A DNA stretch of 64,000 bases, taken from assembly GCF_010731115.1 (NCBI RefSeq), contig NZ_AP022616.1, forward strand, positions 5,146,001 through 5,210,000. The letters run 5' to 3'. Position 1 is the first letter of the stretch. Each line of letters begins with the position of its first letter. Positions 1 through 64,000 of this stretch are shown piece after piece. The position numbers and the translations under genes are program-made. The notes beneath the pieces are model-generated. The model saw only the letters and a program-made list of their open reading frames with translations. It was not told where the DNA came from and searched no databases. This DNA is from Mycolicibacterium phocaicum. Lineage in GTDB: Bacteria; Actinomycetota; Actinomycetes; Mycobacteriales; Mycobacteriaceae.

Positions 1-408
1 GTGCTGGAAGCGGTCACCGACGCCCAAGAGGCGCAGTTCGTCGTCACCGAGAACCTGTCGGTCAGCGACCCGACCACCACCGTGCTGATGCGCGGCTGGG
101 AAACCCGGCAAGCACAGGCACAGGAGCATGCCGCCGAGATCGTTTCGCGAGCAACGATTCTCGCCGCGACGGACCGGGAGGTAGCCGGCAAAATCACGGC
201 CGCGCTAGCCCCGCTGCGTGAGCTGCGGTTCGACGAGCCCACGGACTCTCCGGTCCAGTTGGACGGCTGGCACTCGGCGCCGCCGACGGGCATCGTGTGG
301 TGCCGAGACCATCCTGGTGGCGGATTCATGTGCCGCGAATTGCTACCGAACGGCACGATCTCAATATTCGCGTCACCGACCGACATCAGTGGCCACTGGC
401 CGGACTGA
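1..408 (+). CDS. Hypothetical mycobacterial protein, probably 5'-truncated by the window edge
   Basis: The frame is open from base 1 and stops at TGA 406-408, so the GTG at base 1 may be internal and the true start upstream. About 135 residues are visible. The first 70 or so are rich in Ala, Glu and Gln and look helical (for example AQAQEHAAEIVSRATIL). The last 60 carry Trp, Gly, Pro and single Cys residues (IVWCRDHPGGGFMC) and end in HWPD. This layout recalls the C-terminal part of mycobacterial proteins with a helical ESX/WXG-like N-terminus, but I cannot name a family. A second small gene follows 15 bases downstream on the same strand and may be co-transcribed. Confidence 0.6.
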   Translation: MLEAVTDAQEAQFVVTENLSVSDPTTTVLMRGWETRQAQAQEHAAEIVSRATILAATDREVAGKITAALAPLRELRFDEPTDSPVQLDGWHSAPPTGIVWCRDHPGGGFMCRELLPNGTISIFASPTDISGHWPD

Positions 409-423
409 CGAGAGGCACCCACG

Positions 424-759
424 ATGGATGGCAACGAACCACAATATGTGCTGGTAGTGCGGCCCCAGGCCAAGCAGCACACCGACCAGACGTGGACGGC
501 CTGGTACCCGAAATCGGACTGGTCAGTGACCGGCACCACCAAATCCGAAGCGCTACAGGAACTCCGGAGCGAGTTCGAGCGGCGACTATCGGCTGGCCTG
601 GCCAACAACGAGCCTGACGACGCGCTCCTGGCTGAGCACCTCGCCGCCCCTATTCCTGGGGTATACGCCATCGAGCACGCGGCCTATATGCGGATGCGCA
701 GCGGCCCGAACTTCCAGCAGACACTCGACGCCTATATCGAGCAGTTGGACGCCGGGTAG
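424..759 (+). CDS. Hypothetical small protein, possibly HicB-like fold
   Basis: A 111-residue protein with an ATG 15 bases after the previous stop, so the two probably share a transcript. The first half (YVLVVRPQ, WTAWYPKSDWSVTG, then a helix KSEALQELRSEFERRL) has the strand-strand-helix pattern of HicB-like small domains. The second half is helical and acidic. No toxin partner such as HicA lies beside it, so an antitoxin role is unsupported. Function unknown. Confidence 0.6.
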   Translation: MDGNEPQYVLVVRPQAKQHTDQTWTAWYPKSDWSVTGTTKSEALQELRSEFERRLSAGLANNEPDDALLAEHLAAPIPGVYAIEHAAYMRMRSGPNFQQTLDAYIEQLDAG

Positions 760-1147
760 CAACACCAACGCCAGATTGAGTGCAGTCTGGGTGGCTGGCC
801 GGGCTGTCCCAGTTGAGGATGATGTGCTGGCCGCCGGCAAAGGCGCCCTGTGGTCATCACCCACCGCGACTCCACCATCTCCGTGGGTGGCCGATCTCGG
901 TGATCCGCAGGCGGCCCGCATCTGGCTGTTGATGTGATGGGGCGGCGACTTCAGGGTCGATGCTGCTGCTTAACACCGTGGTTGCGTCCACTTGGTCGCC
1001 TAACGATAGACATGGAAGCAACCGTTCCCCATCCATCGGCGAAATGATCATATCCCCGGCGTGCAGGCTCGGAGAAGATCCGCTGGCAGTCTGGGGCGAC
1101 CAAAATGGGTGCCGGCACGCTATACGCGCCAACCGATGTTGGCGCTG
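760..1147 (+). other. Gene-poor stretch, probably decayed DNA
   Basis: Nearly 400 bases follow the previous gene without a convincing reading frame. The frames here are short, overlap each other on both strands and lack a plausible start with a ribosome binding site. A short piece near 850-890 reads as VVITHRDSTISV in one frame, which could be a relic, but nothing around it continues the frame. I see no RNA gene or repeat. Confidence 0.4.
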
Positions 1148-1355
1148 ATGCCGCGGCGTCCCACTGACAGTGACATCGACCGACTGAAAAGCCTTTTCGC
1201 CCAACAGCACCGAGCCGCGGGTATCGGACGTCGACATCGCCGCCGCAGTCATGGCCATCACCGACAGCATGGCCCGAACCGAAATCGATCACATGACGCT
1301 GGGAGGCGGCCGCCCGCGCCGATCCGGCGCCGCAGCGCCGCACACCTGGTACTAA
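1148..1355 (+). pseudogene. Possible small broken gene ahead of the metal-response locus
   Basis: The frame from ATG 1148 reads as a plausible small helical protein (DIDRLKSLFAQQHRAA) up to about 1220. From there a different frame reads equally sensibly (SDVDIAAAVMAITDSMAR) to a TAA at 1353-1355. Joined, they would give a product of about 68 residues with one frameshift near 1220. I do not recognise the family. It could be a chance pairing of two short frames; its position directly upstream of an operator-like palindrome is the main reason to list it. Confidence 0.3.
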
Positions 1356-1376
1356 TGTACGTAGTACGTACGTAGA
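1350..1376. promoter_or_regulatory. Operator-like TACGTA repeat upstream of the MPT63-like gene (site A)
   Basis: This stretch packs overlapping GTACGTA units (1357-1363, and GTACGTACGTA at 1364-1374) into an imperfect palindrome of TAC/GTA words. It sits 23 bases before the likely GTG start of the MPT63-like gene. BlaI/CopY-family repressors bind TAC/GTA-rich palindromes, and a gene of that family lies 0.7 kb downstream. I infer a repressor site overlapping the promoter. Confidence 0.4.
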
Positions 1377-1398
1377 TTATGTGAGAGGGCGTGTTCAG

Positions 1399-1989
1399 GT
1401 GTACATGGTTCGACGGATGGTGGTGGCGGCAGCCGGGATGTTCGGCTTGGCGATGATGGGGGCACCGCTGGCCGCGGCGGCCGAGACGTGTCCGCATCAG
1501 ATGGGGTCGGCGCAGCACCTGCCCGACGCCGGTGGCGGCGCGGCGGCCGACTGGACGCTGACCGGTCTGCACCCCAGCGCCGACCCGGCTCCCGGATACC
1601 CGCTGGCCGGGCGGTTGTGGGAGGCCACCGTGACGGTGCGGGCGGTGTCGGGTGCGGTGACTCCGATGATCCCGAACTTCAGCGCGATGGGTGAACAGCA
1701 CGCCCAGTATCCGGTGTTGTGGCAGCTGGCCAGCCCGTCGGGTATCTCGGCGGCCACCCTCGCGCAGGGGCAGAGTGCCACGGGCAAGGTGTACTTCGAC
1801 GTGACTGGGGCCGACCCGATGATGGTGACGTATTCCGCCGGTGGGCCCAAGCCGGCGATGATGTGGTGCGACATGGCGGCGATGGCGCCGATGATGTCCA
1901 AGCCGATGCCCATGCCGATGGACGACTGCCCCTGCTGCGACGGCGGCTGCGATTGCTGCGACAACAAAGGCATGAACAACGGAATGTAG
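1399..1989 (+). CDS. Secreted MPT63-like (DUF1942) protein with a Met/Cys-rich C-terminal tail
   Basis: The product has 196 residues. A Sec signal peptide (VRRMVVAAAGMFGLAMMG, cleavage near AAAA-E at about residue 28) precedes an immunoglobulin-like domain recognisable as the MPT63 antigen family: PGYPLAGRLWEATVTV, then SATGKVYFDVTG, in the family order. Unlike MPT63, the chain continues for about 35 residues with a methionine block (MMSKPMPMPM), six cysteines in eleven residues (CPCCDGGCDCC) and a Met/Asn end. Such a tail would suit Cu(I) or another soft metal outside the cell; this is inference. GTG 1399 is preferred over GTG 1381 and ATG 1405 because GAGAGGG (1383-1389) lies nine bases before it. 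Operator-like sites lie on both sides, with the blaI/M56 pair just downstream. Confidence 0.85.
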   Translation: MYMVRRMVVAAAGMFGLAMMGAPLAAAAETCPHQMGSAQHLPDAGGGAAADWTLTGLHPSADPAPGYPLAGRLWEATVTVRAVSGAVTPMIPNFSAMGEQHAQYPVLWQLASPSGISAATLAQGQSATGKVYFDVTGADPMMVTYSAGGPKPAMMWCDMAAMAPMMSKPMPMPMDDCPCCDGGCDCCDNKGMNNGM

Positions 1990-2020
1990 GACCCGCGGCG
2001 CTGGGCACATCCGGCGCACC

Positions 2021-2047
2021 CGTTCTACTATGTAGCTACGTAGAACG
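2021..2047. promoter_or_regulatory. Palindromic operator upstream of the blaI-like gene (site B)
   Basis: The outer arms CGTTCTAC and GTAGAACG match perfectly over 8 bp with an 11-base centre that contains the inner palindrome GTAGCTAC. The site lies between the MPT63-like gene and the BlaI-family repressor gene, 73 bases before the latter's start. Autoregulation through such a site is typical of BlaI/MecI/CopY repressors, so it is probably the repressor's own operator. Confidence 0.6.
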
Positions 2048-2120
2048 ATGCGGGACGGCGAGCATTCCGCTGCCCGGCCAGATGGGCGAGAAGCCACGAC
2101 ATGAATTTGAGGTGTGGGGC

Positions 2121-2503
2121 ATGCGGGTTCGGGGTTTCGGGGAACTTGAAGCGGTCATCATGGACCGCATCTGGAACCGGACGAGGACTCGCCGACCACC
2201 GTGCGGGAGGTGTTCGACGAACTGGCCGCCGAGCGCGACATCGCGTACACCACGGTGATGTCGACGATGGACAACCTGCACACCAAGGGGTGGCTGACCC
2301 GGGACCGCCGCGGCAAGGCCTACCACTATCGGCCCGTCCTGACCCGTGAGGAGCACAGCGCCCGGCTGATGCGCGACGCGCTCGACGGCGGCGGCAACAG
2401 CGATCTGGTGCTGGCCCATTTCGTGGAGCACATGAGTGCCGAGGAGTCGGCGGAGCTGCGGGCCGCGTTGCGTCGCCTGGCCAAACGGGCGGACACCCCG
2501 TGA
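2121..2503 (+). pseudogene. BlaI/MecI/CopY-family transcriptional repressor, frameshifted
   Basis: From ATG 2121 the frame gives FGELEAVIMDRIWNR, the start of a BlaI winged helix. It then falls out of frame at about 2180, where the next frame continues DEDSPTTVREVFDELAAE and runs to TGA 2501-2503. Restoring one G in the run at 2179-2180 gives a protein of about 127 residues with the family pattern (IAYTTVMSTMDNLHTKGWL, then RGKAYHYRP). BlaI-type repressors are cleaved by, or respond to, a partner M56 membrane protease, which is encoded immediately downstream with overlapping GTGA. Either the repressor is lost and its targets are constitutive, or the base is a sequence error. Confidence 0.75.
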
Positions 2504-3438
2504 GCACGGTGGTGTGCCTGCTTGGCTACAGCCTCGCGGTGCTGCTGGCCGGGCCACCCGTGCTGCGCCGGCTCACCGCCGGCGGGCACGCGCCCCGCCT
2601 AGGGGCGGCGGCCTGGCTGACCGCGATCATCAGCGTCCTGGCCAGCTGGGTGGCCGCAGCCGCGATCACGATCGTCGAACTGGTCCGCCATTGGGGACAT
2701 CTGGACCGCCTCATCGTCTCGTGCCTGATGTGGCTGTGCCGCGCGGCCAGCGGCGCCGTGGACAGCACGGCGCAGGCTGTGGTGATCGGTGCGCTCGCCG
2801 CGGCGGGCGCCGGTGCCGCGATCGCCGCGGTGCGGGTGGTGCGAGCAGCGGGTCTGCTGCGCCATCGTGCCCGCGAGCACGCCCGCGATGTGCGGCTGGT
2901 CGGGCGCGCGACCGCCGACGCCGATGTGGTGGTCATTGATGCGCCCCAGCCCGCGGCCTACTGCGTGACGGGCCGCCCGGGGGCCATCGTGTTCACCAGC
3001 GCCGCGCTGGCTGCGCTCGATGACCGCCAGCGCGCGGCGGTGCTGGCCCACGAACGCGCCCACTTGGCCGGGCACCATCTGACGGTGATGGTGGGGATGC
3101 GCGCCCTGGCCCGGGTTTTTCCCCGCCTGCTGCTGATCACCGAAGGCGTCCAACAGGTTTCGCGGCTGTTGGAGATGTGCGCCGACGATGTCGCGGTCCG
3201 CGATCATGGTGCTCGCGCGTTGCTGTCCGGGCTGATCGCGCTGTGCGGCGCGGCACCGGCCGAAGCCCTCGGGGCGGCCGATGTTGCCGTGCTGGACCGT
3301 GCTGCCCGCCTGACCGGGCCCGCCGGCACAGGGCTGGCGGCGCGGGCGGGTTTGGCCGCCGCGCTGGTGACGGTCATCGCAGGGCCACTGTTCATCGCCG
3401 CCTTGGCGGCATCGGGCACAGCGCTGTGCATGGGATAG
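2500..3438 (+). CDS. M56-family (BlaR1/MecR1-like) membrane metalloprotease
   Basis: A 312-residue integral membrane protein whose GTG start overlaps the stop of the blaI-like gene (GTGA), showing translational coupling. Hydrophobic segments lie near residues 5-20, 38-60, 90-112 and 280-308. The zinc protease motif HERAH is at residues 184-188, with a downstream EMCADDVAV segment supplying the usual third ligand region. There is no extracellular penicillin-binding sensor domain, so this is the short mycobacterial type (as in the Rv1845c-Rv1846c pair), not a beta-lactam sensor. Expected role: intramembrane signalling that inactivates the repressor in response to a stress. The Met/Cys-rich neighbours suggest metal as the signal, which is inference. 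Confidence 0.85.
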   Translation: MSTVVCLLGYSLAVLLAGPPVLRRLTAGGHAPRLGAAAWLTAIISVLASWVAAAAITIVELVRHWGHLDRLIVSCLMWLCRAASGAVDSTAQAVVIGALAAAGAGAAIAAVRVVRAAGLLRHRAREHARDVRLVGRATADADVVVIDAPQPAAYCVTGRPGAIVFTSAALAALDDRQRAAVLAHERAHLAGHHLTVMVGMRALARVFPRLLLITEGVQQVSRLLEMCADDVAVRDHGARALLSGLIALCGAAPAEALGAADVAVLDRAARLTGPAGTGLAARAGLAAALVTVIAGPLFIAALAASGTALCMG

Positions 3439-3469
3439 GACCACATGTCGAGGTAAGGACGATCCGAAG

Positions 3470-4057
3470 ATGGCCAGTGACACGACTTTTCGTTACCTGA
3501 CCCGCCGAGCCGCCCTGGCGGCACTGGGGTTGGTGCCGTCGCGGGCCTGGCCTACGCAGTGCTCGGGATCGTCGAATCACCCCGGGCGTCCGGTTGACTG
3601 ACGGCGCGATGATGGGGGTCGGCGGCGCCGACATGGCCCGCTACATGGAGATGTTCGCGCGGCACACCGAACTACGCCGCACCGTCGAGGACATTCCCGG
3701 CGGGTACGCACCACCACCGAATCCGGCGCCCCCGAACTGGCCGCCCAACTCAAAGCGCACGTGGCAAGCATGTACACCCACGTTGACCAGGGCAATGAGG
3801 TCATGTGCATGAGCGAGAGCCTGCCGACCCTGTTTCGGCACGCAGGCGGCTACCGCCGCCAACTGTCGTTCACCGACACCGGTGTGGTGGCCGAGGAAAC
3901 CTCCGACGATCCTGCGATCACCGACGCGATCCGAGCCCACGCCCGGGAAGTGAGCGGCTTCGTGCGTGACGGCATGCCCGCCGGGATGCGGTCCACGATG
4001 GGCGATTCGGGATCGATGATGGGCCCCGGGCCCATGATGGGACCAGGAGGCCACTAG
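3470..4057 (+). pseudogene. Exported protein with Met-rich tail, three frameshifts
   Basis: Four consecutive pieces in three frames make one coherent protein: TFRYLTRRAALAALG (3470 onward), then VGAVAGLAYAVLGIVES (from 3529), then LTDGAMMGVGGADMARYMEM (from about 3588), then VRTTTESGAPELAAQLKAH (from 3704) to the stop at 4055-4057. Each switch is explained by one missing base in a G or T run. The N-terminus has a twin-arginine-like RR and a membrane segment; the end is Met/Gly/Pro-rich (MMGPGPMMGPGGH), as in copper-handling proteins. Family function unknown. It follows the M56 gene by 31 bases and is probably in the same operon. Confidence 0.65.
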
Positions 4058-4079
4058 TAGTGGCCCCGGTGCGGCCGAG

Positions 4080-4795
4080 TCACTCGTCGCGCCCGAAAGC
4101 GTAGGTAGCCGGGATGGTTTCACCCGGTGCCGGCGCACCGTAGACGATGGCGATCTCGTCGTGGGCTTTCAGCAGGATCGCCGCTGGATTGCCGGACTGT
4201 AGTGCGCCGTTGACGAACACCCGCACATTCTTGCCGCCGCTAGCGTGTAACGCGCCAATGTTGATGGCCGACAGGCTGACCTGCCACTCGGAGAAGAATT
4301 CACCGAGGCTGAATTGCCGGCTGGCCGGCGATTCGACATGGATGACGCCGGTGTCGTCATGGGTATGCAGCGGGCTCATGGTGCGACGCTTCAAGTCGAT
4401 GCCGATGTTCGCCGGCACCGGCACCGGCCGCCCGTCGACCAGTACATCGACATGGGCGTGAACGTGATCGACCATGCCCTCTTCACCCAACATCGGCAAC
4501 CCGCCGCAGCCACAGCGCCGGCGGCATCACGTGGCGCGGGCCACGGCGGCATCCTGTTGGCGCCCACCGCCACCGTTGCGGCCGGGTGATCCAGGCCAGT
4601 CGCCGCCACCTTGGCGTGGTTGCGGGCATTGTGCGGTAGCCAGACGAACACCGCCGCGAGCACCGCCGCCGCCACAACAACGAATGCGCCGATCCAGACC
4701 CATCTGCCGCGGCGTCCGCCATCGCGCACATGCGCCATCGCTTTTCGCTGCGCCCGTTCGGCTTTCGCCGCATCTCGCGGATGCGTGGCTCCCAT
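4080..4795 (-). pseudogene. Membrane-anchored His-rich protein of the metal locus, one frameshift
   Basis: On the minus strand the frame from ATG 4795 gives a basic N-terminus, one membrane segment (WVWIGAFVVVAAAVLAAVF) and a Pro-rich linker. At about 4500 it must shift to the frame that reads MVDHVHAHVDVLVDG, SPLHTHDDTGVIHVE and HDEIAIVYGAP to the stop at 4080. Restoring one G in the GGG run repairs it to about 238 residues. The HVHAH, HTHDD and IHVE motifs look like metal ligands on an extracytoplasmic domain. GGAGAGA lies just upstream of ATG 4795. The gene is downstream of the IS-interrupted gene and was probably in the same operon. Confidence 0.7.
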
Positions 4796-4881
4796 GCGGT
4801 CTCTCCGATCTCGCTACCTAGGCCAACTGGACACAGATACCGACGCCCCATATCGGCATCAAAGCTGGTGCTCCCGTGACC

Positions 4882-4901
4882 TTCCCCCGAGACCGTGGAG
4901 G
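4882..4901 (+). repeat. Left terminal inverted repeat of the IS3-family element
   Basis: Begins TTCCCCCGAGA and ends GTGGAGG. It matches the reverse complement of 6151-6170 except at one position (C here, T in the partner), which fixes the left end of the element. Confidence 0.9.
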
Positions 4902-4922
4902 CATCAGCTATAAGGAGTAGCG

Positions 4923-5213
4923 ATGTCAGAGAAGCGGAAGAAGTACGACCGGGAGTTCCGTGAGGGGGCTGTTCGGATCGTCGAGGAGACGGGTAAGTCG
5001 ATCGCGGCGGTGGCTCGGGATCTGGGGGTGAACGAGGGCACCCTGGGCAACTGGGTGACCCGGGCGCGGGAAGCGCGGGAAGGTCGCGGTGAGCTGTCCA
5101 AGGACGATGTTGCCGAGCTCAAGCGCCTGCGTGCCGAGGTGGCTGAGTTGCGGATGGAGCGTGATGTCCTCAAGCGATCAGTGGTCCTGTGGGTGAAGGA
5201 GGCGACGAAGTGA
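4923..5213 (+). CDS. IS3-family transposase OrfA (helix-turn-helix subunit)
   Basis: A 96-residue protein. The N-terminal part is the HTH_Tnp_1 fold (YDREFREGAVRIVEETG, then SIAAVARDLGVNEGTLGNWV), which binds the terminal repeats. The C-terminal part is a leucine-zipper-like coiled coil (ELKRLRAEVAELRMERDVLK) for multimerisation. AAGGAG lies just before ATG 4923. The stop at 5211-5213 overlaps the OrfB start. OrfA acts with OrfB in cut-copy transposition, alone as a regulator or as part of a frameshift fusion. Confidence 0.92.
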   Translation: MSEKRKKYDREFREGAVRIVEETGKSIAAVARDLGVNEGTLGNWVTRAREAREGRGELSKDDVAELKRLRAEVAELRMERDVLKRSVVLWVKEATK

Positions 5214-6145
5214 GCGTGGCACGCTTCATCGCCGACCAGAGGACCAAATACCGTGTGCCCCATACGATCACGTGCGCGCTGTTGGGTGTTGGTGTGTCGT
5301 GGTTCTATAAGTGGCTTGGCCGGGCCGGCAACCATGATGGGGTGCACACCGACACCGACCGGCGCCGCGTGGCACTCGATGAGGCAGTCAGCACCGCATT
5401 TGTCAGAGCAAAGGGGTTGCATGGGTCGCCGCGGCTGGTCGCTGACCTGCGGGATCTGGGCTGGCAGGTGTCGGAGAACACGGTGGCCGATTCGATGCGC
5501 CGTCAGGGGTTGGTGGCCCGCAAGATCCGTCGCCGGGGTGGCCTGACCCGCCAGGACCAGACGGCACCGAAGTTCCCTGACCTGGTCAAACGGGACTTCA
5601 CTGCGGCCGCGCCGAACTGTAAATGGGTGGGCGATATGACCGAGATTCCCACCGAGTGCGGGCAGAAGCTGTATCTGGCGACGGTGATCGACCTCTACAG
5701 TCGGCGGTTGTTGGGGGCGGCGATGGGACTGCACCCGGATGCCGAGTTGGCGTGCGCGGCAATCAACATGGCCGTAGCTGCCCGCGGTGGCCGCCAAGCG
5801 ATCTGGCGCGATGAGGAGTCCGAACGGGTCATATTTCACACCGATCGCGGCAGCACTTATACCGCGAAGGTGTTCACCACGTTGTGCCGGACCTTGGGTA
5901 TTCGGCAGTCGATGGGCCGTGTGGGGTCGTGTTTCGATAACGCCGCCGCGGAAGCGTTCTTCTCTTCATTGGAATGGGAAGTGTTGTCCCGCAATATGTT
6001 CCGTGATACCGTTCATGCGCAGGCTGTGGTGATCGATTGGTGTTACACCTTCTACAATCACCAGCGTCGGCACAGCGCCGCCGATGGGTTATCGCCGGTC
6101 AACTACGAGATCAGGGAATCCAACATCACGCCGGAAGCGGCATAA
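5210..6145 (+). CDS. IS3-family transposase OrfB (DDE integrase catalytic subunit)
   Basis: 311 residues from GTG 5210, chosen because GAAGGAGG at 5195-5202 is well placed and the start overlaps the OrfA stop. An HTH_21-like region (ARFIADQRTKYRVPHTITC) precedes the rve integrase core with the catalytic triad in GDMTEIP, HTDRGSTYTA and NAAAEAFFSSLEWE, and the usual C-terminal YNHQRRHSA. No A-rich slippery heptamer is obvious at the overlap, so coupled re-initiation may be used instead of, or beside, -1 frameshifting. Confidence 0.92.
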   Translation: MSVARFIADQRTKYRVPHTITCALLGVGVSWFYKWLGRAGNHDGVHTDTDRRRVALDEAVSTAFVRAKGLHGSPRLVADLRDLGWQVSENTVADSMRRQGLVARKIRRRGGLTRQDQTAPKFPDLVKRDFTAAAPNCKWVGDMTEIPTECGQKLYLATVIDLYSRRLLGAAMGLHPDAELACAAINMAVAARGGRQAIWRDEESERVIFHTDRGSTYTAKVFTTLCRTLGIRQSMGRVGSCFDNAAAEAFFSSLEWEVLSRNMFRDTVHAQAVVIDWCYTFYNHQRRHSAADGLSPVNYEIRESNITPEAA

Positions 6146-6150
6146 GGAAC

Positions 6151-6170
6151 CCTCCACGATCTCGGGGGAA
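6151..6170 (-). repeat. Right terminal inverted repeat of the IS3-family element
   Basis: The reverse complement of this stretch matches 4882-4901 at 19 of 20 positions and defines the right boundary, 5 bases after the OrfB stop. Confidence 0.9.
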
Positions 6171-6385
6171 CCACACCCGCGCAGCCTTCAGCTCGGCGAT
6201 TTCAGCCCGCAGCTGCGCCACCTCGGGACGCTCGGCCTCAGTGCCACTGTGGTTGCCGCGCATCATCATCCACAGCATCAACCCCATCCCGACCGGGCAC
6301 GCCAAGGGCGCGATCGCCACCAGGAATTCACGCATCGCGACTCCTTCCCGCATCAAGACTTCTCTGACATCCGGAAACAGCACAA

Positions 6386-6413
6386 TCTACTATCTCCGTA
6401 CCTAGATAGTAGA
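6386..6413. promoter_or_regulatory. Perfect 10-bp inverted repeat, BlaI/CopY-type operator (site C)
   Basis: TCTACTATCT at 6386-6395 and AGATAGTAGA at 6404-6413 are exact inverted repeats around an 8-base spacer. The site begins 51 bases upstream of the minus-strand Met-rich protein gene. It shares TCTACTAT with site B at 2021-2047, so both may be targets of the BlaI-like repressor encoded at 2121-2503, joining the two arms of the locus in one regulon. Confidence 0.6.
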
Positions 6414-6777
6414 CAAGGCCCTTGCTCGCCGCCACCGAGCAATTGAGTGTCGTCAAAGACTTGGACCCTGTTTGTCATCGTGGATTCTGACCCCGAGTGG
6501 GTCGAGCAGACCGCCGAGGCCACCGAATCGTCCGGGCCGCGTTTGCGGTTCGGTCGCACGGGCATGACCGTGGGCATCCAACTTTTGAGAGCGGCCGTGT
6601 GGGACCGATATCGATGTTTGAGGATCCTGGTTGCTCCGACCTGGATGCGATGGTCGTTCGTTGAGCTGCTACAGAATAGGAGGACCAATCTGTATCGGAT
6701 CAAATGAGAAACCACCAACCGCGCGGTTATCGATCCATCTGATACATCGCAGGTCAGCGCTGTGTAACTGCATCAGT
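6414..6777. other. Gene-poor stretch between the metal locus and the DUF222 relic
   Basis: About 360 bases with lower GC than the neighbours. An 86-codon frame at 6447-6707 (+) and a 121-codon frame on the other strand overlap each other, lack recognisable domains and lack good ribosome binding sites. I call neither a gene. The area may be a junction left by earlier insertions or deletions. Confidence 0.4.
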
Positions 6778-7065
6778 TCAAATGAGAACGGACAGCAGCG
6801 CACCGCCGACGCGGATCAGCCGCTCGGCCACCGACGGTGCGCACCCCAGTGAGATCAGCAGTTCCCGCGGCGTGCGGCCCTGCGATGCGGCTACCCCGCA
6901 GCTGTTCAGCACCCCGGTCATCGTCGCGGCGAGATGGTCAACCACGCCTCGGGCGAGCAGCAGTGCCCGCATCGCGGTGACGGCGTCATCGCCTGCAAGG
7001 TTCTCGGGGATGACCACGTCACGCAGCTGGTCGAGAAGGGGGTTGAGATCCGGTGCGATTCCCAT
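6778..7065 (-). pseudogene. Truncated DUF222 (13E12-type HNH) protein gene
   Basis: 95 residues from ATG 7065 (PDLNPLLDQLRDVV, LAATMTGVLNSCGVAAS, GRTPRELLISLGCAPSVAERL) match the N-terminal DUF222 region of the mycobacterial 13E12 repeat family. These proteins normally run to several hundred residues with a C-terminal HNH nuclease motif. Here the frame stops at 6778 with no HNH domain and the rest is absent downstream. A perfect LexA box lies 12 bases upstream. The piece is probably a relic, though expression of the short product cannot be excluded. Confidence 0.65.
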
Positions 7066-7076
7066 GCCCAATTGTA

Positions 7077-7092
7077 TCGAACAAATGTTCGA
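7077..7092. promoter_or_regulatory. LexA-binding SOS box upstream of the DUF222 relic
   Basis: TCGAACAAATGTTCGA is an exact match to the mycobacterial SOS consensus TCGAAC-N4-GTTCGA, here with the AAAT centre. It ends 12 bases before the minus-strand ATG 7065, so it would overlap the promoter. LexA control of 13E12/DUF222 genes is known in mycobacteria. Confidence 0.85.
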
Positions 7093-7389
7093 ACAGCAAG
7101 AGTCAATTTCGCACGTTCTGGTGATGTGTCAGGACATCGGTGACAGTTCATCTTGTCCAGCGTGGGAGCCGCGAGGTAGCCGGTTCAGCTCACTGCGCAC
7201 TCGGTGGCGAGCCTGAATGAGCTGGGGCGAATGTGTGTTGACGCGATGCGTTCGCCAGTAGTCCCGGTGCGGACTTTGACGCGTGCAGGGGTGTCGACGT
7301 TGTCGAGGCTACGTTCAAGCGCATTGCGGAAGCCGGTCGGAAGGTATGCAGTGGTATCACGTTGGCAGACACGCGTATACGCTTGATAC
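7093..7389. other. Intergenic stretch with no convincing gene
   Basis: Nearly 300 bases separate the SOS box from the deoR-type gene. Small frames of about 60 codons on both strands have no recognisable content. Presumably spacer between an inserted relic and the sugar-alcohol operon. Confidence 0.4.
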
Positions 7390-8157
7390 TCAGGCGCGCA
7401 CCACCGACGGCCCTAACGCTTCATAGCGTGCCGCCTCCGTCACCGGCAGTTCTGTGCCGGTGACGATCGTCTCGAAGTCGGATACCTCGGCGAACCGGCA
7501 GAAGCTGGTCTCGCCGAATTTGGAATCGGCGGCAACTAGAATGCGCCGCGTCGCGACAGACACCGCTGTCTGCTTGACCGCGGCCACGGCAGGGTCCGGG
7601 GTGGTCAGCCCGTGCTCAGGCGTGATGCCGTTGGTGCCGAGGTAGGCGACATCGATGACCAGGCTGCGCAACCGCTCGACGGCCCAGTTGTCGACCGTCG
7701 CCAGGGTCCGTCCGCGCATCCGTCCGCCGAGCAGCAGCACCGTCACGGTCTCGCTGTGGGCGAGCGCCTCGGCGGCCAGCAGCGACGACGTCACCACTGT
7801 CAGCTGCTCGTCCGCCAGTCGCTCGGCGATCAGGCGCGGGGTGAAACCCTCATCCAGGTAAACGGTTTCGGCTCCGTGCAGCACGTCCGCGGCTGCGGCG
7901 GCGATCCGGTGTTTCTGGGCCAGGTCGACCTGGCTGCGGTACTCCACAGTCGATTCGAACGCTGCCGTTTCCAGCGGTATGGCTCCGCCGTGGACCCGTT
8001 TGAGCATGCGTCGCCCGGCCAGCACCTTCAGATCGCGGCGGATGGTCTCCGACGCGACGTTCAGTTCTTCGGCCAGCGCCAGCACCTCGACCCGCCCGCG
8101 GGTGCGGGCGAACTCGACGATGCGGCGCTGACGGCTGTCGGAATCCACGGATGACAT
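7390..8157 (-). CDS. DeoR-family transcriptional regulator of the PTS operon
   Basis: 255 residues. The N-terminal winged helix (RQRRIVEFARTRGRVEVLALAEELNV, then ETIRRDLKVL) is the DeoR signature, and the C-terminal DeoRC effector domain begins near residue 75 (LDEGFTPRLIAERLA, LLLGGRMRGRTLATV, AYLGTNGI). DeoR proteins of this type sense phosphorylated sugars or polyols. The gene starts 15 bases after the PTS permease stop on the same strand, so it is probably the last gene of that operon and represses it together with the divergent dehydrogenase. Confidence 0.88.
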   Translation of the reverse strand: MSSVDSDSRQRRIVEFARTRGRVEVLALAEELNVASETIRRDLKVLAGRRMLKRVHGGAIPLETAAFESTVEYRSQVDLAQKHRIAAAAADVLHGAETVYLDEGFTPRLIAERLADEQLTVVTSSLLAAEALAHSETVTVLLLGGRMRGRTLATVDNWAVERLRSLVIDVAYLGTNGITPEHGLTTPDPAVAAVKQTAVSVATRRILVAADSKFGETSFCRFAEVSDFETIVTGTELPVTEAARYEALGPSVVRA

Positions 8158-8172
8158 TCTTGCGGGCGTCGC

Positions 8173-10137
8173 CTAGCGGCTTTCGCTCAGCACCGCCCGA
8201 ACCTCCTCGGGAGTGCTGGCTCGGCGTAACCGCTCCACTTCGTCCTTGTCCAGGAACACGTGGGCGATGCGGGTGAGAAGCGCCATGTGGTCCTTGCCGG
8301 CGCCGGCGATGCCCACCACGAACTCGGCGGGCTTGCCATTCCAATCGATGGGTTCGGGATAGCGCACGAACGAGATGCCGGAATGGCGGATCGCGCCCTT
8401 GGCGTCGTTGGTGCCGTGCGGGATCGCCAGGCCGTTACCCATGTACGTCGACACCGATTTCTCCCGCTCGTGCATGGCGTCGACGTAGGCCTCGTCGACG
8501 GCCCGGGCGGCGACCAGCAGCCGGCCGGCCTCCGTGATCGCGGCCGAAGCGGTGGTGGCCGAGCCGGCCAGCACGATCGAGTCGAGTGACAGCACATCGT
8601 CGGCAGCGGCGGGTTCGGTTGGGGCCGTGGCGGATTCGTCTGAGGGAGGGGTGCCGTTGGTGCGTCCCAGCAGTTCGACGATTTCGTCGTAGCGGGGCGA
8701 GTTCATGAAGTCGTCGACCGAGACGTGGATCGCCGACGGGGTCTTCTGCCGCGCACGCTCGGTGAGATCGCGATGCGTGACAGCCAGGCCATAAGTGTCG
8801 GTGAGATTGGAGATCGCCTGGTTGACGACCGTCACGCCGGTGATTCCGGCGTCTCGGATCTTCTTGCGTAGCACCGAGGCTCCCATCGCGGACGAACCCA
8901 TGCCGGCATCGCAGGCGAACACGATGTTGGAGATGGCAGCGGTCGAACCACCGGTCAGTGCGGCGGCGACGCTGGACCGCTTGCCCTTCAGTGCCTCCAT
9001 TTCGGCGGTGGCGGCGGCCAGGTCGGGCTCATCGGTGGCGCGGTCGGTCTTGAGTAGTACGGCCGCGACCGCGAACGAGACGGCCGCCGCCCCCAGTACC
9101 GACAGTGTGACGCCGAGGTAGCTGCCGCTCGCGGTCTGGGCGTAGACGGCGATGATCGAACCCGGTGCGGCGGGCGCGCGCAGTCCGGAGCCGAACAGCA
9201 CGTTGATGAAGACGCCGGTCATTCCGCCGAGGATGGTGGCGGCGATCAGCTTCGGCTTCATGAGTACGTACGGGAAGTAGATTTCGTGGATGCCGCCGAG
9301 GAACTGAATGATCGCGGCGCCCGGAGCCGAGGCCTTGGCGGCGCCACGGCCGAACACCATGAACGCCAACAGGATTCCCAGGCCGGGGCCGGGGTTGGCC
9401 TCCAACAGGAACAGGACGGACTTGCCGGTGGCGAGCGCCTGGGTGGTGCCCAGCGGGGTGAGCACGCCATGGTTGATGGCGTTGTTGAGGAAGAGCACCT
9501 TGGCGGGCTCGATGAAGATCGAGGTCAGGGGAAGCAGGTCGTGTCCGACGAGGAAGTCGACGCCGTGGCCGGCGCCGCGGGTGAAGGCCGACACCACCGG
9601 GCCGACACCGAAGAACCCGATGACGGCCATCACCAGGCCGGCGATGCCGGCCGAGAAATTGTTCACCAGCATCTCGAAGCCGGGCCGAATCTTGCCGTCC
9701 CACAACGCATCCAGCTTCTTGATGACCCAGCCGCCCAATGGCCCCATGATCATCGCGCCCATGAACATCGGAACATCCGATCCGGCAACCACTCCCATGG
9801 TGGTGATGGCGCCGACGACGGCACCGCGGGTTCCGTACACCATCCTGCCGCCCGTGGATCCGATGAGGATCGGGAGCAGGTAGGTGATCATCGGCCCGAC
9901 GATGCCGCCTTTCTCGAAGGCTCCCCAGCCGCCGATGTGGGCCACCCAGCCGTCTGGGTTCTGCAGCGAGTGAAAAAGGCCGGGCAGCCAGCCGGTCTTG
10001 ATGAACAGTGCGGTGATCAGGCCCCATGCGATGAAGGCGCCGATGTTCGGCATCACCATGTTGGACAGCGCGGTACCGAGCTGCTGTACCCGCACACGCA
10101 GACTGACGCGCTGTGGTGTTTCCGTGGTTGCAGTCAC
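8173..10137 (-). CDS. PTS mannitol-type permease EIICBA, single polypeptide
   Basis: 654 residues from a GTG start. An integral membrane EIIC domain (about 1-350) includes the substrate motif GGIHEIYFPY near residue 282. The EIIB domain carries the phosphocysteine in CDAGMGSSAMG near residue 410. The EIIA domain at the C-terminus carries the phosphohistidine in AIPHGT near residue 571. The domain order and motifs are those of MtlA, which imports mannitol as mannitol-1-phosphate at the expense of phospho-HPr; related polyols are possible. EI and HPr are not in this window. Complete PTS permeases are patchy in mycobacteria, which fits acquisition. Direct repeats in the 10.2-kb promoter region probably bind the DeoR regulator encoded downstream. 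Confidence 0.9.
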   Translation of the reverse strand: MTATTETPQRVSLRVRVQQLGTALSNMVMPNIGAFIAWGLITALFIKTGWLPGLFHSLQNPDGWVAHIGGWGAFEKGGIVGPMITYLLPILIGSTGGRMVYGTRGAVVGAITTMGVVAGSDVPMFMGAMIMGPLGGWVIKKLDALWDGKIRPGFEMLVNNFSAGIAGLVMAVIGFFGVGPVVSAFTRGAGHGVDFLVGHDLLPLTSIFIEPAKVLFLNNAINHGVLTPLGTTQALATGKSVLFLLEANPGPGLGILLAFMVFGRGAAKASAPGAAIIQFLGGIHEIYFPYVLMKPKLIAATILGGMTGVFINVLFGSGLRAPAAPGSIIAVYAQTASGSYLGVTLSVLGAAAVSFAVAAVLLKTDRATDEPDLAAATAEMEALKGKRSSVAAALTGGSTAAISNIVFACDAGMGSSAMGASVLRKKIRDAGITGVTVVNQAISNLTDTYGLAVTHRDLTERARQKTPSAIHVSVDDFMNSPRYDEIVELLGRTNGTPPSDESATAPTEPAAADDVLSLDSIVLAGSATTASAAITEAGRLLVAARAVDEAYVDAMHEREKSVSTYMGNGLAIPHGTNDAKGAIRHSGISFVRYPEPIDWNGKPAEFVVGIAGAGKDHMALLTRIAHVFLDKDEVERLRRASTPEEVRAVLSESR

Positions 10138-10201
10138 TGTGCTGGACCTCCGCCTGACCCACTGTGAGGGTGATGCCCGTCACATCACCGTGTGTTACGA
10201 G

Positions 10202-10274
10202 TAAAGCCCACAAATGGGCATGTTGGCAAGAAAATGGGCAAAAGTGGGCAGAGAAATGTTTGTATTTCTGCCCG
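10202..10274. promoter_or_regulatory. GGGCA direct and inverted repeats between the PTS operon and polyol dehydrogenase
   Basis: AAATGGGCA occurs at 10212-10220 and again at 10232-10240, and AAGTGGGCA at 10242-10250, so the repeats are phased 20 and 10 bases apart. An inverted partner (ATTTCTGCCC, near 10264-10273) pairs with GGGCAGAGAAAT around a short loop, and another inverted GCCCA lies at 10206-10210. Repeats on one helical face in a divergent promoter region are what a DeoR-type oligomer would bind. Confidence 0.55.
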
Positions 10275-10348
10275 AATTGCGGCTAGAGTGGCCACAACGT
10301 GAACCACGACACACCCGCCGGCCAAGCCGGACAATCGGAAGGAAGCCC

Positions 10349-11422
10349 ATGAAAGCGCTGCGCTATTACGCACCCGAGGACGTCCGGCTCGAAGAGGTGC
10401 CCGAACCCGTGTGCGGGCCCGACGAGATCAAGATCCGGGTGCGCAACTGTTCGACGTGCGGCACCGACGTCAAAATCCTGCACAACGGGCATCAGAACCT
10501 GACCCCGCCGCGGACCATCGGGCACGAGATCGCCGGCGACATCGTCGAGGTCGGAGCCGAGGTGAATCCCACGTACGGCACCGCCTGGGTGCCGGGCGAC
10601 CGCGTGCAGGTCATCGCCGCCGTGCCGTGCGGCGAGTGCCACGAATGCGCCAAGGGCTGGATGGCGGTGTGCCAGAACCAGACGTCCATGGGTTACCAGT
10701 ACGACGGCGGGTTTGCCGAGTACATGATCGTGCCCCGCCAGGTGCTCAAAGTCGATGGGCTGAACCGGATTCCGGACAATGTCGGTTACGACGAGGCGTC
10801 GGCGGCGGAACCCTTCGCCTGCGCCATCAACGCCCAGGATCTGCTCGGCATCGAGCCGGGCGACACCGTCGTGGTGTTCGGAGCCGGTCCCATCGGGTGC
10901 ATGCACATCCGTATCGCGCGCGGCGTGCACAACTGCGGGCCGGTCTACCTCGTCGACGTCAACGACGCCCGGCTGAAGATGTCCGCCGACGCGGTGCATC
11001 CCGATGAGGTGATCAACGCGGCCAAGACCGATGTGGTGGCTCGCGTCCTGGAGCTGACGGACGGGCGCGGCGCCGACGTGGTGATCACCGCAACTGCCGC
11101 CAACATCACCCAGGAACAGGCCATCGCGATGGCCGCGCGCAACGGCCGCATCTCGTTCTTCGGCGGCCTGCCCAAGACCAACCCGACGATCACCTGCGAT
11201 TCCAACGTCGTGCACTACCGGCAGCTGCACATCCACGGCGCCAACGGATCCGCGCCCGAGCACAACAAGCGTGCGCTGCACTACATCTCGACCGGTCAGG
11301 TGCCGGTGAAGGACTTGATCACGCGGCACATCGCGCTCGACGAGGTCCTCGACGCGTTCGGCATCGTCCAGAACGGCGAAGCCATCAAGGTGACGGTGGA
11401 GCCCAGCGCTGTGCTCGTCTGA
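10349..11422 (+). CDS. Zinc-dependent medium-chain polyol dehydrogenase
   Basis: 357 residues from ATG 10349 with GGAAGG just upstream. Catalytic zinc ligands are in CSTCGTD and the GHE motif (TIGHEIAG); the structural zinc site is CGECHECAKGWMAVC. The Rossmann motif VVVFGAGPIGCMH binds NAD(P), and the Asp of VYLVDVNDAR suggests NAD. This is the sorbitol/threonine/galactitol-phosphate dehydrogenase branch. It is transcribed divergently from the PTS operon, so it probably oxidises the imported polyol or its phosphate. Mannitol-1-phosphate is usually oxidised by the unrelated MtlD, so the substrate may be another polyol. Confidence 0.85.
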   Translation: MKALRYYAPEDVRLEEVPEPVCGPDEIKIRVRNCSTCGTDVKILHNGHQNLTPPRTIGHEIAGDIVEVGAEVNPTYGTAWVPGDRVQVIAAVPCGECHECAKGWMAVCQNQTSMGYQYDGGFAEYMIVPRQVLKVDGLNRIPDNVGYDEASAAEPFACAINAQDLLGIEPGDTVVVFGAGPIGCMHIRIARGVHNCGPVYLVDVNDARLKMSADAVHPDEVINAAKTDVVARVLELTDGRGADVVITATAANITQEQAIAMAARNGRISFFGGLPKTNPTITCDSNVVHYRQLHIHGANGSAPEHNKRALHYISTGQVPVKDLITRHIALDEVLDAFGIVQNGEAIKVTVEPSAVLV

Positions 11423-11425
11423 GCC

Positions 11426-11791
11426 TCAGCCGCCGACGGCGGCGATATAGCCACCGATGGCGCCGATGCACAGGACCGCACACAACCCCAGCGTGCCGAC
11501 GGCAAAAGGCCAGGCACGCAGGCGCTTCACCAGCCGGATGGCGGTCACGACCGTGCCGGCCAAGGCCACCAGTGCCGCCGCGATGAATCCCGCTGCCATG
11601 GCATTGATCCCGGCGTCGATGTGACAGGTCGCCGGCGGGCAGTAGTCGGTGAACGCGAGCGCGAACACTGCGAAGAACGCGGCCACACCGCCGCCGACGT
11701 AGGTGAGCACCAGCGCGCTGATCGACGCGGCGAGGTCCCCGCTCGAGAGCGGGGGCTTGGCCGGTGGCGGCGGCAGGTAGCCGTAGGTCAT
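11426..11791 (-). CDS. Small hypothetical membrane protein
   Basis: 121 residues from the ATG at 11791; a longer frame to 11893 exists, but the proline-rich MTYGYLPPPPAKPPL is a typical mycobacterial start. The protein has three likely membrane segments (ALVLTYVGGGVAAFFAVFAL, AAALVALAGTVVTAI, and VGTLGLCAVLCIGAIGGY). A Cys-containing loop (TDYCPPATCHID) between the first two may be extracytoplasmic with a disulfide. No function recognised. It converges with the polyol dehydrogenase, whose stop is only 3 bases away. Confidence 0.7.
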   Translation of the reverse strand: MTYGYLPPPPAKPPLSSGDLAASISALVLTYVGGGVAAFFAVFALAFTDYCPPATCHIDAGINAMAAGFIAAALVALAGTVVTAIRLVKRLRAWPFAVGTLGLCAVLCIGAIGGYIAAVGG

Positions 11792-11928
11792 GGCGGGATG
11801 GTAGCCGCGCCGACGGTGACGTGGTGGGCGAAAAATCGACAGAAGTTCGCACACCAGCGCCCACTCGAAGCCCGAATTTGACGCACATGCCAACCCCTGC
11901 GGGGCGGATGTGCGTAACCTTCGGAGCT

Positions 11929-13341
11929 ATGCGGCACTACTACACCGCCGAGCAGATTCGCGCGGCCGAGGCGCCGCTGTTGGCTTCCCTGCCCGATGGC
12001 GTGTTGATGCGCCGGGCGGCCTATGGCTTGGCGACGGCCATCGCCGCCGAACTCAAGTCCCGCACCGGTGGGGTCGCGGGCCGCCGGGTCTGCGCGGTCG
12101 TCGGCTCCGGGGACAACGGCGGCGACGCGTTGTGGGCAGCCACCTTTCTGCGCCGGCGCGGAGCCGGCGCAACGGCTGTGCTGCTGAACCCGGACCGCAC
12201 ACACGCCAAAGCGCTCGAAGCCTTCCACGCAGCCGGCGGCAGAATCGTCGAAACCATCCCCGAAGCAACGGATTTGGTGATCGACGGCGTCGTCGGCATC
12301 GGTGCCACCGGGCCGCTACGGCCCAATGCCGCCGCCGTCTTCGCGGCCAACACCGCGCCCGTCGTCGCCGTCGACCTGCCCAGCGGTATCGACGTCCAGA
12401 CCGGCGCCACCGACGGCCCCCACGTGCGGGCCGCGCTGACCGTCACCTTCGGCGGCCTCAAACCCGTGCACGGACTGGCCGACTGCGGCCGCGTCGAACT
12501 GATCGACATCGGACTTGACCTGCCGCAGCCGACGTTCCTCGGATTCGAAGCGCACGACGTCCGCGCCCGTTGGCCGGTGCCGCACCCGTCGGACGACAAG
12601 TACAGCCAGGGCGTCAAGGGCGTGCTCGCCGGGTCGGCGACCTACCCCGGCGCGGCAATCCTGAGCACCGGCGCCGCTGTTGCCGCGACCTCCGGCATGG
12701 TCCGTTACGCCGGTTCCGCGCACGCCGAGGTGGTGTCGCACTGGCCGGAAGTCGTTGCGGCGCCGGATGTGACGACCGCCGGGCGGGTCCAGGCGTGGGT
12801 GGTCGGCCCGGGCCTCGGCACCGACACCGCCGGTGACGAGGCACTGCGCTTCGCCTTGGACACCGACCTCCCCGTGATCGTCGACGCCGACGCCCTCACG
12901 CTCCTGGCCGCCGACCTCGACCTCGTCGCGGACCGCACGGCACCCACCGTGCTGACACCGCACGCCGGTGAATTCGCCCGGCTCGCAGGACATCCGCCGG
13001 GTTCCGACCGGGTCACCGCCACCCGCGAACTCGCCGACCGCCTCAATGCCACCGTCCTGCTGAAAGGCAATGTCACCATCATCGCCGAGCCGGGTGGCCC
13101 CACGTATCTCAATCCCGCCGGCCAATCCTGGGCTGCCACAGCCGGATCCGGCGACGTCCTGTCCGGCATCATCGGGGCCCTGCTCGCGTCGGGCATCGCA
13201 CCGGGCGAGGCTGCGGCGATGGCCGCGTTCGTCCACGCCCGTGCCGCCGATCTCGCCGCACATGATCCCGGCCCTCGTCCCGCGCCGACGTCGGCGCACC
13301 GCATTCTGGCTCATGTCCGGGCCGCCATCGCATCGCTCTAG
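11929..13341 (+). CDS. nnr: Bifunctional NAD(P)H-hydrate repair enzyme Nnr (epimerase + ADP-dependent dehydratase)
   Basis: 470 residues. The N-terminal half is the YjeF_N NAD(P)HX epimerase (CAVVGSGDNGGDALWAA, VDLPSGIDVQTGA). The C-terminal half is the ribokinase-like ADP-dependent dehydratase (VVGPGLGTDTAG, VIVDADALTLL, TPHAGEFARL, AATAGSGDVLSGIIGALLA). The enzyme restores hydrated NADH/NADPH. It corresponds to Rv3433c, which in M. tuberculosis also lies next to gadB. ATG 11929 is chosen because YTAEQIRAAE is the family start. The gadB GTG follows 13 bases downstream, so the two are probably co-transcribed. Confidence 0.92.
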   Translation: MRHYYTAEQIRAAEAPLLASLPDGVLMRRAAYGLATAIAAELKSRTGGVAGRRVCAVVGSGDNGGDALWAATFLRRRGAGATAVLLNPDRTHAKALEAFHAAGGRIVETIPEATDLVIDGVVGIGATGPLRPNAAAVFAANTAPVVAVDLPSGIDVQTGATDGPHVRAALTVTFGGLKPVHGLADCGRVELIDIGLDLPQPTFLGFEAHDVRARWPVPHPSDDKYSQGVKGVLAGSATYPGAAILSTGAAVAATSGMVRYAGSAHAEVVSHWPEVVAAPDVTTAGRVQAWVVGPGLGTDTAGDEALRFALDTDLPVIVDADALTLLAADLDLVADRTAPTVLTPHAGEFARLAGHPPGSDRVTATRELADRLNATVLLKGNVTIIAEPGGPTYLNPAGQSWAATAGSGDVLSGIIGALLASGIAPGEAAAMAAFVHARAADLAAHDPGPRPAPTSAHRILAHVRAAIASL

Positions 13342-13354
13342 GAAGGGAATTTTT

Positions 13355-14746
13355 GTGTCGCACAAGCATGTTCGGGCATCGGTCATGAGCCCCGCTTACA
13401 CCGGCAGGCTCTCCACGGCACCGGTTCCATCGCTGCGGCTACCCGACGACCCGATGGACCCGCAGGCGGCCTACCGGTTCATCCACGACGAGTTGATGCT
13501 CGACGGCAGCTCCCGGCTGAACCTCGCCACCTTCGTCACCACGTGGATGGATCCCGAGGCCGAGAAGCTGATGGCCGAGACGTTCGACAAGAACATGATC
13601 GACAAGGACGAATACCCGGCCACCGCGGCGATCGAGGCCCGGACGGTGTCCATGGTGGCTGACCTGTTCCACGCCGACGACCTGCGCGACGACGACCCGT
13701 CGTCAGCGTGCGGGGTGTCCACCATCGGTTCCAGCGAGGCCGTCATGCTGGCCGGCCTGGCCCTCAAGTGGCGGTGGCGCGAGAAAATCGAAGCGGATGG
13801 AAAGGACTGGCGCACCCATACCCCCAACCTGGTGATGGGTGCCAACGTCCAGGTGGTGTGGGAGAAGTTCTGCCGCTACTTCGACGTCGAGCCGCGGTAC
13901 CTGCCGATGGCCGAGGACCGCTACGTCATCACCCCCGAACAGGTGCTCGCCAACGTCGACGAGGACACCATCGGCGTCGTGGGCATCCTCGGCACCACCT
14001 TCACCGGTGAGCTCGAGCCCATCGCCGAGATCTGCGCGGCGCTCGATCAGCTCGCACAAGAGAAGGGTCTGGACATCCCCGTCCACGTCGACGCGGCCAG
14101 CGGTGGTTTCGTGGTGCCGTTCCTGCACCCGGATCTGGAGTGGGACTTCCGGTTGCCGCGGGTGGTGTCGATCAACGTCAGCGGCCACAAGTACGGACTG
14201 ACGTATCCGGGCATCGGGTTCGTGGTCTGGCGCAGCAAGGAGCATCTGCCCGAGGACCTCGTCTTCCGGGTCAATTACCTGGGCGGCGATATGCCGACCT
14301 TCACCCTGAACTTCTCCCGGCCCGGCAACCAGGTGGTGGGCCAGTACTACAACTTCCTGCGCCTCGGCCGGGCCGGTTACGCGCAGATCATGCACTGCCT
14401 GTCGGACACCGCCCGCTGGATCGGTGACGAGCTGCGCAAGAGCGAGCACTTCGAGGTCATCACCGACGGCTCGGCCATCCCGGTGCTCGCGTGCCGGCTG
14501 AAGGGCAAGCGGCCCTACACCGAGTTCGACGTGTCACACGCGCTGCGTGCCTACGGCTGGCAGGTGCCGGCGTACACCATGCCCGAGGGTGCGACGGACA
14601 TCGCAGTGCTGCGTGTGGTGGTACGTGAGGGCTTCTCGGCGGACCTCGCCCGCGCCTTGCGAGACGACCTGATTACCGTCCTGAACAGCCTCGATGAGCT
14701 CAAGCCGGAGGGCCAGTTCGACGACGTGCAGCCCTTCGCGCACTGA
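13355..14746 (+). CDS. gadB: Glutamate decarboxylase
   Basis: 463 residues, close to the family length. It is PLP-dependent, with the cofactor lysine in SGHKYGL near residue 279, and it contains [17 protein letters not shown] and [13 protein letters not shown], hallmarks of GadA/GadB. It converts glutamate to GABA and CO2 while consuming a proton, giving acid tolerance and feeding the GABA shunt. GTG 13355 follows AGGAAGGG at 13340-13347 and aligns with the Rv3432c start. A spaced inverted repeat follows the stop. Confidence 0.93.
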
Positions 14747-14753
14747 CCGCCAA

Positions 14754-14802
14754 CCTGAGCGTGTGTGCCAGATCTCCCGAAATCGTGGTGCACACGCTCA
14801 GG
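14754..14802. terminator. Inverted repeat between gadB and alr
   Basis: CCTGAGCGTGTG (14754-14765) and CACACGCTCAGG (14791-14802) are exact 12-bp inverted repeats around a 25-base loop. The repeat starts 8 bases after the gadB stop and ends 43 bases before alr. No U-tract follows, so it could be a factor-assisted terminator, an mRNA-stabilising hairpin or an intergenic repeat. Confidence 0.5.
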
Positions 14803-14844
14803 CTCGGCGCGGAGTGCAGGGCGTCTGGGAGAATCGGAGGCGAT

Positions 14845-15990
14845 ATGAGCTCGCCCGATCCCCAACCTGCTGCCCAGGCCGTCATCGACCTGGGCGCAAT
14901 TGCGCATAACGTGCGGCTTTTGCGGGAACGCGCGGGCAGTGCCGCGGTGATGGCGGTGGTCAAGGCCGACGGTTACGGGCACGGTGCGCCGCAGGTCGCG
15001 CGCGCCGCACTGGCGGCCGGGGCCGCCGAGCTGGGCGTCACCAACATCGGTGAGGCGCTGGCGCTGCGGCAGGCCGGCATCACGGCGCCGGTGTTGTCGT
15101 GGCTGAACCTGCCCGGCACCGACTTCGCTCCCGCGTTGGCCGCCGATGTGCAGGTGGCGGTGGCCTCGGTGCGTCAGTTCGACGACGTGCTCGACGCGGT
15201 GCGCCGCAGCGGCGCCCCTGCCACCCTCACCGTCAAGGTCGACACCGGCCTCAGCCGCAACGGCGTCAGCCCCGCTGAATACCCGGCCCTGCTCGACGCC
15301 ATCGCCCGGGCCGCCGCCGACGGTGCGGTTCGCCCTCGCGGCATCATGAGCCACCTCGCGTGCGGCGACGACCCGCAGCACCCGATGAACGACACGCAGG
15401 CCGCCCGCCTCACCGCGGCGCGCAAGCAGGCGGCGGCTGCCGGCGTGCACTTCGAAGTCGCGCACCTGGCCAACTCGCCCGCGACGCTGACGCGGCCCGA
15501 TCTGCATTTCGATGTGGTGCGGCCGGGTATCGCGGTCTACGGGCAGTCGCCCATCCCGGCGCTCGGGGATTTCGGCCTGCGACCCGTCATGACGCTGAAA
15601 TGCCCTGTCGCCGCGGTACGTTCGATCAAAGCCGGCGACGGTGTGTCGTACGGACACACGTGGATCGCCGACCGCGACACCACTGTCGGGCTCATTCCGC
15701 TCGGCTATGCCGACGGGGTGTTCCGCGGCCTGAGCGGACGCATCGACGTCAGCATCAACGGCGCCCGATACCGCAACATCGGCCGAATCTGTATGGACCA
15801 GTTCGTCGTTGACCTCGGCCCTGACGGTGCCGGCGTCACGGTGGGGGACGAGGCGGTGCTGTTCGGCTCGGGTACCGCCGGTGAGCCGACGGCGCAGGAC
15901 TGGGCCGAACTGCTGGGCACCATCAACTACGAGGTCGTGACCAGCCCGCGGGGCCGGATTGCCCGGACCTATCGCGAGTCGACGGGCTGA
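14845..15990 (+). CDS. alr: Alanine racemase
   Basis: 381 residues. The PLP lysine is K40 in [10 protein letters not shown], and the second catalytic base, a tyrosine, is in [17 protein letters not shown] and the C-terminal beta domain are present. The enzyme makes D-alanine for peptidoglycan and is the target of D-cycloserine. ATG 14845 has GGAGG just upstream (14836-14840). The next gene starts 6 bases after its stop, beginning a run of tightly packed or overlapping genes to 21073. Confidence 0.95.
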
Positions 15991-15995
15991 CGTCC

Positions 15996-17087
15996 ATGAG
16001 CGACAACAAGAATGCCCGGTGGCTGGCGGGCATGGCCGGTCTCACTGCCGTCGGGTCGGTCGCCGGGGTCAGCGTCGCCCGCTCGTTGCGCCGCCGTCGT
16101 GGTGAGGACCCTTACGCCGGTGAGGATTTCACGACGCTCGACGCCGACCGCGGATACGTGGTGACCGCCACCGACGGGGTGCCGCTGGCGGTGCGTGAGG
16201 TCGGTCCGAAAGACGCCCGGTTGACGGTGCTCTTCGCGCACGGTTTCTGTAACAGCATGGGCTCCTTCCATTTTCAGCGCGCCCGGCTGGCCGAGCGGTG
16301 GGGCGACCAGGTCCGCATGGTGTTCTACGACCAGCGCGGTCACGGCCGCTCCTCGGCCGGGCCGACCGACTCCTACACCGTCCCGCAACTGGGGCAGGAC
16401 CTCGAATCGGTGATGCGGGTGATGGTGCCGCGTGGTCCCGTGGTGCTAGTCGGTCACTCGATGGGCGGCATGACGGTGTTGTCCCATGCCCGGCAGTTCC
16501 CGCACAACTATCCGGCCCGGGTGTGCGGCGTGGCGATCCTCGCCTCTGCGGCGCAAGGGGTTACCCGTTCGCCGCTGGGTGAGGTGCTACAGAATCCGGC
16601 GCTCGAGGCGGCGAAAGTCGCGGTGCGGTTCGCGCCCGGAGCGGTCAGCGCCGGCCGGGGTGCGGCGAAGGCCGTCATCGGCCCCGTGCTCAAGGCCGCG
16701 TCGTTCGGTGATGACGCGGTCAGCCCGTCGGTGGCGCGGTACGTCGAGAAGATGACGCACAACACGTCGATCCGCACGACCGTCGAGTTCCTGCACGCAC
16801 TCGAAACCCACGACGAGGCCGGCGCGCTGCCGGTGCTGCAGCACGTGCCCACCCTGATCGCCTGCGGCGACCACGATCTGCTCACCCCGCTGGCGAAGTC
16901 CGAGGCGATGGCCCGGCAGCTGCCGAAATCCGAACTGGTGATCGTCGAAGGGGCCGGGCACATGGTGCACATGGAGCAACCTGAACTGATCAACGAGGCG
17001 CTGGAGCGCTTCGTCGAGCACGCCACGCCGTCACGGCTGGTGGCGCTGACCCGGCATCTGCGTGGAAAGGCCAAGCGCAATGGATGA
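15996..17087 (+). CDS. Alpha/beta-fold hydrolase
   Basis: 363 residues. An N-terminal hydrophobic/basic segment (LAGMAGLTAVGSVAGVSVARSLRRRR) suggests membrane association. The hydrolase core has the oxyanion motif AHGFCNS, the nucleophile in GHSMGGM near residue 154, the acid in CGDHDLLTP and the His in GAGHMVH. The substrate cannot be read from the sequence; lipid or ester hydrolysis is likely. It sits between alr and tsaE and overlaps the tsaE start by 8 bases. Confidence 0.85.
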   Translation: MSDNKNARWLAGMAGLTAVGSVAGVSVARSLRRRRGEDPYAGEDFTTLDADRGYVVTATDGVPLAVREVGPKDARLTVLFAHGFCNSMGSFHFQRARLAERWGDQVRMVFYDQRGHGRSSAGPTDSYTVPQLGQDLESVMRVMVPRGPVVLVGHSMGGMTVLSHARQFPHNYPARVCGVAILASAAQGVTRSPLGEVLQNPALEAAKVAVRFAPGAVSAGRGAAKAVIGPVLKAASFGDDAVSPSVARYVEKMTHNTSIRTTVEFLHALETHDEAGALPVLQHVPTLIACGDHDLLTPLAKSEAMARQLPKSELVIVEGAGHMVHMEQPELINEALERFVEHATPSRLVALTRHLRGKAKRNG

Positions 17088-17541
17088 TTCGCACGGCACC
17101 GTGCATCTGCCGACCGAGGCCGACACGATGGCCCTAGGCGCCCGGTTCGGCGCCGAGCTGCGGGTCGGTGACGTCGTGGTGCTCACGGGTCCGCTGGGTG
17201 CTGGGAAAACCATGCTGGCCAAGGGAATTGCGCAGGGCATGGACGTCGATGGCGCGGTGACGTCGCCGTCGTACGTGCTGGCCCGAGTGCATCCTGCCCG
17301 TCGCGCCGGATACCCCGCCATGGTGCATGTCGACATGTACCGCCTGCTCGACTCGGGCAGCACCGACCTGCTCGGAGAACTCGATTCGCTCGATCTCGAC
17401 ACCGACCTCGATGACGCCGTGGTGGTCGTCGAATGGGGCGAGGGTCTGGCCGAGCGCCTGTCGGCCAGCCATCTGGACATCCGGTTGGAGCGAGCCGACG
17501 ACGACACCCGTACCGCTGTCTGGCATTGGAGCCGTGGATGA
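17080..17541 (+). CDS. tsaE: tRNA threonylcarbamoyladenosine biosynthesis ATPase TsaE
   Basis: 153 residues, the usual TsaE size. The P-loop GPLGAGKT is at residues 37-44; TSPSYVLARVH and HVDMYRL are family motifs and VVVEWGEGL is the Walker B region. TsaE powers turnover of the TsaB-TsaD complex that makes t6A at position 37 of ANN-decoding tRNAs. ATG 17080 (GGAAAGG upstream) overlaps the preceding gene. Its stop overlaps the tsaB start (ATGA). Confidence 0.94.
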   Translation: MDDSHGTVHLPTEADTMALGARFGAELRVGDVVVLTGPLGAGKTMLAKGIAQGMDVDGAVTSPSYVLARVHPARRAGYPAMVHVDMYRLLDSGSTDLLGELDSLDLDTDLDDAVVVVEWGEGLAERLSASHLDIRLERADDDTRTAVWHWSRG

Positions 17542-18161
17542 TTCTCGCCATCGATACCGCCACCCCGGCCGTCACCGCGGGCGTCGCACGGCGCACCGCG
17601 GCCGGTGTCGAGGTGCTGGCCGAACGAATCACCGTTGATGCCCGTGCGCACGCCGAGCAGTTGACGCCCAATGTGATTGCCGCCGTTGCCGATGCCGGTA
17701 TCACGTTCGCCGACCTGGAAGCGGTGGTCGTCGGCTGCGGGCCGGGCCCGTTCACCGGGCTGCGCGTCGGGATGGCCACCGCGGCAGCCTATGGACAGGC
17801 GCTCGGCGTCCCGGTGTACGGAGTGTGCAGCCTGGATGCGATCGCCCCGGTGACCACGGGAGATCTGTTGGTGGTCACCGATGCCCGGCGCCGGGAGGTG
17901 TACTGGGCGCGGTACCGCGACGGCGTGCGCGTCGACGGACCGGCCGTCAGTGCCGCGGCCGACGTCACGGCGGAGTCGGGTTCGGTCGCCGGCCCCGCCG
18001 CGCAGGCAGCGCTGTTCCCGTTGCCGTCACTCGCGGTCGAGTACCCCACGGTGGCCGGACTCGTGACCGCCGCCGACTGGGACCAGCCGCCCGCCGCGCT
18101 GGTGCCGCTGTACCTGCGCCGCCCTGATGCGAAAACGCTTGCCGAGCGGGGACTCTCGTGA
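17538..18161 (+). CDS. tsaB: tRNA threonylcarbamoyladenosine biosynthesis protein TsaB
   Basis: 207 residues from ATG 17538, overlapping the tsaE stop by 4 bases. The ASKHA start ILAIDTATPAVTAGV and the signature CGPGPFTGLRVGMATA are clear. TsaB is the catalytically inactive partner that scaffolds TsaD and TsaE in t6A synthesis. The stop overlaps the rimI GTG. Confidence 0.94.
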   Translation: MILAIDTATPAVTAGVARRTAAGVEVLAERITVDARAHAEQLTPNVIAAVADAGITFADLEAVVVGCGPGPFTGLRVGMATAAAYGQALGVPVYGVCSLDAIAPVTTGDLLVVTDARRREVYWARYRDGVRVDGPAVSAAADVTAESGSVAGPAAQAALFPLPSLAVEYPTVAGLVTAADWDQPPAALVPLYLRRPDAKTLAERGLS

Positions 18162-18658
18162 CCATCGAGTACGGGTCCCTGACGGTCGGCGATGCCGACC
18201 GGTGCGGCGAACTGGAAGCGATCCTGTTCCCCGGCGACGACCCGTGGCCGGCCGTCGCCTTCATCCGTGAGCTCGACTCGGCGCACAACCACTACGTTGC
18301 CGCGCGGGACGGCAAGCTGCTGGTGGGGTATGCGGGCATCAGCCGGTTGGGCCGCAAACCGCCGTTCGAGTACGAGGTGCACACCATCGGGGTCGATCCG
18401 GCGTACCAGGGGCAGGGCATCGGCCGGCAGCTGCTGGACCGGCTGTTGACCATCGCCGACGGCGGCACCGTCTTCCTGGAGGTGCGCACCGACAATGAGC
18501 CGGCGATCGGCCTGTACGAAAGTGTCGGATTCGTGAAGATGGGTGTGCGTAAGCGGTATTACCGGATCAGCGGTGCGGACGCGTACACCATGCGGCGGGA
18601 CGCGGGTGTGAGCAGTGAGTCAGGCGGCGCGGACGTGAGGAGCAACCAAGTCACATGA
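18158..18658 (+). CDS. rimI: GNAT acetyltransferase, ribosomal-protein-alanine N-acetyltransferase RimI
   Basis: 166 residues from GTG 18158. The acetyl-CoA binding motif is [17 protein letters not shown], followed by [20 protein letters not shown], as in RimI. In E. coli RimI acetylates ribosomal protein S18; here it sits between tsaB and tsaD as in other mycobacteria. It overlaps both neighbours by 4 bases. Confidence 0.9.
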
Positions 18659-19680
18659 CAGTCATCTTGGCAATCGAAAGTTCCTGTGACGAAACAGGCG
18701 TCGGCATCTGCGATTTGGCGGAAGACGGCACCGTGACGCTCCTTGCCGACGAGGTCGCCTCCAGCGTCGACGAGCACACCCGGTACGGCGGTGTGGTTCC
18801 CGAGATCGCCTCGCGCGCGCACCTGGAGTCGTTGGGCCCCACCATGAGTAGAGCCCTGGCGACTGCCGGCATCGAACGGCCCGACGTGGTGGCGGCGACC
18901 ATCGGACCCGGCCTGGCCGGCGCCCTGTTGGTGGGTGTGGCTGCGGCCAAGGCCTATTCGGCGGCGTGGGGTGTGCCGTTCTACGGCGTCAACCACCTCG
19001 GCGGACACCTGGCCGCCGACGTCTACGACCACGGTCCGCTGCCCGAGAGCGTCGGCCTGCTGGTGTCGGGCGGCCACACGCATCTGCTGCACGTGCGGTC
19101 GCTGGGTGAGCCCATCGAGGAGCTCGGCAGCACCGTCGACGACGCGGCGGGCGAGGCGTACGACAAGGTGGCGCGGCTGCTCGGCCTCGGCTATCCGGGC
19201 GGCCGGGTACTCGACGAGCTGGCCCGCACCGGTGACCGCGATGCCATCGTGTTCCCGCGCGGCATGACCGGGCCACGAGATGACCCGTACGCCTTCAGCT
19301 TTTCCGGACTCAAGACCGCGGTCGCCCGTCACATGGAGAAACACCCGGACGCGTCGCACGCCGATGTGGCGGCCGGTTTCCAGGAGGCTGTCGCGGATGT
19401 GTTGACCCGCAAGGCCGTTCGCGCGGCCACTGATCTCGGTGTGTCCACGCTGCTGATCGCCGGGGGCGTGGCCGCCAATTCGCGGCTGCGTGAGCTGGCC
19501 GAAGAACGTTGTGCCGAAGCGGGTTTGACCCTGCGGGTGCCGCGACCCCGACTGTGTACCGACAATGGGGCCATGATCGCGTCGTTCGCCGCGCACCTGA
19601 TCGCGGCGGGGGCCAAGCCGTCGCGTCTCGATGTGCCGAGCGACCCGGGGCTGCCGGTGGTGAAGGGGCAGATCGCGTGA
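18655..19680 (+). CDS. tsaD: tRNA N6-adenosine threonylcarbamoyltransferase TsaD
   Basis: 341 residues from ATG 18655 (ATGA overlap with rimI). The metal-binding HxxxH is in [11 protein letters not shown] near residues 113-117, and the ASKHA motifs are in [21 protein letters not shown] and [15 protein letters not shown]. It transfers the threonylcarbamoyl group to A37 of tRNA and is essential in most bacteria. In M. tuberculosis groES follows directly; here about 10 kb of other genes intervene. Confidence 0.95.
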
Positions 19681-20129
19681 GCTTGCAACATCTGGCGGAC
19701 AAACTGGCCATCACCGAGCTGCTCTACCGGTACGCCGAGTTGATCGACGCCGGCGACTTCGACGGCGTGGGAGAACTGTTGGGACGCAGCCGGTTCGGCG
19801 GACCGACTTCCGGCAGCGTCGAGGGCCGGAACATGATCGCCAACACCTTCGCCCGCACCACCCGCCGTTTCCCCGACCACGGGAACACCCCGCGCACCCG
19901 GCATCTGGTGCTCAACCCGATCGTCGAACTCGACGGCGATACCGCTCATGCGCGGTCGACGTTCTGCGTGGTGCAGCAGACCGATACGGTGCCGCTGCAA
20001 CCCATCGTGGTGGGCCGGTACGCCGATACTTTCGCGCGCGACGACGCCGGTTGGTACTTCACCGAACGCGTCGTCGATGTTCAGATGGTCGGCGACGTGT
20101 CCGACCATCTGAACATCGCCCTGCAATGA
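19677..20129 (+). CDS. SnoaL/NTF2-like domain protein
   Basis: 150 residues from GTG 19677, which overlaps the tsaD stop. The pattern [26 protein letters not shown] at the start and [22 protein letters not shown] at the end is that of SnoaL-like (NTF2-fold) proteins, small cone-shaped enzymes or ligand binders often tied to steroid or polyketide metabolism. Substrate unknown. It is translationally coupled to tsaD and to the transporter behind it. Confidence 0.8.
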
Positions 20130-21073
20130 GCCCCAACCCCATGCGGCATCTGGGCTTGCTGCAGATCTCTGCCGCGAGCGTGCTGTGGGGTACCGGCGGC
20201 TTGGTGGTCACCGTCGTTCACGACCGGAGCGGGCTGGGCGCAATGACGGCCAGCGCGTGGCGAATGGCGCTGGCGACGGTTGCGCTCCTGGCTTTCATTG
20301 CGGTCACGAACCGTGTCGGACAGGCGATCACGCTGATGCGGTCGCGCCCGATGGTCCCGATCGTCGTCGGCTGCGGCACCGCCCTCTATCAGGGCCTATA
20401 TTTCGCGTCGGTGTTATCCATCGGGGTGGCGGTCGCCACCGTCGTCGCGCTGGGGTTGGCGCCGATCCTGGCGTCGATCTGGCAGCACGTCGATGCGCGG
20501 ACCTCGCCATCGTTGCGTGAGGTCGTCGTCCTCGTTGCCGCACTCGCCGGTCTGTGCCTGGTCACTTTCGGCGGTGCACCGCACGAACGCGGCGGCGGCG
20601 CAACAAACTTCACGGCCGGGTTACTGCTCGCCATCGCCGCAGGCGCCACCTACGCGGCGACGACGATCTTGGGGCACCGGCTTGCGAGCCGGACCGATTC
20701 CGTCGTCATCGCCACATGCACCACCACCGCCGGCGCGGTGGCGCTGGCGCCATTTTTCCTCTTGGCTTCGCTGAGGGGCGAACCGGTTCTCCCGTCGGAC
20801 CCGACGTCGCTGGCACTGTTGGTGTATCTCGGCGTTGTCACGCTGGCGTTGTCGTACGGACTTCTCTACGCCGGCCTACGCACCACACCAGGGGCGGCCG
20901 CAACGGTGGTGACTCTCGTCGAACCGATTTCGGCGGCAGTCCTGGCGGCGGTGCTACTCGGGCAACAGCCGACCTGGCTGTCGGTTGTTGGTGCCCTTCT
21001 GATTCTGGGGGCCGTCGTGGGGTTGCCCGCAGGTCGGGACGACCCCGATAGGCGCCCCGACCCGGGCGTCTAG
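20126..21073 (+). CDS. EamA-family (DMT superfamily) transporter
   Basis: 315 residues with ten hydrophobic segments in two EamA repeats (about 5-140 and 165-300). Typical features are WGTGGLVVTVV near the start and TPGAAATVVTLVEPISAAVLAAVLLGQ near the end. These are metabolite exporters or importers, often of amino acids; the substrate is unknown. ATG 20126 overlaps the previous stop (ATGA). It ends 15 bases before the convergent GMC oxidase stop. Confidence 0.88.
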   Translation: MSPNPMRHLGLLQISAASVLWGTGGLVVTVVHDRSGLGAMTASAWRMALATVALLAFIAVTNRVGQAITLMRSRPMVPIVVGCGTALYQGLYFASVLSIGVAVATVVALGLAPILASIWQHVDARTSPSLREVVVLVAALAGLCLVTFGGAPHERGGGATNFTAGLLLAIAAGATYAATTILGHRLASRTDSVVIATCTTTAGAVALAPFFLLASLRGEPVLPSDPTSLALLVYLGVVTLALSYGLLYAGLRTTPGAAATVVTLVEPISAAVLAAVLLGQQPTWLSVVGALLILGAVVGLPAGRDDPDRRPDPGV

Positions 21074-21088
21074 TTTCGCCGCGCGCCG

Positions 21089-22804
21089 CTACGCGTCATT
21101 CGAAGCCGGGGAGAGCGGGATGAGGGGAGGTCGCAACGCGCCCGGAGCGCCCGCCGGCACAACCGGTTTGACCGGGGCGACAGCGTCCACCCGGCGGTAG
21201 GGCAGCCCCTGCGCGGGACGCAGGTCTTCCTCGCCCTTGTTGGGCCACATCGCCGCCGCACGCTCGGCCTGGGCGGTGATGGTCAGCGACGGGTTCACGC
21301 CCAGATTCGCCGAAACCGCCGAACCGTCAACGACACTCAGAGTCGGGTAGCCGTACACCCGGTGGTACGGGTCGATGACCGCGTTGGAGGCATCCGAGCC
21401 GATGGCGCAACCGCCGAGGAAATGCGCCGTCATCGGGATGTTGAACAGCTCGCCCCAGGTGCCGGCCGTCACGCCGTCGATCTTCTCGGCGACCCTGCGG
21501 GTCGCGTCGTTGCCGGCCGGGATCCACGTCGGGTTGGGCTGGCCGTGGCCCTGCTTGCTCGACAGGTGCCGGCCGCGGAGTCCCTGCTTGGTGAACGTGG
21601 TGATCGAGTTGTCCAGGTTCTGCATGACCAGCGAAATCACCGTGCGCTCACTCCAATTGCGGACCGACAGCACCCTCAGCAGCGCACGCGGATGCGTCAC
21701 GGCCAGGCCGAGTGCCTTCAGCCAGCGTGGCCGGCGGCCGCCGCCGTCGGTCATCAGGGTCTGCAGCAGACCCATCGCGTTGGAGCCCTTGCCGTAGCGC
21801 ACCGACTCGATATGGGTGTCGCTCGTCGGATGGAACGACGACGTGATGGCGACCCCGCGGGTCAGGTCCAGCGCCGGGTCGACTTTGTATTTCATTGCGC
21901 CGACGATGGATTCGGAATTGGTGCGAGTGAGCACACCGAGGCGGTCCGACAGTTGCGGTAGGGTGCCGCTGTCCTTCATCTTGTGCAGCAGGTTCTGGGT
22001 GCCCCAGGTGCCGGCCGCCAGCACGACGTGCCGCGCCGTGAAGGTGCGCCGGTTCTTGCGCAGGGTTCGGCCGGTGCGCACGGTGTCGATCTCCCAGATG
22101 CCGCTGGGGCTCTGCCGCACGGAGTCGACCGTCGTCAGCGGATGCACTGTGGCGCCGGCATTCTCGGCGAGACCGAGATAGTTCTTCAGCAGTGTGTTCT
22201 TGGCGCCGTAGCGGCAGCCCGTCATGCAGCTGCCGCATTCGATGCATCCCGTGCGGTCCGGTCCGACGCCGCCGAAGAACGGGTCCCGGACCGTCTTGCC
22301 GGGTTCACCGAAGAACACGCCGACCGGCGTCTGGACGAAGGTGCCGCCCACGCCCATGTCCTCGGCGACCGCCTTCATGATCTCGTCCGCCGGAGTCATA
22401 CTCGGGTTGATCACCACTCCGAGCATGCGCCGGGCCTGGTCGTAGAACGGCGACAGCTCCTCGGACCAGTCGGTGATGTGGGCCCACTGCGGGTCGTTGA
22501 AGAACGTCGCGGGCGGCTTGTAAAGGGTGTTGGCGTAGTTCAGCGATCCGCCACCGACGCCGGCCCCGGCCAAGATGACGACGTCCCGCAGCATGTGGAT
22601 GCGCTGTATGCCGAAGCACCCGAGTTTGGGCGCCCACACGAATTTCCGGACGTCCCAACTGGTTTTCGGGAACTGGTCGTCGGTGAACCGGCGGCCGGCT
22701 TCCAGAACGCCGACACGGTAGCCCTTCTCGGTCAGCCGCAACGCCGTCACGCTGCCCCCGAATCCGGACCCGACGACGATCACGTCATAGTCGGTGTTGG
22801 ACAT
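21089..22804 (-). CDS. GMC-family oxidoreductase, ChoD-like paralogue
   Basis: 571 residues. The FAD-binding start is YDVIVVGSGFGGSVTALRLTEKGY, with GAGVGGGSLNYANT and the GMC C-terminal HFLGGCAIG and VDGSAVSANLGVNPSLTITA. It is clearly a paralogue of ChoD at 50670-52394 along the whole length, including a CIECGSCMTGC cysteine cluster. Cholesterol oxidase-type activity (3-hydroxysteroid to 3-ketone) is the family expectation. ATG 22804 has GAGGAGAA upstream; it overlaps the Rieske gene's downstream end closely (stop at 22815), so it is the third gene of the reductase-Rieske-GMC operon. Confidence 0.88.
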   Translation of the reverse strand: MSNTDYDVIVVGSGFGGSVTALRLTEKGYRVGVLEAGRRFTDDQFPKTSWDVRKFVWAPKLGCFGIQRIHMLRDVVILAGAGVGGGSLNYANTLYKPPATFFNDPQWAHITDWSEELSPFYDQARRMLGVVINPSMTPADEIMKAVAEDMGVGGTFVQTPVGVFFGEPGKTVRDPFFGGVGPDRTGCIECGSCMTGCRYGAKNTLLKNYLGLAENAGATVHPLTTVDSVRQSPSGIWEIDTVRTGRTLRKNRRTFTARHVVLAAGTWGTQNLLHKMKDSGTLPQLSDRLGVLTRTNSESIVGAMKYKVDPALDLTRGVAITSSFHPTSDTHIESVRYGKGSNAMGLLQTLMTDGGGRRPRWLKALGLAVTHPRALLRVLSVRNWSERTVISLVMQNLDNSITTFTKQGLRGRHLSSKQGHGQPNPTWIPAGNDATRRVAEKIDGVTAGTWGELFNIPMTAHFLGGCAIGSDASNAVIDPYHRVYGYPTLSVVDGSAVSANLGVNPSLTITAQAERAAAMWPNKGEEDLRPAQGLPYRRVDAVAPVKPVVPAGAPGALRPPLIPLSPASNDA

Positions 22805-22814
22805 GTACTTCTCC

Positions 22815-23846
22815 TCAGTTGGCAGTGAAGCGGCTGGTTTCGTCGTCGACCATGTCCATGGCGATACGTCGGGCCCGAATGGCGGCCCGATCGGCCTTGA
22901 CGTTGATGTCGCGCCGGCGGGCACCGGGTTCATCGAGGCGCCGCTGAATCGTCTCCAGGATGGCGGCATCGCGTACGGCCCACTCGTGGAACATGATCCG
23001 CAGATACTCGGTGACGGAGTCCTCGGCACCGGCGTAGTTGCGGGCCATCTGCAGGAAGACGTGCGTCGAGCCCGGCGTTTCCGGCGTGAAGCCGTGAATT
23101 CGCAAGAGCCCGTAGGACTGTCCGTCTTCGAGCTCGATGGCGTAGTGCTGCGTGTGTAGCGCGGGTGAGACGAAAGTGCCCTCTTCACGCCGGGTGGCCA
23201 CCGACTCTTCCGGCAATCCGGTGATCGCCGACTCCCACGGCGCCAGTCGGCTCGGTGGAGTCGACCGGGTGTAGGCCACCGAGCGTTCGGAGATCTCCAC
23301 CTCGCCCAGCGGCGGCAGCTGCCGGATATCCGGCGGCACGACCTCGGGATGCGTCACGAACACATCGGTCAGATCGAGGTAATGCTCGTGCAGCAGAAGG
23401 TAGTTCGCTTCGACACGCAGGACCTCGGTGGTGCTGGTCCAGCCGGACCCGTCCAGGTACCACGGCACGCGCGGCGGCGGGCGCAGGGCGGCGGCGCGGG
23501 GCTCGCCGAGCCAGATCCAGATGAATGGCGCGGTCTCGACGACCGGGTACGCTGCCACCCGGGCGCCGGGCGGCACGTTCTCCTGCGACGGCACGTCGGC
23601 CAGACAGCCGTCGGGCTCGTAGCTGAAACCGTGATAGCCGCAGACCACACGGTCGCCGTCGAGTCGGCCCTCGGACAGGGGATAGGCGCGGTGCACGCAG
23701 CGGTCCTCCAGGGCGACCACTTCTCCGGACGCGCGGCGGTACAGGACCACGTGCTTGTCCAACAGACGCCGGGCGAGCAGTCCCGCGCCGACCTCATCGC
23801 TCAGCGCGGCCACATACCAGCAGTTGAACGGGTAGTTGGTTCTCAT
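22815..23846 (-). CDS. Rieske non-heme iron oxygenase, alpha-subunit type
   Basis: 343 residues. The Rieske [2Fe-2S] ligands are in CVHRAYPLSEG and CGYHGFSYEPDG. The C-terminal catalytic domain contains HEHYLDLTDVFVTH. In most relatives the mononuclear iron motif is D-L-[ST]-H-x4-H; here the first His position reads Asp while the second His is kept. The family hydroxylates or demethylates aromatic or steroid substrates using electrons from a reductase, encoded directly upstream with a 4-base overlap (ATGA). Whether the changed ligand still supports oxygenation is open. Confidence 0.85.
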   Translation of the reverse strand: MRTNYPFNCWYVAALSDEVGAGLLARRLLDKHVVLYRRASGEVVALEDRCVHRAYPLSEGRLDGDRVVCGYHGFSYEPDGCLADVPSQENVPPGARVAAYPVVETAPFIWIWLGEPRAAALRPPPRVPWYLDGSGWTSTTEVLRVEANYLLLHEHYLDLTDVFVTHPEVVPPDIRQLPPLGEVEISERSVAYTRSTPPSRLAPWESAITGLPEESVATRREEGTFVSPALHTQHYAIELEDGQSYGLLRIHGFTPETPGSTHVFLQMARNYAGAEDSVTEYLRIMFHEWAVRDAAILETIQRRLDEPGARRRDINVKADRAAIRARRIAMDMVDDETSRFTAN

Positions 23847-24817
23847 AGATCGAGCACCAGCCTTTCGGACCGGGAGCGCGAGACGCAGATCATGATGGTT
23901 TTGTTCTCCGCCTTCTCCGAGTCGTTCAGCACGGAGTCGCGGTGATCGCCGATGCCGGCGATGATTTCGCATTCACAGGTGCCGCAGACGCCTTCCATGC
24001 ACGACCCCAGCACGTCGAGGCCCGCTTCTTCGGCCACGTCGTAGATCGTCTTGTCCGACGGCACGGTCAGGGTGACACCCGACCGTTGGCATTCCACTTC
24101 GAAGCTGTCCAGCGCATCCGCCGGCGACTCAATGGTCTTTGCCGAGAAGCGCTCGAGGTGCAGGCTGCCGCCGGGCCACGCTTCGCAGCCCTTCTCGACG
24201 GTGTCCAGCAGTCCTTCGGGGCCGCAGCAGTAGACCAGCGTGTTGTCCTGCGGAGCCGCGAGCACCGCCGCCAGCTTCGTGCGGAACGCGTCGCCGTGCT
24301 CGTCGCGCGCACAGATGGTCACGCGGTCGCCGAAGCGTTCCAGCGCATCGAGGTACGCCATCGATGAGCGGGAGCTGCCGCCGTAGATCAACTGCCAGTC
24401 GGCACCGGTGGCCTCGGCGGCCTCGATCATCGGGAGCATCGGCGTGATGCCGATACCGCCCGCGACGAACCGGTAGCGCGGTGAGTTCACGAGCGTGAAG
24501 TGGTTGCGCGGCCCGCGCACCCGCACCGTGGTGCCTTTGTGCAGCTTGTCGTGGACGAACTGTGAGCCCCCGCGGCTGTTCGGGTCCAGCAGGATGCCCA
24601 CCTGCCACTCGCTGCGACTGGCCGTACTGCCGCATAGGGAGTACTGGCGCGTCAGTGACGGCGTCATGACGAGGTCGATGTGAGCGCCGGGGGTCCACTC
24701 GGGCAGGTCGGCGCCCGAGGGGTCGGCGAGGGTCAGCGTGACGACACCGTCCGCGGACTGCTCGCGCCGGCGCACCTCGAGGTCGACCTCGACTTCCCGG
24801 TATGCGGCGTTGTTCAT
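23843..24817 (-). CDS. Phthalate dioxygenase-type reductase (flavin + C-terminal [2Fe-2S] ferredoxin)
   Basis: 324 residues. The flavin-binding motif is RQYSLCGST, NAD binding is in AGGIGITPMLPMI and YCCGPEGLLD, and the C-terminal plant-type ferredoxin has CMEGVCGTCEC with a distal Cys in IMICVSRS. This is the VanB/PDR layout: electrons pass from NADH through flavin and [2Fe-2S] to the Rieske oxygenase encoded next. It is the first gene of the operon, divergent from the PucR-type regulator. Confidence 0.92.
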   Translation of the reverse strand: MNNAAYREVEVDLEVRRREQSADGVVTLTLADPSGADLPEWTPGAHIDLVMTPSLTRQYSLCGSTASRSEWQVGILLDPNSRGGSQFVHDKLHKGTTVRVRGPRNHFTLVNSPRYRFVAGGIGITPMLPMIEAAEATGADWQLIYGGSSRSSMAYLDALERFGDRVTICARDEHGDAFRTKLAAVLAAPQDNTLVYCCGPEGLLDTVEKGCEAWPGGSLHLERFSAKTIESPADALDSFEVECQRSGVTLTVPSDKTIYDVAEEAGLDVLGSCMEGVCGTCECEIIAGIGDHRDSVLNDSEKAENKTIMICVSRSRSERLVLDL

Positions 24818-24960
24818 GGGTACGAAAGCTATTCACCGCGGCGGTCCGGATCGACGTCTCGGGACGACCAACTATCGAGGTGTTCGAGGAGCGTCGTTGT
24901 CCTGCGGCGACAAAGCCCGATTTGCGGCAACTTCAGCACCTGGTGATCTACCGTCGTTTC

Positions 24961-26229
24961 ATGCCGGAAAGACGCGTCGACGAGGGTGGCGTCGTCGTAC
25001 GCGCGGCGCAGATCATCGGCGCGCTCGACGGCAAGTTGGACCACATCACGCAGTCGATCCAGAAGATCCTCCTGACCGAGATCGCCGAGCTCAGCGAGGA
25101 TGCGCAACTGATGGATTTGCAGGAGCACACCGTCGCGGCCAATGTTGAAACTGTCTTCGCCTCCATTCGGCACCGCATCCCGATCGAGGACGTCGTGCCG
25201 CCCACGGAATCGCTCGAGCATGCGCGGCGGATGGCACAGCGGGGCGTGCCCGCAAATGCGATGGTGCGCGCCTACCGGTTGGGCCACCAGGAAGTCCTGA
25301 ACTTCGTGCTCGACGAGATCGCGGCGTCGGACATGGATCCCCGTTGGGCGCTCGACGTGTTCAAGTACTTCCAGACGGTCTCGTTCGGCTACATCGACTG
25401 GATCTCCCAGCAGGTGCTCAATACGTACCAGCAGGAGTACGACCGGTGGGTCGAGAACCGGAACAGCATGCGAGCCCAAGGGGTTGGCGCCATACTCGGC
25501 GCGGACGGTGGTGACGTCGATGTGCTCACCGAGGAAATCCGCTACCCGCTGCGGCGCATACACGTGGCGCTGGCGCTCTGGTACCCCGATGGCAACGACG
25601 GCGACGAGCTCGTCCGAATGGAACGTTTCGCCAACCACCTTGCCAGGTCACTCGGCACCCACGAGCCGCCGCTGTTCCTGTCGGTCGACCACCTGACCGC
25701 GTGGGTCTGGCTGCCGCTGTCGACGCACGGTGCTGCGAACGTGACAGAACGTATTCGGGAATTCGCGACAGTACAACAGGATTCACCGTGGATCGCGATG
25801 GGCAACCCGCTTCCCGGCATCGATGGGTTCCGCCGGTCACATGAGCAGGCGGTGGACGTCCGTGCCGTGGCGGTGGTGTCGGGATCCGTCGACCGCCGCG
25901 TCATGGCGGCGAGCGACCCAGGGCTGCCCGTCGCAACGCTGCTCGGGAATGACGTCGGATCGGTCGGCGCCTGGGTGGCCGAAATTCTGGGCCCGCTCGC
26001 GAGTGACACCGAGAACGACGAACGGCTTCGCGAGACATTGCGTGTATTCCTGCGGACCGGGTCGAGTTTCAAGGCCGCCGCCGATGAAATGCATCTGCAT
26101 TCGAATTCGATCAAGTACCGGGTGAACCGCGCCATCAGTCGGCGTGGCGCGCCGATTGCCGACGACCGCATCGAGGTCGAGGTCGCATTGCTGCTGTGCC
26201 ACTGGTTCGGCCAGGCAGTTCTGAACTGA
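24961..26229 (+). CDS. PucR/CdaR-family transcriptional regulator
   Basis: 422 residues from ATG 24961; the frame is open further upstream but that part lacks family character. A helical N-terminal sensor region (about 20-180), a degenerate GGDEF-like middle and the C-terminal PucR helix-turn-helix (LRVFLRTGSSFKAAADEMHLH, SIKYRVNRA) are visible. It is divergent from the reductase-Rieske-GMC operon with 143 bases between start codons, so it probably activates or represses that operon in response to the substrate. Confidence 0.85.
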   Translation: MPERRVDEGGVVVRAAQIIGALDGKLDHITQSIQKILLTEIAELSEDAQLMDLQEHTVAANVETVFASIRHRIPIEDVVPPTESLEHARRMAQRGVPANAMVRAYRLGHQEVLNFVLDEIAASDMDPRWALDVFKYFQTVSFGYIDWISQQVLNTYQQEYDRWVENRNSMRAQGVGAILGADGGDVDVLTEEIRYPLRRIHVALALWYPDGNDGDELVRMERFANHLARSLGTHEPPLFLSVDHLTAWVWLPLSTHGAANVTERIREFATVQQDSPWIAMGNPLPGIDGFRRSHEQAVDVRAVAVVSGSVDRRVMAASDPGLPVATLLGNDVGSVGAWVAEILGPLASDTENDERLRETLRVFLRTGSSFKAAADEMHLHSNSIKYRVNRAISRRGAPIADDRIEVEVALLLCHWFGQAVLN

Positions 26230-26413
26230 CAATTCGCCGTGACGGGGCATTTGTGGACCGTCGACAACGCGCGCCTTGGACGCGCCACGAACTTTGGTTG
26301 TTTGCGACGTAGTTCGCCTGCCCTCACGCCCGTAGTTTTTGGATCACTGCGAAACGCATATGAGCGAGCCGGTCCTTTGGATAATTACTCGCACAGTCCA
26401 ACGGAGGCGAATC

Positions 26414-27454
26414 ATGAGCGACGGTCCAAAATCCGACGATCGCGATCAAGAGCAGAGCAGTAATCCGTTGGACGCCATAGTCGATCCGCTCACCAAGTTG
26501 GGCATCGACACCGCGCGTGACATCGCGGCCGCCGTGCAATCGACCCGGGCCGCAGCCGGCGACCTGTTCAAGGTCGTCAACATTCTGAGCCGGCTGCCCG
26601 GACGCGAGACGCATCCGACACCGGCAGCGATCTCATCGCCGGCGGATGCTGCCGATGACAGCGACGATATTGACGATGGCGACGAAAGTGCCACTGCTGC
26701 AACCGCTGTGCTGCCCGTCGTGGCGCCGGACGCGTTGCCGGACGTGAACCCGGGAATCTTCGGCGGCCTGAAGCGCGTCGCCGTCACGCCGGTACGCCGA
26801 GTGATGGGTGGCTCCGGCGACGCCGTCAAGAAGAAGTCCGAACACCGCGACGGCGACAAGAAGGACGCGAAGCATGACAGCGACGCTGATCTGCGCCACT
26901 GGGGCGACGAGCTGATTGCCAAGTCGCAGAAGCCCACACGTAAACAATCACACCGGCATCCGGCATTCAGCCAGATTCTCAATGAGCTTGCGCCGGACGA
27001 AGTTCGGATGCTGCGCTTTCTGGCCGTCGCAGGCACTCAGCCGTCCATCGACATCCGGACGAAGACGATGTTCCAGGTCGGCTCCGAGCGGCTCGTCAGC
27101 GGCGTGAACATGATCGCCGACATGGCCGGATGCCGTTGGCCGGAGTCCGACCAACGTTATCTCGCGAACCTCAATCGCCTTGGCCTGGTGCGCTTTTCGT
27201 CTGAGCCAGTCGCGGACTACCGGCGTTATGCGCTGCTCGAGGTGCAACCGCGGGCGCTCGAGGTGACCGAGGTGATACCCAAGACGATCAGCGTGTACCG
27301 CAGCATCTATCTGTCGGATTTCGGCAAACAGTTCTGCGAAGTCTGCATCGACACCGACGGTTACAACGCCGGGGGCTGGGCCACCGATGAGCGCGGCGAC
27401 AAGATCATCGGGAAAGGCCCACCTGATCCCGCCGCGCACAAACCCAAGCACTGA
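26414..27454 (+). CDS. DUF4393 (Abi-alpha-like) protein
   Basis: 346 residues from ATG 26414 with ACGGAGGCG upstream. The N-terminal region is helical, then a low-complexity acidic stretch (about 75-100) and a basic stretch (KKKSEHRDGDKKDAKH) lead to a C-terminal domain of DUF4393/Abi-alpha character (LNELAPDEVRMLRFLAVAGTQP, LANLNRLGLVRFS, YLSDFGKQFCEVC). Abi-alpha was named for phage abortive-infection links in other bacteria; no function is established here. First gene of an apparent three-gene operon. Confidence 0.65.
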   Translation: MSDGPKSDDRDQEQSSNPLDAIVDPLTKLGIDTARDIAAAVQSTRAAAGDLFKVVNILSRLPGRETHPTPAAISSPADAADDSDDIDDGDESATAATAVLPVVAPDALPDVNPGIFGGLKRVAVTPVRRVMGGSGDAVKKKSEHRDGDKKDAKHDSDADLRHWGDELIAKSQKPTRKQSHRHPAFSQILNELAPDEVRMLRFLAVAGTQPSIDIRTKTMFQVGSERLVSGVNMIADMAGCRWPESDQRYLANLNRLGLVRFSSEPVADYRRYALLEVQPRALEVTEVIPKTISVYRSIYLSDFGKQFCEVCIDTDGYNAGGWATDERGDKIIGKGPPDPAAHKPKH

Positions 27455-27483
27455 TCCGACCCCGACAAGCCCAGGGATATGCC

Positions 27484-28905
27484 ATGACAACGCTCGCCGC
27501 CGGGCCCTTTCTTGATTGGGAGGAGCTCACCGGACAATCGAAATTCGTAGTCGACATCATCAGCGTGCCGATCTTCAGCGCGATTGCCGGCTTGATCACC
27601 AACTGGACCGGCGTCATCATGTTGTTCGCGCCCGTGCGGTTCACCGGCTTCTATGTGCCGGGCCTGAAACGGATATTTCCCTTTCTTCCCCGTAAGGTCC
27701 AGATTCTGCCCACCTTCGCGCCCAACGGAATTCTGGGTTTCCAGGGATTCATTCCGTGTCGCGCCGAGAAGATGGCCAGCCTCATCGTCGACACTTCCAT
27801 AGCCCGGATCGGCAAGATCTCGGACTTCTACGCACAACTCAATCCCGACAAACTCGCCAAAGCCATTGCAGTGGCGGCCAGACCGGACATCGGCCGACTG
27901 ACCACCGAGATCATCGAGGCCCGGCATCCGCAGATGTGGCGCTCGCTCCCACAGCCACTGAAAGACGAGGTGCTGCAGACCGTCGACGCCGAGTTACCGA
28001 CCATTTCCAAGCGCGCCTTCGCCAAGATCGGCGAGAACATCGACCAGTTGCTCAACGTCAAGCTGATGACCGTCAACTTCCTGCGCCGCAACCCAGAAGT
28101 GTTGCGGGACATCATCAAAGGCATGGCGGTGCCCGAACTGCGCTTCATGGTGCGCATCGGCGCACTGGGCTTTCCGTTCGGTGTGCTGCTCGCACTGTGG
28201 CTGTCGCTGATCTATTACTCCAGCGATGAGGCGCGCGAACACGCAGCGGCCCATGGCGGTTTCGCGATCCACCTACCGGGATTCCTCGACTCGATCCTGC
28301 ACTTCCTGCCGACCTGGCTGTGGGTGCTCGGCGGGGCCGCGGTGATCGGCATCATCGTCAACATCATCGCGATCAAGGTCGTGTTCGAGCCCGGCGAGCC
28401 GCAGCCCCGATACAAATATCTCTGGAAGCAAGGACTTTTCGCGAAGCGTCAGCACCAGGCCGCCCACGAACTCGCCACGATGTTGTCGCTGCAGGTCCTG
28501 ACCGTCAAGAACTTCGCGCACGAACTGCTCAACGGCGCCAGCGCGGAGAAGACCCGTGCGCTGATCCAGTCCGCGGTCGGCGAAGAGGCCGAACGCATCC
28601 TGGGCCCGTACCTCGTCGTCGCCCGCAAATCGTTCGGTGTCGTCGATGTCGAAGGGCTGCAACGCGGCGCCGGCGACAAGCTGGTCGATTTCGCCCCGAG
28701 CGTCCTCTACGACCCCGGATTCAACAAGACCCAGGCCAAGAAGATCGAGACGTTCGCGACCGAGAAGTTCCGGGCGCTGCCGCCCGACAAGTTCGGCGAG
28801 ATGCTGTACTCGGCCATCGAGCAGGACGCCTGGCTGCTGTACGCCCACGGTGGACTCCTGGGCATCCTCGTCGGCGCCGTCCACATCCTCGTGTTCGGAG
28901 CGTGA
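27484..28905 (+). CDS. DUF445-family membrane protein
   Basis: 473 residues. An N-terminal membrane segment is followed by the DUF445 hallmark ITNWTGVIMLFAPV, and FAPNGILGFQGFIPCRAEKMA. Amphipathic helices follow, then two membrane segments in the middle (GFPFGVLLALWLSLIYY, WLWVLGGAAVIGIIVNIIAIK). A second repeat of the DUF445 pattern, NIIAIKVVFEPGEPQPRYK, comes next, with a final C-terminal membrane helix. Function unknown; relatives are envelope-associated. It starts 29 bases after the DUF4393 gene and ends 5 bases before the universal stress protein gene. Confidence 0.8.
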   Translation: MTTLAAGPFLDWEELTGQSKFVVDIISVPIFSAIAGLITNWTGVIMLFAPVRFTGFYVPGLKRIFPFLPRKVQILPTFAPNGILGFQGFIPCRAEKMASLIVDTSIARIGKISDFYAQLNPDKLAKAIAVAARPDIGRLTTEIIEARHPQMWRSLPQPLKDEVLQTVDAELPTISKRAFAKIGENIDQLLNVKLMTVNFLRRNPEVLRDIIKGMAVPELRFMVRIGALGFPFGVLLALWLSLIYYSSDEAREHAAAHGGFAIHLPGFLDSILHFLPTWLWVLGGAAVIGIIVNIIAIKVVFEPGEPQPRYKYLWKQGLFAKRQHQAAHELATMLSLQVLTVKNFAHELLNGASAEKTRALIQSAVGEEAERILGPYLVVARKSFGVVDVEGLQRGAGDKLVDFAPSVLYDPGFNKTQAKKIETFATEKFRALPPDKFGEMLYSAIEQDAWLLYAHGGLLGILVGAVHILVFGA

Positions 28906-28910
28906 TCACC

Positions 28911-29693
28911 ATGACGTCCTACTCCCGAATCGTCGTCGGCACCGACGGATCCGACGAGGCGACCGACGCGGTCACCGTCGCCGGCGTGGTGGCCGCTGCC
29001 CTCGGTGCGCCGGTCACCGTCGTCACGGCGTGGAAACCCAGCGTCTCGGTTCCGGGCGGACGGGAACAGCCGTGGGCGGATCTGACGGCCGAGGGCGCCG
29101 ACGTCGACCTCACCGCGTTGGGCGTCATGGCAATCGACAAGGTTCCGGTGAAAGGCAGCGCGTTCGACGCCCTGGTCGACGCCGCGGCGCAGTCCGAGCG
29201 GCCACTGATCGTCGTCGGGGCGGCGGGGCTCGGTCACACCTCCAGCCGGTTCTGGGGGAGTACCTCGAACGAACTGTCGCACCACAGTCCCGTCGACGTG
29301 TTGTTCGTGCGCAAGCCGGTTTCGGCAGTACAGACGATCGCCCTGGCCACCGACGGCTCCGACACCTCGGTGCGCGCGGTCCAGGCCGGGTACGACCTGG
29401 CGGCCGCACTCGGGGCCCGGCCGATCCTGGTCACTGTGGCCGGCGACGCCGTCGCGGCCGAGGAGACGCTGAACGACGTCGAAACCCAGCTGGGAATCAC
29501 CGGCTCGCTCGAGAGGCTCGCGCTGGCCGGCGATCCGGCCGACGTGCTCGCAGCTGCCGAATACGACCTTCTCGTGATCGGGAACCGTGGCATGGCGGGC
29601 TTCGCCCGGGTCCTCGGGTCAACGGCCAACACCATCACTCATCGAGCGACCTCCAACCTGCTGCTGGTCAACACGTCACCGGCGGCTGATTAG
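28911..29693 (+). CDS. Universal stress protein, tandem UspA domains
   Basis: 260 residues with two UspA domains (about 5-135 and 142-255). Each starts with the strand motif (IVVGTDGSDEATDAV; IALATDGSDTSVRAV). The ATP-binding motif G-x2-G-x9-G-[ST] is intact in the second (GNRGMAGFARVLGST) and near-intact in the first (GAAGLGHTSSRFWGST). Mycobacterial tandem USPs respond to hypoxia and other stresses. Last gene before the CIRCE-controlled groES-groEL1 operon. Confidence 0.9.
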   Translation: MTSYSRIVVGTDGSDEATDAVTVAGVVAAALGAPVTVVTAWKPSVSVPGGREQPWADLTAEGADVDLTALGVMAIDKVPVKGSAFDALVDAAAQSERPLIVVGAAGLGHTSSRFWGSTSNELSHHSPVDVLFVRKPVSAVQTIALATDGSDTSVRAVQAGYDLAAALGARPILVTVAGDAVAAEETLNDVETQLGITGSLERLALAGDPADVLAAAEYDLLVIGNRGMAGFARVLGSTANTITHRATSNLLLVNTSPAAD

Positions 29694-29745
29694 CCTGCCG
29701 ATTCTGCTCTCAGCGAGTTCGCCTGAATCCGGCACTGCCCCACCC

Positions 29746-29779
29746 TTGAGCGCTAGCACTCGCGTGTATAGAGTGCTAG
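29746..29779 (+). promoter_or_regulatory. groESL promoter with CIRCE element (HrcA operator)
   Basis: CTAGCACTC (29753-29761) and GAGTGCTAG (29771-29779) form a perfect 9-9-9 CIRCE inverted repeat, the HrcA repressor site of heat-shock groESL operons. A TTGAGC (29746-29751) and TATAGA (29767-29772) flank and overlap it as plausible -35 and -10 boxes, although their spacing (15) is short. Repression by HrcA and release on heat shock follow from established biology. Confidence 0.88.
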
Positions 29780-29905
29780 GTGGCATGCGGCCAACCGCGC
29801 TCCGGCACCCGCGACGACGGTGTGTGGTCAGGACGCTTGCCGAACAACCTGGCATCCGGGGATTGGCCCTGGATCGACATACCAACCAAGTGGAGGGCTT
29901 CCATC

Positions 29906-30205
29906 GTGGCAGTCAACATCAAGCCACTCGAGGACAAGATCCTCGTTCAGGCCAACGAGGCCGAGACCACGACCGCTTCCGGTCTGGTCATCCCTGACAC
30001 CGCCAAGGAAAAGCCGCAGGAAGGCACCGTCGTCGCAGTTGGCCCCGGCCGCTGGGATGAGGACGGCGAGAAGCGGATCCCCCTGGACGTTGCCGAGGGC
30101 GACACCGTCATCTACAGCAAGTACGGCGGCACCGAGATCAAGTACAACGGCGAGGAGTACCTGATCCTCTCGGCCCGCGACGTGCTGGCTGTCGTCTCCA
30201 AGTAA
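29906..30205 (+). CDS. groES: Co-chaperonin GroES
   Basis: 99 residues from GTG 29906 with TGGAGGG upstream. It is almost identical in pattern to mycobacterial Gro[22 protein letters not shown] with the mobile loop [17 protein letters not shown], then [16 protein letters not shown]. It caps the GroEL ring and helps refold proteins. First gene of the groES-groEL1 operon, 85 bases ahead of groEL1. Confidence 0.97.
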
Positions 30206-30217
30206 GCATTCGTGTCC

Positions 30218-30260
30218 CGCCCCGGAAATCCCCGTGTCCGCACGGGCGGTTTTCGGGGCG
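30218..30260 (+). promoter_or_regulatory. Stem-loop between groES and groEL1
   Basis: CGCCCCG (30218-30224) pairs with CGGGGCG (30254-30260), and an inner CCCGTG pairs with CACGGG around TCCG. The bulged hairpin sits in the 84-base spacer of the operon. It may be a partial terminator or a processing/stability element that sets GroES above GroEL1. Confidence 0.5.
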
Positions 30261-30271
30261 GTATGCGTTAG

Positions 30272-31909
<1,638 letters not shown>

Positions 31910-31921
31910 GTAGTTCCAACG

Positions 31922-31955
31922 AACCACCCCCGGTCCTGATGGGCCGGGGGTGGTT
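31922..31955. terminator. Bidirectional terminator of groEL1 and the convergent esterase gene
   Basis: A 12-bp perfect stem (AACCACCCCCGG with CCGGGGGTGGTT) encloses a 10-base loop and runs into TT on the plus strand. It lies between the groEL1 stop (31909) and the esterase stop (31961, minus). Its core and loop nearly repeat the hairpin at 33284-33321. Confidence 0.85.
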
Positions 31956-31960
31956 TCGTC

Positions 31961-33271
31961 TTACCCGAAAACGAGGTGTCGCTGCCCGAGCGCCGCGATG
32001 CCGTCATGCGCGAAACCTGCCCACAGGGAACGCATCTGGCGCCCGAGGTCTTCGTCGACGGTGCGTGGCTCGGGACCGAGCATCGGCGCGTCACGCCACG
32101 AGCCAACCGCACCCAGGAGCAGCGGGAGCTCGATGCAATGGCATGCGCCCAGCGGTGCTCGCGGTGGTGCCCAGTCGATGCGGAAGGTCGCCGACCGTCC
32201 ACCCAGTCGTTCCCAGGTGCGGGCGAGATCGATTGCCGGCCTGCCGAATACGCTGCGGGTCAGGTTGCGCCCGATCGCCGCGGTGAGCACTGCGCCGAGC
32301 GGTCCGAGCCGCTGCACGCGGGCGCCGCGCGGATCCATGGACACAAAGGGCCGGCCGTCGTCGCGCGTGTAGCCGACCAGGATCTCGACTCGCTTTGCCG
32401 CGTCGGCGAGCTGCGACTCGAAGTGTTCGGCGGAAACCATCGGTGCGTAACCGAGAATCGGTGCGAAGGCCATCATGCCGAGCCGTCCAAACGGCTGGGC
32501 AGCGGCCAGCGCAGCAAGCTGTGCCGCGAGCAGTTGGTCGATGTCGGCCTCCACGGCCGGCACGCCCTTCAACGACGCCAGCGCCGCGGTGCGCATCGCG
32601 GCGGCCATCGAGGAGCGCTCGCGCGGCAGGCCCAGCGGAGCGCTCTGCAGGATGGCCCGGGTGAACAGGCCCGTTGTCTCCGGGCACAACATCAGCGACA
32701 GCACGGAATCGCCGCCGGCGGACTGGCCGAACACCGTGACCCGGCCTGGATCGCCGCCGAACGCCGCGATGTTGTCGCGGACCCACTGCAGCGCGCAGAT
32801 CTGGTCACGCAGCCCGAGGTTCTGCGTCTCCGGGTCATGGATGTTCAGGTACCCGAAGATGCCGAGCCGGTAGGTGACGGTGACCACGACGACCCGTCGT
32901 TCGGCCGCCAGCGTCTGCGCGTCGTACTTCGGGGATTCGCCACCACCCGACACGTAGGCCCCGCCGTGAAACCACACCATCACCGGTAGTCCTTCGGCAT
33001 CCGCGGGTGCCGTGACGCTGAGCACCTGGCACTGCTCACTCTTCGTGAGGCCGTCGACGACGGCACCGGTGACGGACTGCAGACGCGATGGCAATTGAGG
33101 GCACGCGGGGCCGCGCTCGGTGGCGTCGATCTCTTCCAGGCCGACCGCGACCGGCTCCGGGGCGGCGAACCGGTCGGCGCGGGCATAGGGAATGCCGCGG
33201 GCGACGACCACGCCGTCGTCGTCGATCGCCCGCAGGGTGGTGCCGCCGATGTCGATGCTCTTGGCCGCCAT
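31961..33271 (-). CDS. Type-B carboxylesterase/lipase family protein
   Basis: 436 residues from ATG 33271; the longer frame from 33322 would start inside a hairpin and is rejected. Family motifs: GIPYARADRFAAPEP, VMVWFHGGAYVSGGG (oxyanion), RDQICALQWVRDNIAAFGGDP, and the nucleophile in FGQSAGGDSV. The chain is somewhat shorter than the usual 500 residues. The preferred ester cannot be inferred. It stands alone between two related hairpins. Confidence 0.85.
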   Translation of the reverse strand: MAAKSIDIGGTTLRAIDDDGVVVARGIPYARADRFAAPEPVAVGLEEIDATERGPACPQLPSRLQSVTGAVVDGLTKSEQCQVLSVTAPADAEGLPVMVWFHGGAYVSGGGESPKYDAQTLAAERRVVVVTVTYRLGIFGYLNIHDPETQNLGLRDQICALQWVRDNIAAFGGDPGRVTVFGQSAGGDSVLSLMLCPETTGLFTRAILQSAPLGLPRERSSMAAAMRTAALASLKGVPAVEADIDQLLAAQLAALAAAQPFGRLGMMAFAPILGYAPMVSAEHFESQLADAAKRVEILVGYTRDDGRPFVSMDPRGARVQRLGPLGAVLTAAIGRNLTRSVFGRPAIDLARTWERLGGRSATFRIDWAPPRAPLGACHCIELPLLLGAVGSWRDAPMLGPEPRTVDEDLGRQMRSLWAGFAHDGIAALGQRHLVFG

Positions 33272-33283
33272 CGGATCACAATA

Positions 33284-33321
33284 TGAAGGACCCCCGGTCC
33301 TTGTGGGCCGGGGGTCCTTCA
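33284..33321. terminator. Hairpin between the small secreted peptide gene and the esterase gene
   Basis: A 14-bp perfect stem (33284-33297 with 33308-33321) encloses a 10-base loop. It lies 9 bases after the stop of the minus-strand 56-residue peptide gene and 12 bases before the esterase start, so it probably ends the peptide transcript. Core and loop match the terminator at 31922-31955 except for two loop bases. Confidence 0.75.
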
Positions 33322-33330
33322 TCGGGGCGA

Positions 33331-33501
33331 TCAGAACGCTTGGTCGTAGAACCCGTTGCTGGTGTTGGAGTTGTCGTGGTTGTCGACGCTGTAGTGGGGA
33401 CCGATCGGGGTTCCGGTGGTGGCCTGCGCGGGGACGGCCAGACCCAGGACGGCGGCGGTCATGCTCGATGCGATCAGAGTGGCAAAGCCGAACTTCTTCA
33501 T
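33331..33501 (-). CDS. Small secreted peptide, 56 residues
   Basis: Minus-strand ATG 33499-33501 is preceded by AAAAAGGGG at a good distance. The product begins with a classical signal peptide (KKFGFATLIASSMTAAVLGLA, cleavage near AQA) and leaves a mature peptide of about 30 residues with Tyr/Asn/Asp/His (GPHYSVDNHDNSNTSN) ending in FYDQAF. No Cys. Function unknown. A strong hairpin follows the stop, so it is probably a monocistronic gene. Confidence 0.75.
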   Translation of the reverse strand: MKKFGFATLIASSMTAAVLGLAVPAQATTGTPIGPHYSVDNHDNSNTSNGFYDQAF

Positions 33502-33666
33502 TTTGAACCCCTTTTTCGGTTGTTGTGGTGCTCTGATCGTTGAAACCAGTTGTGCGGCAGTAGCATTCCGATCGGCAGGATTTGATGCACGGTTGGCAGG
33601 ATTAACTCTTTGGCGAAATCTTGTCGATTCCCCGCCTCGGCCTGACGCGGGCGCGATGCTTGGGCG

Positions 33667-33949
33667 ATGACCGAGACGATGCCATCGCTCTATCGACGGC
33701 TGGGCGGCTACGACGTGATCGCGGCGATCATCGACGACATGTTCGCCCTGCGAGCTGACCGGCGGGCCGTGCCATTACATCGGGCGTGACATGAAGACCT
33801 CACATGCAGGACTGGCGATCTCGGGGGCCGAATGGGACGCCAACATGAAGCATGCCGACGCCGTGCTGATCGAGAACGGTGTGGCCGACGCCGAAAGAGC
33901 CGAATTCCTGGCACTTTTCGAGCGATACCGCGGCGACATCGTCGAATAG
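33667..33949 (+). pseudogene. Truncated (2/2) haemoglobin gene with internal deletion
   Basis: The first codons (SLYRRLGGYDVIAAIIDDMF) match the N-terminus of a truncated haemoglobin. After about 33740 the frame changes and reads CELTGGPCHYIGRDMKTSHAGL to VADAERAEFLALFERYRGDIVE and TAG 33947-33949, the C-terminal half including the region of the proximal His (TSHAGL). About 30-40 residues that normally lie between are missing, together with the frame. A working haem protein is unlikely. Internal deletion, not only a base error, is needed to explain it. Confidence 0.7.
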
Positions 33950-34051
33950 CAAGGTCGCCGACGGCCGGTCGATGGAGGGCGCGGACGCAGTGTCGTGCTG
34001 AGGGCGTCCTTGAGGCGTATATACGGTTAGCGCTGCTCTCAGGCCGACATT

Positions 34052-35449
34052 GTGATCGGGCTCGAGCGGAACTCGAGTACACCAGACCCGCGTCTCCGCT
34101 ATTTTCGCCCTGTGGGTGCGCAAACGGTGCGGTGCTGGGTGCAGCAGCGGCATGCCCAACTCCACATGCGCAAGTGGATGCTGGAGTTCGACGACGCCGA
34201 CTCCGAGCGCGAATTCCGGGCGCACGACGACGCCAACGGGCTGCGGGCGGCGACCTTCGCGCAAGTGGTCGGCATCCTGTTCACCGTCGTATACGCGGCC
34301 GTGGACTTCCTGGTCCTGCGCGGGTTCGTCCCCGGCGCGCTGATCGTCCGCGCGGTCACCATCGGTATCTTCCTCCTGGGCATCGTGGCGATCCGCCGCA
34401 TTCGGACGCTCCAGGACCGTCTGCAGGTCGCCGCTGTCGTGCAGCTGACGGTGATCCAGGTGCTGCTCGTACCGGTGCTCGCTCGCGTCGGCGATTTCCC
34501 GACCCAGTACCTGATGACGTCGGCCACCGTCACGCTGCTGGGCGCCGTCGGTCTACTGAGGTTGCGCATGCACGCCGCGCTGGCCAACACCGTGGTGTTC
34601 GTCGCGGTGTGCCTGGAACTGCCGACTGCCCGGGGCAGCCTGGACGAGCTCGGCACGATGGTGCCCCAAATCGGGGGACTGTCCGCGATCAGCGTGCTGA
34701 TCGCGTATGCGCTGGAGCGGCTGCGACGTATCGACTTCCTTCGGCAGCGTGAAGTCGAACAGGAGCGGGCCCGGACGGAGGAAATCCTCTACAACGTGCT
34801 GCCGGCACCGATCGCGGACCGGCTGCGTGACGGCGCGCTGACCATCGCCGACTCGGCGGACAGCGTCAGCGTGTTGTTCTCCGACATCGTCGGCTTCACC
34901 CCGGTGTCCGAGACGTTGACGCCAGAGGCGCTCGTACAGCTGCTGGACGAGATGTTCCGCGCTTTCGACGAGCTCTGCGATCGGCGCGGCATCGAGAAGA
35001 TCAAGACCCTCGGTGACGCCTACATGGCTGTCGCGGGCCTGCCCAACCCCGATGACGACCATGCGGCATCGATGGCCGAACTGGCGCTCGACATGCAACG
35101 CACCGTAGGCCGCCTGGCATCGAGCTGGCCGAGTCCGATCTCGATGCGGATCGGCATCTCGTCGGGCCCGGTGGTCGCGGGCGTGATCGGTCAGCGCAAG
35201 TTCATCTACGACCTGTGGGGCGACACCGTGAACACGGCCAGCCGCATGGAATCCAGTGGCCGCCCGCACCGCATCCAGGTATCCGAGTCCACGCACACGC
35301 TGCTCGAGCACCGCTATGAGTTCAGCGATCCGCAGGTGGTCGACGTCAAGGGCAAGGGGCCGATGACGACGTACTTCCTCGAGGGCGCCCTACTTGACCG
35401 AGATGCCGCCGTCGACCGGCAGCGTGATTCCAGTGATGTATCGACCTGA
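34052..35449 (+). CDS. Class III adenylate cyclase with six-helix membrane domain
   Basis: 465 residues in the longest frame; ATG 34166 (MRKWMLEFDDADS) is a likely alternative start. Six hydrophobic segments span about 70-235, as in Rv1625c. A signalling helix (REVEQERARTEEILYNVLP) leads to the cyclase domain from about 270: metal Asp in VLFSDIVGFT and second Asp in IKTLGDAYM, adenine-selecting Lys in EKIKTLGD and Asp in YDLWGD, transition-state Asn/Arg in NTASRMES. All residues expected for ATP use are present. It probably works as a homodimer, making cAMP. Its last 60 bases overlap the convergent SDR gene. Confidence 0.9.
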   Translation: MIGLERNSSTPDPRLRYFRPVGAQTVRCWVQQRHAQLHMRKWMLEFDDADSEREFRAHDDANGLRAATFAQVVGILFTVVYAAVDFLVLRGFVPGALIVRAVTIGIFLLGIVAIRRIRTLQDRLQVAAVVQLTVIQVLLVPVLARVGDFPTQYLMTSATVTLLGAVGLLRLRMHAALANTVVFVAVCLELPTARGSLDELGTMVPQIGGLSAISVLIAYALERLRRIDFLRQREVEQERARTEEILYNVLPAPIADRLRDGALTIADSADSVSVLFSDIVGFTPVSETLTPEALVQLLDEMFRAFDELCDRRGIEKIKTLGDAYMAVAGLPNPDDDHAASMAELALDMQRTVGRLASSWPSPISMRIGISSGPVVAGVIGQRKFIYDLWGDTVNTASRMESSGRPHRIQVSESTHTLLEHRYEFSDPQVVDVKGKGPMTTYFLEGALLDRDAAVDRQRDSSDVST

Positions 35450-36223
35450 TCGTCCGCAGAGGTAGACCATCGCCTCGCTGACATCGGAGGGGTCGATCAG
35501 CTCGACCGGCAAGGGTGCCTGCAGCCCCGTGACGTCCTCGGGGTGCTCGGCGACCAGTTCGGCGAACCCCTCGTTGAGGATCATCGGCGTGGCCACGCCC
35601 GTCGGATGGACGGTATTGACCCGAATATTCTTCTCCGCCAAAGACGTTGCGTAATAACGCATCAGGCCGACGACACCGTGCTTGCCTGCATGGTAGCCCG
35701 CCATGCCGCGGCTCTGGCTGGTGAGCGTCGGGCACAGGCTGTTCAGTCCGGCGGTCGAGCTGGTGATCACGATGGCACCGCCTTCGTCCTGGCTCAGTAG
35801 GTACGGCAGCGCGGCCTCGATGGTGTAGTAAACGCCGTTGAGCAGCACGGCGACGGAATCGTCGAAGGCAGCCATCTCGTGCCGTTGTTCCCCGAAGCCC
35901 GGGAGGATGCCCGCGTTCGCGAGCACGAAGTCGAGCCGGCCGAGCTCGGCAACACCGTCGGCCACAATGGCTTTCAGTCTTTCGAAGTCACGGACGTCAC
36001 CCGTTTCCGCGACGATCCGGCGACCGGTCTTCTCGACCAGGTTGACGGTCTCGTCGAGGTCTTCGCGGGTCGACATCGGATAACCGACGCTCGCAATCTG
36101 ATCGCACAGGTCGACGGCGATGATGTCGGCGCCTTCCTCGGCGAAACGCACGGCATGCGAACGGCCCTGGCCACGCGCGGCGCCGGTGATGAATGCGACT
36201 TTGCCTTCGAATTGACCTGCCAT
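35390..36223 (-). CDS. Short-chain dehydrogenase, mycofactocin-coupled SDR type
   Basis: 277 residues. The NAD motif TGAARGQGRSHAV at about residues 14-26, the VDLCDQI and NAGIL segments, and the catalytic Ser-Tyr-Lys in ITSSTAG and YHAGKHG are intact, ending in LPVDGGISVK. The RGQGRSHA signature and the long insert after the cofactor Asp are typical of the mycofactocin-dependent SDRs of actinobacteria, which hold their nicotinamide tightly. Substrate unknown, probably an alcohol or steroid. Its 3' end overlaps the cyclase gene by 60 bases. Confidence 0.88.
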   Translation of the reverse strand: MAGQFEGKVAFITGAARGQGRSHAVRFAEEGADIIAVDLCDQIASVGYPMSTREDLDETVNLVEKTGRRIVAETGDVRDFERLKAIVADGVAELGRLDFVLANAGILPGFGEQRHEMAAFDDSVAVLLNGVYYTIEAALPYLLSQDEGGAIVITSSTAGLNSLCPTLTSQSRGMAGYHAGKHGVVGLMRYYATSLAEKNIRVNTVHPTGVATPMILNEGFAELVAEHPEDVTGLQAPLPVELIDPSDVSEAMVYLCGRSGRYITGITLPVDGGISVK

Positions 36224-36302
36224 GAGGATCTCCGTCCGCCGGTGAATCGAGTATCGCGCCGCGGCCTCCCGCGTGGTCGAAAATCGGTGTTAACGTCCGA
36301 CG

Positions 36303-37076
36303 ATGAGCGAACCGCTGCTGCGCCGTGACCGCGATGACCGCGGGGTCGTGACGCTGACGCTGAACCGTCCGCAAGCCTTCAACGCACTGTCCGAGGCGAT
36401 GCTCACCGAACTGGGGGAGGCCTTCGCCGCCGTCGCCGGCGATGCGACGGTGCGGGCCGTCGTACTCGGGGCATCCGGCAAGGCTTTCTGCGCCGGCCAC
36501 GATCTCAAGGAAATGCGGGCGGAGCCCTCACTCGAGTACTACCAAAGCCTGTTCGCCCAGTGCACCGAGGTGATGCTCGCGATCCAGCGGCTCCCGGTCC
36601 CGGTGATCGCGCGGGTGCAGGGGCTGGCGACCGCTGCCGGCTGTCAGCTCGTCGCGATGTGCGACCTCGCGGTGGCGAGCCACGATGCCCGCTTCGCCGT
36701 CAGTGGCATCAACGTCGGATTGTTCTGTGCCACGCCGGGAGTCGCGCTGTCGCGCAACGTCCCGCGGAAGGCCGCCTTCGAGATGCTGGTGACCGGCGAG
36801 TTCATCTCGGCGGACGAAGCCAAGGCGTTGGGATTGGTGAACCGGGTGGCGGCCGCGGAGGCATTTGACGACGAAGTCGATGCCATCGTCGCGAGCATTG
36901 TCGCCAAGCCCGCCGTCGCCGTCGCGATGGGCAAGTCGCTGTTCTACCGCCAGATCGAGGTCGGCATCGACGCCGCGTATGCGGACGCCGGCGCGACCAT
37001 GGCCTGCAACATGATGGACCCGAGCGCGCTCGAGGGCGTGCTGGCCTTCATCGAGAAGCGCCCGCCCAATCGATAG
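36303..37076 (+). CDS. Enoyl-CoA hydratase/isomerase family protein
   Basis: 257 residues, the normal crotonase length. The CoA/oxyanion motifs are in FCAGHDLKEM and VQGLATAAGCQLVAMCDLAVAS. Where classical hydratases carry two catalytic Glu, the first position is within AAGCQL and the second in INVGLFCATPG, so neither Glu is present; isomerase or other crotonase chemistry is possible. It is divergent from the SDR gene with 79 bases between starts. Confidence 0.85.
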   Translation: MSEPLLRRDRDDRGVVTLTLNRPQAFNALSEAMLTELGEAFAAVAGDATVRAVVLGASGKAFCAGHDLKEMRAEPSLEYYQSLFAQCTEVMLAIQRLPVPVIARVQGLATAAGCQLVAMCDLAVASHDARFAVSGINVGLFCATPGVALSRNVPRKAAFEMLVTGEFISADEAKALGLVNRVAAAEAFDDEVDAIVASIVAKPAVAVAMGKSLFYRQIEVGIDAAYADAGATMACNMMDPSALEGVLAFIEKRPPNR

Positions 37077-37130
37077 GCGGACAATCTCCCCGCCAAGAAT
37101 CCGCCAAGCGACGCGCACCACGCTGTCGCC

Positions 37131-37601
37131 ATGAAGACCATTCTGATTGCAGCGTTCTCGGTCGCGGCCACCGCAGCATTGCCCCTCGCCGCCGTGGCGA
37201 ACGCCTGCGGCGGTGGCGGCCCGGTGCCCGCCAACCATGAATTCGTGACGCCGTCGGGGAACATCGTGTGTGATATCTACTCCGACGGCAATGGCGTGAA
37301 TTGCGAAGTCCGGGAACATGCTTGGGTGCAGCCGGCATCCACGATGGGTCCCTACGGCCGGGCCTGTGATTTCAACTTTGGCGGTTTGCAGTTCTACGTC
37401 AGCAAGGGCAATCCCGGAAAGCTCGGATGCTACGAAGGCGCGAGCAACTTCACCGCCTCGAACCTCAAGACGCTCGACTACGGCCAGACCTTCAGTCAAG
37501 GTGCGATCACCTGCGCCAGCGAGCTGGCCGCCGTCACCTGCACCGACACTGCCACCGGGCACTTCATCCACGTCTCGCGTGAGAGTTACGACTTGGGCTG
37601 A
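37131..37601 (+). CDS. Secreted cysteine-containing hypothetical protein
   Basis: 156 residues. A signal peptide (TILIAAFSVAATAALPLAAVANA) is followed by a domain with FVTPSGNIVCDIY, CEVREHAW, ACDFNFGG and SQGAITCASELAAVTCTD, a pattern of paired cysteines around SGNI-x-C that recurs in exported actinobacterial proteins (DUF6636-like). The cysteines probably form disulfides outside the cell. Function unknown. 54 bases separate it from the preceding hydratase gene. Confidence 0.75.
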   Translation: MKTILIAAFSVAATAALPLAAVANACGGGGPVPANHEFVTPSGNIVCDIYSDGNGVNCEVREHAWVQPASTMGPYGRACDFNFGGLQFYVSKGNPGKLGCYEGASNFTASNLKTLDYGQTFSQGAITCASELAAVTCTDTATGHFIHVSRESYDLG

Positions 37602-37687
37602 GTGGTTGACGGCTCGGCTGTCCGCGGCGCACTGTGATACAGGTCATATTTCCGTCCGGACATATGCGCGCAGAGAGGCGGCCGTTG

Positions 37688-38788
37688 ATGACTACCAAGG
37701 ACAAGTACACGACGGTGCCCTCGCCCTATTCCTGGGATGTGCCGAGCGGCGGCGACGCGCGCTTCACCTGGGAGTATGACGACGGCCGCGGACGTCTGCT
37801 GTCCCTGTATCAGAAGGGCAAGGACAAGCAGTGGGATGCGCAGTCGCGTATCGACTGGTCGCAGGACGTCGATCCGATGAACCCGATCGGCCTGCCTGAC
37901 GAGTTCCATCCGCTGTTCGGCAGCCCGATGTGGGAGTCGGCCGACGAGAAGCGGCGTGCCGAGATGCGTCAGCATTCGCAGGCCTGGCAATTCTCGCAGT
38001 TCCTGCACGGCGAGCAGGGCGCGATGGTGTGCGCGGCGAAGATCGTCGAGGTCGTGCCGGACCTGGACGCGAAGTTCTACGCCGCTACCCAGACCATGGA
38101 TGAAGCCCGGCACGTCGAGACCTTCTCGCGGTTCCTGCAGGAGAAGGTCGGCGTCGTCTACCCGGTCAACAAGAACCTGTCCGTGCTGCTCGAGGACACC
38201 CTGCGCGACTCCCGCTGGGACATGCCCTATCTCGGCATGCAGGTGCTCATCGAAGGCCTGGCGCTCGCCGCGTTCGGGGTGCAACGCGACCTGGCGGCGC
38301 CCAACTCGTTGGCCAAACAGGTGCTGGCCTACGTCATGCAGGACGAGGCCCGGCACGTCGCCTTCGGCCGAATCTCGTTGAAGGACTACTACTCCCAGAT
38401 CAGTGATGCCGAGCGGAACGAGCGTGAAGAATTCGTCGTGGAAGCCTGCTACCTCATGCGGGACCGGCTACGGGGCGACGAGGTCTACGAGGCGTTGGGC
38501 CTCGACGTGCAGGCGTGTGTCGACTGGGTCGAGACGGCGCCGATGCTGAGCCAGTTCCGGTCGCATCTGTTCAGCCGAATCGTGCCGATTGTCAAGGACA
38601 TCGGGCTGTGGGGTCCCAAGGTGCAGAAGGCGTTCGCGGACATGGGCGTGCTGGACATGGCCGGCTTCGACATCGAGGGGATGATGAAGGCCGACGAGGA
38701 TCAGGCCGAAGCGCTCGACAAGGCCCACGCCGAAATGGTCGTCCGGGCAGCCGAAGTCGACGACATCATCACGCAGGCTGCGAGCTGA
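37688..38788 (+). CDS. Ferritin-like di-iron protein (AurF/ribonucleotide-reductase-like fold)
   Basis: 366 residues from ATG 37688; upstream codons to 37634 look non-coding. Carboxylate/His iron ligands appear in a two-fold repeat: [15 protein letters not shown] and [11 protein letters not shown], then [10 protein letters not shown] and [11 protein letters not shown]. This spacing identifies a di-iron oxidase or oxygenase of the ferritin-like superfamily. The substrate is unknown; amine or hydrocarbon oxidation is possible. Its end overlaps the convergent OsmC gene by 20 bases. Confidence 0.85.
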
Positions 38789-39233
38789 CCGGCCGCAACG
38801 ACGTGGAGACGTGCACGGAGGAGGTCAGCGTCCGGTGCACGGGACAGCGCTCGGCGATGGCCAGCAGTTTTTCGCGCTGATCGTCGTCGAGGTCGCCGAG
38901 CAATTCGATCTCGCGGTCCATGTGGTCGATCATGCCGGTGGCTGAGATGTCACAATCGGCGCAGTCCTTCGCGTGAATCCGGGAGTGCCGCAACGACACC
39001 CGCACCTGTTCCAGTGGCCAGCCCTTCTTGTCGGCGTACATCCGCACTGTCATCGAGGTGCAGGCGCCCAGGGCGGACAGCAGGAGGTCATAGGGTGACG
39101 GCCCCGCGTCGTCGCCGAACGGGCGTGGCTCGTCGGCGATCAACCGGTGCCCGCCGGCGAGGATTTCCTGCGTGTAGGTCCCCGTGCCGCTCTCGGCGAC
39201 GGTGACGGTGCCTTCGGGCTGTGGTGTCGTCAT
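38769..39233 (-). CDS. OsmC-family peroxiredoxin
   Basis: 154 residues. The two redox cysteines are in [21 protein letters not shown] and [12 protein letters not shown], with the catalytic Arg in the same region. OsmC proteins reduce organic hydroperoxides using thiols. An extra CADCD pair in the middle ([11 protein letters not shown]) is typical of the YhfA-like subgroup. It lies 10 bases downstream of the TetR gene on the same strand, so the two are probably one operon. Confidence 0.88.
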
Positions 39234-39243
39234 GACGACAAGG

Positions 39244-39861
39244 CTAACTGGAGGCCCCGGACAGCGGGGCCAGGATCAACCGGCACGCCAGCTGAATTTC
39301 GTCTTCGGTCTCGTCGGCGGAGATCCGCCCGTTGAGGCTGGACTGCAGGATGCCGTGCCAGGTGTGCTGGACCAGTCGCATCAGCGAAATATCTTGCGGC
39401 CCTGGATCGTCCACACCGCAGATGGTCAGCAGCATGCTGCGGACCTGGCGGTCGATGTGCCCCACCTCGGCGACGGCCGTCGCGTCGGCGGTGTTCAGTG
39501 AATTGAGCATGGCGGCCGTCAGGTGGGGTTGGCGCAGCATCGGACGGGTGGCGCGCGACAGGACGTCGAACACGCGGTCGGCCGCGGTGCCGGCCGGGGC
39601 CTTGCGGCGGTGGATGCCGTCCTGCATCTTGTCCACCCGGTCGGCCATGAGGCCGACGAACAAGTGGGTCTTGGACGGGAAGTAGCGGTACAGCGTGCCG
39701 AGTGCGACCCCGGCCGCGCGGGCGACTTCGTTCATCTGCACCTGGTCGGCGGGCTTCTCGGCAGCAAGGGCCGCGGTGGCCTGGAGGATCGCGTCGCGCC
39801 GCTGCTGCTGCACGGCGGAGCTGGGCTCGGCGGCCGGGCGGGGTTCGGCGATTCGTGCCAA
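39244..39861 (-). CDS. TetR-family regulator, KstR-like
   Basis: 205 residues. The start is read as TTG 39861 because AAAAAGGAG lies 7 bases upstream. The DNA-binding domain ([32 protein letters not shown]) is close in pattern to KstR, the repressor of cholesterol catabolism. The C-terminal ligand domain follows ([32 protein letters not shown]). It is divergent from an NTF2-like gene and upstream of OsmC, and probably controls both directions. Confidence 0.85.
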
Positions 39862-39890
39862 CGTGCAGCTCCTTTTTGGGTCTGGAGTGA

Positions 39891-39936
39891 ATTCTAGTTG
39901 TTCGGTAGAGTCCCAAAACTGAAATTGATTCTAGTT
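39891..39936. promoter_or_regulatory. Repeated ATTCTAGTT motif in the TetR/NTF2-like divergent promoter
   Basis: ATTCTAGTT occurs at 39891-39899 and exactly again at 39928-39936, 37 bases apart, between the divergent starts at 39861 and 39954. The second copy also ends an AACT...AGTT palindrome. Repeated half-sites between a TetR gene and its divergent neighbour are probably the regulator's operators. Confidence 0.5.
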
Positions 39937-39953
39937 ATGTTGGAGGTCCACAC

Positions 39954-40426
39954 ATGCCACGCTTCACCCGGGACGAGCTGATGGCCGCGCTCGAGCACTA
40001 CACAAGGTCGTCGAGGTCTGTTCGAGCACGGGGGACTGGGCGCCGTTCGCCGATCTGTTCACCGAGGACGTCCACTACATCGAGCACGCCTACGGCGAGA
40101 TGCACGGCCGTGAGGCGGTGCGCGAATGGATCGTCGGCGTGATGAAGCCGTTCCCGCACATGCGATTCCCGCACACCTGGGTGGCGATCGATGAGGAGAA
40201 CGGGGCGATCGTCACCGAGATCATCAACGCGCTCGACCACCCGACGGAGCCGGGCAAGGTCTTCGGCTTTCCCAACATCACCCGCCTCGTCTACGCGGGC
40301 GACAACCTGTTCTCGTCGGAGGAGGACGTCTACAACCCGGTCCGGGACGCACCGCGTGCCGTCGGTGAGTGGCTGCAGGCCGGCGGCGTCATGCAGGCCG
40401 AGCCGATGGCGGCCAAGCATGGCTGA
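39954..40426 (+). pseudogene. SnoaL/NTF2-like protein gene with one frameshift
   Basis: ATG 39954 (TTGGAGG upstream) gives RFTRDELMAALEHYT, then at about 40003 the sensible frame changes to KVVEVCSSTGDWAPFADLFTED and continues HAYGEMHGREAVREWIVGVM to TGA 40424-40426. Adding one C (ACC AAG for ACAAG) restores a 157-residue SnoaL-like protein. NTF2-fold proteins of this type occur in steroid and lipid metabolism. Because the rest is intact, a base-call error is as likely as inactivation. Its stop overlaps the EthD-like start. Confidence 0.7.
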
Positions 40427-41102
40427 CGTCGTGAAGCTGATCTATGCCCTGTGGGGCACCGGGCTGGACACCACCCTGCGGGCGCCGGAGCTGCATGAGC
40501 AACTGCGCGCCGCAGGTGCCACCCGCTTGCAGGTCAACGTCGACGACGCCGACGTGGCGGCGGCGATGTTGCGCATCACCACCTTCGACAGTCCGGTGCC
40601 GGCGGTGGTCAGCGTGTGGACCGCCGCGGACACCGACCCCGACGCCGTCTCGGCAGTGCTGGCCCGGGTCGCCGAGCGCAGTGCCGGGTGGGAGGTCGAG
40701 GAGACGGTGCGGCTGGTGCCGCCCGCCGTCGAGAACGGTGTTCGCACAACGGCACTGGCGCAGATCGGCTTCCTGCGCATCCCGGCGGACCTCGATCCGG
40801 CCGACTGGCTGCAGATCTGGCAGGGGCAGCACACCACCGTCGCCATCGACACCCAGGACACGTTCGGCTATGTGCAGAACCGCGTCCTGCGGACGGTGCA
40901 CGGCACCGAGCGGGTCGACGCCGTCGTCGAGGAGCTGTTCCACATGGCGGCGATGACGGATGTGCACGCGTTCTACGGCACCGGGGGAGACGATGCGGAA
41001 CTGCAACGGCGCATGACGCTCATGGTCGAGAGCGTGATTCGCTTCGGCGCCCACACCAACCTCGACTCGGTGCCGACGAGCCGGTACTGCTACGCGCTCT
41101 AA
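40419..41102 (+). CDS. EthD-like (dimeric alpha-beta barrel) domain protein
   Basis: 227 residues from ATG 40419, overlapping the previous gene by 8 bases. VVKLIYALWGTG at the start and GFLRIPADLDPADWLQIWQGQHTTVAIDTQDTFGYVQNRVLR in the second half suggest two ferredoxin-like barrel halves of the EthD type. These proteins assist ether or lipid degradation or bind small ligands. Function unknown. It is probably part of the KstR-like regulator's target operon and overlaps the convergent TrkA-like gene by 4 bases. Confidence 0.7.
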   Translation: MADVVKLIYALWGTGLDTTLRAPELHEQLRAAGATRLQVNVDDADVAAAMLRITTFDSPVPAVVSVWTAADTDPDAVSAVLARVAERSAGWEVEETVRLVPPAVENGVRTTALAQIGFLRIPADLDPADWLQIWQGQHTTVAIDTQDTFGYVQNRVLRTVHGTERVDAVVEELFHMAAMTDVHAFYGTGGDDAELQRRMTLMVESVIRFGAHTNLDSVPTSRYCYAL

Positions 41103-41773
41103 GCGCCGTGGATGAGGTCGCGGATGTCGCCGTCGCCGGATTCGTCTGCGACGAAAAGCAATTCGTCCCCGTCCTCGAAATGGTCCGAGGATTTGGGCAC
41201 GATGATCCTGCTGCCGCGCTGCACCGTCACCAACAGGGTGTTCGGCGGCAGGGTCATGTCCCCGATGGTGCGTCCGATCAGCGGGCTGTCCGGCGGGAGC
41301 GTGAATTTCGTCAGGTTGGCGTGCCCCTGACGTAGCCCCATCAGCCGCACCAGGTGGCCGACGTCGATGGCGCCCTCGACGCCGGCGGCCATCGCGTGCG
41401 GCGTGGACACCGCGACGTCCACACCCCAGTCCTCGGTGAACAGCCACTCGTTGGCGACGTTGTTCACGCGCGCGACCACGCGCGGCACGCTGAACTCGGT
41501 CTTCGCCAGCAGCGCCATCGCGAGGTTCGCCTTGTCGTCGCCCGTCGCGGCGATCACGACGTCGCACATCTCGACGCCGCATTCCTCCAGCGAGGCCACC
41601 TCGCAGGCGTCGGCCCACAGCCAGTCGGCCTCGGGGACCGTGTGCGGCTCGTACTTGTGGATGTCGCGTTCGATCAGGAGCACCTTGTGCCCGTTGGCGA
41701 CGAGTTCCTGTGCCACCGACCGGCCGACCGCGCCGGCGCCGGCGATCGCCACGCGCATGCCCCGGGTGCTCAC
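41099..41773 (-). CDS. TrkA-like potassium uptake regulator (RCK_N + RCK_C)
   Basis: 224 residues. The Rossmann motif is VAIAGAGAVGRSVAQELVANGHKVLLIERD; MCDVVIAATGDDKANLAMALLAK completes RCK_N, and RCK_C follows (FTLPPDSPLIGRTIGDM to HFEDGDELLFVAD). Such proteins gate K+ transporters in response to NAD(H) or nucleotides. It is divergent from the K+/H+ antiporter gene with 80 bases between starts and may regulate it. Confidence 0.88.
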   Translation of the reverse strand: MSTRGMRVAIAGAGAVGRSVAQELVANGHKVLLIERDIHKYEPHTVPEADWLWADACEVASLEECGVEMCDVVIAATGDDKANLAMALLAKTEFSVPRVVARVNNVANEWLFTEDWGVDVAVSTPHAMAAGVEGAIDVGHLVRLMGLRQGHANLTKFTLPPDSPLIGRTIGDMTLPPNTLLVTVQRGSRIIVPKSSDHFEDGDELLFVADESGDGDIRDLIHGA

Positions 41774-41853
41774 GCCCTCATTGTCGCCTACCGCCGGTCG
41801 CAGCGAGTTCCCAGATACATTTGCTTCGGCCGCACACCGGAATGGGGGGATCG

Positions 41854-43350
41854 ATGACGCTCGAGCAGCTGAACCGGGTGCTGCTCGTCGGGGCGCTGGT
41901 GCTGTTGGCGAGCATCGTCGCCACGCGACTCGCGACCCGCGTCGGCCTGCCCAGTCTGCTGCTGTTCCTCGGCCTCGGCGTGCTGGTCGGCGAAGACGGC
42001 ATCGGGCTGCGGTTCGACGACGTCGCCCTGGTCCGGGATCTGGGGACCGCAGCCCTGGCGATCATCCTCATCGAGGGTGGTCTGACCACCAAGTTCAGTG
42101 AAGTCCGCAAGAGTCTGGCGCCGGCCGCGGTGATGGCCACTCTCGGCGTGGCGGTCAGCACGGCCGTCACCGCCGCGGGTGCCCATCTGCTGTTGGGGAT
42201 GGACTGGCAGCTGGCGCTGCTGCTGGGCGCCATCGTCTCGTCGACCGACGCTGCCGCGGTGTTCTCCGTGCTGCGGGTGCTGCCGCTGCCCCGGCGGCTG
42301 GCGGGCCTGCTGGAAGCCGAGTCCGGTCTCAACGACGCCCCCGCCGTCATCCTCGTCCTGATGTTCAGCGCTGTTCCGCTGGCCTTCGACCCGATGCACG
42401 GGTTGGTCGACCTGGTCTACGAGCTGGCGGTCGGCGCGGCGATCGGCCTGCTATGTGGCTACCTCGGTGCCGTCACGCTGCGCCGGATCGCGCTGCCGGC
42501 GTCGGGCCTGTATCCGCTGGCCACGTTCGGGCTGGGCACGGTGGCGTTCGCGGCATGTGGGGTCACGCACGCCAGTGGGTTCCTCGCGGCCTACCTGACC
42601 GGCCTGGTGCTCGCGAATTCCGGTCTGCCGCACCGCGCGGCCACCCGGTCATTCGCCGAGGGACTGGGTTGGCTGGCCCAGATCGGGCTGTTCGTGCTGC
42701 TCGGCCTGTTGGTCACGCCCAGCCAGCTCGGTGACGATCTGGTGCCGGCCGTCGTCATCGGCCTGGTACTGCTGCTGTTGGCCCGGCCGCTGTCGGTGGT
42801 GTTGTCGCTGATCGGCTTCCGGGTGCCATGGCGGGAGCAGGCATTCCTGTCGTGGGCCGGACTGCGCGGTGCCGTGCCGATCGTGCTGGCGACCTACCCG
42901 ATCGTCACCGGGGTGCCGGACAGTCAGCGGCTGCTGAACATCGTGTTCGTGCTGGTGGTGGTGTTCACGCTCGTGCAGGGCCCGAGTCTGAAGCCGATCG
43001 CGCACCGGCTCGGACTGATCCGGCGTGATGTCACGCGCGAAATTCAGGTGGAAGCGGCGCCGCTGGATGTGCTCGACGCGGAGCTGTTGACGCTGACGGT
43101 GCTGCCGCAGTCGCGGCTGCACAACGTGACGGTGCTGGAACTGCGGCTGCCGGATCCGAGCGTGATCACCCTGATCATCCGCAAGGGGAACACCTTCGTG
43201 CCGCAGCCCGACACGCGCCTGGAAGCCGGCGATGAGTTACTGATCGTCAGCACCAGCACCACCCGAGAGGCCACCGAGCGCAGACTGCGCGCGGTGAGCC
43301 GTCGCGGGAAACTTGCCTATTGGTTCGATGAATACGGTGAGCCGGACTGA
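41854..43350 (+). CDS. CPA1-type cation/proton antiporter with C-terminal TrkA_C domain
   Basis: 498 residues from ATG 41854. About 12 membrane segments span residues 5-385, with the ion-site segment SSTDAAAVFSVLR and ESGLNDAPAVILVLM typical of NhaP/CvrA-type antiporters. The cytosolic end carries an RCK_C/TrkA_C domain (LRLPDPSVITLIIRKGNTF to LEAGDELLIVST). K+/H+ exchange for volume or pH control is expected. It ends 3 bases before the convergent whiB3 stop. Confidence 0.88.
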   Translation: MTLEQLNRVLLVGALVLLASIVATRLATRVGLPSLLLFLGLGVLVGEDGIGLRFDDVALVRDLGTAALAIILIEGGLTTKFSEVRKSLAPAAVMATLGVAVSTAVTAAGAHLLLGMDWQLALLLGAIVSSTDAAAVFSVLRVLPLPRRLAGLLEAESGLNDAPAVILVLMFSAVPLAFDPMHGLVDLVYELAVGAAIGLLCGYLGAVTLRRIALPASGLYPLATFGLGTVAFAACGVTHASGFLAAYLTGLVLANSGLPHRAATRSFAEGLGWLAQIGLFVLLGLLVTPSQLGDDLVPAVVIGLVLLLLARPLSVVLSLIGFRVPWREQAFLSWAGLRGAVPIVLATYPIVTGVPDSQRLLNIVFVLVVVFTLVQGPSLKPIAHRLGLIRRDVTREIQVEAAPLDVLDAELLTLTVLPQSRLHNVTVLELRLPDPSVITLIIRKGNTFVPQPDTRLEAGDELLIVSTSTTREATERRLRAVSRRGKLAYWFDEYGEPD

Positions 43351-43353
43351 CGG

Positions 43354-43644
43354 CTACGACGCGCGGCGGATGCCCCGCTTGAGCAACAGTTCGCGCTCGC
43401 CTTCGCTGAGCCCGCCCCAGATGCCGTACGGTTCGCCGACGGCCAGGGCATGCGACCGGCACTGAGTGATCACCGGGCAGGCCCGGCACATTTCCTTGGC
43501 GCGCATTTCGCGCTGGGCCCGAGCCCGGCCGCGCTCGCCATCGGGATGAAAGAACACCGCTGAGTCGACGCCACGGCATACGCCGTGCATCTGCCAATCC
43601 CACATATCGGCGTTGGGTCCGGGAAGCTGCTGCGGCTGTGGCAT
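43354..43644 (-). CDS. whiB3: Redox-responsive transcription factor WhiB3
   Basis: 96 residues. The four [4Fe-4S] ligands are C23, C53, C56 and C62 (GVCRGVD, EMCRACPVITQC), followed by VGEPYGIWGGLSE and a basic C-terminus. PQPQQLPGPNADMWDW identifies WhiB3 among WhiB paralogues. WhiB3 senses NO/O2 and redox state, binds the primary sigma factor and controls complex lipid synthesis. GGAGGAG precedes ATG 43644. It is next to the Rv3415c homologue as in M. tuberculosis. Confidence 0.94.
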   Translation of the reverse strand: MPQPQQLPGPNADMWDWQMHGVCRGVDSAVFFHPDGERGRARAQREMRAKEMCRACPVITQCRSHALAVGEPYGIWGGLSEGERELLLKRGIRRAS

Positions 43645-44057
43645 TGGGAACGACTCCTCCCCGCGCGTCCTATTCGGAAATCTGTGGATGCGCGTTGATC
43701 TGCAAATGACCCGAGAACTTGTCGCCGATGACAACTCGTGCACACAAAGTAGAAGGATTCGGCAAATTCCGTCAATAGCCACGCGCTGTGCGAAACCCCA
43801 TAAGCGCAGGTCAACAATTTACATCACGTTCATCTGCGCGATGCTTTGGAAACGAAACGAGTGGTGGCGAAATTGTCGGGCGATACCTGTTTCGGCAGTT
43901 CGCGCCAGTTCGCCATGTCTGTCGATATGTGGCGGAATTGGAAGTCGTTGACACGGTGTTAACACGGTCCGCATTAATTATTAACGAAAGCTGCCGAACT
44001 CGCACGGCGAGAGAACGCGGCCAACCGGCGCGGCGGCATTGATACCGTGCTGACTCG
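43645..44057. promoter_or_regulatory. Long, relatively AT-rich divergent control region of whiB3 and the Rv3415c homologue
   Basis: 413 bases without a gene, noticeably richer in A and T than the surroundings. On the plus strand TTGACA (43948-43953) is followed after about 18 bases by CATTAA/TTAATT, a plausible promoter for the gene at 44058, and GTGTTAACAC is a perfect 10-bp palindrome inside the spacer. whiB3 has a long untranslated leader in other mycobacteria, which would lie in the other half. No riboswitch recognised. Confidence 0.5.
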
Positions 44058-44882
44058 ATGACCGCAACCGGTACCAGGACGGGCGCTGCCGACCCGCCAG
44101 CAGTCCGTCTGTACGACGCCGCTTTTGGCAACGACCTGCCGTGCTGGCCGCTGCCGGCGGCGCACTCGGCCGACGAACTGTGGCTGCGCGCCGTCGCTGC
44201 CGGCGGTCAGGGCCGATACGCCGCCGCCGCCGCCGATCTCGATGACCTGGCGCGGCGAGGTCACGGTCCGTTGCTGTCGCTGGCGCAGAGCACCCGCGCG
44301 TCGTTTCTCCGGCAGCTCGGTTGGCATCGCCTCGCCCGGGTTGCCGACGGTCGGGCGTGGGCCTTGGTCGCCCATCGGCTCGACGCGGCCGAGGCGCGCG
44401 CCGACGCCCTCGTCGGCCTGGCTGCCGACGCCCTCGGGATCGGCCGTTTCGCGGCGGCGCAGCGGTTGCTCGAGCGGGCCGCGGTCGACACCGGTCACAG
44501 CGGGGTGCCGCGCCAGCGGGTCCGGCTGGCCTGGGTGAGCGCCGAGCTGGCCATGGTCAGTGGTCGTGGCGCGGACGCGGTCGCCCATGCCGAACGCGCC
44601 CGGGCGCTCGTCGGTGACCTTGGTTCGCCGCGCCACGCCGTGAAAACCGACGTCGTGTATGCCGCGGCGCTGTGCAGCGCCGGCCGGTTCGACGAGTCCC
44701 GCCGCGTCGCCGACGCCGCTCTGGAACGCACCCAGCAATTCGGGTTGGTGCCGCTGACCTGGGCATTGGGCTGTTTGTTGAGCGATATCGGGAGTGCCGG
44801 GCACAGCCCGGAAGCGATGGCCCGGATCCGCGATGCGGCGGCCGCCAGCGTGCGCGATCGCGGCGGGCGATGGGCGGGATGA
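44058..44882 (+). CDS. Rv3415c-like TPR-type helical-repeat protein
   Basis: 274 residues made of repeated helix pairs rich in Ala and Arg (ELWLRAVAAGGQGRYAAAAADL, DALVGLAADALGIGRFAAAQRLLERA, AAALCSAGRFDESRRVADAALER), the pattern of tetratricopeptide repeats for protein binding. It corresponds to Rv3415c, between whiB3 and sigD. Function unknown; position suggests a role linked to SigD or WhiB3. sigD starts 88 bases downstream. Confidence 0.8.
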   Translation: MTATGTRTGAADPPAVRLYDAAFGNDLPCWPLPAAHSADELWLRAVAAGGQGRYAAAAADLDDLARRGHGPLLSLAQSTRASFLRQLGWHRLARVADGRAWALVAHRLDAAEARADALVGLAADALGIGRFAAAQRLLERAAVDTGHSGVPRQRVRLAWVSAELAMVSGRGADAVAHAERARALVGDLGSPRHAVKTDVVYAAALCSAGRFDESRRVADAALERTQQFGLVPLTWALGCLLSDIGSAGHSPEAMARIRDAAAASVRDRGGRWAG

Positions 44883-44970
44883 ATCTGGTAGCCCGCGCCA
44901 GTCATTACTGTTGTCCTGACATACCAACCACGGCTCTGCCTCGTCCGTAACGCTGGAGATTGCGCCCACG

Positions 44971-45549
44971 ATGACATTTTCGGGAGATGGTCTCGATGCT
45001 GTCGTTGCTGACGCAGTTGCCGGCAATCGCGATGCGCTCCGCAAGGTGTTGGAAACCATCCGCCCGATCGTCGTTCGGTACTGCCGTGCGCGATTCGGGG
45101 TCGGCGAGCGACAGGGTGTTTCCGCAGACGATGTGGCTCAGGAGGTGTGTTTAGCTGTGATCACGGCGCTGCCGCGGTACAAGGACCAGGGACGGCCGTT
45201 CCTGGCTTTCGTGTACGGCATTGCCGCTCACAAGGTTGCTGACGCGCATCGTGCCGCCGGCCGCAACCGCGCTGAAGCCACCGACGATCTGCCGGACCGC
45301 CCCTCGACTGAGCTGGGCCCGGAGCAGTTGGCCATCGACGCCGACTCGGCGGCCCGGATGAACCGGTTGCTCTCGGTGCTGCCCGAGAAACAGCGCGAAA
45401 TCCTGATCCTGCGTGTCGTCGTCGGCATGAGCGCCGAGGAGACCGCCGAGGCCGTCGGCAGCACCGCGGGCGCGGTCCGCGTCGCTCAGCATCGCGCGTT
45501 GGCGCGCTTGAAGACCGAGATCGGTTCGACGGAGCGCGGCCATGCCTGA
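44971..45549 (+). CDS. sigD: ECF RNA polymerase sigma factor SigD
   Basis: 192 residues. Region 2 covers about 25-95 (RYCRARFGVGERQGVSADDVAQEVCLAVITAL, FLAFVYGIAAHKVADAHR). Region 4 covers about 130-185 (LLSVLPEKQREILILRVVVGMSAEETAEAVGSTAGAVRVAQHRAL). It corresponds to Rv3414c, which acts in starvation and stationary phase. Its end overlaps the rsdA start by 8 bases, so the sigma/anti-sigma pair is coupled. Confidence 0.94.
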   Translation: MTFSGDGLDAVVADAVAGNRDALRKVLETIRPIVVRYCRARFGVGERQGVSADDVAQEVCLAVITALPRYKDQGRPFLAFVYGIAAHKVADAHRAAGRNRAEATDDLPDRPSTELGPEQLAIDADSAARMNRLLSVLPEKQREILILRVVVGMSAEETAEAVGSTAGAVRVAQHRALARLKTEIGSTERGHA

Positions 45550-46828
45550 CTCCGGACAATGGTCGCCGGGCGGCGGCGACCCCTCGCTCAACGAGATTCG
45601 GCGCGTCGACCGATTCTTCGACGCGCTCGCCGCCGACCAGCACGCGTACTCGACGGATTCCACGGAAGCCGAGCTGGCGTTCCTGCTCGCCGACTGGCGC
45701 GACAGCATTCGCGAACCCGCGGTGACGACGCCCGTCACGGCCCGCGACGCCGTCGCCGCATTGCAGAACGGGTTGCACCGCAAGGAATCTCGGACATCCC
45801 TGACGATCGTCGGCTCGGTTGCGGCCGCGCTGCTGTGCCTCGGTGGCTTCGGCACCGCGATCTACGCCGCCGGGCCGAACTCGTCGCTGTACGGCCTGCA
45901 CACCGCGATGTTCGGCACCGACAAGGCCAGCCGTGACGACCAGGTGATGCTGGCTGCGCAGACCGAGATGCAACAGGTCCAGCAGCTGATCGACAACGGC
46001 CAGTGGCAGCAGGCGCAGGAGAAGCTGCAGGCGCTGAGCCCGACCGTGCAGAGCGTCGACACGCCAGAGCACAAGCAACAGCTCATCCAGCAGTGGAATG
46101 CCTTGACCTACAAGGTGGTTGAGCAGGATCCCGCGGCGACGCTGCCCCCGCCTGGAGAGCCGATGCCGGTCCTGCCGTCCTCGCCGCTGACCCTGCTGCC
46201 GGTGCCGGTCGTCGAGACCACGTCGTCGTCGACCTCGTCATCCGGCACGTCGACGACCACCACGTCATCCACGACGTCCACTTCGACCGACTCGTCCACG
46301 ACGTCGACCAGTGCGCCGACCTCGACCTCGGAGCCGACGAGCACGTCTGGCTCGGCTACCTCGTCGAGCGCGACGTCTGCGACCGAGACGGCGAGTTCGT
46401 CATCGGCGAGCAGCTCGACCGTGACCTCGACGCCCTCGTCGTCGACGGCCACGTCCGCGCCGTCCACGGTGCCGTCGACCGCGACAGCGACCGCGACCGG
46501 GACATCGTCCATCACCGTGCCGTCGAGCGAGCCCGCCGTCACCAACCCGCCGACCGCGACGGCCACGCAGCCGGCCACCGTCGCGCCGTCGACGCAGAAC
46601 CCGGCGCCGGCGCAGACGGTCACGACCGTCGCCCCGACTGTCACAGTGCCCTCGGTGACCACACCGGCCCCGACAGCCCCGGCAGCACAGCCGACCGCGG
46701 CGCCGACGACCAAGGAAGCGCAGCCGGAGCCGACACGGGAGCGGTCAGTCGTGACGACGACGCAGGCGCCGTCGGGGTCAGGCTCAGGCTCAGGATCGGG
46801 ATCAGGATCGGGACACGGGCCGCACTGA
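45542..46828 (+). CDS. rsdA: Anti-sigma-D factor RsdA
   Basis: 428 residues. The cytosolic N-terminal domain (SLNEIRRVDRFFDALAADQ, ELAFLLADWRDSIR) binds SigD. One membrane helix (SLTIVGSVAAALLCLGGFG) lies near residues 83-102. A periplasmic helical part follows (DQVMLAAQTEMQQVQQLIDNG), then about 200 residues almost entirely Thr/Ser/Pro/Ala, probably cell-wall spanning, and a Gly-Ser repeat end. Release of SigD in M. tuberculosis uses regulated degradation of this protein. The end is coded by near-identical hexanucleotide repeats. Confidence 0.92.
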   Translation: MPDSGQWSPGGGDPSLNEIRRVDRFFDALAADQHAYSTDSTEAELAFLLADWRDSIREPAVTTPVTARDAVAALQNGLHRKESRTSLTIVGSVAAALLCLGGFGTAIYAAGPNSSLYGLHTAMFGTDKASRDDQVMLAAQTEMQQVQQLIDNGQWQQAQEKLQALSPTVQSVDTPEHKQQLIQQWNALTYKVVEQDPAATLPPPGEPMPVLPSSPLTLLPVPVVETTSSSTSSSGTSTTTTSSTTSTSTDSSTTSTSAPTSTSEPTSTSGSATSSSATSATETASSSSASSSTVTSTPSSSTATSAPSTVPSTATATATGTSSITVPSSEPAVTNPPTATATQPATVAPSTQNPAPAQTVTTVAPTVTVPSVTTPAPTAPAAQPTAAPTTKEAQPEPTRERSVVTTTQAPSGSGSGSGSGSGSGHGPH

Positions 46829-46849
46829 AGTCATGCAGCGGTCGGTTCG

Positions 46850-47290
46850 GCCGTTGAGTCTGTAATGTTGGCGCTGCCTACTCGGCTTTTTGGGCCCTGG
46901 GTGCAGGGTCAACGCAACTCGGCCGTTGAGCCTGTAACTAGGGCGGTGCCTACTCGACTTTTGAGGCCCTGGGTGCAGGGTCAACGAACTTCGGCTGGGT
47001 GCGGCCGTTCACTCTGTAATGGCGGCGCTGGTTACTCGGCCTTTTGGGCCCTGGCTGCAGGGTCAACGGAACTCGGCTGCGTCCGGCTGTTGAGCCTGTA
47101 ACTAGGGCGCTGGTTACTCGGCTTTTGGGGCCCGGAGTGCAGCGTCAACGCAATTCGGCTGGGTTCGGCTGTTGGCTCTGTAACTAGGGCGGTGCCTACT
47201 CGGCTTTTGGGGCCCGGAGTGCAGGGTCAACGCAACGCGGCTGTTGGCTCTGCAACCACGGCGCTGCCTACTCGCCAGATTTCGCCCTCA
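46850..47290. repeat. Degenerate tandem repeat array, 72- and 82-bp units
   Basis: Six partial-to-full copies of a unit carry TGTAACTAGGGCG, then ACTCGGCTTTTGGG, CCCTGGGTGCAGGGTCAACG and a CGGCTG linker. The TGTAA (or TGCAA) landmarks lie at 46861, 46933, 47015, 47097, 47179 and 47251, giving periods of 72, 82, 82, 82 and 72. The 10-base difference is an optional GGCTGGGTGC-like linker, one helical turn. A short stem, CCCTG-loop-CAGGG, recurs in several units. The array fills the convergent space between rsdA and the DUF5319 gene; no reliable coding frame crosses it. Confidence 0.85.
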
Positions 47291-47340
47291 GCGCAACATC
47301 AACCCGCCAGACGTGATGTCTGGCACGTCAACGGAAAAAA

Positions 47341-49430
<2,090 letters not shown>

Positions 49431-49465
49431 CTGACACGCGCCATCTGACAGGGAAGTCAACACAC

Positions 49466-50602
49466 ATGCGTGACATGGTTGAAATCGGCATGGGCCGGAC
49501 CGCTCGTCGTACCTACGAACTCGACGACATCAACATCGTGCCGTCTCGGCGCACCCGCTCCAGCCAGGACGTTTCCACGGCCTGGCAGCTGGACGCCTAC
49601 CGGTTCGAGATTCCGGTCCTGGCGCACCCGACCGACTCGTTGGTGTCGCCCGAGTTCGCCATCGAAATGGGCCGCCTCGGCGGCCTCGGTGTGCTCAACG
49701 GTGAGGGCCTGATCGGCCGGCACCGCGATGTCGTGGACAAGCTCGCCCAGGTGGTCGAGCTCGCGGCCAAGGAAGACGATCCGTCGGCGGCGGTCCGGCT
49801 GCTGCAGCAGCTTCACGCGGCGCCGCTGGATCCGGAGCTGCTCGGCGCCGCCGTCGCGCGCGTGCGTGAGGCCGGCGTCACCACCGCGGTGCGCGTCAGC
49901 CCGCAGAACGCCCAGGCCCTGACACCGACGCTGGTTGCGGCCGGGATCGACCTGCTGGTCATCCAGGGCACCATCATCTCGGCCGAGCGGGTGGCGCAGG
50001 ACGGTGAACCGCTCAACCTGAAGACCTTCATCTCCGAGCTGGACGTGCCGGTGGTCGCCGGCGGCGTGCAGGATCACCGCACCGCGCTGCACCTCATGCG
50101 TACCGGCGCGGCCGGCGTCATCGTCGGCTACGGCTCCACCTACGGCGCCACCACCAGCGACGAGGTCCTGGGCATCAGCGTGCCGATGGCCACCGCGATC
50201 GCCGACGCCGCCGCCGCGCGGCGCGAATACCTCGACGAGACCGGCGGCCGCTACGTGCACGTGCTGGCCGACGGTGACATCCACACCTCGGGCGACCTGG
50301 CCAAGGCCATCGCGTGCGGCGCCGACGCGGTGGTGCTGGGCACCCCCTTGGCCGCTGCGGCAGAGGCGCCTGGTGACGGCTGGTTCTGGCCGGCCGCCGC
50401 GGCGCACCCGTCGTTGCCGCGCGGCGCGCTGCTGCAGGTCGCGCTGGGTGAGCGGCCGTCGCTCGATCAGGTTCTCAACGGCCCGTCCGACGATCCGTTC
50501 GGTTCGGTCAACCTGGTCGGTGGTCTGCGCCGGTCGATGGCCAAGGCCGGGTACTGCGACCTCAAGGAGTTCCAGAAGGTCGGCCTCACCGTCGGTTCCT
50601 AG
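49466..50602 (+). CDS. guaB3: IMP dehydrogenase-family protein GuaB3
   Basis: 378 residues from ATG 49466. It shares the IMPDH/GMPR barrel (YELDDINIVPSRRTRSSQDVS, VVAGGVQDHRTALHLMRTGAAGVIVGYG) but has no CBS domains. The catalytic loop reads STYGATTSDEVLG without the IMPDH Cys-Thr-Thr motif, so ordinary IMPDH chemistry is doubtful from sequence. Its role in mycobacteria is unsettled. Always found behind guaB2. Confidence 0.92.
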   Translation: MRDMVEIGMGRTARRTYELDDINIVPSRRTRSSQDVSTAWQLDAYRFEIPVLAHPTDSLVSPEFAIEMGRLGGLGVLNGEGLIGRHRDVVDKLAQVVELAAKEDDPSAAVRLLQQLHAAPLDPELLGAAVARVREAGVTTAVRVSPQNAQALTPTLVAAGIDLLVIQGTIISAERVAQDGEPLNLKTFISELDVPVVAGGVQDHRTALHLMRTGAAGVIVGYGSTYGATTSDEVLGISVPMATAIADAAAARREYLDETGGRYVHVLADGDIHTSGDLAKAIACGADAVVLGTPLAAAAEAPGDGWFWPAAAAHPSLPRGALLQVALGERPSLDQVLNGPSDDPFGSVNLVGGLRRSMAKAGYCDLKEFQKVGLTVGS

Positions 50603-50669
50603 TACCGGCGGTAGCAAGTTAGGTTTACCTTGGTAGCTGGTTACCGAGCGGTAGGTCCATACTTCTGCC

Positions 50670-52394
50670 ATGGAGCCTGACTACGACGTCTTGATCATCG
50701 GCTCGGGTTTCGGAGGCAGCGTCAGCGCTCTCCGGCTCACCGAGAAGGGTTACCGCGTTGGAGTGTTGGAAGCCGGCCCCCGGTATTCCGACGCCGACTT
50801 CGCAAAGACTTCATGGGACCTACGAAAGTTCTTGTGGGCACCCAAGTTCGGCATGTACGGCATCCAGCGGATCCACCTGCTCCGCAACGTGATGATCCTG
50901 GCCGGCGCGGGTGTCGGCGGTGGTTCGTTGAACTACGCCAACACCCTCTACATCCCTCCGGACCCGTTCTTCAACGACCCGCAGTGGAAGAACATCACCG
51001 ACTGGCGCGCCGAACTGATGCCGCACTACGAGCAGGCGCAGCGCATGCTCGGTGTGGTCAAGAACCCGACGTTCACCGACGCCGACAAGATCATCAAAGA
51101 GGTCGCCGAGGACATGGGCTGCGCCGACACCTTCGTCGCGACGCCCGTCGGGGTGTTCTTCGGACCGGACGGCGAGAAGACCCCGGGCAAGACCGTGCCC
51201 GACCCGTACTTCGGCGGGGCCGGCCCGGCCCGCACCGGTTGCATCGAGTGCGGTGAGTGCATGACCGGCTGCCGCCACGGCGCCAAGAACACCTTGGTGA
51301 AGAACTACCTCGGCCTGGCGGAAAAGGCTGGGGCGCAAGTACATCCGCTGACCACCGTCACCAGCTTCCAGCAGCGCGGCGACGGGCTGTGGGAGGTGGC
51401 GACCCGCCGGACCAACGGCCGGGTGCGCCGCGGCAAGCGGACCTTCACCGCCAAGTACCTCATCGTCGCGGCCGGTACGTACAACACCCAGAAGCTGCTG
51501 TTCAAGGTGCGCGACACCGGCAAGCTGACCAAGCTGTCGGACAAGCTGGGCGTGCTGACCCGCACCAACTCCGAGTCCATCGTGGGTGCCCAGACCCGCG
51601 AAGTGCCCACGGACATGGATCTGACGCACGGTGTGGCCATCACGTCGTCGATCCACCCGACCCCGGACACCCACATCGAACCGGTGCGGTACGGCAAGGG
51701 CTCCAACGCCATGGGCATGCTGCAGACGCTGATGACGGACGGCGCCGGCCCGCAGGGCACCGACGTGCCGCGGTGGAAGCAGTTCCTCAACCAGGCCGGT
51801 GAGGACCCGCGTGAGCTGATCCGCCTGCTCAACCCGCAGCGGTGGAGCGAGCGCACCGTGATCGCACTGGTCATGCAGCACCTCGACAACTCGATCACCA
51901 CGTTCACCAAGCGTGGGCCCGGTGGTATCCGGATCATGTCGTCCAAGCAGGGCCACGGCGAGCCCAACCCGACCTGGATCCCGGTCGGCAACGAGGCGAC
52001 CCGACGGATGGCCGAGAAGGTCGGCGGTATCGCCGGCGGCACCTGGGGCGAGCTGTTCAACATCCCGCTGACCGCCCACTTCCTGGGCGGTGCGGCGATC
52101 GGTGACAGCGCCCAGACGGGCGTCATCGACCCCTATCACCGCGTCTACAACTACCCGACGCTGTTCGTCACCGACGGTGCCGCGATCTCGGCGAATCTCG
52201 GTGTGAATCCGTCACTTTCGATCGCGGCGCAGGCCGAGCGCGCGGCGTCATTGTGGCCGAACAAGGGACAGGACGACGCGCGGCCGGCCCAGGGTGAGCC
52301 CTACCGCCGGATCGAACCGATCGCACCGGACCGTCCCGTCGTCCCGGCCGAGGCTCCCGGCGCGCTGCGCCGGCTGCCGATCACCCCGGTCTAG
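50670..52394 (+). CDS. choD: Cholesterol oxidase ChoD (GMC oxidoreductase)
   Basis: 574 residues. The FAD motif YDVLIIGSGFGGSVSALRLTEKGY, GAGVGGGSLNYANT, and the C-terminal HFLGGAAIG and TDGAAISANLGVNPSLSIAA match Rv3409c. A four-cysteine cluster CIECGECMTGC precedes RHGAKNTLVKNYLGLAEKAG. ChoD is assigned as 3-hydroxysteroid oxidase, though a main role in cholesterol growth is disputed because KstD/HSD enzymes carry that flux. It follows guaB3 by 67 bases and ends at a perfect 25-bp hairpin. Confidence 0.9.
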   Translation: MEPDYDVLIIGSGFGGSVSALRLTEKGYRVGVLEAGPRYSDADFAKTSWDLRKFLWAPKFGMYGIQRIHLLRNVMILAGAGVGGGSLNYANTLYIPPDPFFNDPQWKNITDWRAELMPHYEQAQRMLGVVKNPTFTDADKIIKEVAEDMGCADTFVATPVGVFFGPDGEKTPGKTVPDPYFGGAGPARTGCIECGECMTGCRHGAKNTLVKNYLGLAEKAGAQVHPLTTVTSFQQRGDGLWEVATRRTNGRVRRGKRTFTAKYLIVAAGTYNTQKLLFKVRDTGKLTKLSDKLGVLTRTNSESIVGAQTREVPTDMDLTHGVAITSSIHPTPDTHIEPVRYGKGSNAMGMLQTLMTDGAGPQGTDVPRWKQFLNQAGEDPRELIRLLNPQRWSERTVIALVMQHLDNSITTFTKRGPGGIRIMSSKQGHGEPNPTWIPVGNEATRRMAEKVGGIAGGTWGELFNIPLTAHFLGGAAIGDSAQTGVIDPYHRVYNYPTLFVTDGAAISANLGVNPSLSIAAQAERAASLWPNKGQDDARPAQGEPYRRIEPIAPDRPVVPAEAPGALRRLPITPV

Positions 52395-52395
52395 T

Positions 52396-52450
52396 AGGGA
52401 TTTGTGCACGATTTTCCGCGGTCAGCGCGGAAAATCGTGCACAAATCCCT
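52396..52450. terminator. Perfect 25-bp stem, bidirectional terminator of choD and the GH65 gene
   Basis: 52396-52420 and 52426-52450 are exact reverse complements around a 5-base loop. The hairpin begins 2 bases after the choD stop and ends 5 bases before the minus-strand GH65 stop. AAAATCG and CGATTTT runs inside the stem give it U-containing segments in both directions. Confidence 0.85.
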
Positions 52451-52454
52451 GGGA

Positions 52455-54815
52455 TCAGGCCGAGTTGAACCGCCGGTGTGTGGGCGCGCGGCCCGGTGGT
52501 TGCGGCGGCGGGGGCAGTATCGACTGCCGTGGCTTGACGTCGACGACGGTCGGCTCGCGGGTACTCAGCGTGAGTTCGTCGCCGGCGTGCCGGATCACCA
52601 GGGTGGAGTCGGGTCCGTCGCGCAGGGTGTACGTCACCTCGCTGTGCGTCGCATCGACGGTGACCCGAAATTCCCGCCACCGCAACCGAAATCGGAGCCG
52701 GGACAGACTGTCCGGCAGCTGCGGGTCGAGTGCGAGGAAGCCTTCGTCGTCGCGTAGACCACCGAAACCGGCGACCAGAGCGATCCAGGCACCCGCGAGC
52801 GACGCCATGTGCAGTCCGTCGCGGGTGTTGTGGTGCAGATCGCGTAGGTCGATCAAGGCCGCTTCGTAGGCATAGTCGTGCGCCAGTTCGAGGTGACCGA
52901 CCTCGGCGCACATCACCGCCTGGGTGCACGCCGACAGTGACGAGTCCCGGACCGTGCGACGCTCGTAGTAGTCGACGTTGTGTGCCTTCTGCTGGGCGGT
53001 GAAGGCGTGGCCCTGCCACTGCATGGCCAGCACCAGGTCGGCCTGCTTGATCACCTGCGCCGGATACAGCCGCACGTATGGGTGGTTCAGAAACAGGGGA
53101 TAGGCGGTGTCGGGCGAGAATTCCCATTCCGCAAAGGTGGTGAAGCCCTCGCACTGCGGGTGCACCGCGAGCTCCTCGTCGTACGGGATGTGCGCGGCGG
53201 CCGCGGCATCACGCCACGCGGCGGTCTCCTCGTTGGTCACGCCCATGGCATAGGCGTTGTCGGGGTGCCGCGTACACGCGTCGGCGGCGACGCGCAGGTT
53301 GTGTGCCGCCATCAGATTGGTGAAGACGTTGTCACGCACCATCGCGGTGTACTCGTCGGGACCGGTGACGCCGTCGAGGTGCCAGACACCGTGGCGGTCG
53401 TGGTGTCCCAACGACATCCACAACCGCGCCGTCTCCACCAGTACGGTCAGGCCGCAGTCGACTTCCAGGGATTGGTCACCGGTGGCGTTGCGGTAGCGCT
53501 CGAACGCCATCGCGATGTCGGCGTTGACGTGCCACGCCGCGGTGCCGGCGGGCCAGTACGCCGAGCATTCGGGTCCGGATATGGTGCGCCACGGGAAGCT
53601 CGCGCCCCGCAAACCCAGTTCGGCCGCACGGCTTTTCGCCAATTCCAGCGTAGAGGCGCGCCACCTCAGGGCGTCTGCGACGGTATGCGGTTTCGTGTAG
53701 GTGAGCACGGGGAGGACGAAACCCTCGGTGTCCCAGAAGGCGTGACCGTCGTAGCCGGTTCCGGTCAGCCCCTTGCCGGCGATGCCGCGGCATTCCGCGC
53801 GGGCACTGGCCTGCAGCACGTGGAACAGCCCGAACCGCACGGCCTGCTGGCAGTCCGGGTCACCGTCGACCTCGACGTCGGCACTGTCCCAGAAGTCGTC
53901 GAGATAGGCGCGCTGCAGGTCCAGCAGCCCCTGCCAGCCGCTGTAGTGCGCGCCGGCCAGCGCGCCGGCGACCTGGTCGCGCAGCGCGGGCCGCGACCTC
54001 AGGCTCGACCAGCCGTAGGCCAGATACTTCACGATGCGCAGTTGCTGCCCCGGTCGCAGCCCACAGATCACGGTGGTGCGCGCCAGATCTGGACGGGCGT
54101 CGGTGCTCACCTCGACGCGGCCCGGGACTTCGATCTCGTGGTCCATCGCGGCGGCCATCATCAGGCCACTGCGCTTGGTCTGGTGGATCAGCAGCCCGCT
54201 GTGTTGGTTGTGTTCGTGGTGTATCGCCTGCAGCGGATTGGCGAGGGCCGCCGCAACGCGCGGATCCGATGAGGTTTTCGGCTGATCCTCATTGGCGACC
54301 AACTCCGATTGCACTGTGACACGGGCGAATTCATCGATGGCCTCGACGGTGTACTCGATGGCCGCGACGCTCCGCTGGGCCAGTGACACCAGCCGGGTCG
54401 ACGTGACCCGCACCTGCTTTCCCGCCGGTGACCGCCAATGCACTGTGCGCGAGAGGGTTCCGGCGCGCAGATCCAGAATTCTCTCGTGGTCGATGAGTTC
54501 GCCGTACCGGACGTCGAAGGGCTCGTCGTCGACCAGCAGGCGGATGATCTTGCCGTTGGTGACGTCGACGATGGTCTCGCCGCCCTGGGGGTAGCCGAAT
54601 CCACTTTCGGCATAAGGCAATGGCCGGGTCTCGTAGAACGAGTTGAGGTAGGTGCCGGGCAGGCCGTGCGGTTCCCCTTCATCGAGATTGCCGCGAAAGC
54701 CGATGTGCCCGTTGGACAACGCGAACACCGACTCCGACTGCGCCAACAGGTCCAGGTCCAGCTGCGACTCGCGCACCTGCCAGGGCTCGACCGGAAATGA
54801 TTCCTGGGTGATCAT
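52455..54815 (-). CDS. GH65 family disaccharide phosphorylase/hydrolase (Rv3401 homologue)
   Basis: 786 residues from ATG 54815. The N-terminal beta-sandwich (SESVFALSNGHIGFRGNLDEGEPHG) leads to an (alpha/alpha)6 barrel with GYDGHAFWDTEGFVLPVL and the general acid Glu in VTGPDEYTAMV near residue 488. Family members phosphorolyse trehalose, maltose or kojibiose to beta-glucose-1-phosphate. The beta-phosphoglucomutase gene 7 bases upstream would convert that product, supporting phosphorylase action. Confidence 0.9.
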   Translation of the reverse strand: MITQESFPVEPWQVRESQLDLDLLAQSESVFALSNGHIGFRGNLDEGEPHGLPGTYLNSFYETRPLPYAESGFGYPQGGETIVDVTNGKIIRLLVDDEPFDVRYGELIDHERILDLRAGTLSRTVHWRSPAGKQVRVTSTRLVSLAQRSVAAIEYTVEAIDEFARVTVQSELVANEDQPKTSSDPRVAAALANPLQAIHHEHNQHSGLLIHQTKRSGLMMAAAMDHEIEVPGRVEVSTDARPDLARTTVICGLRPGQQLRIVKYLAYGWSSLRSRPALRDQVAGALAGAHYSGWQGLLDLQRAYLDDFWDSADVEVDGDPDCQQAVRFGLFHVLQASARAECRGIAGKGLTGTGYDGHAFWDTEGFVLPVLTYTKPHTVADALRWRASTLELAKSRAAELGLRGASFPWRTISGPECSAYWPAGTAAWHVNADIAMAFERYRNATGDQSLEVDCGLTVLVETARLWMSLGHHDRHGVWHLDGVTGPDEYTAMVRDNVFTNLMAAHNLRVAADACTRHPDNAYAMGVTNEETAAWRDAAAAAHIPYDEELAVHPQCEGFTTFAEWEFSPDTAYPLFLNHPYVRLYPAQVIKQADLVLAMQWQGHAFTAQQKAHNVDYYERRTVRDSSLSACTQAVMCAEVGHLELAHDYAYEAALIDLRDLHHNTRDGLHMASLAGAWIALVAGFGGLRDDEGFLALDPQLPDSLSRLRFRLRWREFRVTVDATHSEVTYTLRDGPDSTLVIRHAGDELTLSTREPTVVDVKPRQSILPPPPQPPGRAPTHRRFNSA

Positions 54816-54822
54816 CGTCGGC

Positions 54823-55557
54823 CTACAGCAGCTCGGCCAGGTCACTGACGACGACGTCGGCGCCGCTGTCGCGTAGCTGCGCGGCCTGATCGGCCCTGTC
54901 CACTCCGACGACGTATCCGAAGTGGCCGTTTCGGCCCGCCGCGACACCGGCCAACGCGTCTTCGAAGACGGCGGCCGCCGCCGGTTCGACACCCAGCAAT
55001 TGCGCCGCCCGCAGGAATGAGTCCGGTGCCGGTTTGCCCGCGATGTGCTCGTCCCGCAGCGTCAGGCCGTCGACGCGCTGCTGGACGAAGTGGGACAGCC
55101 CGGTGACGTCGAGTACCGGACGGGTGTTGGCGCTCGACGACACGACCGCGATGCCGAGTCCGGCGGCGGCGACGGCCTCCAGGTATCGCCGGGACCCGCT
55201 GAACGCTTCGATACCGTCGTCGTGCAGCACCTTCTGGAACATCTCGTTCTTGCGGTTGCCCAGGCCGGCGACGGTCTCGGCGTCCGGCGGGTCGTCCGGG
55301 TTGCCGTCGGGGAGGTCGATGCCACGGCTGCGCAGAAACGAGCGGACGCCGTCCTGGCGCGGCTTGCCGTCCACGTACTGCAGGTAGTCGTCGTGGCTGT
55401 CGAACGCGACGAACGGTTCGCCGTCACGTTCGGCGCGTTGCCGCAGATAGTCGTCGAACATCGCCTTCCAGGCCTTCTTGTGCACGCTCGCGGTGTCGGT
55501 CAGGACGCCGTCGAGGTCGAACAGGCAGGCGTGCACGGCTTTGGGGAGACCCAGCAT
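54823..55557 (-). CDS. HAD hydrolase, beta-phosphoglucomutase type (Rv3400 homologue)
   Basis: 244 residues. The nucleophile motif is [12 protein letters not shown], motif II is VVSSSANT, the Lys is in [12 protein letters not shown] and the acidic motif in [12 protein letters not shown]. The large cap with [13 protein letters not shown] and [12 protein letters not shown] is typical of beta-phosphoglucomutase, which converts beta-glucose-1-phosphate to glucose-6-phosphate. It is the first gene of the pair with GH65. Confidence 0.9.
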
Positions 55558-55627
55558 GGTCGCTCTTTCGGTTGGGGATTGTCCTGCGGTGTCCTTTCCC
55601 GTTTTTCGGCTCGGTTATTCGTTGACG

Positions 55628-56494
55628 CTACGCCGCGCTGATCACGCGGCTGGGTGCTCCGTGCACGTCGACCGGGACGTCGCCGGTCAGCGTGACGCGG
55701 TGCATCAGCCGGTGCTGGCCGTCGTAGTCGTCGACGGCGCGATGCTGGGTGGCCCGGTTGTCCCACATCGCGACGTCGCCGGGCTGCCAGTCCCACCGAA
55801 CGGTGTTCTCCGTCAAGGTGATTCGGCGCTGCAGCAGTTCCAGCAAGGCGGCCGACTCGTAGCTGTCCAGTCCGACGAAGCCGCGGACGAACTGTCCGGC
55901 GACCAGCGCGCGCTCGCCGGTTTCCGGGTGGACCCGCACCACGGGGTGCTCGGTGCGGAAGTCGGGCTTCTGGAATTCGGCCTGGTAGCCCTTCTGCTCG
56001 TCGGTCAGGTGCGTCGTGTCCACGGTGACGTCCTTGAGGTAGTCGAACCGGTTGGAGTGCACCGCCCGCAGGTTCTCCACCAATGCCTTGAGCGGCGCGG
56101 GCAACCCGTCGTAGGCCGCGACGGTGGACGCCCACAGTGTGGAACCGCCGTAGGTCGGCAGGGTGACGGCCCGGAGCACCGACGCCGAGGGGTAGTCGGG
56201 CATGAACGTCACGTCGGTGTGCCAGCGGTTGGCCTTGCCGTACTCGGAGTCGATCGGGGTGATCTTCGGTGCGTCGGCGCGCTTCATCGAGTGATGGCCG
56301 ACCAGATCACCCATCAGTTCCCCGAACGCCTGCTGTTGCGCGTCGTCGAGGTGGTTCTGACCGCGGAAGAAGATGACCTTGTGGTCCAGCAGCGCGGCGC
56401 GAATCTCGGCGACGGTCTCGGGGGACAGGTCGCCGCCCAGTCGCACGCCGTCGATGACGGCGCCGATCTTGCTGGTCAGTTTGGTGATGTTCAT
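55628..56494 (-). CDS. Fe(II)/2-oxoglutarate-dependent alkylsulfatase (Rv3406 homologue)
   Basis: 288 residues. The iron facial triad is H92-x-D94 in [10 protein letters not shown] and the distal His near residue 255 in [17 protein letters not shown]; the 2-oxoglutarate Arg follows in HRLMHRVTL. It belongs to the TauD/AtsK group; the M. tuberculosis homologue cleaves alkyl sulfates to aldehyde and sulfate, giving sulfur. It is divergent from a TetR gene with a strong palindrome between, matching the Rv3406/Rv3405c pair. Confidence 0.92.
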
Positions 56495-56515
56495 CGGAAG
56501 CCTTTCGGAAGACGC

Positions 56516-56570
56516 GCACTGTAGTCAGTTGACTACAGTGCATGGCCGCTAGTGTAGCCACATGACTACA
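56516..56570. promoter_or_regulatory. TetR operators between the alkylsulfatase and its regulator
   Basis: GCACTGTAGTCA (56516-56527) and TGACTACAGTGC (56530-56541) are exact 12-bp arms around a GT centre. A second, weaker copy, TGTAG-N8-CTACA, lies at 56553-56570 and overlaps the ATG of the TetR gene at 56562. Two sites with the same half-site would let the repressor shut both divergent promoters. Confidence 0.8.
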
Positions 56571-57119
56571 GGTGTGCCAGTGGGCCGGGACGAAGTCGTC
56601 GCGGCCGTCCTCGAGGCCGCATCGGAGCTGTTCGCCGCGCGCGGTCCCGCGGCCACGTCGATCCGGGACATCGCCGCCAAGTCGAACGTCAACCACGGAC
56701 TGGTGTTCCGGCACCTCGGCTCCAAGGAGAAGCTGGTCGGCGCGGTGCTGGACCATCTGGGACAACGCCTCAAGGAGTCGATCGACGCCGATGCGCCGGC
56801 CGAGGTGATCGATGCGGCGCTGGACCGGCAGCTCCGGGTGATCGCCCGGGCCGCGCTCGACGGCTACCCGGTCGGGGAGTTGCAGACCACGTTTCCCAAC
56901 ATGGCGCGGCTGCTCGACGAATTCCTGCCCCGGTACGCCGACGAGAACCAGGCCCGGTTCGCGGTGGGCAACATCATCGCGTTGCAACTGGGCTGGCGAC
57001 TGCTCGGGCCATTCCTGCGGCCGGCGCTGGGGCTCGGTGAGATGAGCGACGACGACGTCCGCGCCGCCGTGGGCGCCGCAGCCGAGCGGCTGGCAGAGGC
57101 CCCGGCTGCCCACCACTAG
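56562..57119 (+). CDS. TetR-family repressor of the alkylsulfatase gene (Rv3405c-like)
   Basis: 185 residues. The DNA-binding domain is ELFAARGPAATSIRDIAAKSNVNHGLVFRHLGSKEKLVGAVLDHLG; the ligand domain follows (LGWRLLGPFLRPALGL). It is divergent from the alkylsulfatase gene and its start lies within the second operator, so it is expected to repress itself and the sulfatase. guaA begins 9 bases after its stop. Confidence 0.88.
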   Translation: MTTGVPVGRDEVVAAVLEAASELFAARGPAATSIRDIAAKSNVNHGLVFRHLGSKEKLVGAVLDHLGQRLKESIDADAPAEVIDAALDRQLRVIARAALDGYPVGELQTTFPNMARLLDEFLPRYADENQARFAVGNIIALQLGWRLLGPFLRPALGLGEMSDDDVRAAVGAAAERLAEAPAAHH

Positions 57120-57128
57120 ACTGGGCGG

Positions 57129-58688
<1,560 letters not shown>

Positions 58689-58689
58689 G

Positions 58690-60600
58690 CTAGCGCGCCG
58701 GGTCGCCCCGCCACGCGAAGCTGTTGACGTACTGGCCCATGTCCAGGGCCAGTTGCAGGCCGACGGCGGACGGTTTCCCGGAGCCGAAGTCCGGGCCGAA
58801 CCGGTGGTAGGGACCGGACGCCGCGGCGATCAGGGCCAGGTCGTTCTTGACGGCGACGAGCACCAGCAGCCGCATCCGGGTGTATTGGCGGCTCGCGCCC
58901 TGCGGGTACCAGTCGGCGACGATGCCGTAGCCCGACTGGTAGCCGACCATGGCGTTCGGAACCTCGTACGCGGTCTTGGCGTCCGGGTAGGTCGACGAGA
59001 CCAGTTCGGCCGCAATGTCTTTCGGCTGGCGTCCGGTCGCGGGCCGGCTGAACAACTGCAGCATCCCGCCGTCGCCGGCGAGCAGTTTCGCCAGCACGCC
59101 GTGGTCATCCTTGGTGACGTCGTACGCCGATCCGGCCGCGGGGTAGGCGACGCTGAACGAGCCGTCGGGTGCGGTGAACCGGGGGTTGATGGTGACCGGT
59201 TGGCCCATGGGCGGATGGCCGCATTCCGGCGGGCACACGTACCGCACGGCCGGTTTCTCCAGGAGACTGGACACCCCGACCAGGAGCGCGGCCACCACCA
59301 CGGCGGCGAGGGCGAAGACCAGGGCCACCTGAACGCGTTTCGTGGTCCGGGTCGGCGTTGTCGCGTAGGCCGGGGCATGCAGCGAATAGCCGGGGAGAAG
59401 GCCGACGGCCATGCTGTCGGCGGGTGCCGGACGGTCGGTGCGCTGGCCGTGCCGTGCGGCCCGGGACGAGGCGCGGGTGGCGGCACCGCAGGCCGCGCAG
59501 AACGGCGCGTCGGGCACCACGTGGCCGCACTGGGTGCACAGCAGCGGCTCGTCCATGTTGTAGTCGTCGTGTGCCTCGTGCAGGAGTGCCAGGTGCAGCC
59601 CGACGCGCAACGCCAGCAGTGCGATCATGGTGAGCGCGAAATACATTGCCAGCTGGACCAACTGGGGCAGCTGCACCGCGTCGATCAGGCCGAGCAGGGC
59701 ATAGACCACCGCGACGACCACCGCGATCAGGGTCAGCGTCAGCCGGACATAGCCGCGATGCTGGTGTGCCTTGTTCGGCGGCCGGGTGAACCACAGCGCC
59801 GCACCGATCAGACCGCCGACGGTGGCGGCGATGATGGGCGTTGCCAGCCCGCGGATTCCGGCCTCGACCAACAGGCCCAGGAGCGGGCGGTCCCGGTTGA
59901 CCATGCCCGTGCCGAACTGGGGTGCCAGCCGGGTCAGGGTCGCCGCCGCCGTGAAGTAGATGGCGGCATGGGCGCCAATGGCGTAGCCGTGCAGGGCTTC
60001 TCGATGGCCTGGCCGGACCAGGCGGATCACCAGCGTGGGTACCTGCATCAGCAGGAGTCCACCGAGCGTGACACCCACGCCGGTGCGCAGCATGCGGGCT
60101 GCCGCGATGCCCGCGCCGAGCGGGATGCCATAGGTCCTCGCGGCGGCAGCGCCGGTGAGCAGTGCCCAGCCGACGCCGAGGGCGACAGCGAGGCCGGCCG
60201 TCAGCCACAGGTTGCCGCGAGGCGCGTCCTGGTTGAATTCGGATTCCCGCAGATAGATCCCGAAGATGACGGGCAGCCCGAGGACGGCGACCGCGACCAG
60301 TGCACCGGGCAGACGGAGCATCGCGGTGGCGACCAATGCGAGCACCAGGGCGACGAGCCCGAGCATGAACGACGTGCGTGACCGCGGGGACAGGTGCGGG
60401 AACAGCGAGCTGGTGATCGACAGCCGGAGCAGATGCTGGCCGGGCGCGGCGCTGAACGACCGCGCCCGCAGCCAGTGCGGTCCGTCGCGGCGGTGCTCGC
60501 TGAGCGGTGCGCCGCACAGCCCGCAGTACTCGCCGGCCGGGACGTCCAGCTGGCAGACCTCGCACTCCATCATCGGCCGGTCTTCGAGCTGGGTGGTCAT
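58690..60600 (-). CDS. Zinc-ribbon multi-pass membrane protein
   Basis: 636 residues. Two zinc ribbons: CEVCQLDVPAGEYCGLCG near the N-terminus and CTQCGHVVPDAPFCAACG near residue 355. Between them are about eight membrane segments (about 75-345). A last helix (VALVFALAAVVVAALLVGVSSLL, near residue 430) leads to an extracytoplasmic domain with CPPECG and a beta-rich end. Function unknown. Its start overlaps the S53 protease stop (ATGA), so the two probably work together. Confidence 0.8.
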   Translation of the reverse strand: MTTQLEDRPMMECEVCQLDVPAGEYCGLCGAPLSEHRRDGPHWLRARSFSAAPGQHLLRLSITSSLFPHLSPRSRTSFMLGLVALVLALVATAMLRLPGALVAVAVLGLPVIFGIYLRESEFNQDAPRGNLWLTAGLAVALGVGWALLTGAAAARTYGIPLGAGIAAARMLRTGVGVTLGGLLLMQVPTLVIRLVRPGHREALHGYAIGAHAAIYFTAAATLTRLAPQFGTGMVNRDRPLLGLLVEAGIRGLATPIIAATVGGLIGAALWFTRPPNKAHQHRGYVRLTLTLIAVVVAVVYALLGLIDAVQLPQLVQLAMYFALTMIALLALRVGLHLALLHEAHDDYNMDEPLLCTQCGHVVPDAPFCAACGAATRASSRAARHGQRTDRPAPADSMAVGLLPGYSLHAPAYATTPTRTTKRVQVALVFALAAVVVAALLVGVSSLLEKPAVRYVCPPECGHPPMGQPVTINPRFTAPDGSFSVAYPAAGSAYDVTKDDHGVLAKLLAGDGGMLQLFSRPATGRQPKDIAAELVSSTYPDAKTAYEVPNAMVGYQSGYGIVADWYPQGASRQYTRMRLLVLVAVKNDLALIAAASGPYHRFGPDFGSGKPSAVGLQLALDMGQYVNSFAWRGDPAR

Positions 60601-62228
60601 TGCGTCACCTTCTGCAGCAACAACAGGTTTTCCGCCAGGTTCTCCACGTTCGGGGTGCCGAGGCCGCTGACCAGGTCGTAGCCCGGCCCTGCGGTGTCAA
60701 CGGCGTTGCCGCCCAGGGTGATATCGCGGAATGCCGGTCGTGGGGCGCCCGTGGCGATCCGGTACAGCAGCGGGTTGAGCGCGCCGATCGGACGTCCGCC
60801 ATTGGCGGTGAGGTACTGCGTCATGACGGCGGTCAGCCCGGCCCAGATCGGCGCGGACTGCGAGGTGCCGCCACCGACGACCACCTCTTTGTCCACCACG
60901 ATCCGGACGCCGGTGTAGGGATCGGCGACCGCCGAGATATCCGGCGTCAGGCGCTTGCCGGCGCTGCGTTTCGGGTCGACCTGGGTCGCTGCCTTGTCCT
61001 GCCAGCGGGGCTGGTCGAACAGCGCGGAAACGCCGCCGCCGGTGCCCTGCGAGAGCGGGACGTTGAACCAGGCCTGTTCGTCCACCCATCTGCCGTCGGC
61101 GTCGGTGGACAGGGTGCTGCCGCCGACGTTGGTCATCTCCGGCAGCGACGCCACCGAATCCAGCCCGATGTCGCTCGGGCCGGGCGGGGAATCCCAGTCG
61201 TCGCCGCCTTTGCATTCCAGTCCGGCCAGGTCGCCGCTGGCGTCAAATGCCGTGGTGCCGTGTGCTTCCGCGGCGGCCAGTGCGGACCGCACGGGTGCGA
61301 GGTCGGCCGCGGTGGTCAGCTTGTCGCAGCCCCAGCCGATCGACAGGCTCCAGATCGCGCCGGGGAAATCACGGTCGGTCTTCTCGAACATCTCGCCGAT
61401 CTTGAGATAGGCGCCGTCGCCGGTGACGGTGGGCCGGGCGTTGACCACGACCAGCCGGGCGTCGGGGGCGATGGCATGGATCACCTCGAGGTCCATGGTG
61501 GTTTCGCCACGCTCGTCGCCGGGCTGCCCGCCGACGAGGGTCGGGGTGAATTTGGGCAGGCCGAAGGTGGTGGAGAACTGGTCCAGGTCGGCTTGGTCGT
61601 AGCCGTTGAAGGCGAAGACCACCACCGTGGTGCCCTTGCCGGTGTGGCCGGCGGCGCTCAACTTGTCGGCGTGATAGGCGCTGAGTAGGTGGCTCGGGGT
61701 CAGGCCGCGTTCCGGGACGCCCTGTGGCGGGTCCGCCGGTGCCGAATTGTGGTGCGGGGTGTAGCTGAGGATCCGGCCCAATTCGCTGACGGTGCCGTGC
61801 AACTCGGTGGGAATCCGGGGTTGTTGCGGTGCGGCGTAGAACTCCTGCCCGCGCCGGCTTCGGTAGTCGTGCACCTCGACGCCGAAGGCGGCGCCCATGC
61901 GATCAGGATCACCTTCGACGACGGCCCAGTTGTCGCCCGGCCGCCAGCGCACCGAAAGCCGTTGCAGCTCAGCCCAGTTGATCAGCGCATCCGGCCGATA
62001 GTCGTCATCGAGGGCGGCGGTGAGCTGGACGCGCTGCGGATGCGCGAGCCCGAGGTCGGTCGACGACGCGAGCAACGACGCGAAGGGACCATCGATGGTG
62101 CCTGACGGTTGGTCTGGCGCCGCGGTCGGCCGGCCTGGGGTGGGCAGGTTGAAGACGATGGCCAACGTGGCGATCAACGCCAGGGCCACCAACCATCGCT
62201 TTGACGGTGTCCGGGTCGGCGGTGGCAT
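60597..62228 (-). CDS. Secreted S53-family (sedolisin/kumamolisin) serine-carboxyl protease
   Basis: 543 residues. A signal/anchor segment (RWLVALALIATLAIVFNL) is followed by a pro-kumamolisin activation domain (VQLTAALDDDYRPDALINWAEL) and the protease: catalytic Glu and Asp in GETTMDLEVIH, oxyanion Asp in FDASGD, nucleophile Ser in GGTSQSAPIW. Ca-site region GYDLVSGLGTPNVE at the end. S53 enzymes are active in acid. It is translationally coupled to the zinc-ribbon membrane protein. Confidence 0.88.
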   Translation of the reverse strand: MPPPTRTPSKRWLVALALIATLAIVFNLPTPGRPTAAPDQPSGTIDGPFASLLASSTDLGLAHPQRVQLTAALDDDYRPDALINWAELQRLSVRWRPGDNWAVVEGDPDRMGAAFGVEVHDYRSRRGQEFYAAPQQPRIPTELHGTVSELGRILSYTPHHNSAPADPPQGVPERGLTPSHLLSAYHADKLSAAGHTGKGTTVVVFAFNGYDQADLDQFSTTFGLPKFTPTLVGGQPGDERGETTMDLEVIHAIAPDARLVVVNARPTVTGDGAYLKIGEMFEKTDRDFPGAIWSLSIGWGCDKLTTAADLAPVRSALAAAEAHGTTAFDASGDLAGLECKGGDDWDSPPGPSDIGLDSVASLPEMTNVGGSTLSTDADGRWVDEQAWFNVPLSQGTGGGVSALFDQPRWQDKAATQVDPKRSAGKRLTPDISAVADPYTGVRIVVDKEVVVGGGTSQSAPIWAGLTAVMTQYLTANGGRPIGALNPLLYRIATGAPRPAFRDITLGGNAVDTAGPGYDLVSGLGTPNVENLAENLLLLQKVTQ

Positions 62229-62287
62229 GTAGCAACGGTAGCGCTGACCCGGATTCTGCTGGGTCGGTTGGCAACCCGGGTCAGTTG

Positions 62288-62545
62288 TCAGTTGCGGTGG
62301 GTCCCGGGTGTGGCGGTGGGCGCCGGGTTGGCGGTGACCGACGGAGTGAACAGGTTGCCGCCGTTCGGGCTGAGCGACTTCTCGGTCGGGGTGACCGCCG
62401 ATGTGGTCGTGGTCGTGGTCGTCGACGACGGCGCCTCAGGGGTCTTCTTCTCTTCACCGCAGCCGGCAGTGAGGCCGATCATCGCGATGAGCGCGGTGCC
62501 GCCGGCAGCGACGGTGATGCGGTGGACCAGACGATTCGAACGCAT
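62288..62545 (-). CDS. Small lipoprotein with Thr-rich linker
   Basis: 85 residues from ATG 62545 with GGAAGGG upstream. The signal peptide ends in the lipobox LTAGC, so the Cys is lipidated and the protein is held on the outer face of the membrane. The mature part is short and low in complexity (APSSTTTTTTTSAVTPTEK), with no recognisable domain. Function unknown. It lies 59 bases upstream of the S53 protease gene on the same strand. Confidence 0.75.
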   Translation of the reverse strand: MRSNRLVHRITVAAGGTALIAMIGLTAGCGEEKKTPEAPSSTTTTTTTSAVTPTEKSLSPNGGNLFTPSVTANPAPTATPGTHRN

Positions 62546-62702
62546 GATGCATGCCCTTCCACTAACGCAGCGGTCCACCAAGCCCCGAATGGGATTCCAG
62601 ACCTATTCCAGTTATGAGCGTACAGGTCGGAGCGCTGGGGCGGCGTTGTTGTGGGCCGTCGGCGGCTTGACCCTGTCGGTGGGTGGGTGTTTACTCACCA
62701 CA

Positions 62703-62718
62703 TCGAACAAATATTCGA
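62703..62718. promoter_or_regulatory. LexA-binding SOS box upstream of imuA'-imuB
   Basis: TCGAACAAATATTCGA differs from the consensus TCGAAC-N4-GTTCGA at one base (A for G). It ends 36 bases before the imuA' start. DNA-damage induction of the imuA'-imuB-dnaE2 mutasome through LexA is established in mycobacteria. Confidence 0.85.
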
Positions 62719-62754
62719 ATTTGGAAGGTGTCTGGTGGTGCGGGAGGTGTTGTT

Positions 62755-63450
62755 GTGGCGGCTGTGACCAGTCTGGCGGATGGTCGGATTGACCGTGCTG
62801 ACCAGCTGGAACAGCTCCGGCGCAAGATCGCCGAGATGTCCGGGCCGGCAGGTTTGCGTGGTCGGGACCGCGGGCGGCCGGAAGCGGCCCCGAAGGTTGT
62901 AGAGAGTTTGCTGGAACCGTCAGATCTGCAGTCTGAGCTGCTGCCTGACGTGTTGCCCCGCGGCACGGTCGCGGTGCTCTCGGGAGCTCGCTCGCTGCCG
63001 TTGCGGATGGTGGCTGCGGTGACGGCGTCCGGTGGGTACGCGGCCATCGTCGGTCAGCCCAAGGTCGGGCTGCTGGCCGCGGTGGAGATGGGCGCCGATC
63101 TGGAACGCATCGCGCTGATCCCGGATCCGGGGCCGGACCCGGTCGAGGTGGCCGCGGTGCTCATGGACGGGCTCGACCTGGTGCTGCTCGGCCTGGGCGG
63201 CAAGTCCGTTCCGGCCGGCCGAGCCCGGGTGGTGGCGTCCCGGGCCCGGCAGCGCGAGTGCACCCTGTTGGTCACCGACGGCGACTGGCCCGGGGCGACA
63301 GCCCGGTTGGAGGCCAGGGTCCGCGGCTACGAGGTGGTCGGCGCGGGTGCCGGGGACCCGGCGCCCGGGTGCGGACGAATCGGTCGGGTGCGGTTGGACA
63401 CGCGGGCCCGGGGCCGCTCGATGCGCCCGCTGCGAGCGGTGGGTGGCTGA
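62755..63450 (+). CDS. imuA': Mutasome accessory protein ImuA'
   Basis: 231 residues from GTG 62755 (GGGAGG upstream). It is a RecA-like fold with little left of the Walker motifs ([24 protein letters not shown]) and ends in a basic region. It corresponds to Rv3395c. ImuA' bridges ImuB and the error-prone polymerase DnaE2, giving damage-induced mutagenesis. imuB starts one base after its stop. Confidence 0.92.
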
Positions 63451-63451
63451 G

Positions 63452-64000
63452 ATGTCCCGGGTACTGGCCATCTGGTGTATGGACTGGCCCGCGGTGGCGG
63501 CGGCAGTGGCGGCCGGGCTGCCGGTGACCGAGCCGGTGGCGGTCACTCTGGCCAACCGGGTGGCGGCCTGTTCGGCGTCGGCCCGAGCGGCAGGGGTGCG
63601 GAGGGGGTTACGGCGCAGGGAGGCGCAGGCCCGCTGCCCCCAATTGCACGTCGTCACAGCCGATCCGGCGCGCGACGCCCGTCACTTCGAGGGCGTGACG
63701 GCCGCGGTCGACGAGGTCGTGCCGCGGGCGGAGGTCCTGCGGCCGGGGCTGCTGGTATTGCCGGTGCGTGGCGCGGCCCGGTATTTCGGGTCGGAGCAGA
63801 CCGCCGCTGAGCGATTGGTCGACGCGGTGGGTACGGCCGGGGTCGAATGCCAGGTGGGCATCGCCGACCAGTTGCCCACCGCGGTCTTCGCGGCCCGGGC
63901 GGGACGCATCCTCACGCCAGGTGCGGATGCGGAATTTCTCGCCGAATTGTCCATCCGGCAGCTGGCCACCGAACCGAGCCTGTCCGGCGAGGGTCGGGAA
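63452..64000 (+). CDS. imuB: Y-family polymerase-like mutasome protein ImuB (5' part; cut by window end)
   Basis: 183 codons from ATG 63452 are visible and the frame is open to base 64000. VLAIWCMDWPAVAAAVAAGLP starts the Y-family fold; RRGLRRREAQARCPQL and the palm region AAVDEVVPRAEVLRPGLLVLP follow. The segment lacks the usual acidic catalytic cluster of active DinB polymerases, as known for ImuB, which serves as a hub binding the beta clamp, ImuA' and DnaE2. The C-terminus lies outside the window. Confidence 0.93.
   Translation, partial: MSRVLAIWCMDWPAVAAAVAAGLPVTEPVAVTLANRVAACSASARAAGVRRGLRRREAQARCPQLHVVTADPARDARHFEGVTAAVDEVVPRAEVLRPGLLVLPVRGAARYFGSEQTAAERLVDAVGTAGVECQVGIADQLPTAVFAARAGRILTPGADAEFLAELSIRQLATEPSLSGEGRE

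What the first reader, a model, noticed from the sequence alone, without database searches (positions are those of the whole stretch)
1350..6413. BlaI/M56-controlled, Met/Cys/His-rich 'metal response' island, partly in decay
A BlaI-type repressor and M56 protease sit between a secreted MPT63-fold protein with a Met/Cys tail, an exported protein with a Met-rich tail, a His-rich membrane-anchored protein and a Met-rich small membrane protein. Three operator-like palindromes flank both arms. The set suggests an envelope metal-handling system (copper is my guess) regulated by proteolysis instead of CsoR/RicR. I know of no described system with this composition.
Basis: partly seen in the sequence, partly recalled or inferred. 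Interest (0 to 1): 0.8.

Follow-up and report, generated by a model that had tools for sequence, protein, structure and literature searches.

The report
Transposon-borne BlaI/M56 metal-response gene cassette
A small jumping-gene element in a Mycobacterium genome carries a repressor/protease switch and a set of exported, probably metal-binding proteins; the same switch and DNA signal recur in copper-resistance islands of relatives, and the protease may sense through two cysteines instead of an antibiotic-binding domain.

Summary
The genes and the three palindromes are real. They are cargo of a 12.3-kb Tn7-like transposon (window 1-6794 is its right half), present twice in this genome with 5-base target duplications. 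The copies differ by 0 substitutions and 12 indel bases, 9 in homopolymers of 4 or more, so "decay" is probably sequencing error; the IS3-family insertion is real. Linkage recurs: an M. chubuense plasmid holds the whole set within 4.1 kb. The palindrome is a shared operator, found in 20 of 24 same-genus genomes with this class of M56 and 0 of 35 others; 52 of 58 sites lie within 40 kb of such an M56. It precedes Met/Cys-tailed MPT63 genes (16 of 26) but no untailed one (0 of 31), and on plasmid copper islands also cell-wall, cytochrome-oxidase and thiol genes. The M56 lacks BlaR1's sensor but has two cysteines absent from 21 of 21 chromosomal M56. Best reading: a mobile, proteolysis-controlled envelope defence against thiophilic metal, most likely copper. 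New variant of BlaI/BlaR1 control; metal, DNA binding and cleavage are inferred.

The parts
1..6794 (.). Right half of a Tn7-like transposon (whole element G000:C1 5140498-5152794; left 5.5 kb with TnsA/TnsB/TnsC/TniQ-like genes lies left of the window)
   Evidence: 12.3-kb block repeated at 743743-756041; ends TGTCCGTTCTCATTTGA / TCAAATGAGAACGGACA and 5-base target duplications GCAGC and ATCGA; TnsA-like NF033179 275.7 bits, cut-off 110
1..408 (+). 3' part of a 237-aa cargo gene (L032 9696-10409), next to an EspC-like gene; function unknown
424..759 (+). 111-aa cargo gene, function unknown
   Evidence: no Pfam match at E 0.1
1353..1379 (.). Operator-like palindrome in front of the MPT63 gene
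   Evidence: 14.4 bits; similar site in front of the MPT63 gene of M. aubagnense
1381..1989 (+). Secreted MPT63/DUF1942-domain protein with a Met/Cys-rich C-terminal tail (7 Cys, 9 Met)
   Evidence: PF09167 8.9e-37; 1lmi 1.5e-28; tail counts
2020..2048 (.). Operator-like palindrome in front of the BlaI gene
   Evidence: 17.9 bits
2121..2503 (+). BlaI-type repressor; frame breaks near its N-terminal end in this copy, open in the second copy
   Evidence: PF03965 3.6e-19 for 2201-2503; 2g9w 3.7e-14
2500..3438 (+). M56-type membrane metalloprotease, 312 aa, HExxH, no C-terminal sensor domain; C75 and C310 conserved in the island class; frame broken in the second copy
   Evidence: PF01435 1.5e-11, PF05569 0.0059
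3470..4057 (+). Tat-type exported protein with a GGMMGPG-like Met tail ('MetTat'); frame-broken here, open (196 aa) in the second copy
4080..4795 (-). Membrane-anchored His-rich protein ('His', HxHxHxD ... HTH ... H invariant in 36 sequences); frame-broken here, open (238 aa) in the second copy
4882..6170 (+). IS3-family insertion (ORFs 4923-5213 and 5189-6145, imperfect terminal inverted repeats, ends read by eye); in this genome found only inside the two island copies
6171..6335 (-). Small Met-rich membrane protein, 3' end replaced by the IS (open frame 6126-6383)
   Evidence: a 64-aa protein with LACPVGMG-M-WMMMRG in common on the M. chubuense plasmid, compared by eye
6386..6413 (.). 28-base operator TCTACTATCT-N8-AGATAGTAGA in front of the small protein gene
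   Evidence: 44.0 bits (one of the six sites the matrix was made from)
6692..6794 (.). Right transposon end: two TCATTTGA-type repeats and the terminal inverted repeat, then target duplication GCAGC

Best explanation
The island is the cargo of a recently active Tn7-like transposon and works as a mobile envelope metal-protection module. BlaI represses the operons by binding the TACTAT...ATAGTA-type palindromes. The membrane protease M56 (four hydrophobic segments) has no penicillin-binding sensor; instead two cysteines predicted on the outer face of the membrane (C75 between segments 2 and 3, C310 after the last) bind a thiophilic metal, most likely Cu(I). Binding activates the cytoplasmic HExxH site, BlaI is cleaved, and the exported Met/Cys/His-rich proteins (tailed MPT63, Tat/Met-tail protein, His-rich anchored protein, Met-rich small membrane protein) are made and bind metal outside the cytoplasm. 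Shown here: gene content, transposon structure, recurring linkage, the shared operator and its association with this M56 class and with tailed MPT63, and the class-specific cysteines. Inferred: DNA binding by BlaI, cysteine topology, metal binding, cleavage, and copper as the main inducer.
For: Transposon. Linkage: M. chubuense pMYCCH.01 has MPT63, His, small, MetTat, BlaI and M56 within 4.1 kb, with three operator sites scoring 42.1, 40.9 and 43.8 bits; M. gilvum pMSPYR101 has MPT63-BlaI-M56; the five main genes occur together in Mycolicibacterium sp. CR10, and three of them (MPT63, His, MetTat) in Mycobacterium sp. AT1 up to its contig end. Operator: 20 of 24 genomes with island-class M56 against 0 of 35 others (Fisher 3.8e-12); 52 of 58 sites within 40 kb of such an M56, the other 6 on contigs without one. 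Tailed MPT63: 16 of 26 with the operator against 0 of 31 untailed. Sensor: C75 in 42 of 42 island M56 (37 of 37 clusters below 95% identity) and 0 of 21 chromosomal; a Cys in the last 12 residues of 38 of 42 (35 of 37 clusters) and 0 of 21 chromosomal. Metal neighbours: multicopper oxidase, CopC, CopD, copper-type P-ATPase.
Against: No expression, binding or metal data. 4 of 24 genomes with island-class M56 show no operator match, and 10 of 26 tailed MPT63 genes lack an operator cluster. MetTat has BlaI within the fetched flanks in only 10 of 79 loci, so it is a wider family. Of 35 metal genes in the plasmid islands only 9 have the operator within 200 bases, and of 13 BlaI genes 4. The window cassette itself has no ATPase, oxidase or CopC among the ORFs examined. 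The operator words were chosen after looking at the plasmid loci; genomes and genes are related by descent, so p-values overstate independence. Topology rests on hydropathy and on recalled BlaR1 topology. Many neighbour loci carry ArsR/Cd-type genes, so metals other than copper are possible.
Confidence: 0.66

Rival explanations
1. The M56 senses envelope or peptidoglycan damage (including beta-lactams), as BlaR1 does, and metal genes are passengers because metals damage the wall.
For: In the large plasmid islands the operator lies within 200 bases of 12 of 27 cell-wall genes (LDT, Ig-LDT, RipB/C, M23, Lnt, transglycosylase), a higher share than the 9 of 35 metal genes.
Against: No penicillin-binding sensor domain (312 aa, ends after its fourth hydrophobic segment; no such family in Pfam at E 1). 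No cell-wall enzyme or beta-lactamase was recognised among the cassette ORFs. The island-class cysteines point to thiol chemistry.
Confidence: 0.15
2. General thiol/oxidative-stress switch: C75 and C310 form a disulfide under oxidants (or after metal-driven oxidation), and this triggers BlaI cleavage.
For: Two class-specific cysteines; one of 7 TlpA and one of 2 CcdA genes carry the operator.
Against: Met/Cys/His-rich conserved positions and tails of the outputs suit metal binding better than redox repair.
Confidence: 0.15
3. A decaying remnant with no function, as the finding's title suggests.
For: BlaI, MetTat and His frames are broken in this copy, the M56 in the other; the IS truncates the small gene.
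Against: 0 substitutions against 12 indel bases over 12,304 columns; 9 of 12 in homopolymer runs of 4 or more, which hold 3% of the bases; different genes are broken in the two copies, and each of the five main genes is open in at least one.
Confidence: 0.08

Closest known systems
BlaI/BlaR1 (MecI/MecR1), staphylococcal beta-lactam sensor-repressor
   Same: BlaI-fold repressor paired with a membrane M56 metalloprotease; palindromic sites in front of repressor and target genes
   Different: No penicillin-binding sensor; two class-specific cysteines instead; neighbours and operator-marked genes are metal and envelope genes, and no beta-lactamase was recognised in this cassette
Chromosomal mycobacterial BlaI/M56 pair (Rv1846c/Rv1845c type; names recalled)
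   Same: Same two families side by side in this genome (L001) and M56 of that class in relatives
   Different: M56 lacks C75 and the terminal Cys (0 of 21); no operator cluster in L001
CopY/TcrY copper repressors (Firmicutes)
   Same: BlaI-related winged-helix repressor of copper genes
   Different: CopY senses Cu in its own C-terminal CxC motif (recalled); this BlaI's open rest has no Cys, scores 27 against a cut-off of 121.95, and has a protease partner
Mycobacterial RicR/CsoR copper regulons (recalled)
   Same: Copper defence with multicopper oxidase, ATPase and Cys-rich proteins
   Different: Other repressor family, direct metal sensing, no proteolysis
Actinobacterial Tn7-like (heteromeric transposase) elements
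   Same: TnsA-like, TnsB-like, TniB-type ATPase and TniQ-like genes, repeated end motifs, 5-base target duplications
   Different: Cargo; the neighbouring relative in the same genome carries mercury genes instead
MPT63/MPB63 (1lmi)
   Same: The MPT63 domain, 1.5e-28
   Different: Added Met/Cys tail (4-11 Cys in 25 of 26 tailed genes)

Membership tests
BlaI/BlaR1 system | BlaI-type winged-helix repressor (PF03965) | tested here: met
   69.6 bits, cut-off 22.6
BlaI/BlaR1 system | Membrane M56 protease with HExxH | tested here: met
   HExxH at 184-188 invariant in 42 of 42; PF05569 only 16.3 bits, below its cut-off of 31, while PF01435 (M48) is above its own; most tblastn relatives on plasmids are annotated M56
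BlaI/BlaR1 system | C-terminal penicillin-binding sensor domain | tested here: not met
   Protein ends right after the last hydrophobic segment, 279-311 of 312; no such family in Pfam at E 1
BlaI/BlaR1 system | Ligand-triggered cleavage of BlaI | not testable with these tools
   Needs biochemistry
CopY/TcrY | TIGR02698 equivalog score | tested here: not met
   27 bits, cut-off 121.95 (the open rest of the protein only)
CopY/TcrY | C-terminal CxC...CxC metal motif (recalled) | tested here: not met
   No Cys in the 2201-2503 translation
Tn7-like transposon | TnsA-like endonuclease | tested here: met
   NF033179 275.7 bits, cut-off 110
Tn7-like transposon | TniB/TnsC-type ATPase | tested here: met
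   PF05621 60.4 bits, cut-off 22.4
Tn7-like transposon | TnsB-like DDE transposase | tested here: inconclusive
   rve 28.3 (cut-off 32.6) and Mu-transpos_C 20.1 (cut-off 21.7) in copy 1; the sister element's TnsB has Mu-transpos_C 33.4, above cut-off; 73-76% identity between the two
Tn7-like transposon | TniQ | tested here: inconclusive
   PF06527 24.6 bits, cut-off 27
Tn7-like transposon | 5-base target duplication and TGT...ACA ends with repeated motifs | tested here: met
   GCAGC and ATCGA for the two copies; 3 left (one inverted) and 2 right motif copies
MPT63 (DUF1942) | PF09167 domain | tested here: met
   126.4 bits, cut-off 22.4

The most novel reading that the evidence does not exclude
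A two-cysteine M56 protease is a transmembrane metal sensor that releases BlaI repression by proteolysis. On mycobacterial and rhodococcal plasmids it controls a whole 'spare envelope' regulon: copper-binding proteins plus second copies of metal-vulnerable cell-wall, cytochrome-oxidase and disulfide enzymes, so that the cell replaces its outer machinery under metal attack. Small pieces of this regulon move as cargo of Tn7-like transposons.
Probability: 0.42. Interest if true: 0.86.

Novelty: new variant of a known kind. Interest (0 to 1): 0.72.

Why it matters
BlaR1-type proteases are known for sensing beta-lactams. A recurrent class without that sensor and with two conserved extra cysteines, tied by one operator to metal and envelope genes, suggests that proteolytic control by M56 is a general way to read the outside of the cell. 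It gives testable functions to several unnamed exported families (tailed MPT63, MetTat, His), and predicts that metal tolerance and cell-wall enzymes are co-regulated in environmental mycobacteria, with possible cross-effects on drugs that act on the wall.

Tried and rejected
Rejected: real decay; direct metal sensing by a CopY-like repressor; beta-lactam sensing by a penicillin-binding domain; MetTat being strictly tied to BlaI/M56 (BlaI in 10 of 79 loci). Led nowhere: sequence relatives of MetTat and His among solved structures (two weak globin matches for MetTat at E 0.17-0.2, none for His at E 1); PHROGs; NCBIfam for MetTat, His and the small protein's relative; M56 in solved structures (one match at E 0.17 that I take for chance). 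AlphaFold models were obtained for MetTat (mean pLDDT 74.7, beta-beta-alpha repeated) and His (76.6, beta-rich, the five models ranged 58-77), but no fold comparison could be made. One search counted MPT63 genes twice because two queries gave shifted keys; it was replaced. Searches were earlier, less complete passes of the same count. In one search the fragments L003 and L031 (broken copy-2 M56) and alignments under 230 residues were dropped; the 42 sequences include some cut by locus ends and one shorter piece of the window's own gene, so repeats the count on 37 clusters. Literature: nine full-text searches ran. In the listings that I saw, capped at 10-15 papers for (15 of 108; 15 of 18; 12 of 15; 12 of 72; 10 of 76), no title or abstract start dealt with a BlaI/M56 metal regulon in mycobacteria. 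I opened no paper. The library lacks most subscription papers, so 'not described' is a weak statement.
Full report
What is in the window. Window 1381-1989 encodes a DUF1942/MPT63-domain protein (PF09167 E 8.9e-37; 1lmi E 1.5e-28 over residues 40-162) with a 40-residue tail that holds 7 Cys and 9 Met. A BlaI-type repressor follows; its frame breaks near the N-terminal end, and the open rest (2201-2503) matches PF03965 at 3.6e-19 and 2g9w at 3.7e-14. An open 312-aa membrane protease follows at 2500-3438 (PF01435 1.5e-11; PF05569 only 0.0059, below its cut-off), then a broken gene for an exported protein with a Met tail (3470-4057, 'MetTat'), a broken minus-strand gene for a His-rich anchored protein (4080-4795, 'His'), an IS3-family insertion (about 4882-6170) and the 5' part of a small Met-rich membrane protein (minus strand, start about 6335). 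AT-rich palindromes stand at 1353-1379, 2020-2048 and 6386-6413.

It is transposon cargo. The genome (G000, 5,853,197 bases, one contig) holds a second copy of the block, inverted, at 743743-756041; copy 1 is 5140498-5152794. Over 12,304 aligned columns there are 0 mismatches and 11 gap openings with 12 gap bases. Both copies end in TGTCCGTTCTCATTTGA / TCAAATGAGAACGGACA and are flanked by 5-base direct repeats, GCAGC and ATCGA. Left of the window lie a TnsA-like gene (NF033179, 275.7 bits against a cut-off of 110), a TnsB-like transposase (rve and Mu-transpos_C just under their cut-offs), a TniB-type ATPase (PF05621 2e-16) and a TniQ-like gene (24.6 bits, cut-off 27). TCATTTGA-type repeats occur three times at the left end (one inverted) and twice at the right. 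I read this as a Tn7-like element that has moved recently.

A sister element. Next to copy 2, at L034 6667-17013, lies a relative (76.1% DNA identity over 1,474 columns of TnsB) with the same TGTCCGTTCTCATT start and a TCTGG target duplication. It carries mercury genes: MerA (TIGR02053, 538.3 bits against 454.45), a MerR-type regulator and a Cad-type transporter. TnsB relatives at E 1e-60 or better were found in 52 of 198 same-genus genomes. Of 14 stretches taken around TnsB genes, four show ArsR and P-type-ATPase genes right after TniQ (L149, L150 of one kind; L154, L155 of another, with CadD); in the other ten I recognised no metal gene there, but my label set was limited. So the transposon family has carried at least four metal cassettes.

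Not decay. BlaI, MetTat, His, TnsB-like and TnsC-like frames are broken in copy 1; the M56 and the IS transposase are broken in copy 2. The 12 gap columns lie in runs of length 1, 1, 3, 4 (seven times), 5 and 5: 10 of 12 in runs of 3 or more and 9 of 12 in runs of 4 or more, where 13.1% and 3.0% of the bases lie. Homopolymer indels without substitutions are typical of long-read errors that polishing leaves in repeats (established knowledge; the sequencing method of this genome is unknown to me). Open forms of MetTat and His stand in copy 2 and as database proteins P0001 (100%) and P0121 (99%), whose sources are not shown. The IS has two copies in this genome, both inside the element, so it probably landed before the duplication.

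Recurring linkage. M. chubuense NBB4 pMYCCH.01 (L039 8947-13003) holds MPT63, His, small, MetTat, BlaI and M56 within 4.1 kb, with one further short hypothetical gene. M. gilvum Spyr1 pMSPYR101 holds MPT63-BlaI-M56 in the window's order. M. aubagnense pJCM15296 has BlaI, M56 and MetTat (77% identity) with His and a copper-type P-ATPase within 11 kb (TIGR01511 523.6 bits, cut-off 397); its MPT63 gene lies on the same plasmid between a P-ATPase and a multicopper oxidase. A scan of species genomes with the MetTat alignment gave 79 distinct loci (best 80 of 94 kept). Within the fetched flanks (8 kb where the contig allowed) BlaI was found in 10 of 79, M56 in 9, MPT63 in 10, His in 6, small in 2, a P-type ATPase in 41 and ArsR in 35. 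L131 (Mycolicibacterium sp. CR10) has MPT63, His, MetTat, BlaI and M56; L133 (Mycobacterium sp. AT1) has MPT63, His and MetTat and then its contig ends. Linkage recurs in unrelated places, but MetTat is a wider family than the BlaI/M56 set.

A shared operator. The palindromes in front of several MPT63 and BlaI genes on these plasmids agree with the window's: TCTACTATCT-N8-AGATAGTAGA centred on GTAC, and a shorter CTACTATNNNNCTACGTAG form. In 55.6 kb of intergenic DNA of 12 plasmid loci CTACGTA occurs 61 times (2.7 expected), against 2 times in 189.6 kb of coding DNA. Clusters of the operator words: 52 in 249.5 kb, 51 of them outside annotated genes, against 2-7 in ten shuffles (L028 and L039 share about 4 kb, so one site is counted twice). 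Other stretches: 1 in 40 kb (L044), 0 in 40 kb (L045), 3 in 40 kb (L046, all at 36.3-39.1 kb near RipA and BlaI), 1 in 18 kb (L047; this site lies in DNA that L047 shares with L029), 0 in L033, L035 and L036, 1 in 10 kb (L037). Among the MetTat loci, clusters number 26 in 147 kb with BlaI or M56 and 23 in 939 kb without; several of the latter loci hold other copper-island genes. The words were picked from the plasmid loci, so the next test matters more.

Test on other genomes. I searched 59 same-genus genomes with both operator forms (24-base core with up to 2 mismatches, 19-base form with up to 1). Matches occur in 20 genomes, all among the 24 that have an island-class M56 (E < 1e-30; in this genus the next value is 9.4e-21); 0 of the other 35 have one (Fisher 3.8e-12). 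Of 58 merged sites 52 share a contig with such an M56 and all 52 are within 40 kb of it; 6 are on contigs without one. G004, G018, G043 and G056 have the M56 and no match. The reversed control pattern gave no match for the first form and two for the second (G034, G040). In G000 the 24-base core occurs only in the two transposon copies. The other BlaI loci L001 and L002 of G000 show no cluster.

Which genes carry it. Of 57 distinct MPT63-domain genes in the fetched loci, 26 have 2 or more Cys in the tail, and 16 of these have an operator cluster just upstream; of 31 without such a tail none has (Fisher 9e-8). G000's other three DUF1942 genes have no Cys tail. On the plasmid islands the operator lies within 200 bases of the start of 12 of 27 cell-wall genes, 9 of 35 metal genes (MPT63 4 of 4), 9 of 22 respiratory or thiol genes, 4 of 13 BlaI genes, 12 of 58 hypothetical, 0 of 13 M56 (mostly second in an operon) and 3 of 58 other named genes; 34 of 97 for the first, second, third and fourth group together against 3 of 58, Fisher 1.1e-5 (L039 up to 4300 and genes cut by locus ends were left out). 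I set the classes from product names. Copper is known to inhibit L,D-transpeptidases (recalled, no paper opened), which would make spare cell-wall enzymes sensible in a copper island.

The sensor. BlaR1 ends in an outer penicillin-binding domain (recalled). This protease ends right after its fourth hydrophobic segment (1-23, 34-63, 90-114, 279-311). In 42 island-class sequences C75 is invariant and 38 have a Cys in the last 12 residues; in 37 clusters below 95% identity the counts are 37 and 35, the other two being short sequences (285 and 299 aa), probably cut by the locus end. In 21 chromosomal M56 sequences (L001 plus 20 fetched for comparison) position 75 is never Cys (A 8, E 7, S 4, Q 1, D 1) and none has a Cys in the last 12 residues; H127, Y154, HExxH, H193, E225 and D229-D230 are shared by both classes, and C155 in 41 of 42 and 21 of 21. 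The alignment around position 75 is gapped in the chromosomal class, whose loop is shorter. With BlaR1 topology (recalled) C75 and C310 face outward. I infer that they are the metal- or redox-sensing pair. The island class was gathered by similarity to the window protein (37-100% identity), so some shared residues are expected, but not ones absent from the whole other class.

Verdict. The finding is sound at its core and larger than its author could see: a mobile member of a recurrent BlaI/M56 regulon for metal and envelope protection in mycobacteria and rhodococci. It is not BlaI/BlaR1 in the strict sense (sensor domain tested and absent) and not CopY (tested, not met), though it may work like both in part. 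Copper is the favoured inducer because of the multicopper oxidase, CopC, CopD and copper-ATPase neighbours, but Cd/Zn-type ATPase and ArsR neighbours mean that other metals are open.

Noticed in passing
L034 6667-17013 (G000 761666-772012): A sister Tn7-like transposon with mercury cargo (MerA, MerR-type regulator and Cad-type transporter by family match; MerB-, TlpA- and CcdA-like genes judged mainly by eye). Its TnsB protein is identical with the same score in 8 other of 198 species genomes searched, so it has spread very recently.
   Followed up: partly
L032 9314-10760 (last two genes = window 1-408 and 424-759): Three small cargo genes between TniQ and the metal set: an EspC-like (PF10824) protein, a 237-aa protein and a 111-aa protein, perhaps type VII secretion-related, role unknown.
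   Followed up: partly
L032 1679-3145: A group II intron-type reverse transcriptase ORF (judged by eye) lies just left of transposon copy 1.
   Followed up: no
window 6778-7071 and L032 3658-4383: Copy 1 seems to have landed inside an HNH/13E12-type repeat gene (judged by eye); the flanks carry its two parts.
   Followed up: no
L155 (G037:C5) 1263-5930 and 11261-14943: Two Tn7-like transposase sets of different lineages close together, the first followed by CadD/P-ATPase/ArsR genes.
   Followed up: no
L002/L033 (G000 5389244-5389585): A further BlaI-type gene of this genome, without operator cluster nearby; partner and targets not examined.
   Followed up: no
L108, L135, L162, L163, L164, L170, L172, L173, L174, L184: Ten Met/Cys-tailed MPT63 genes without an operator cluster in front; they may answer to another regulator or to a diverged operator.
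   Followed up: no
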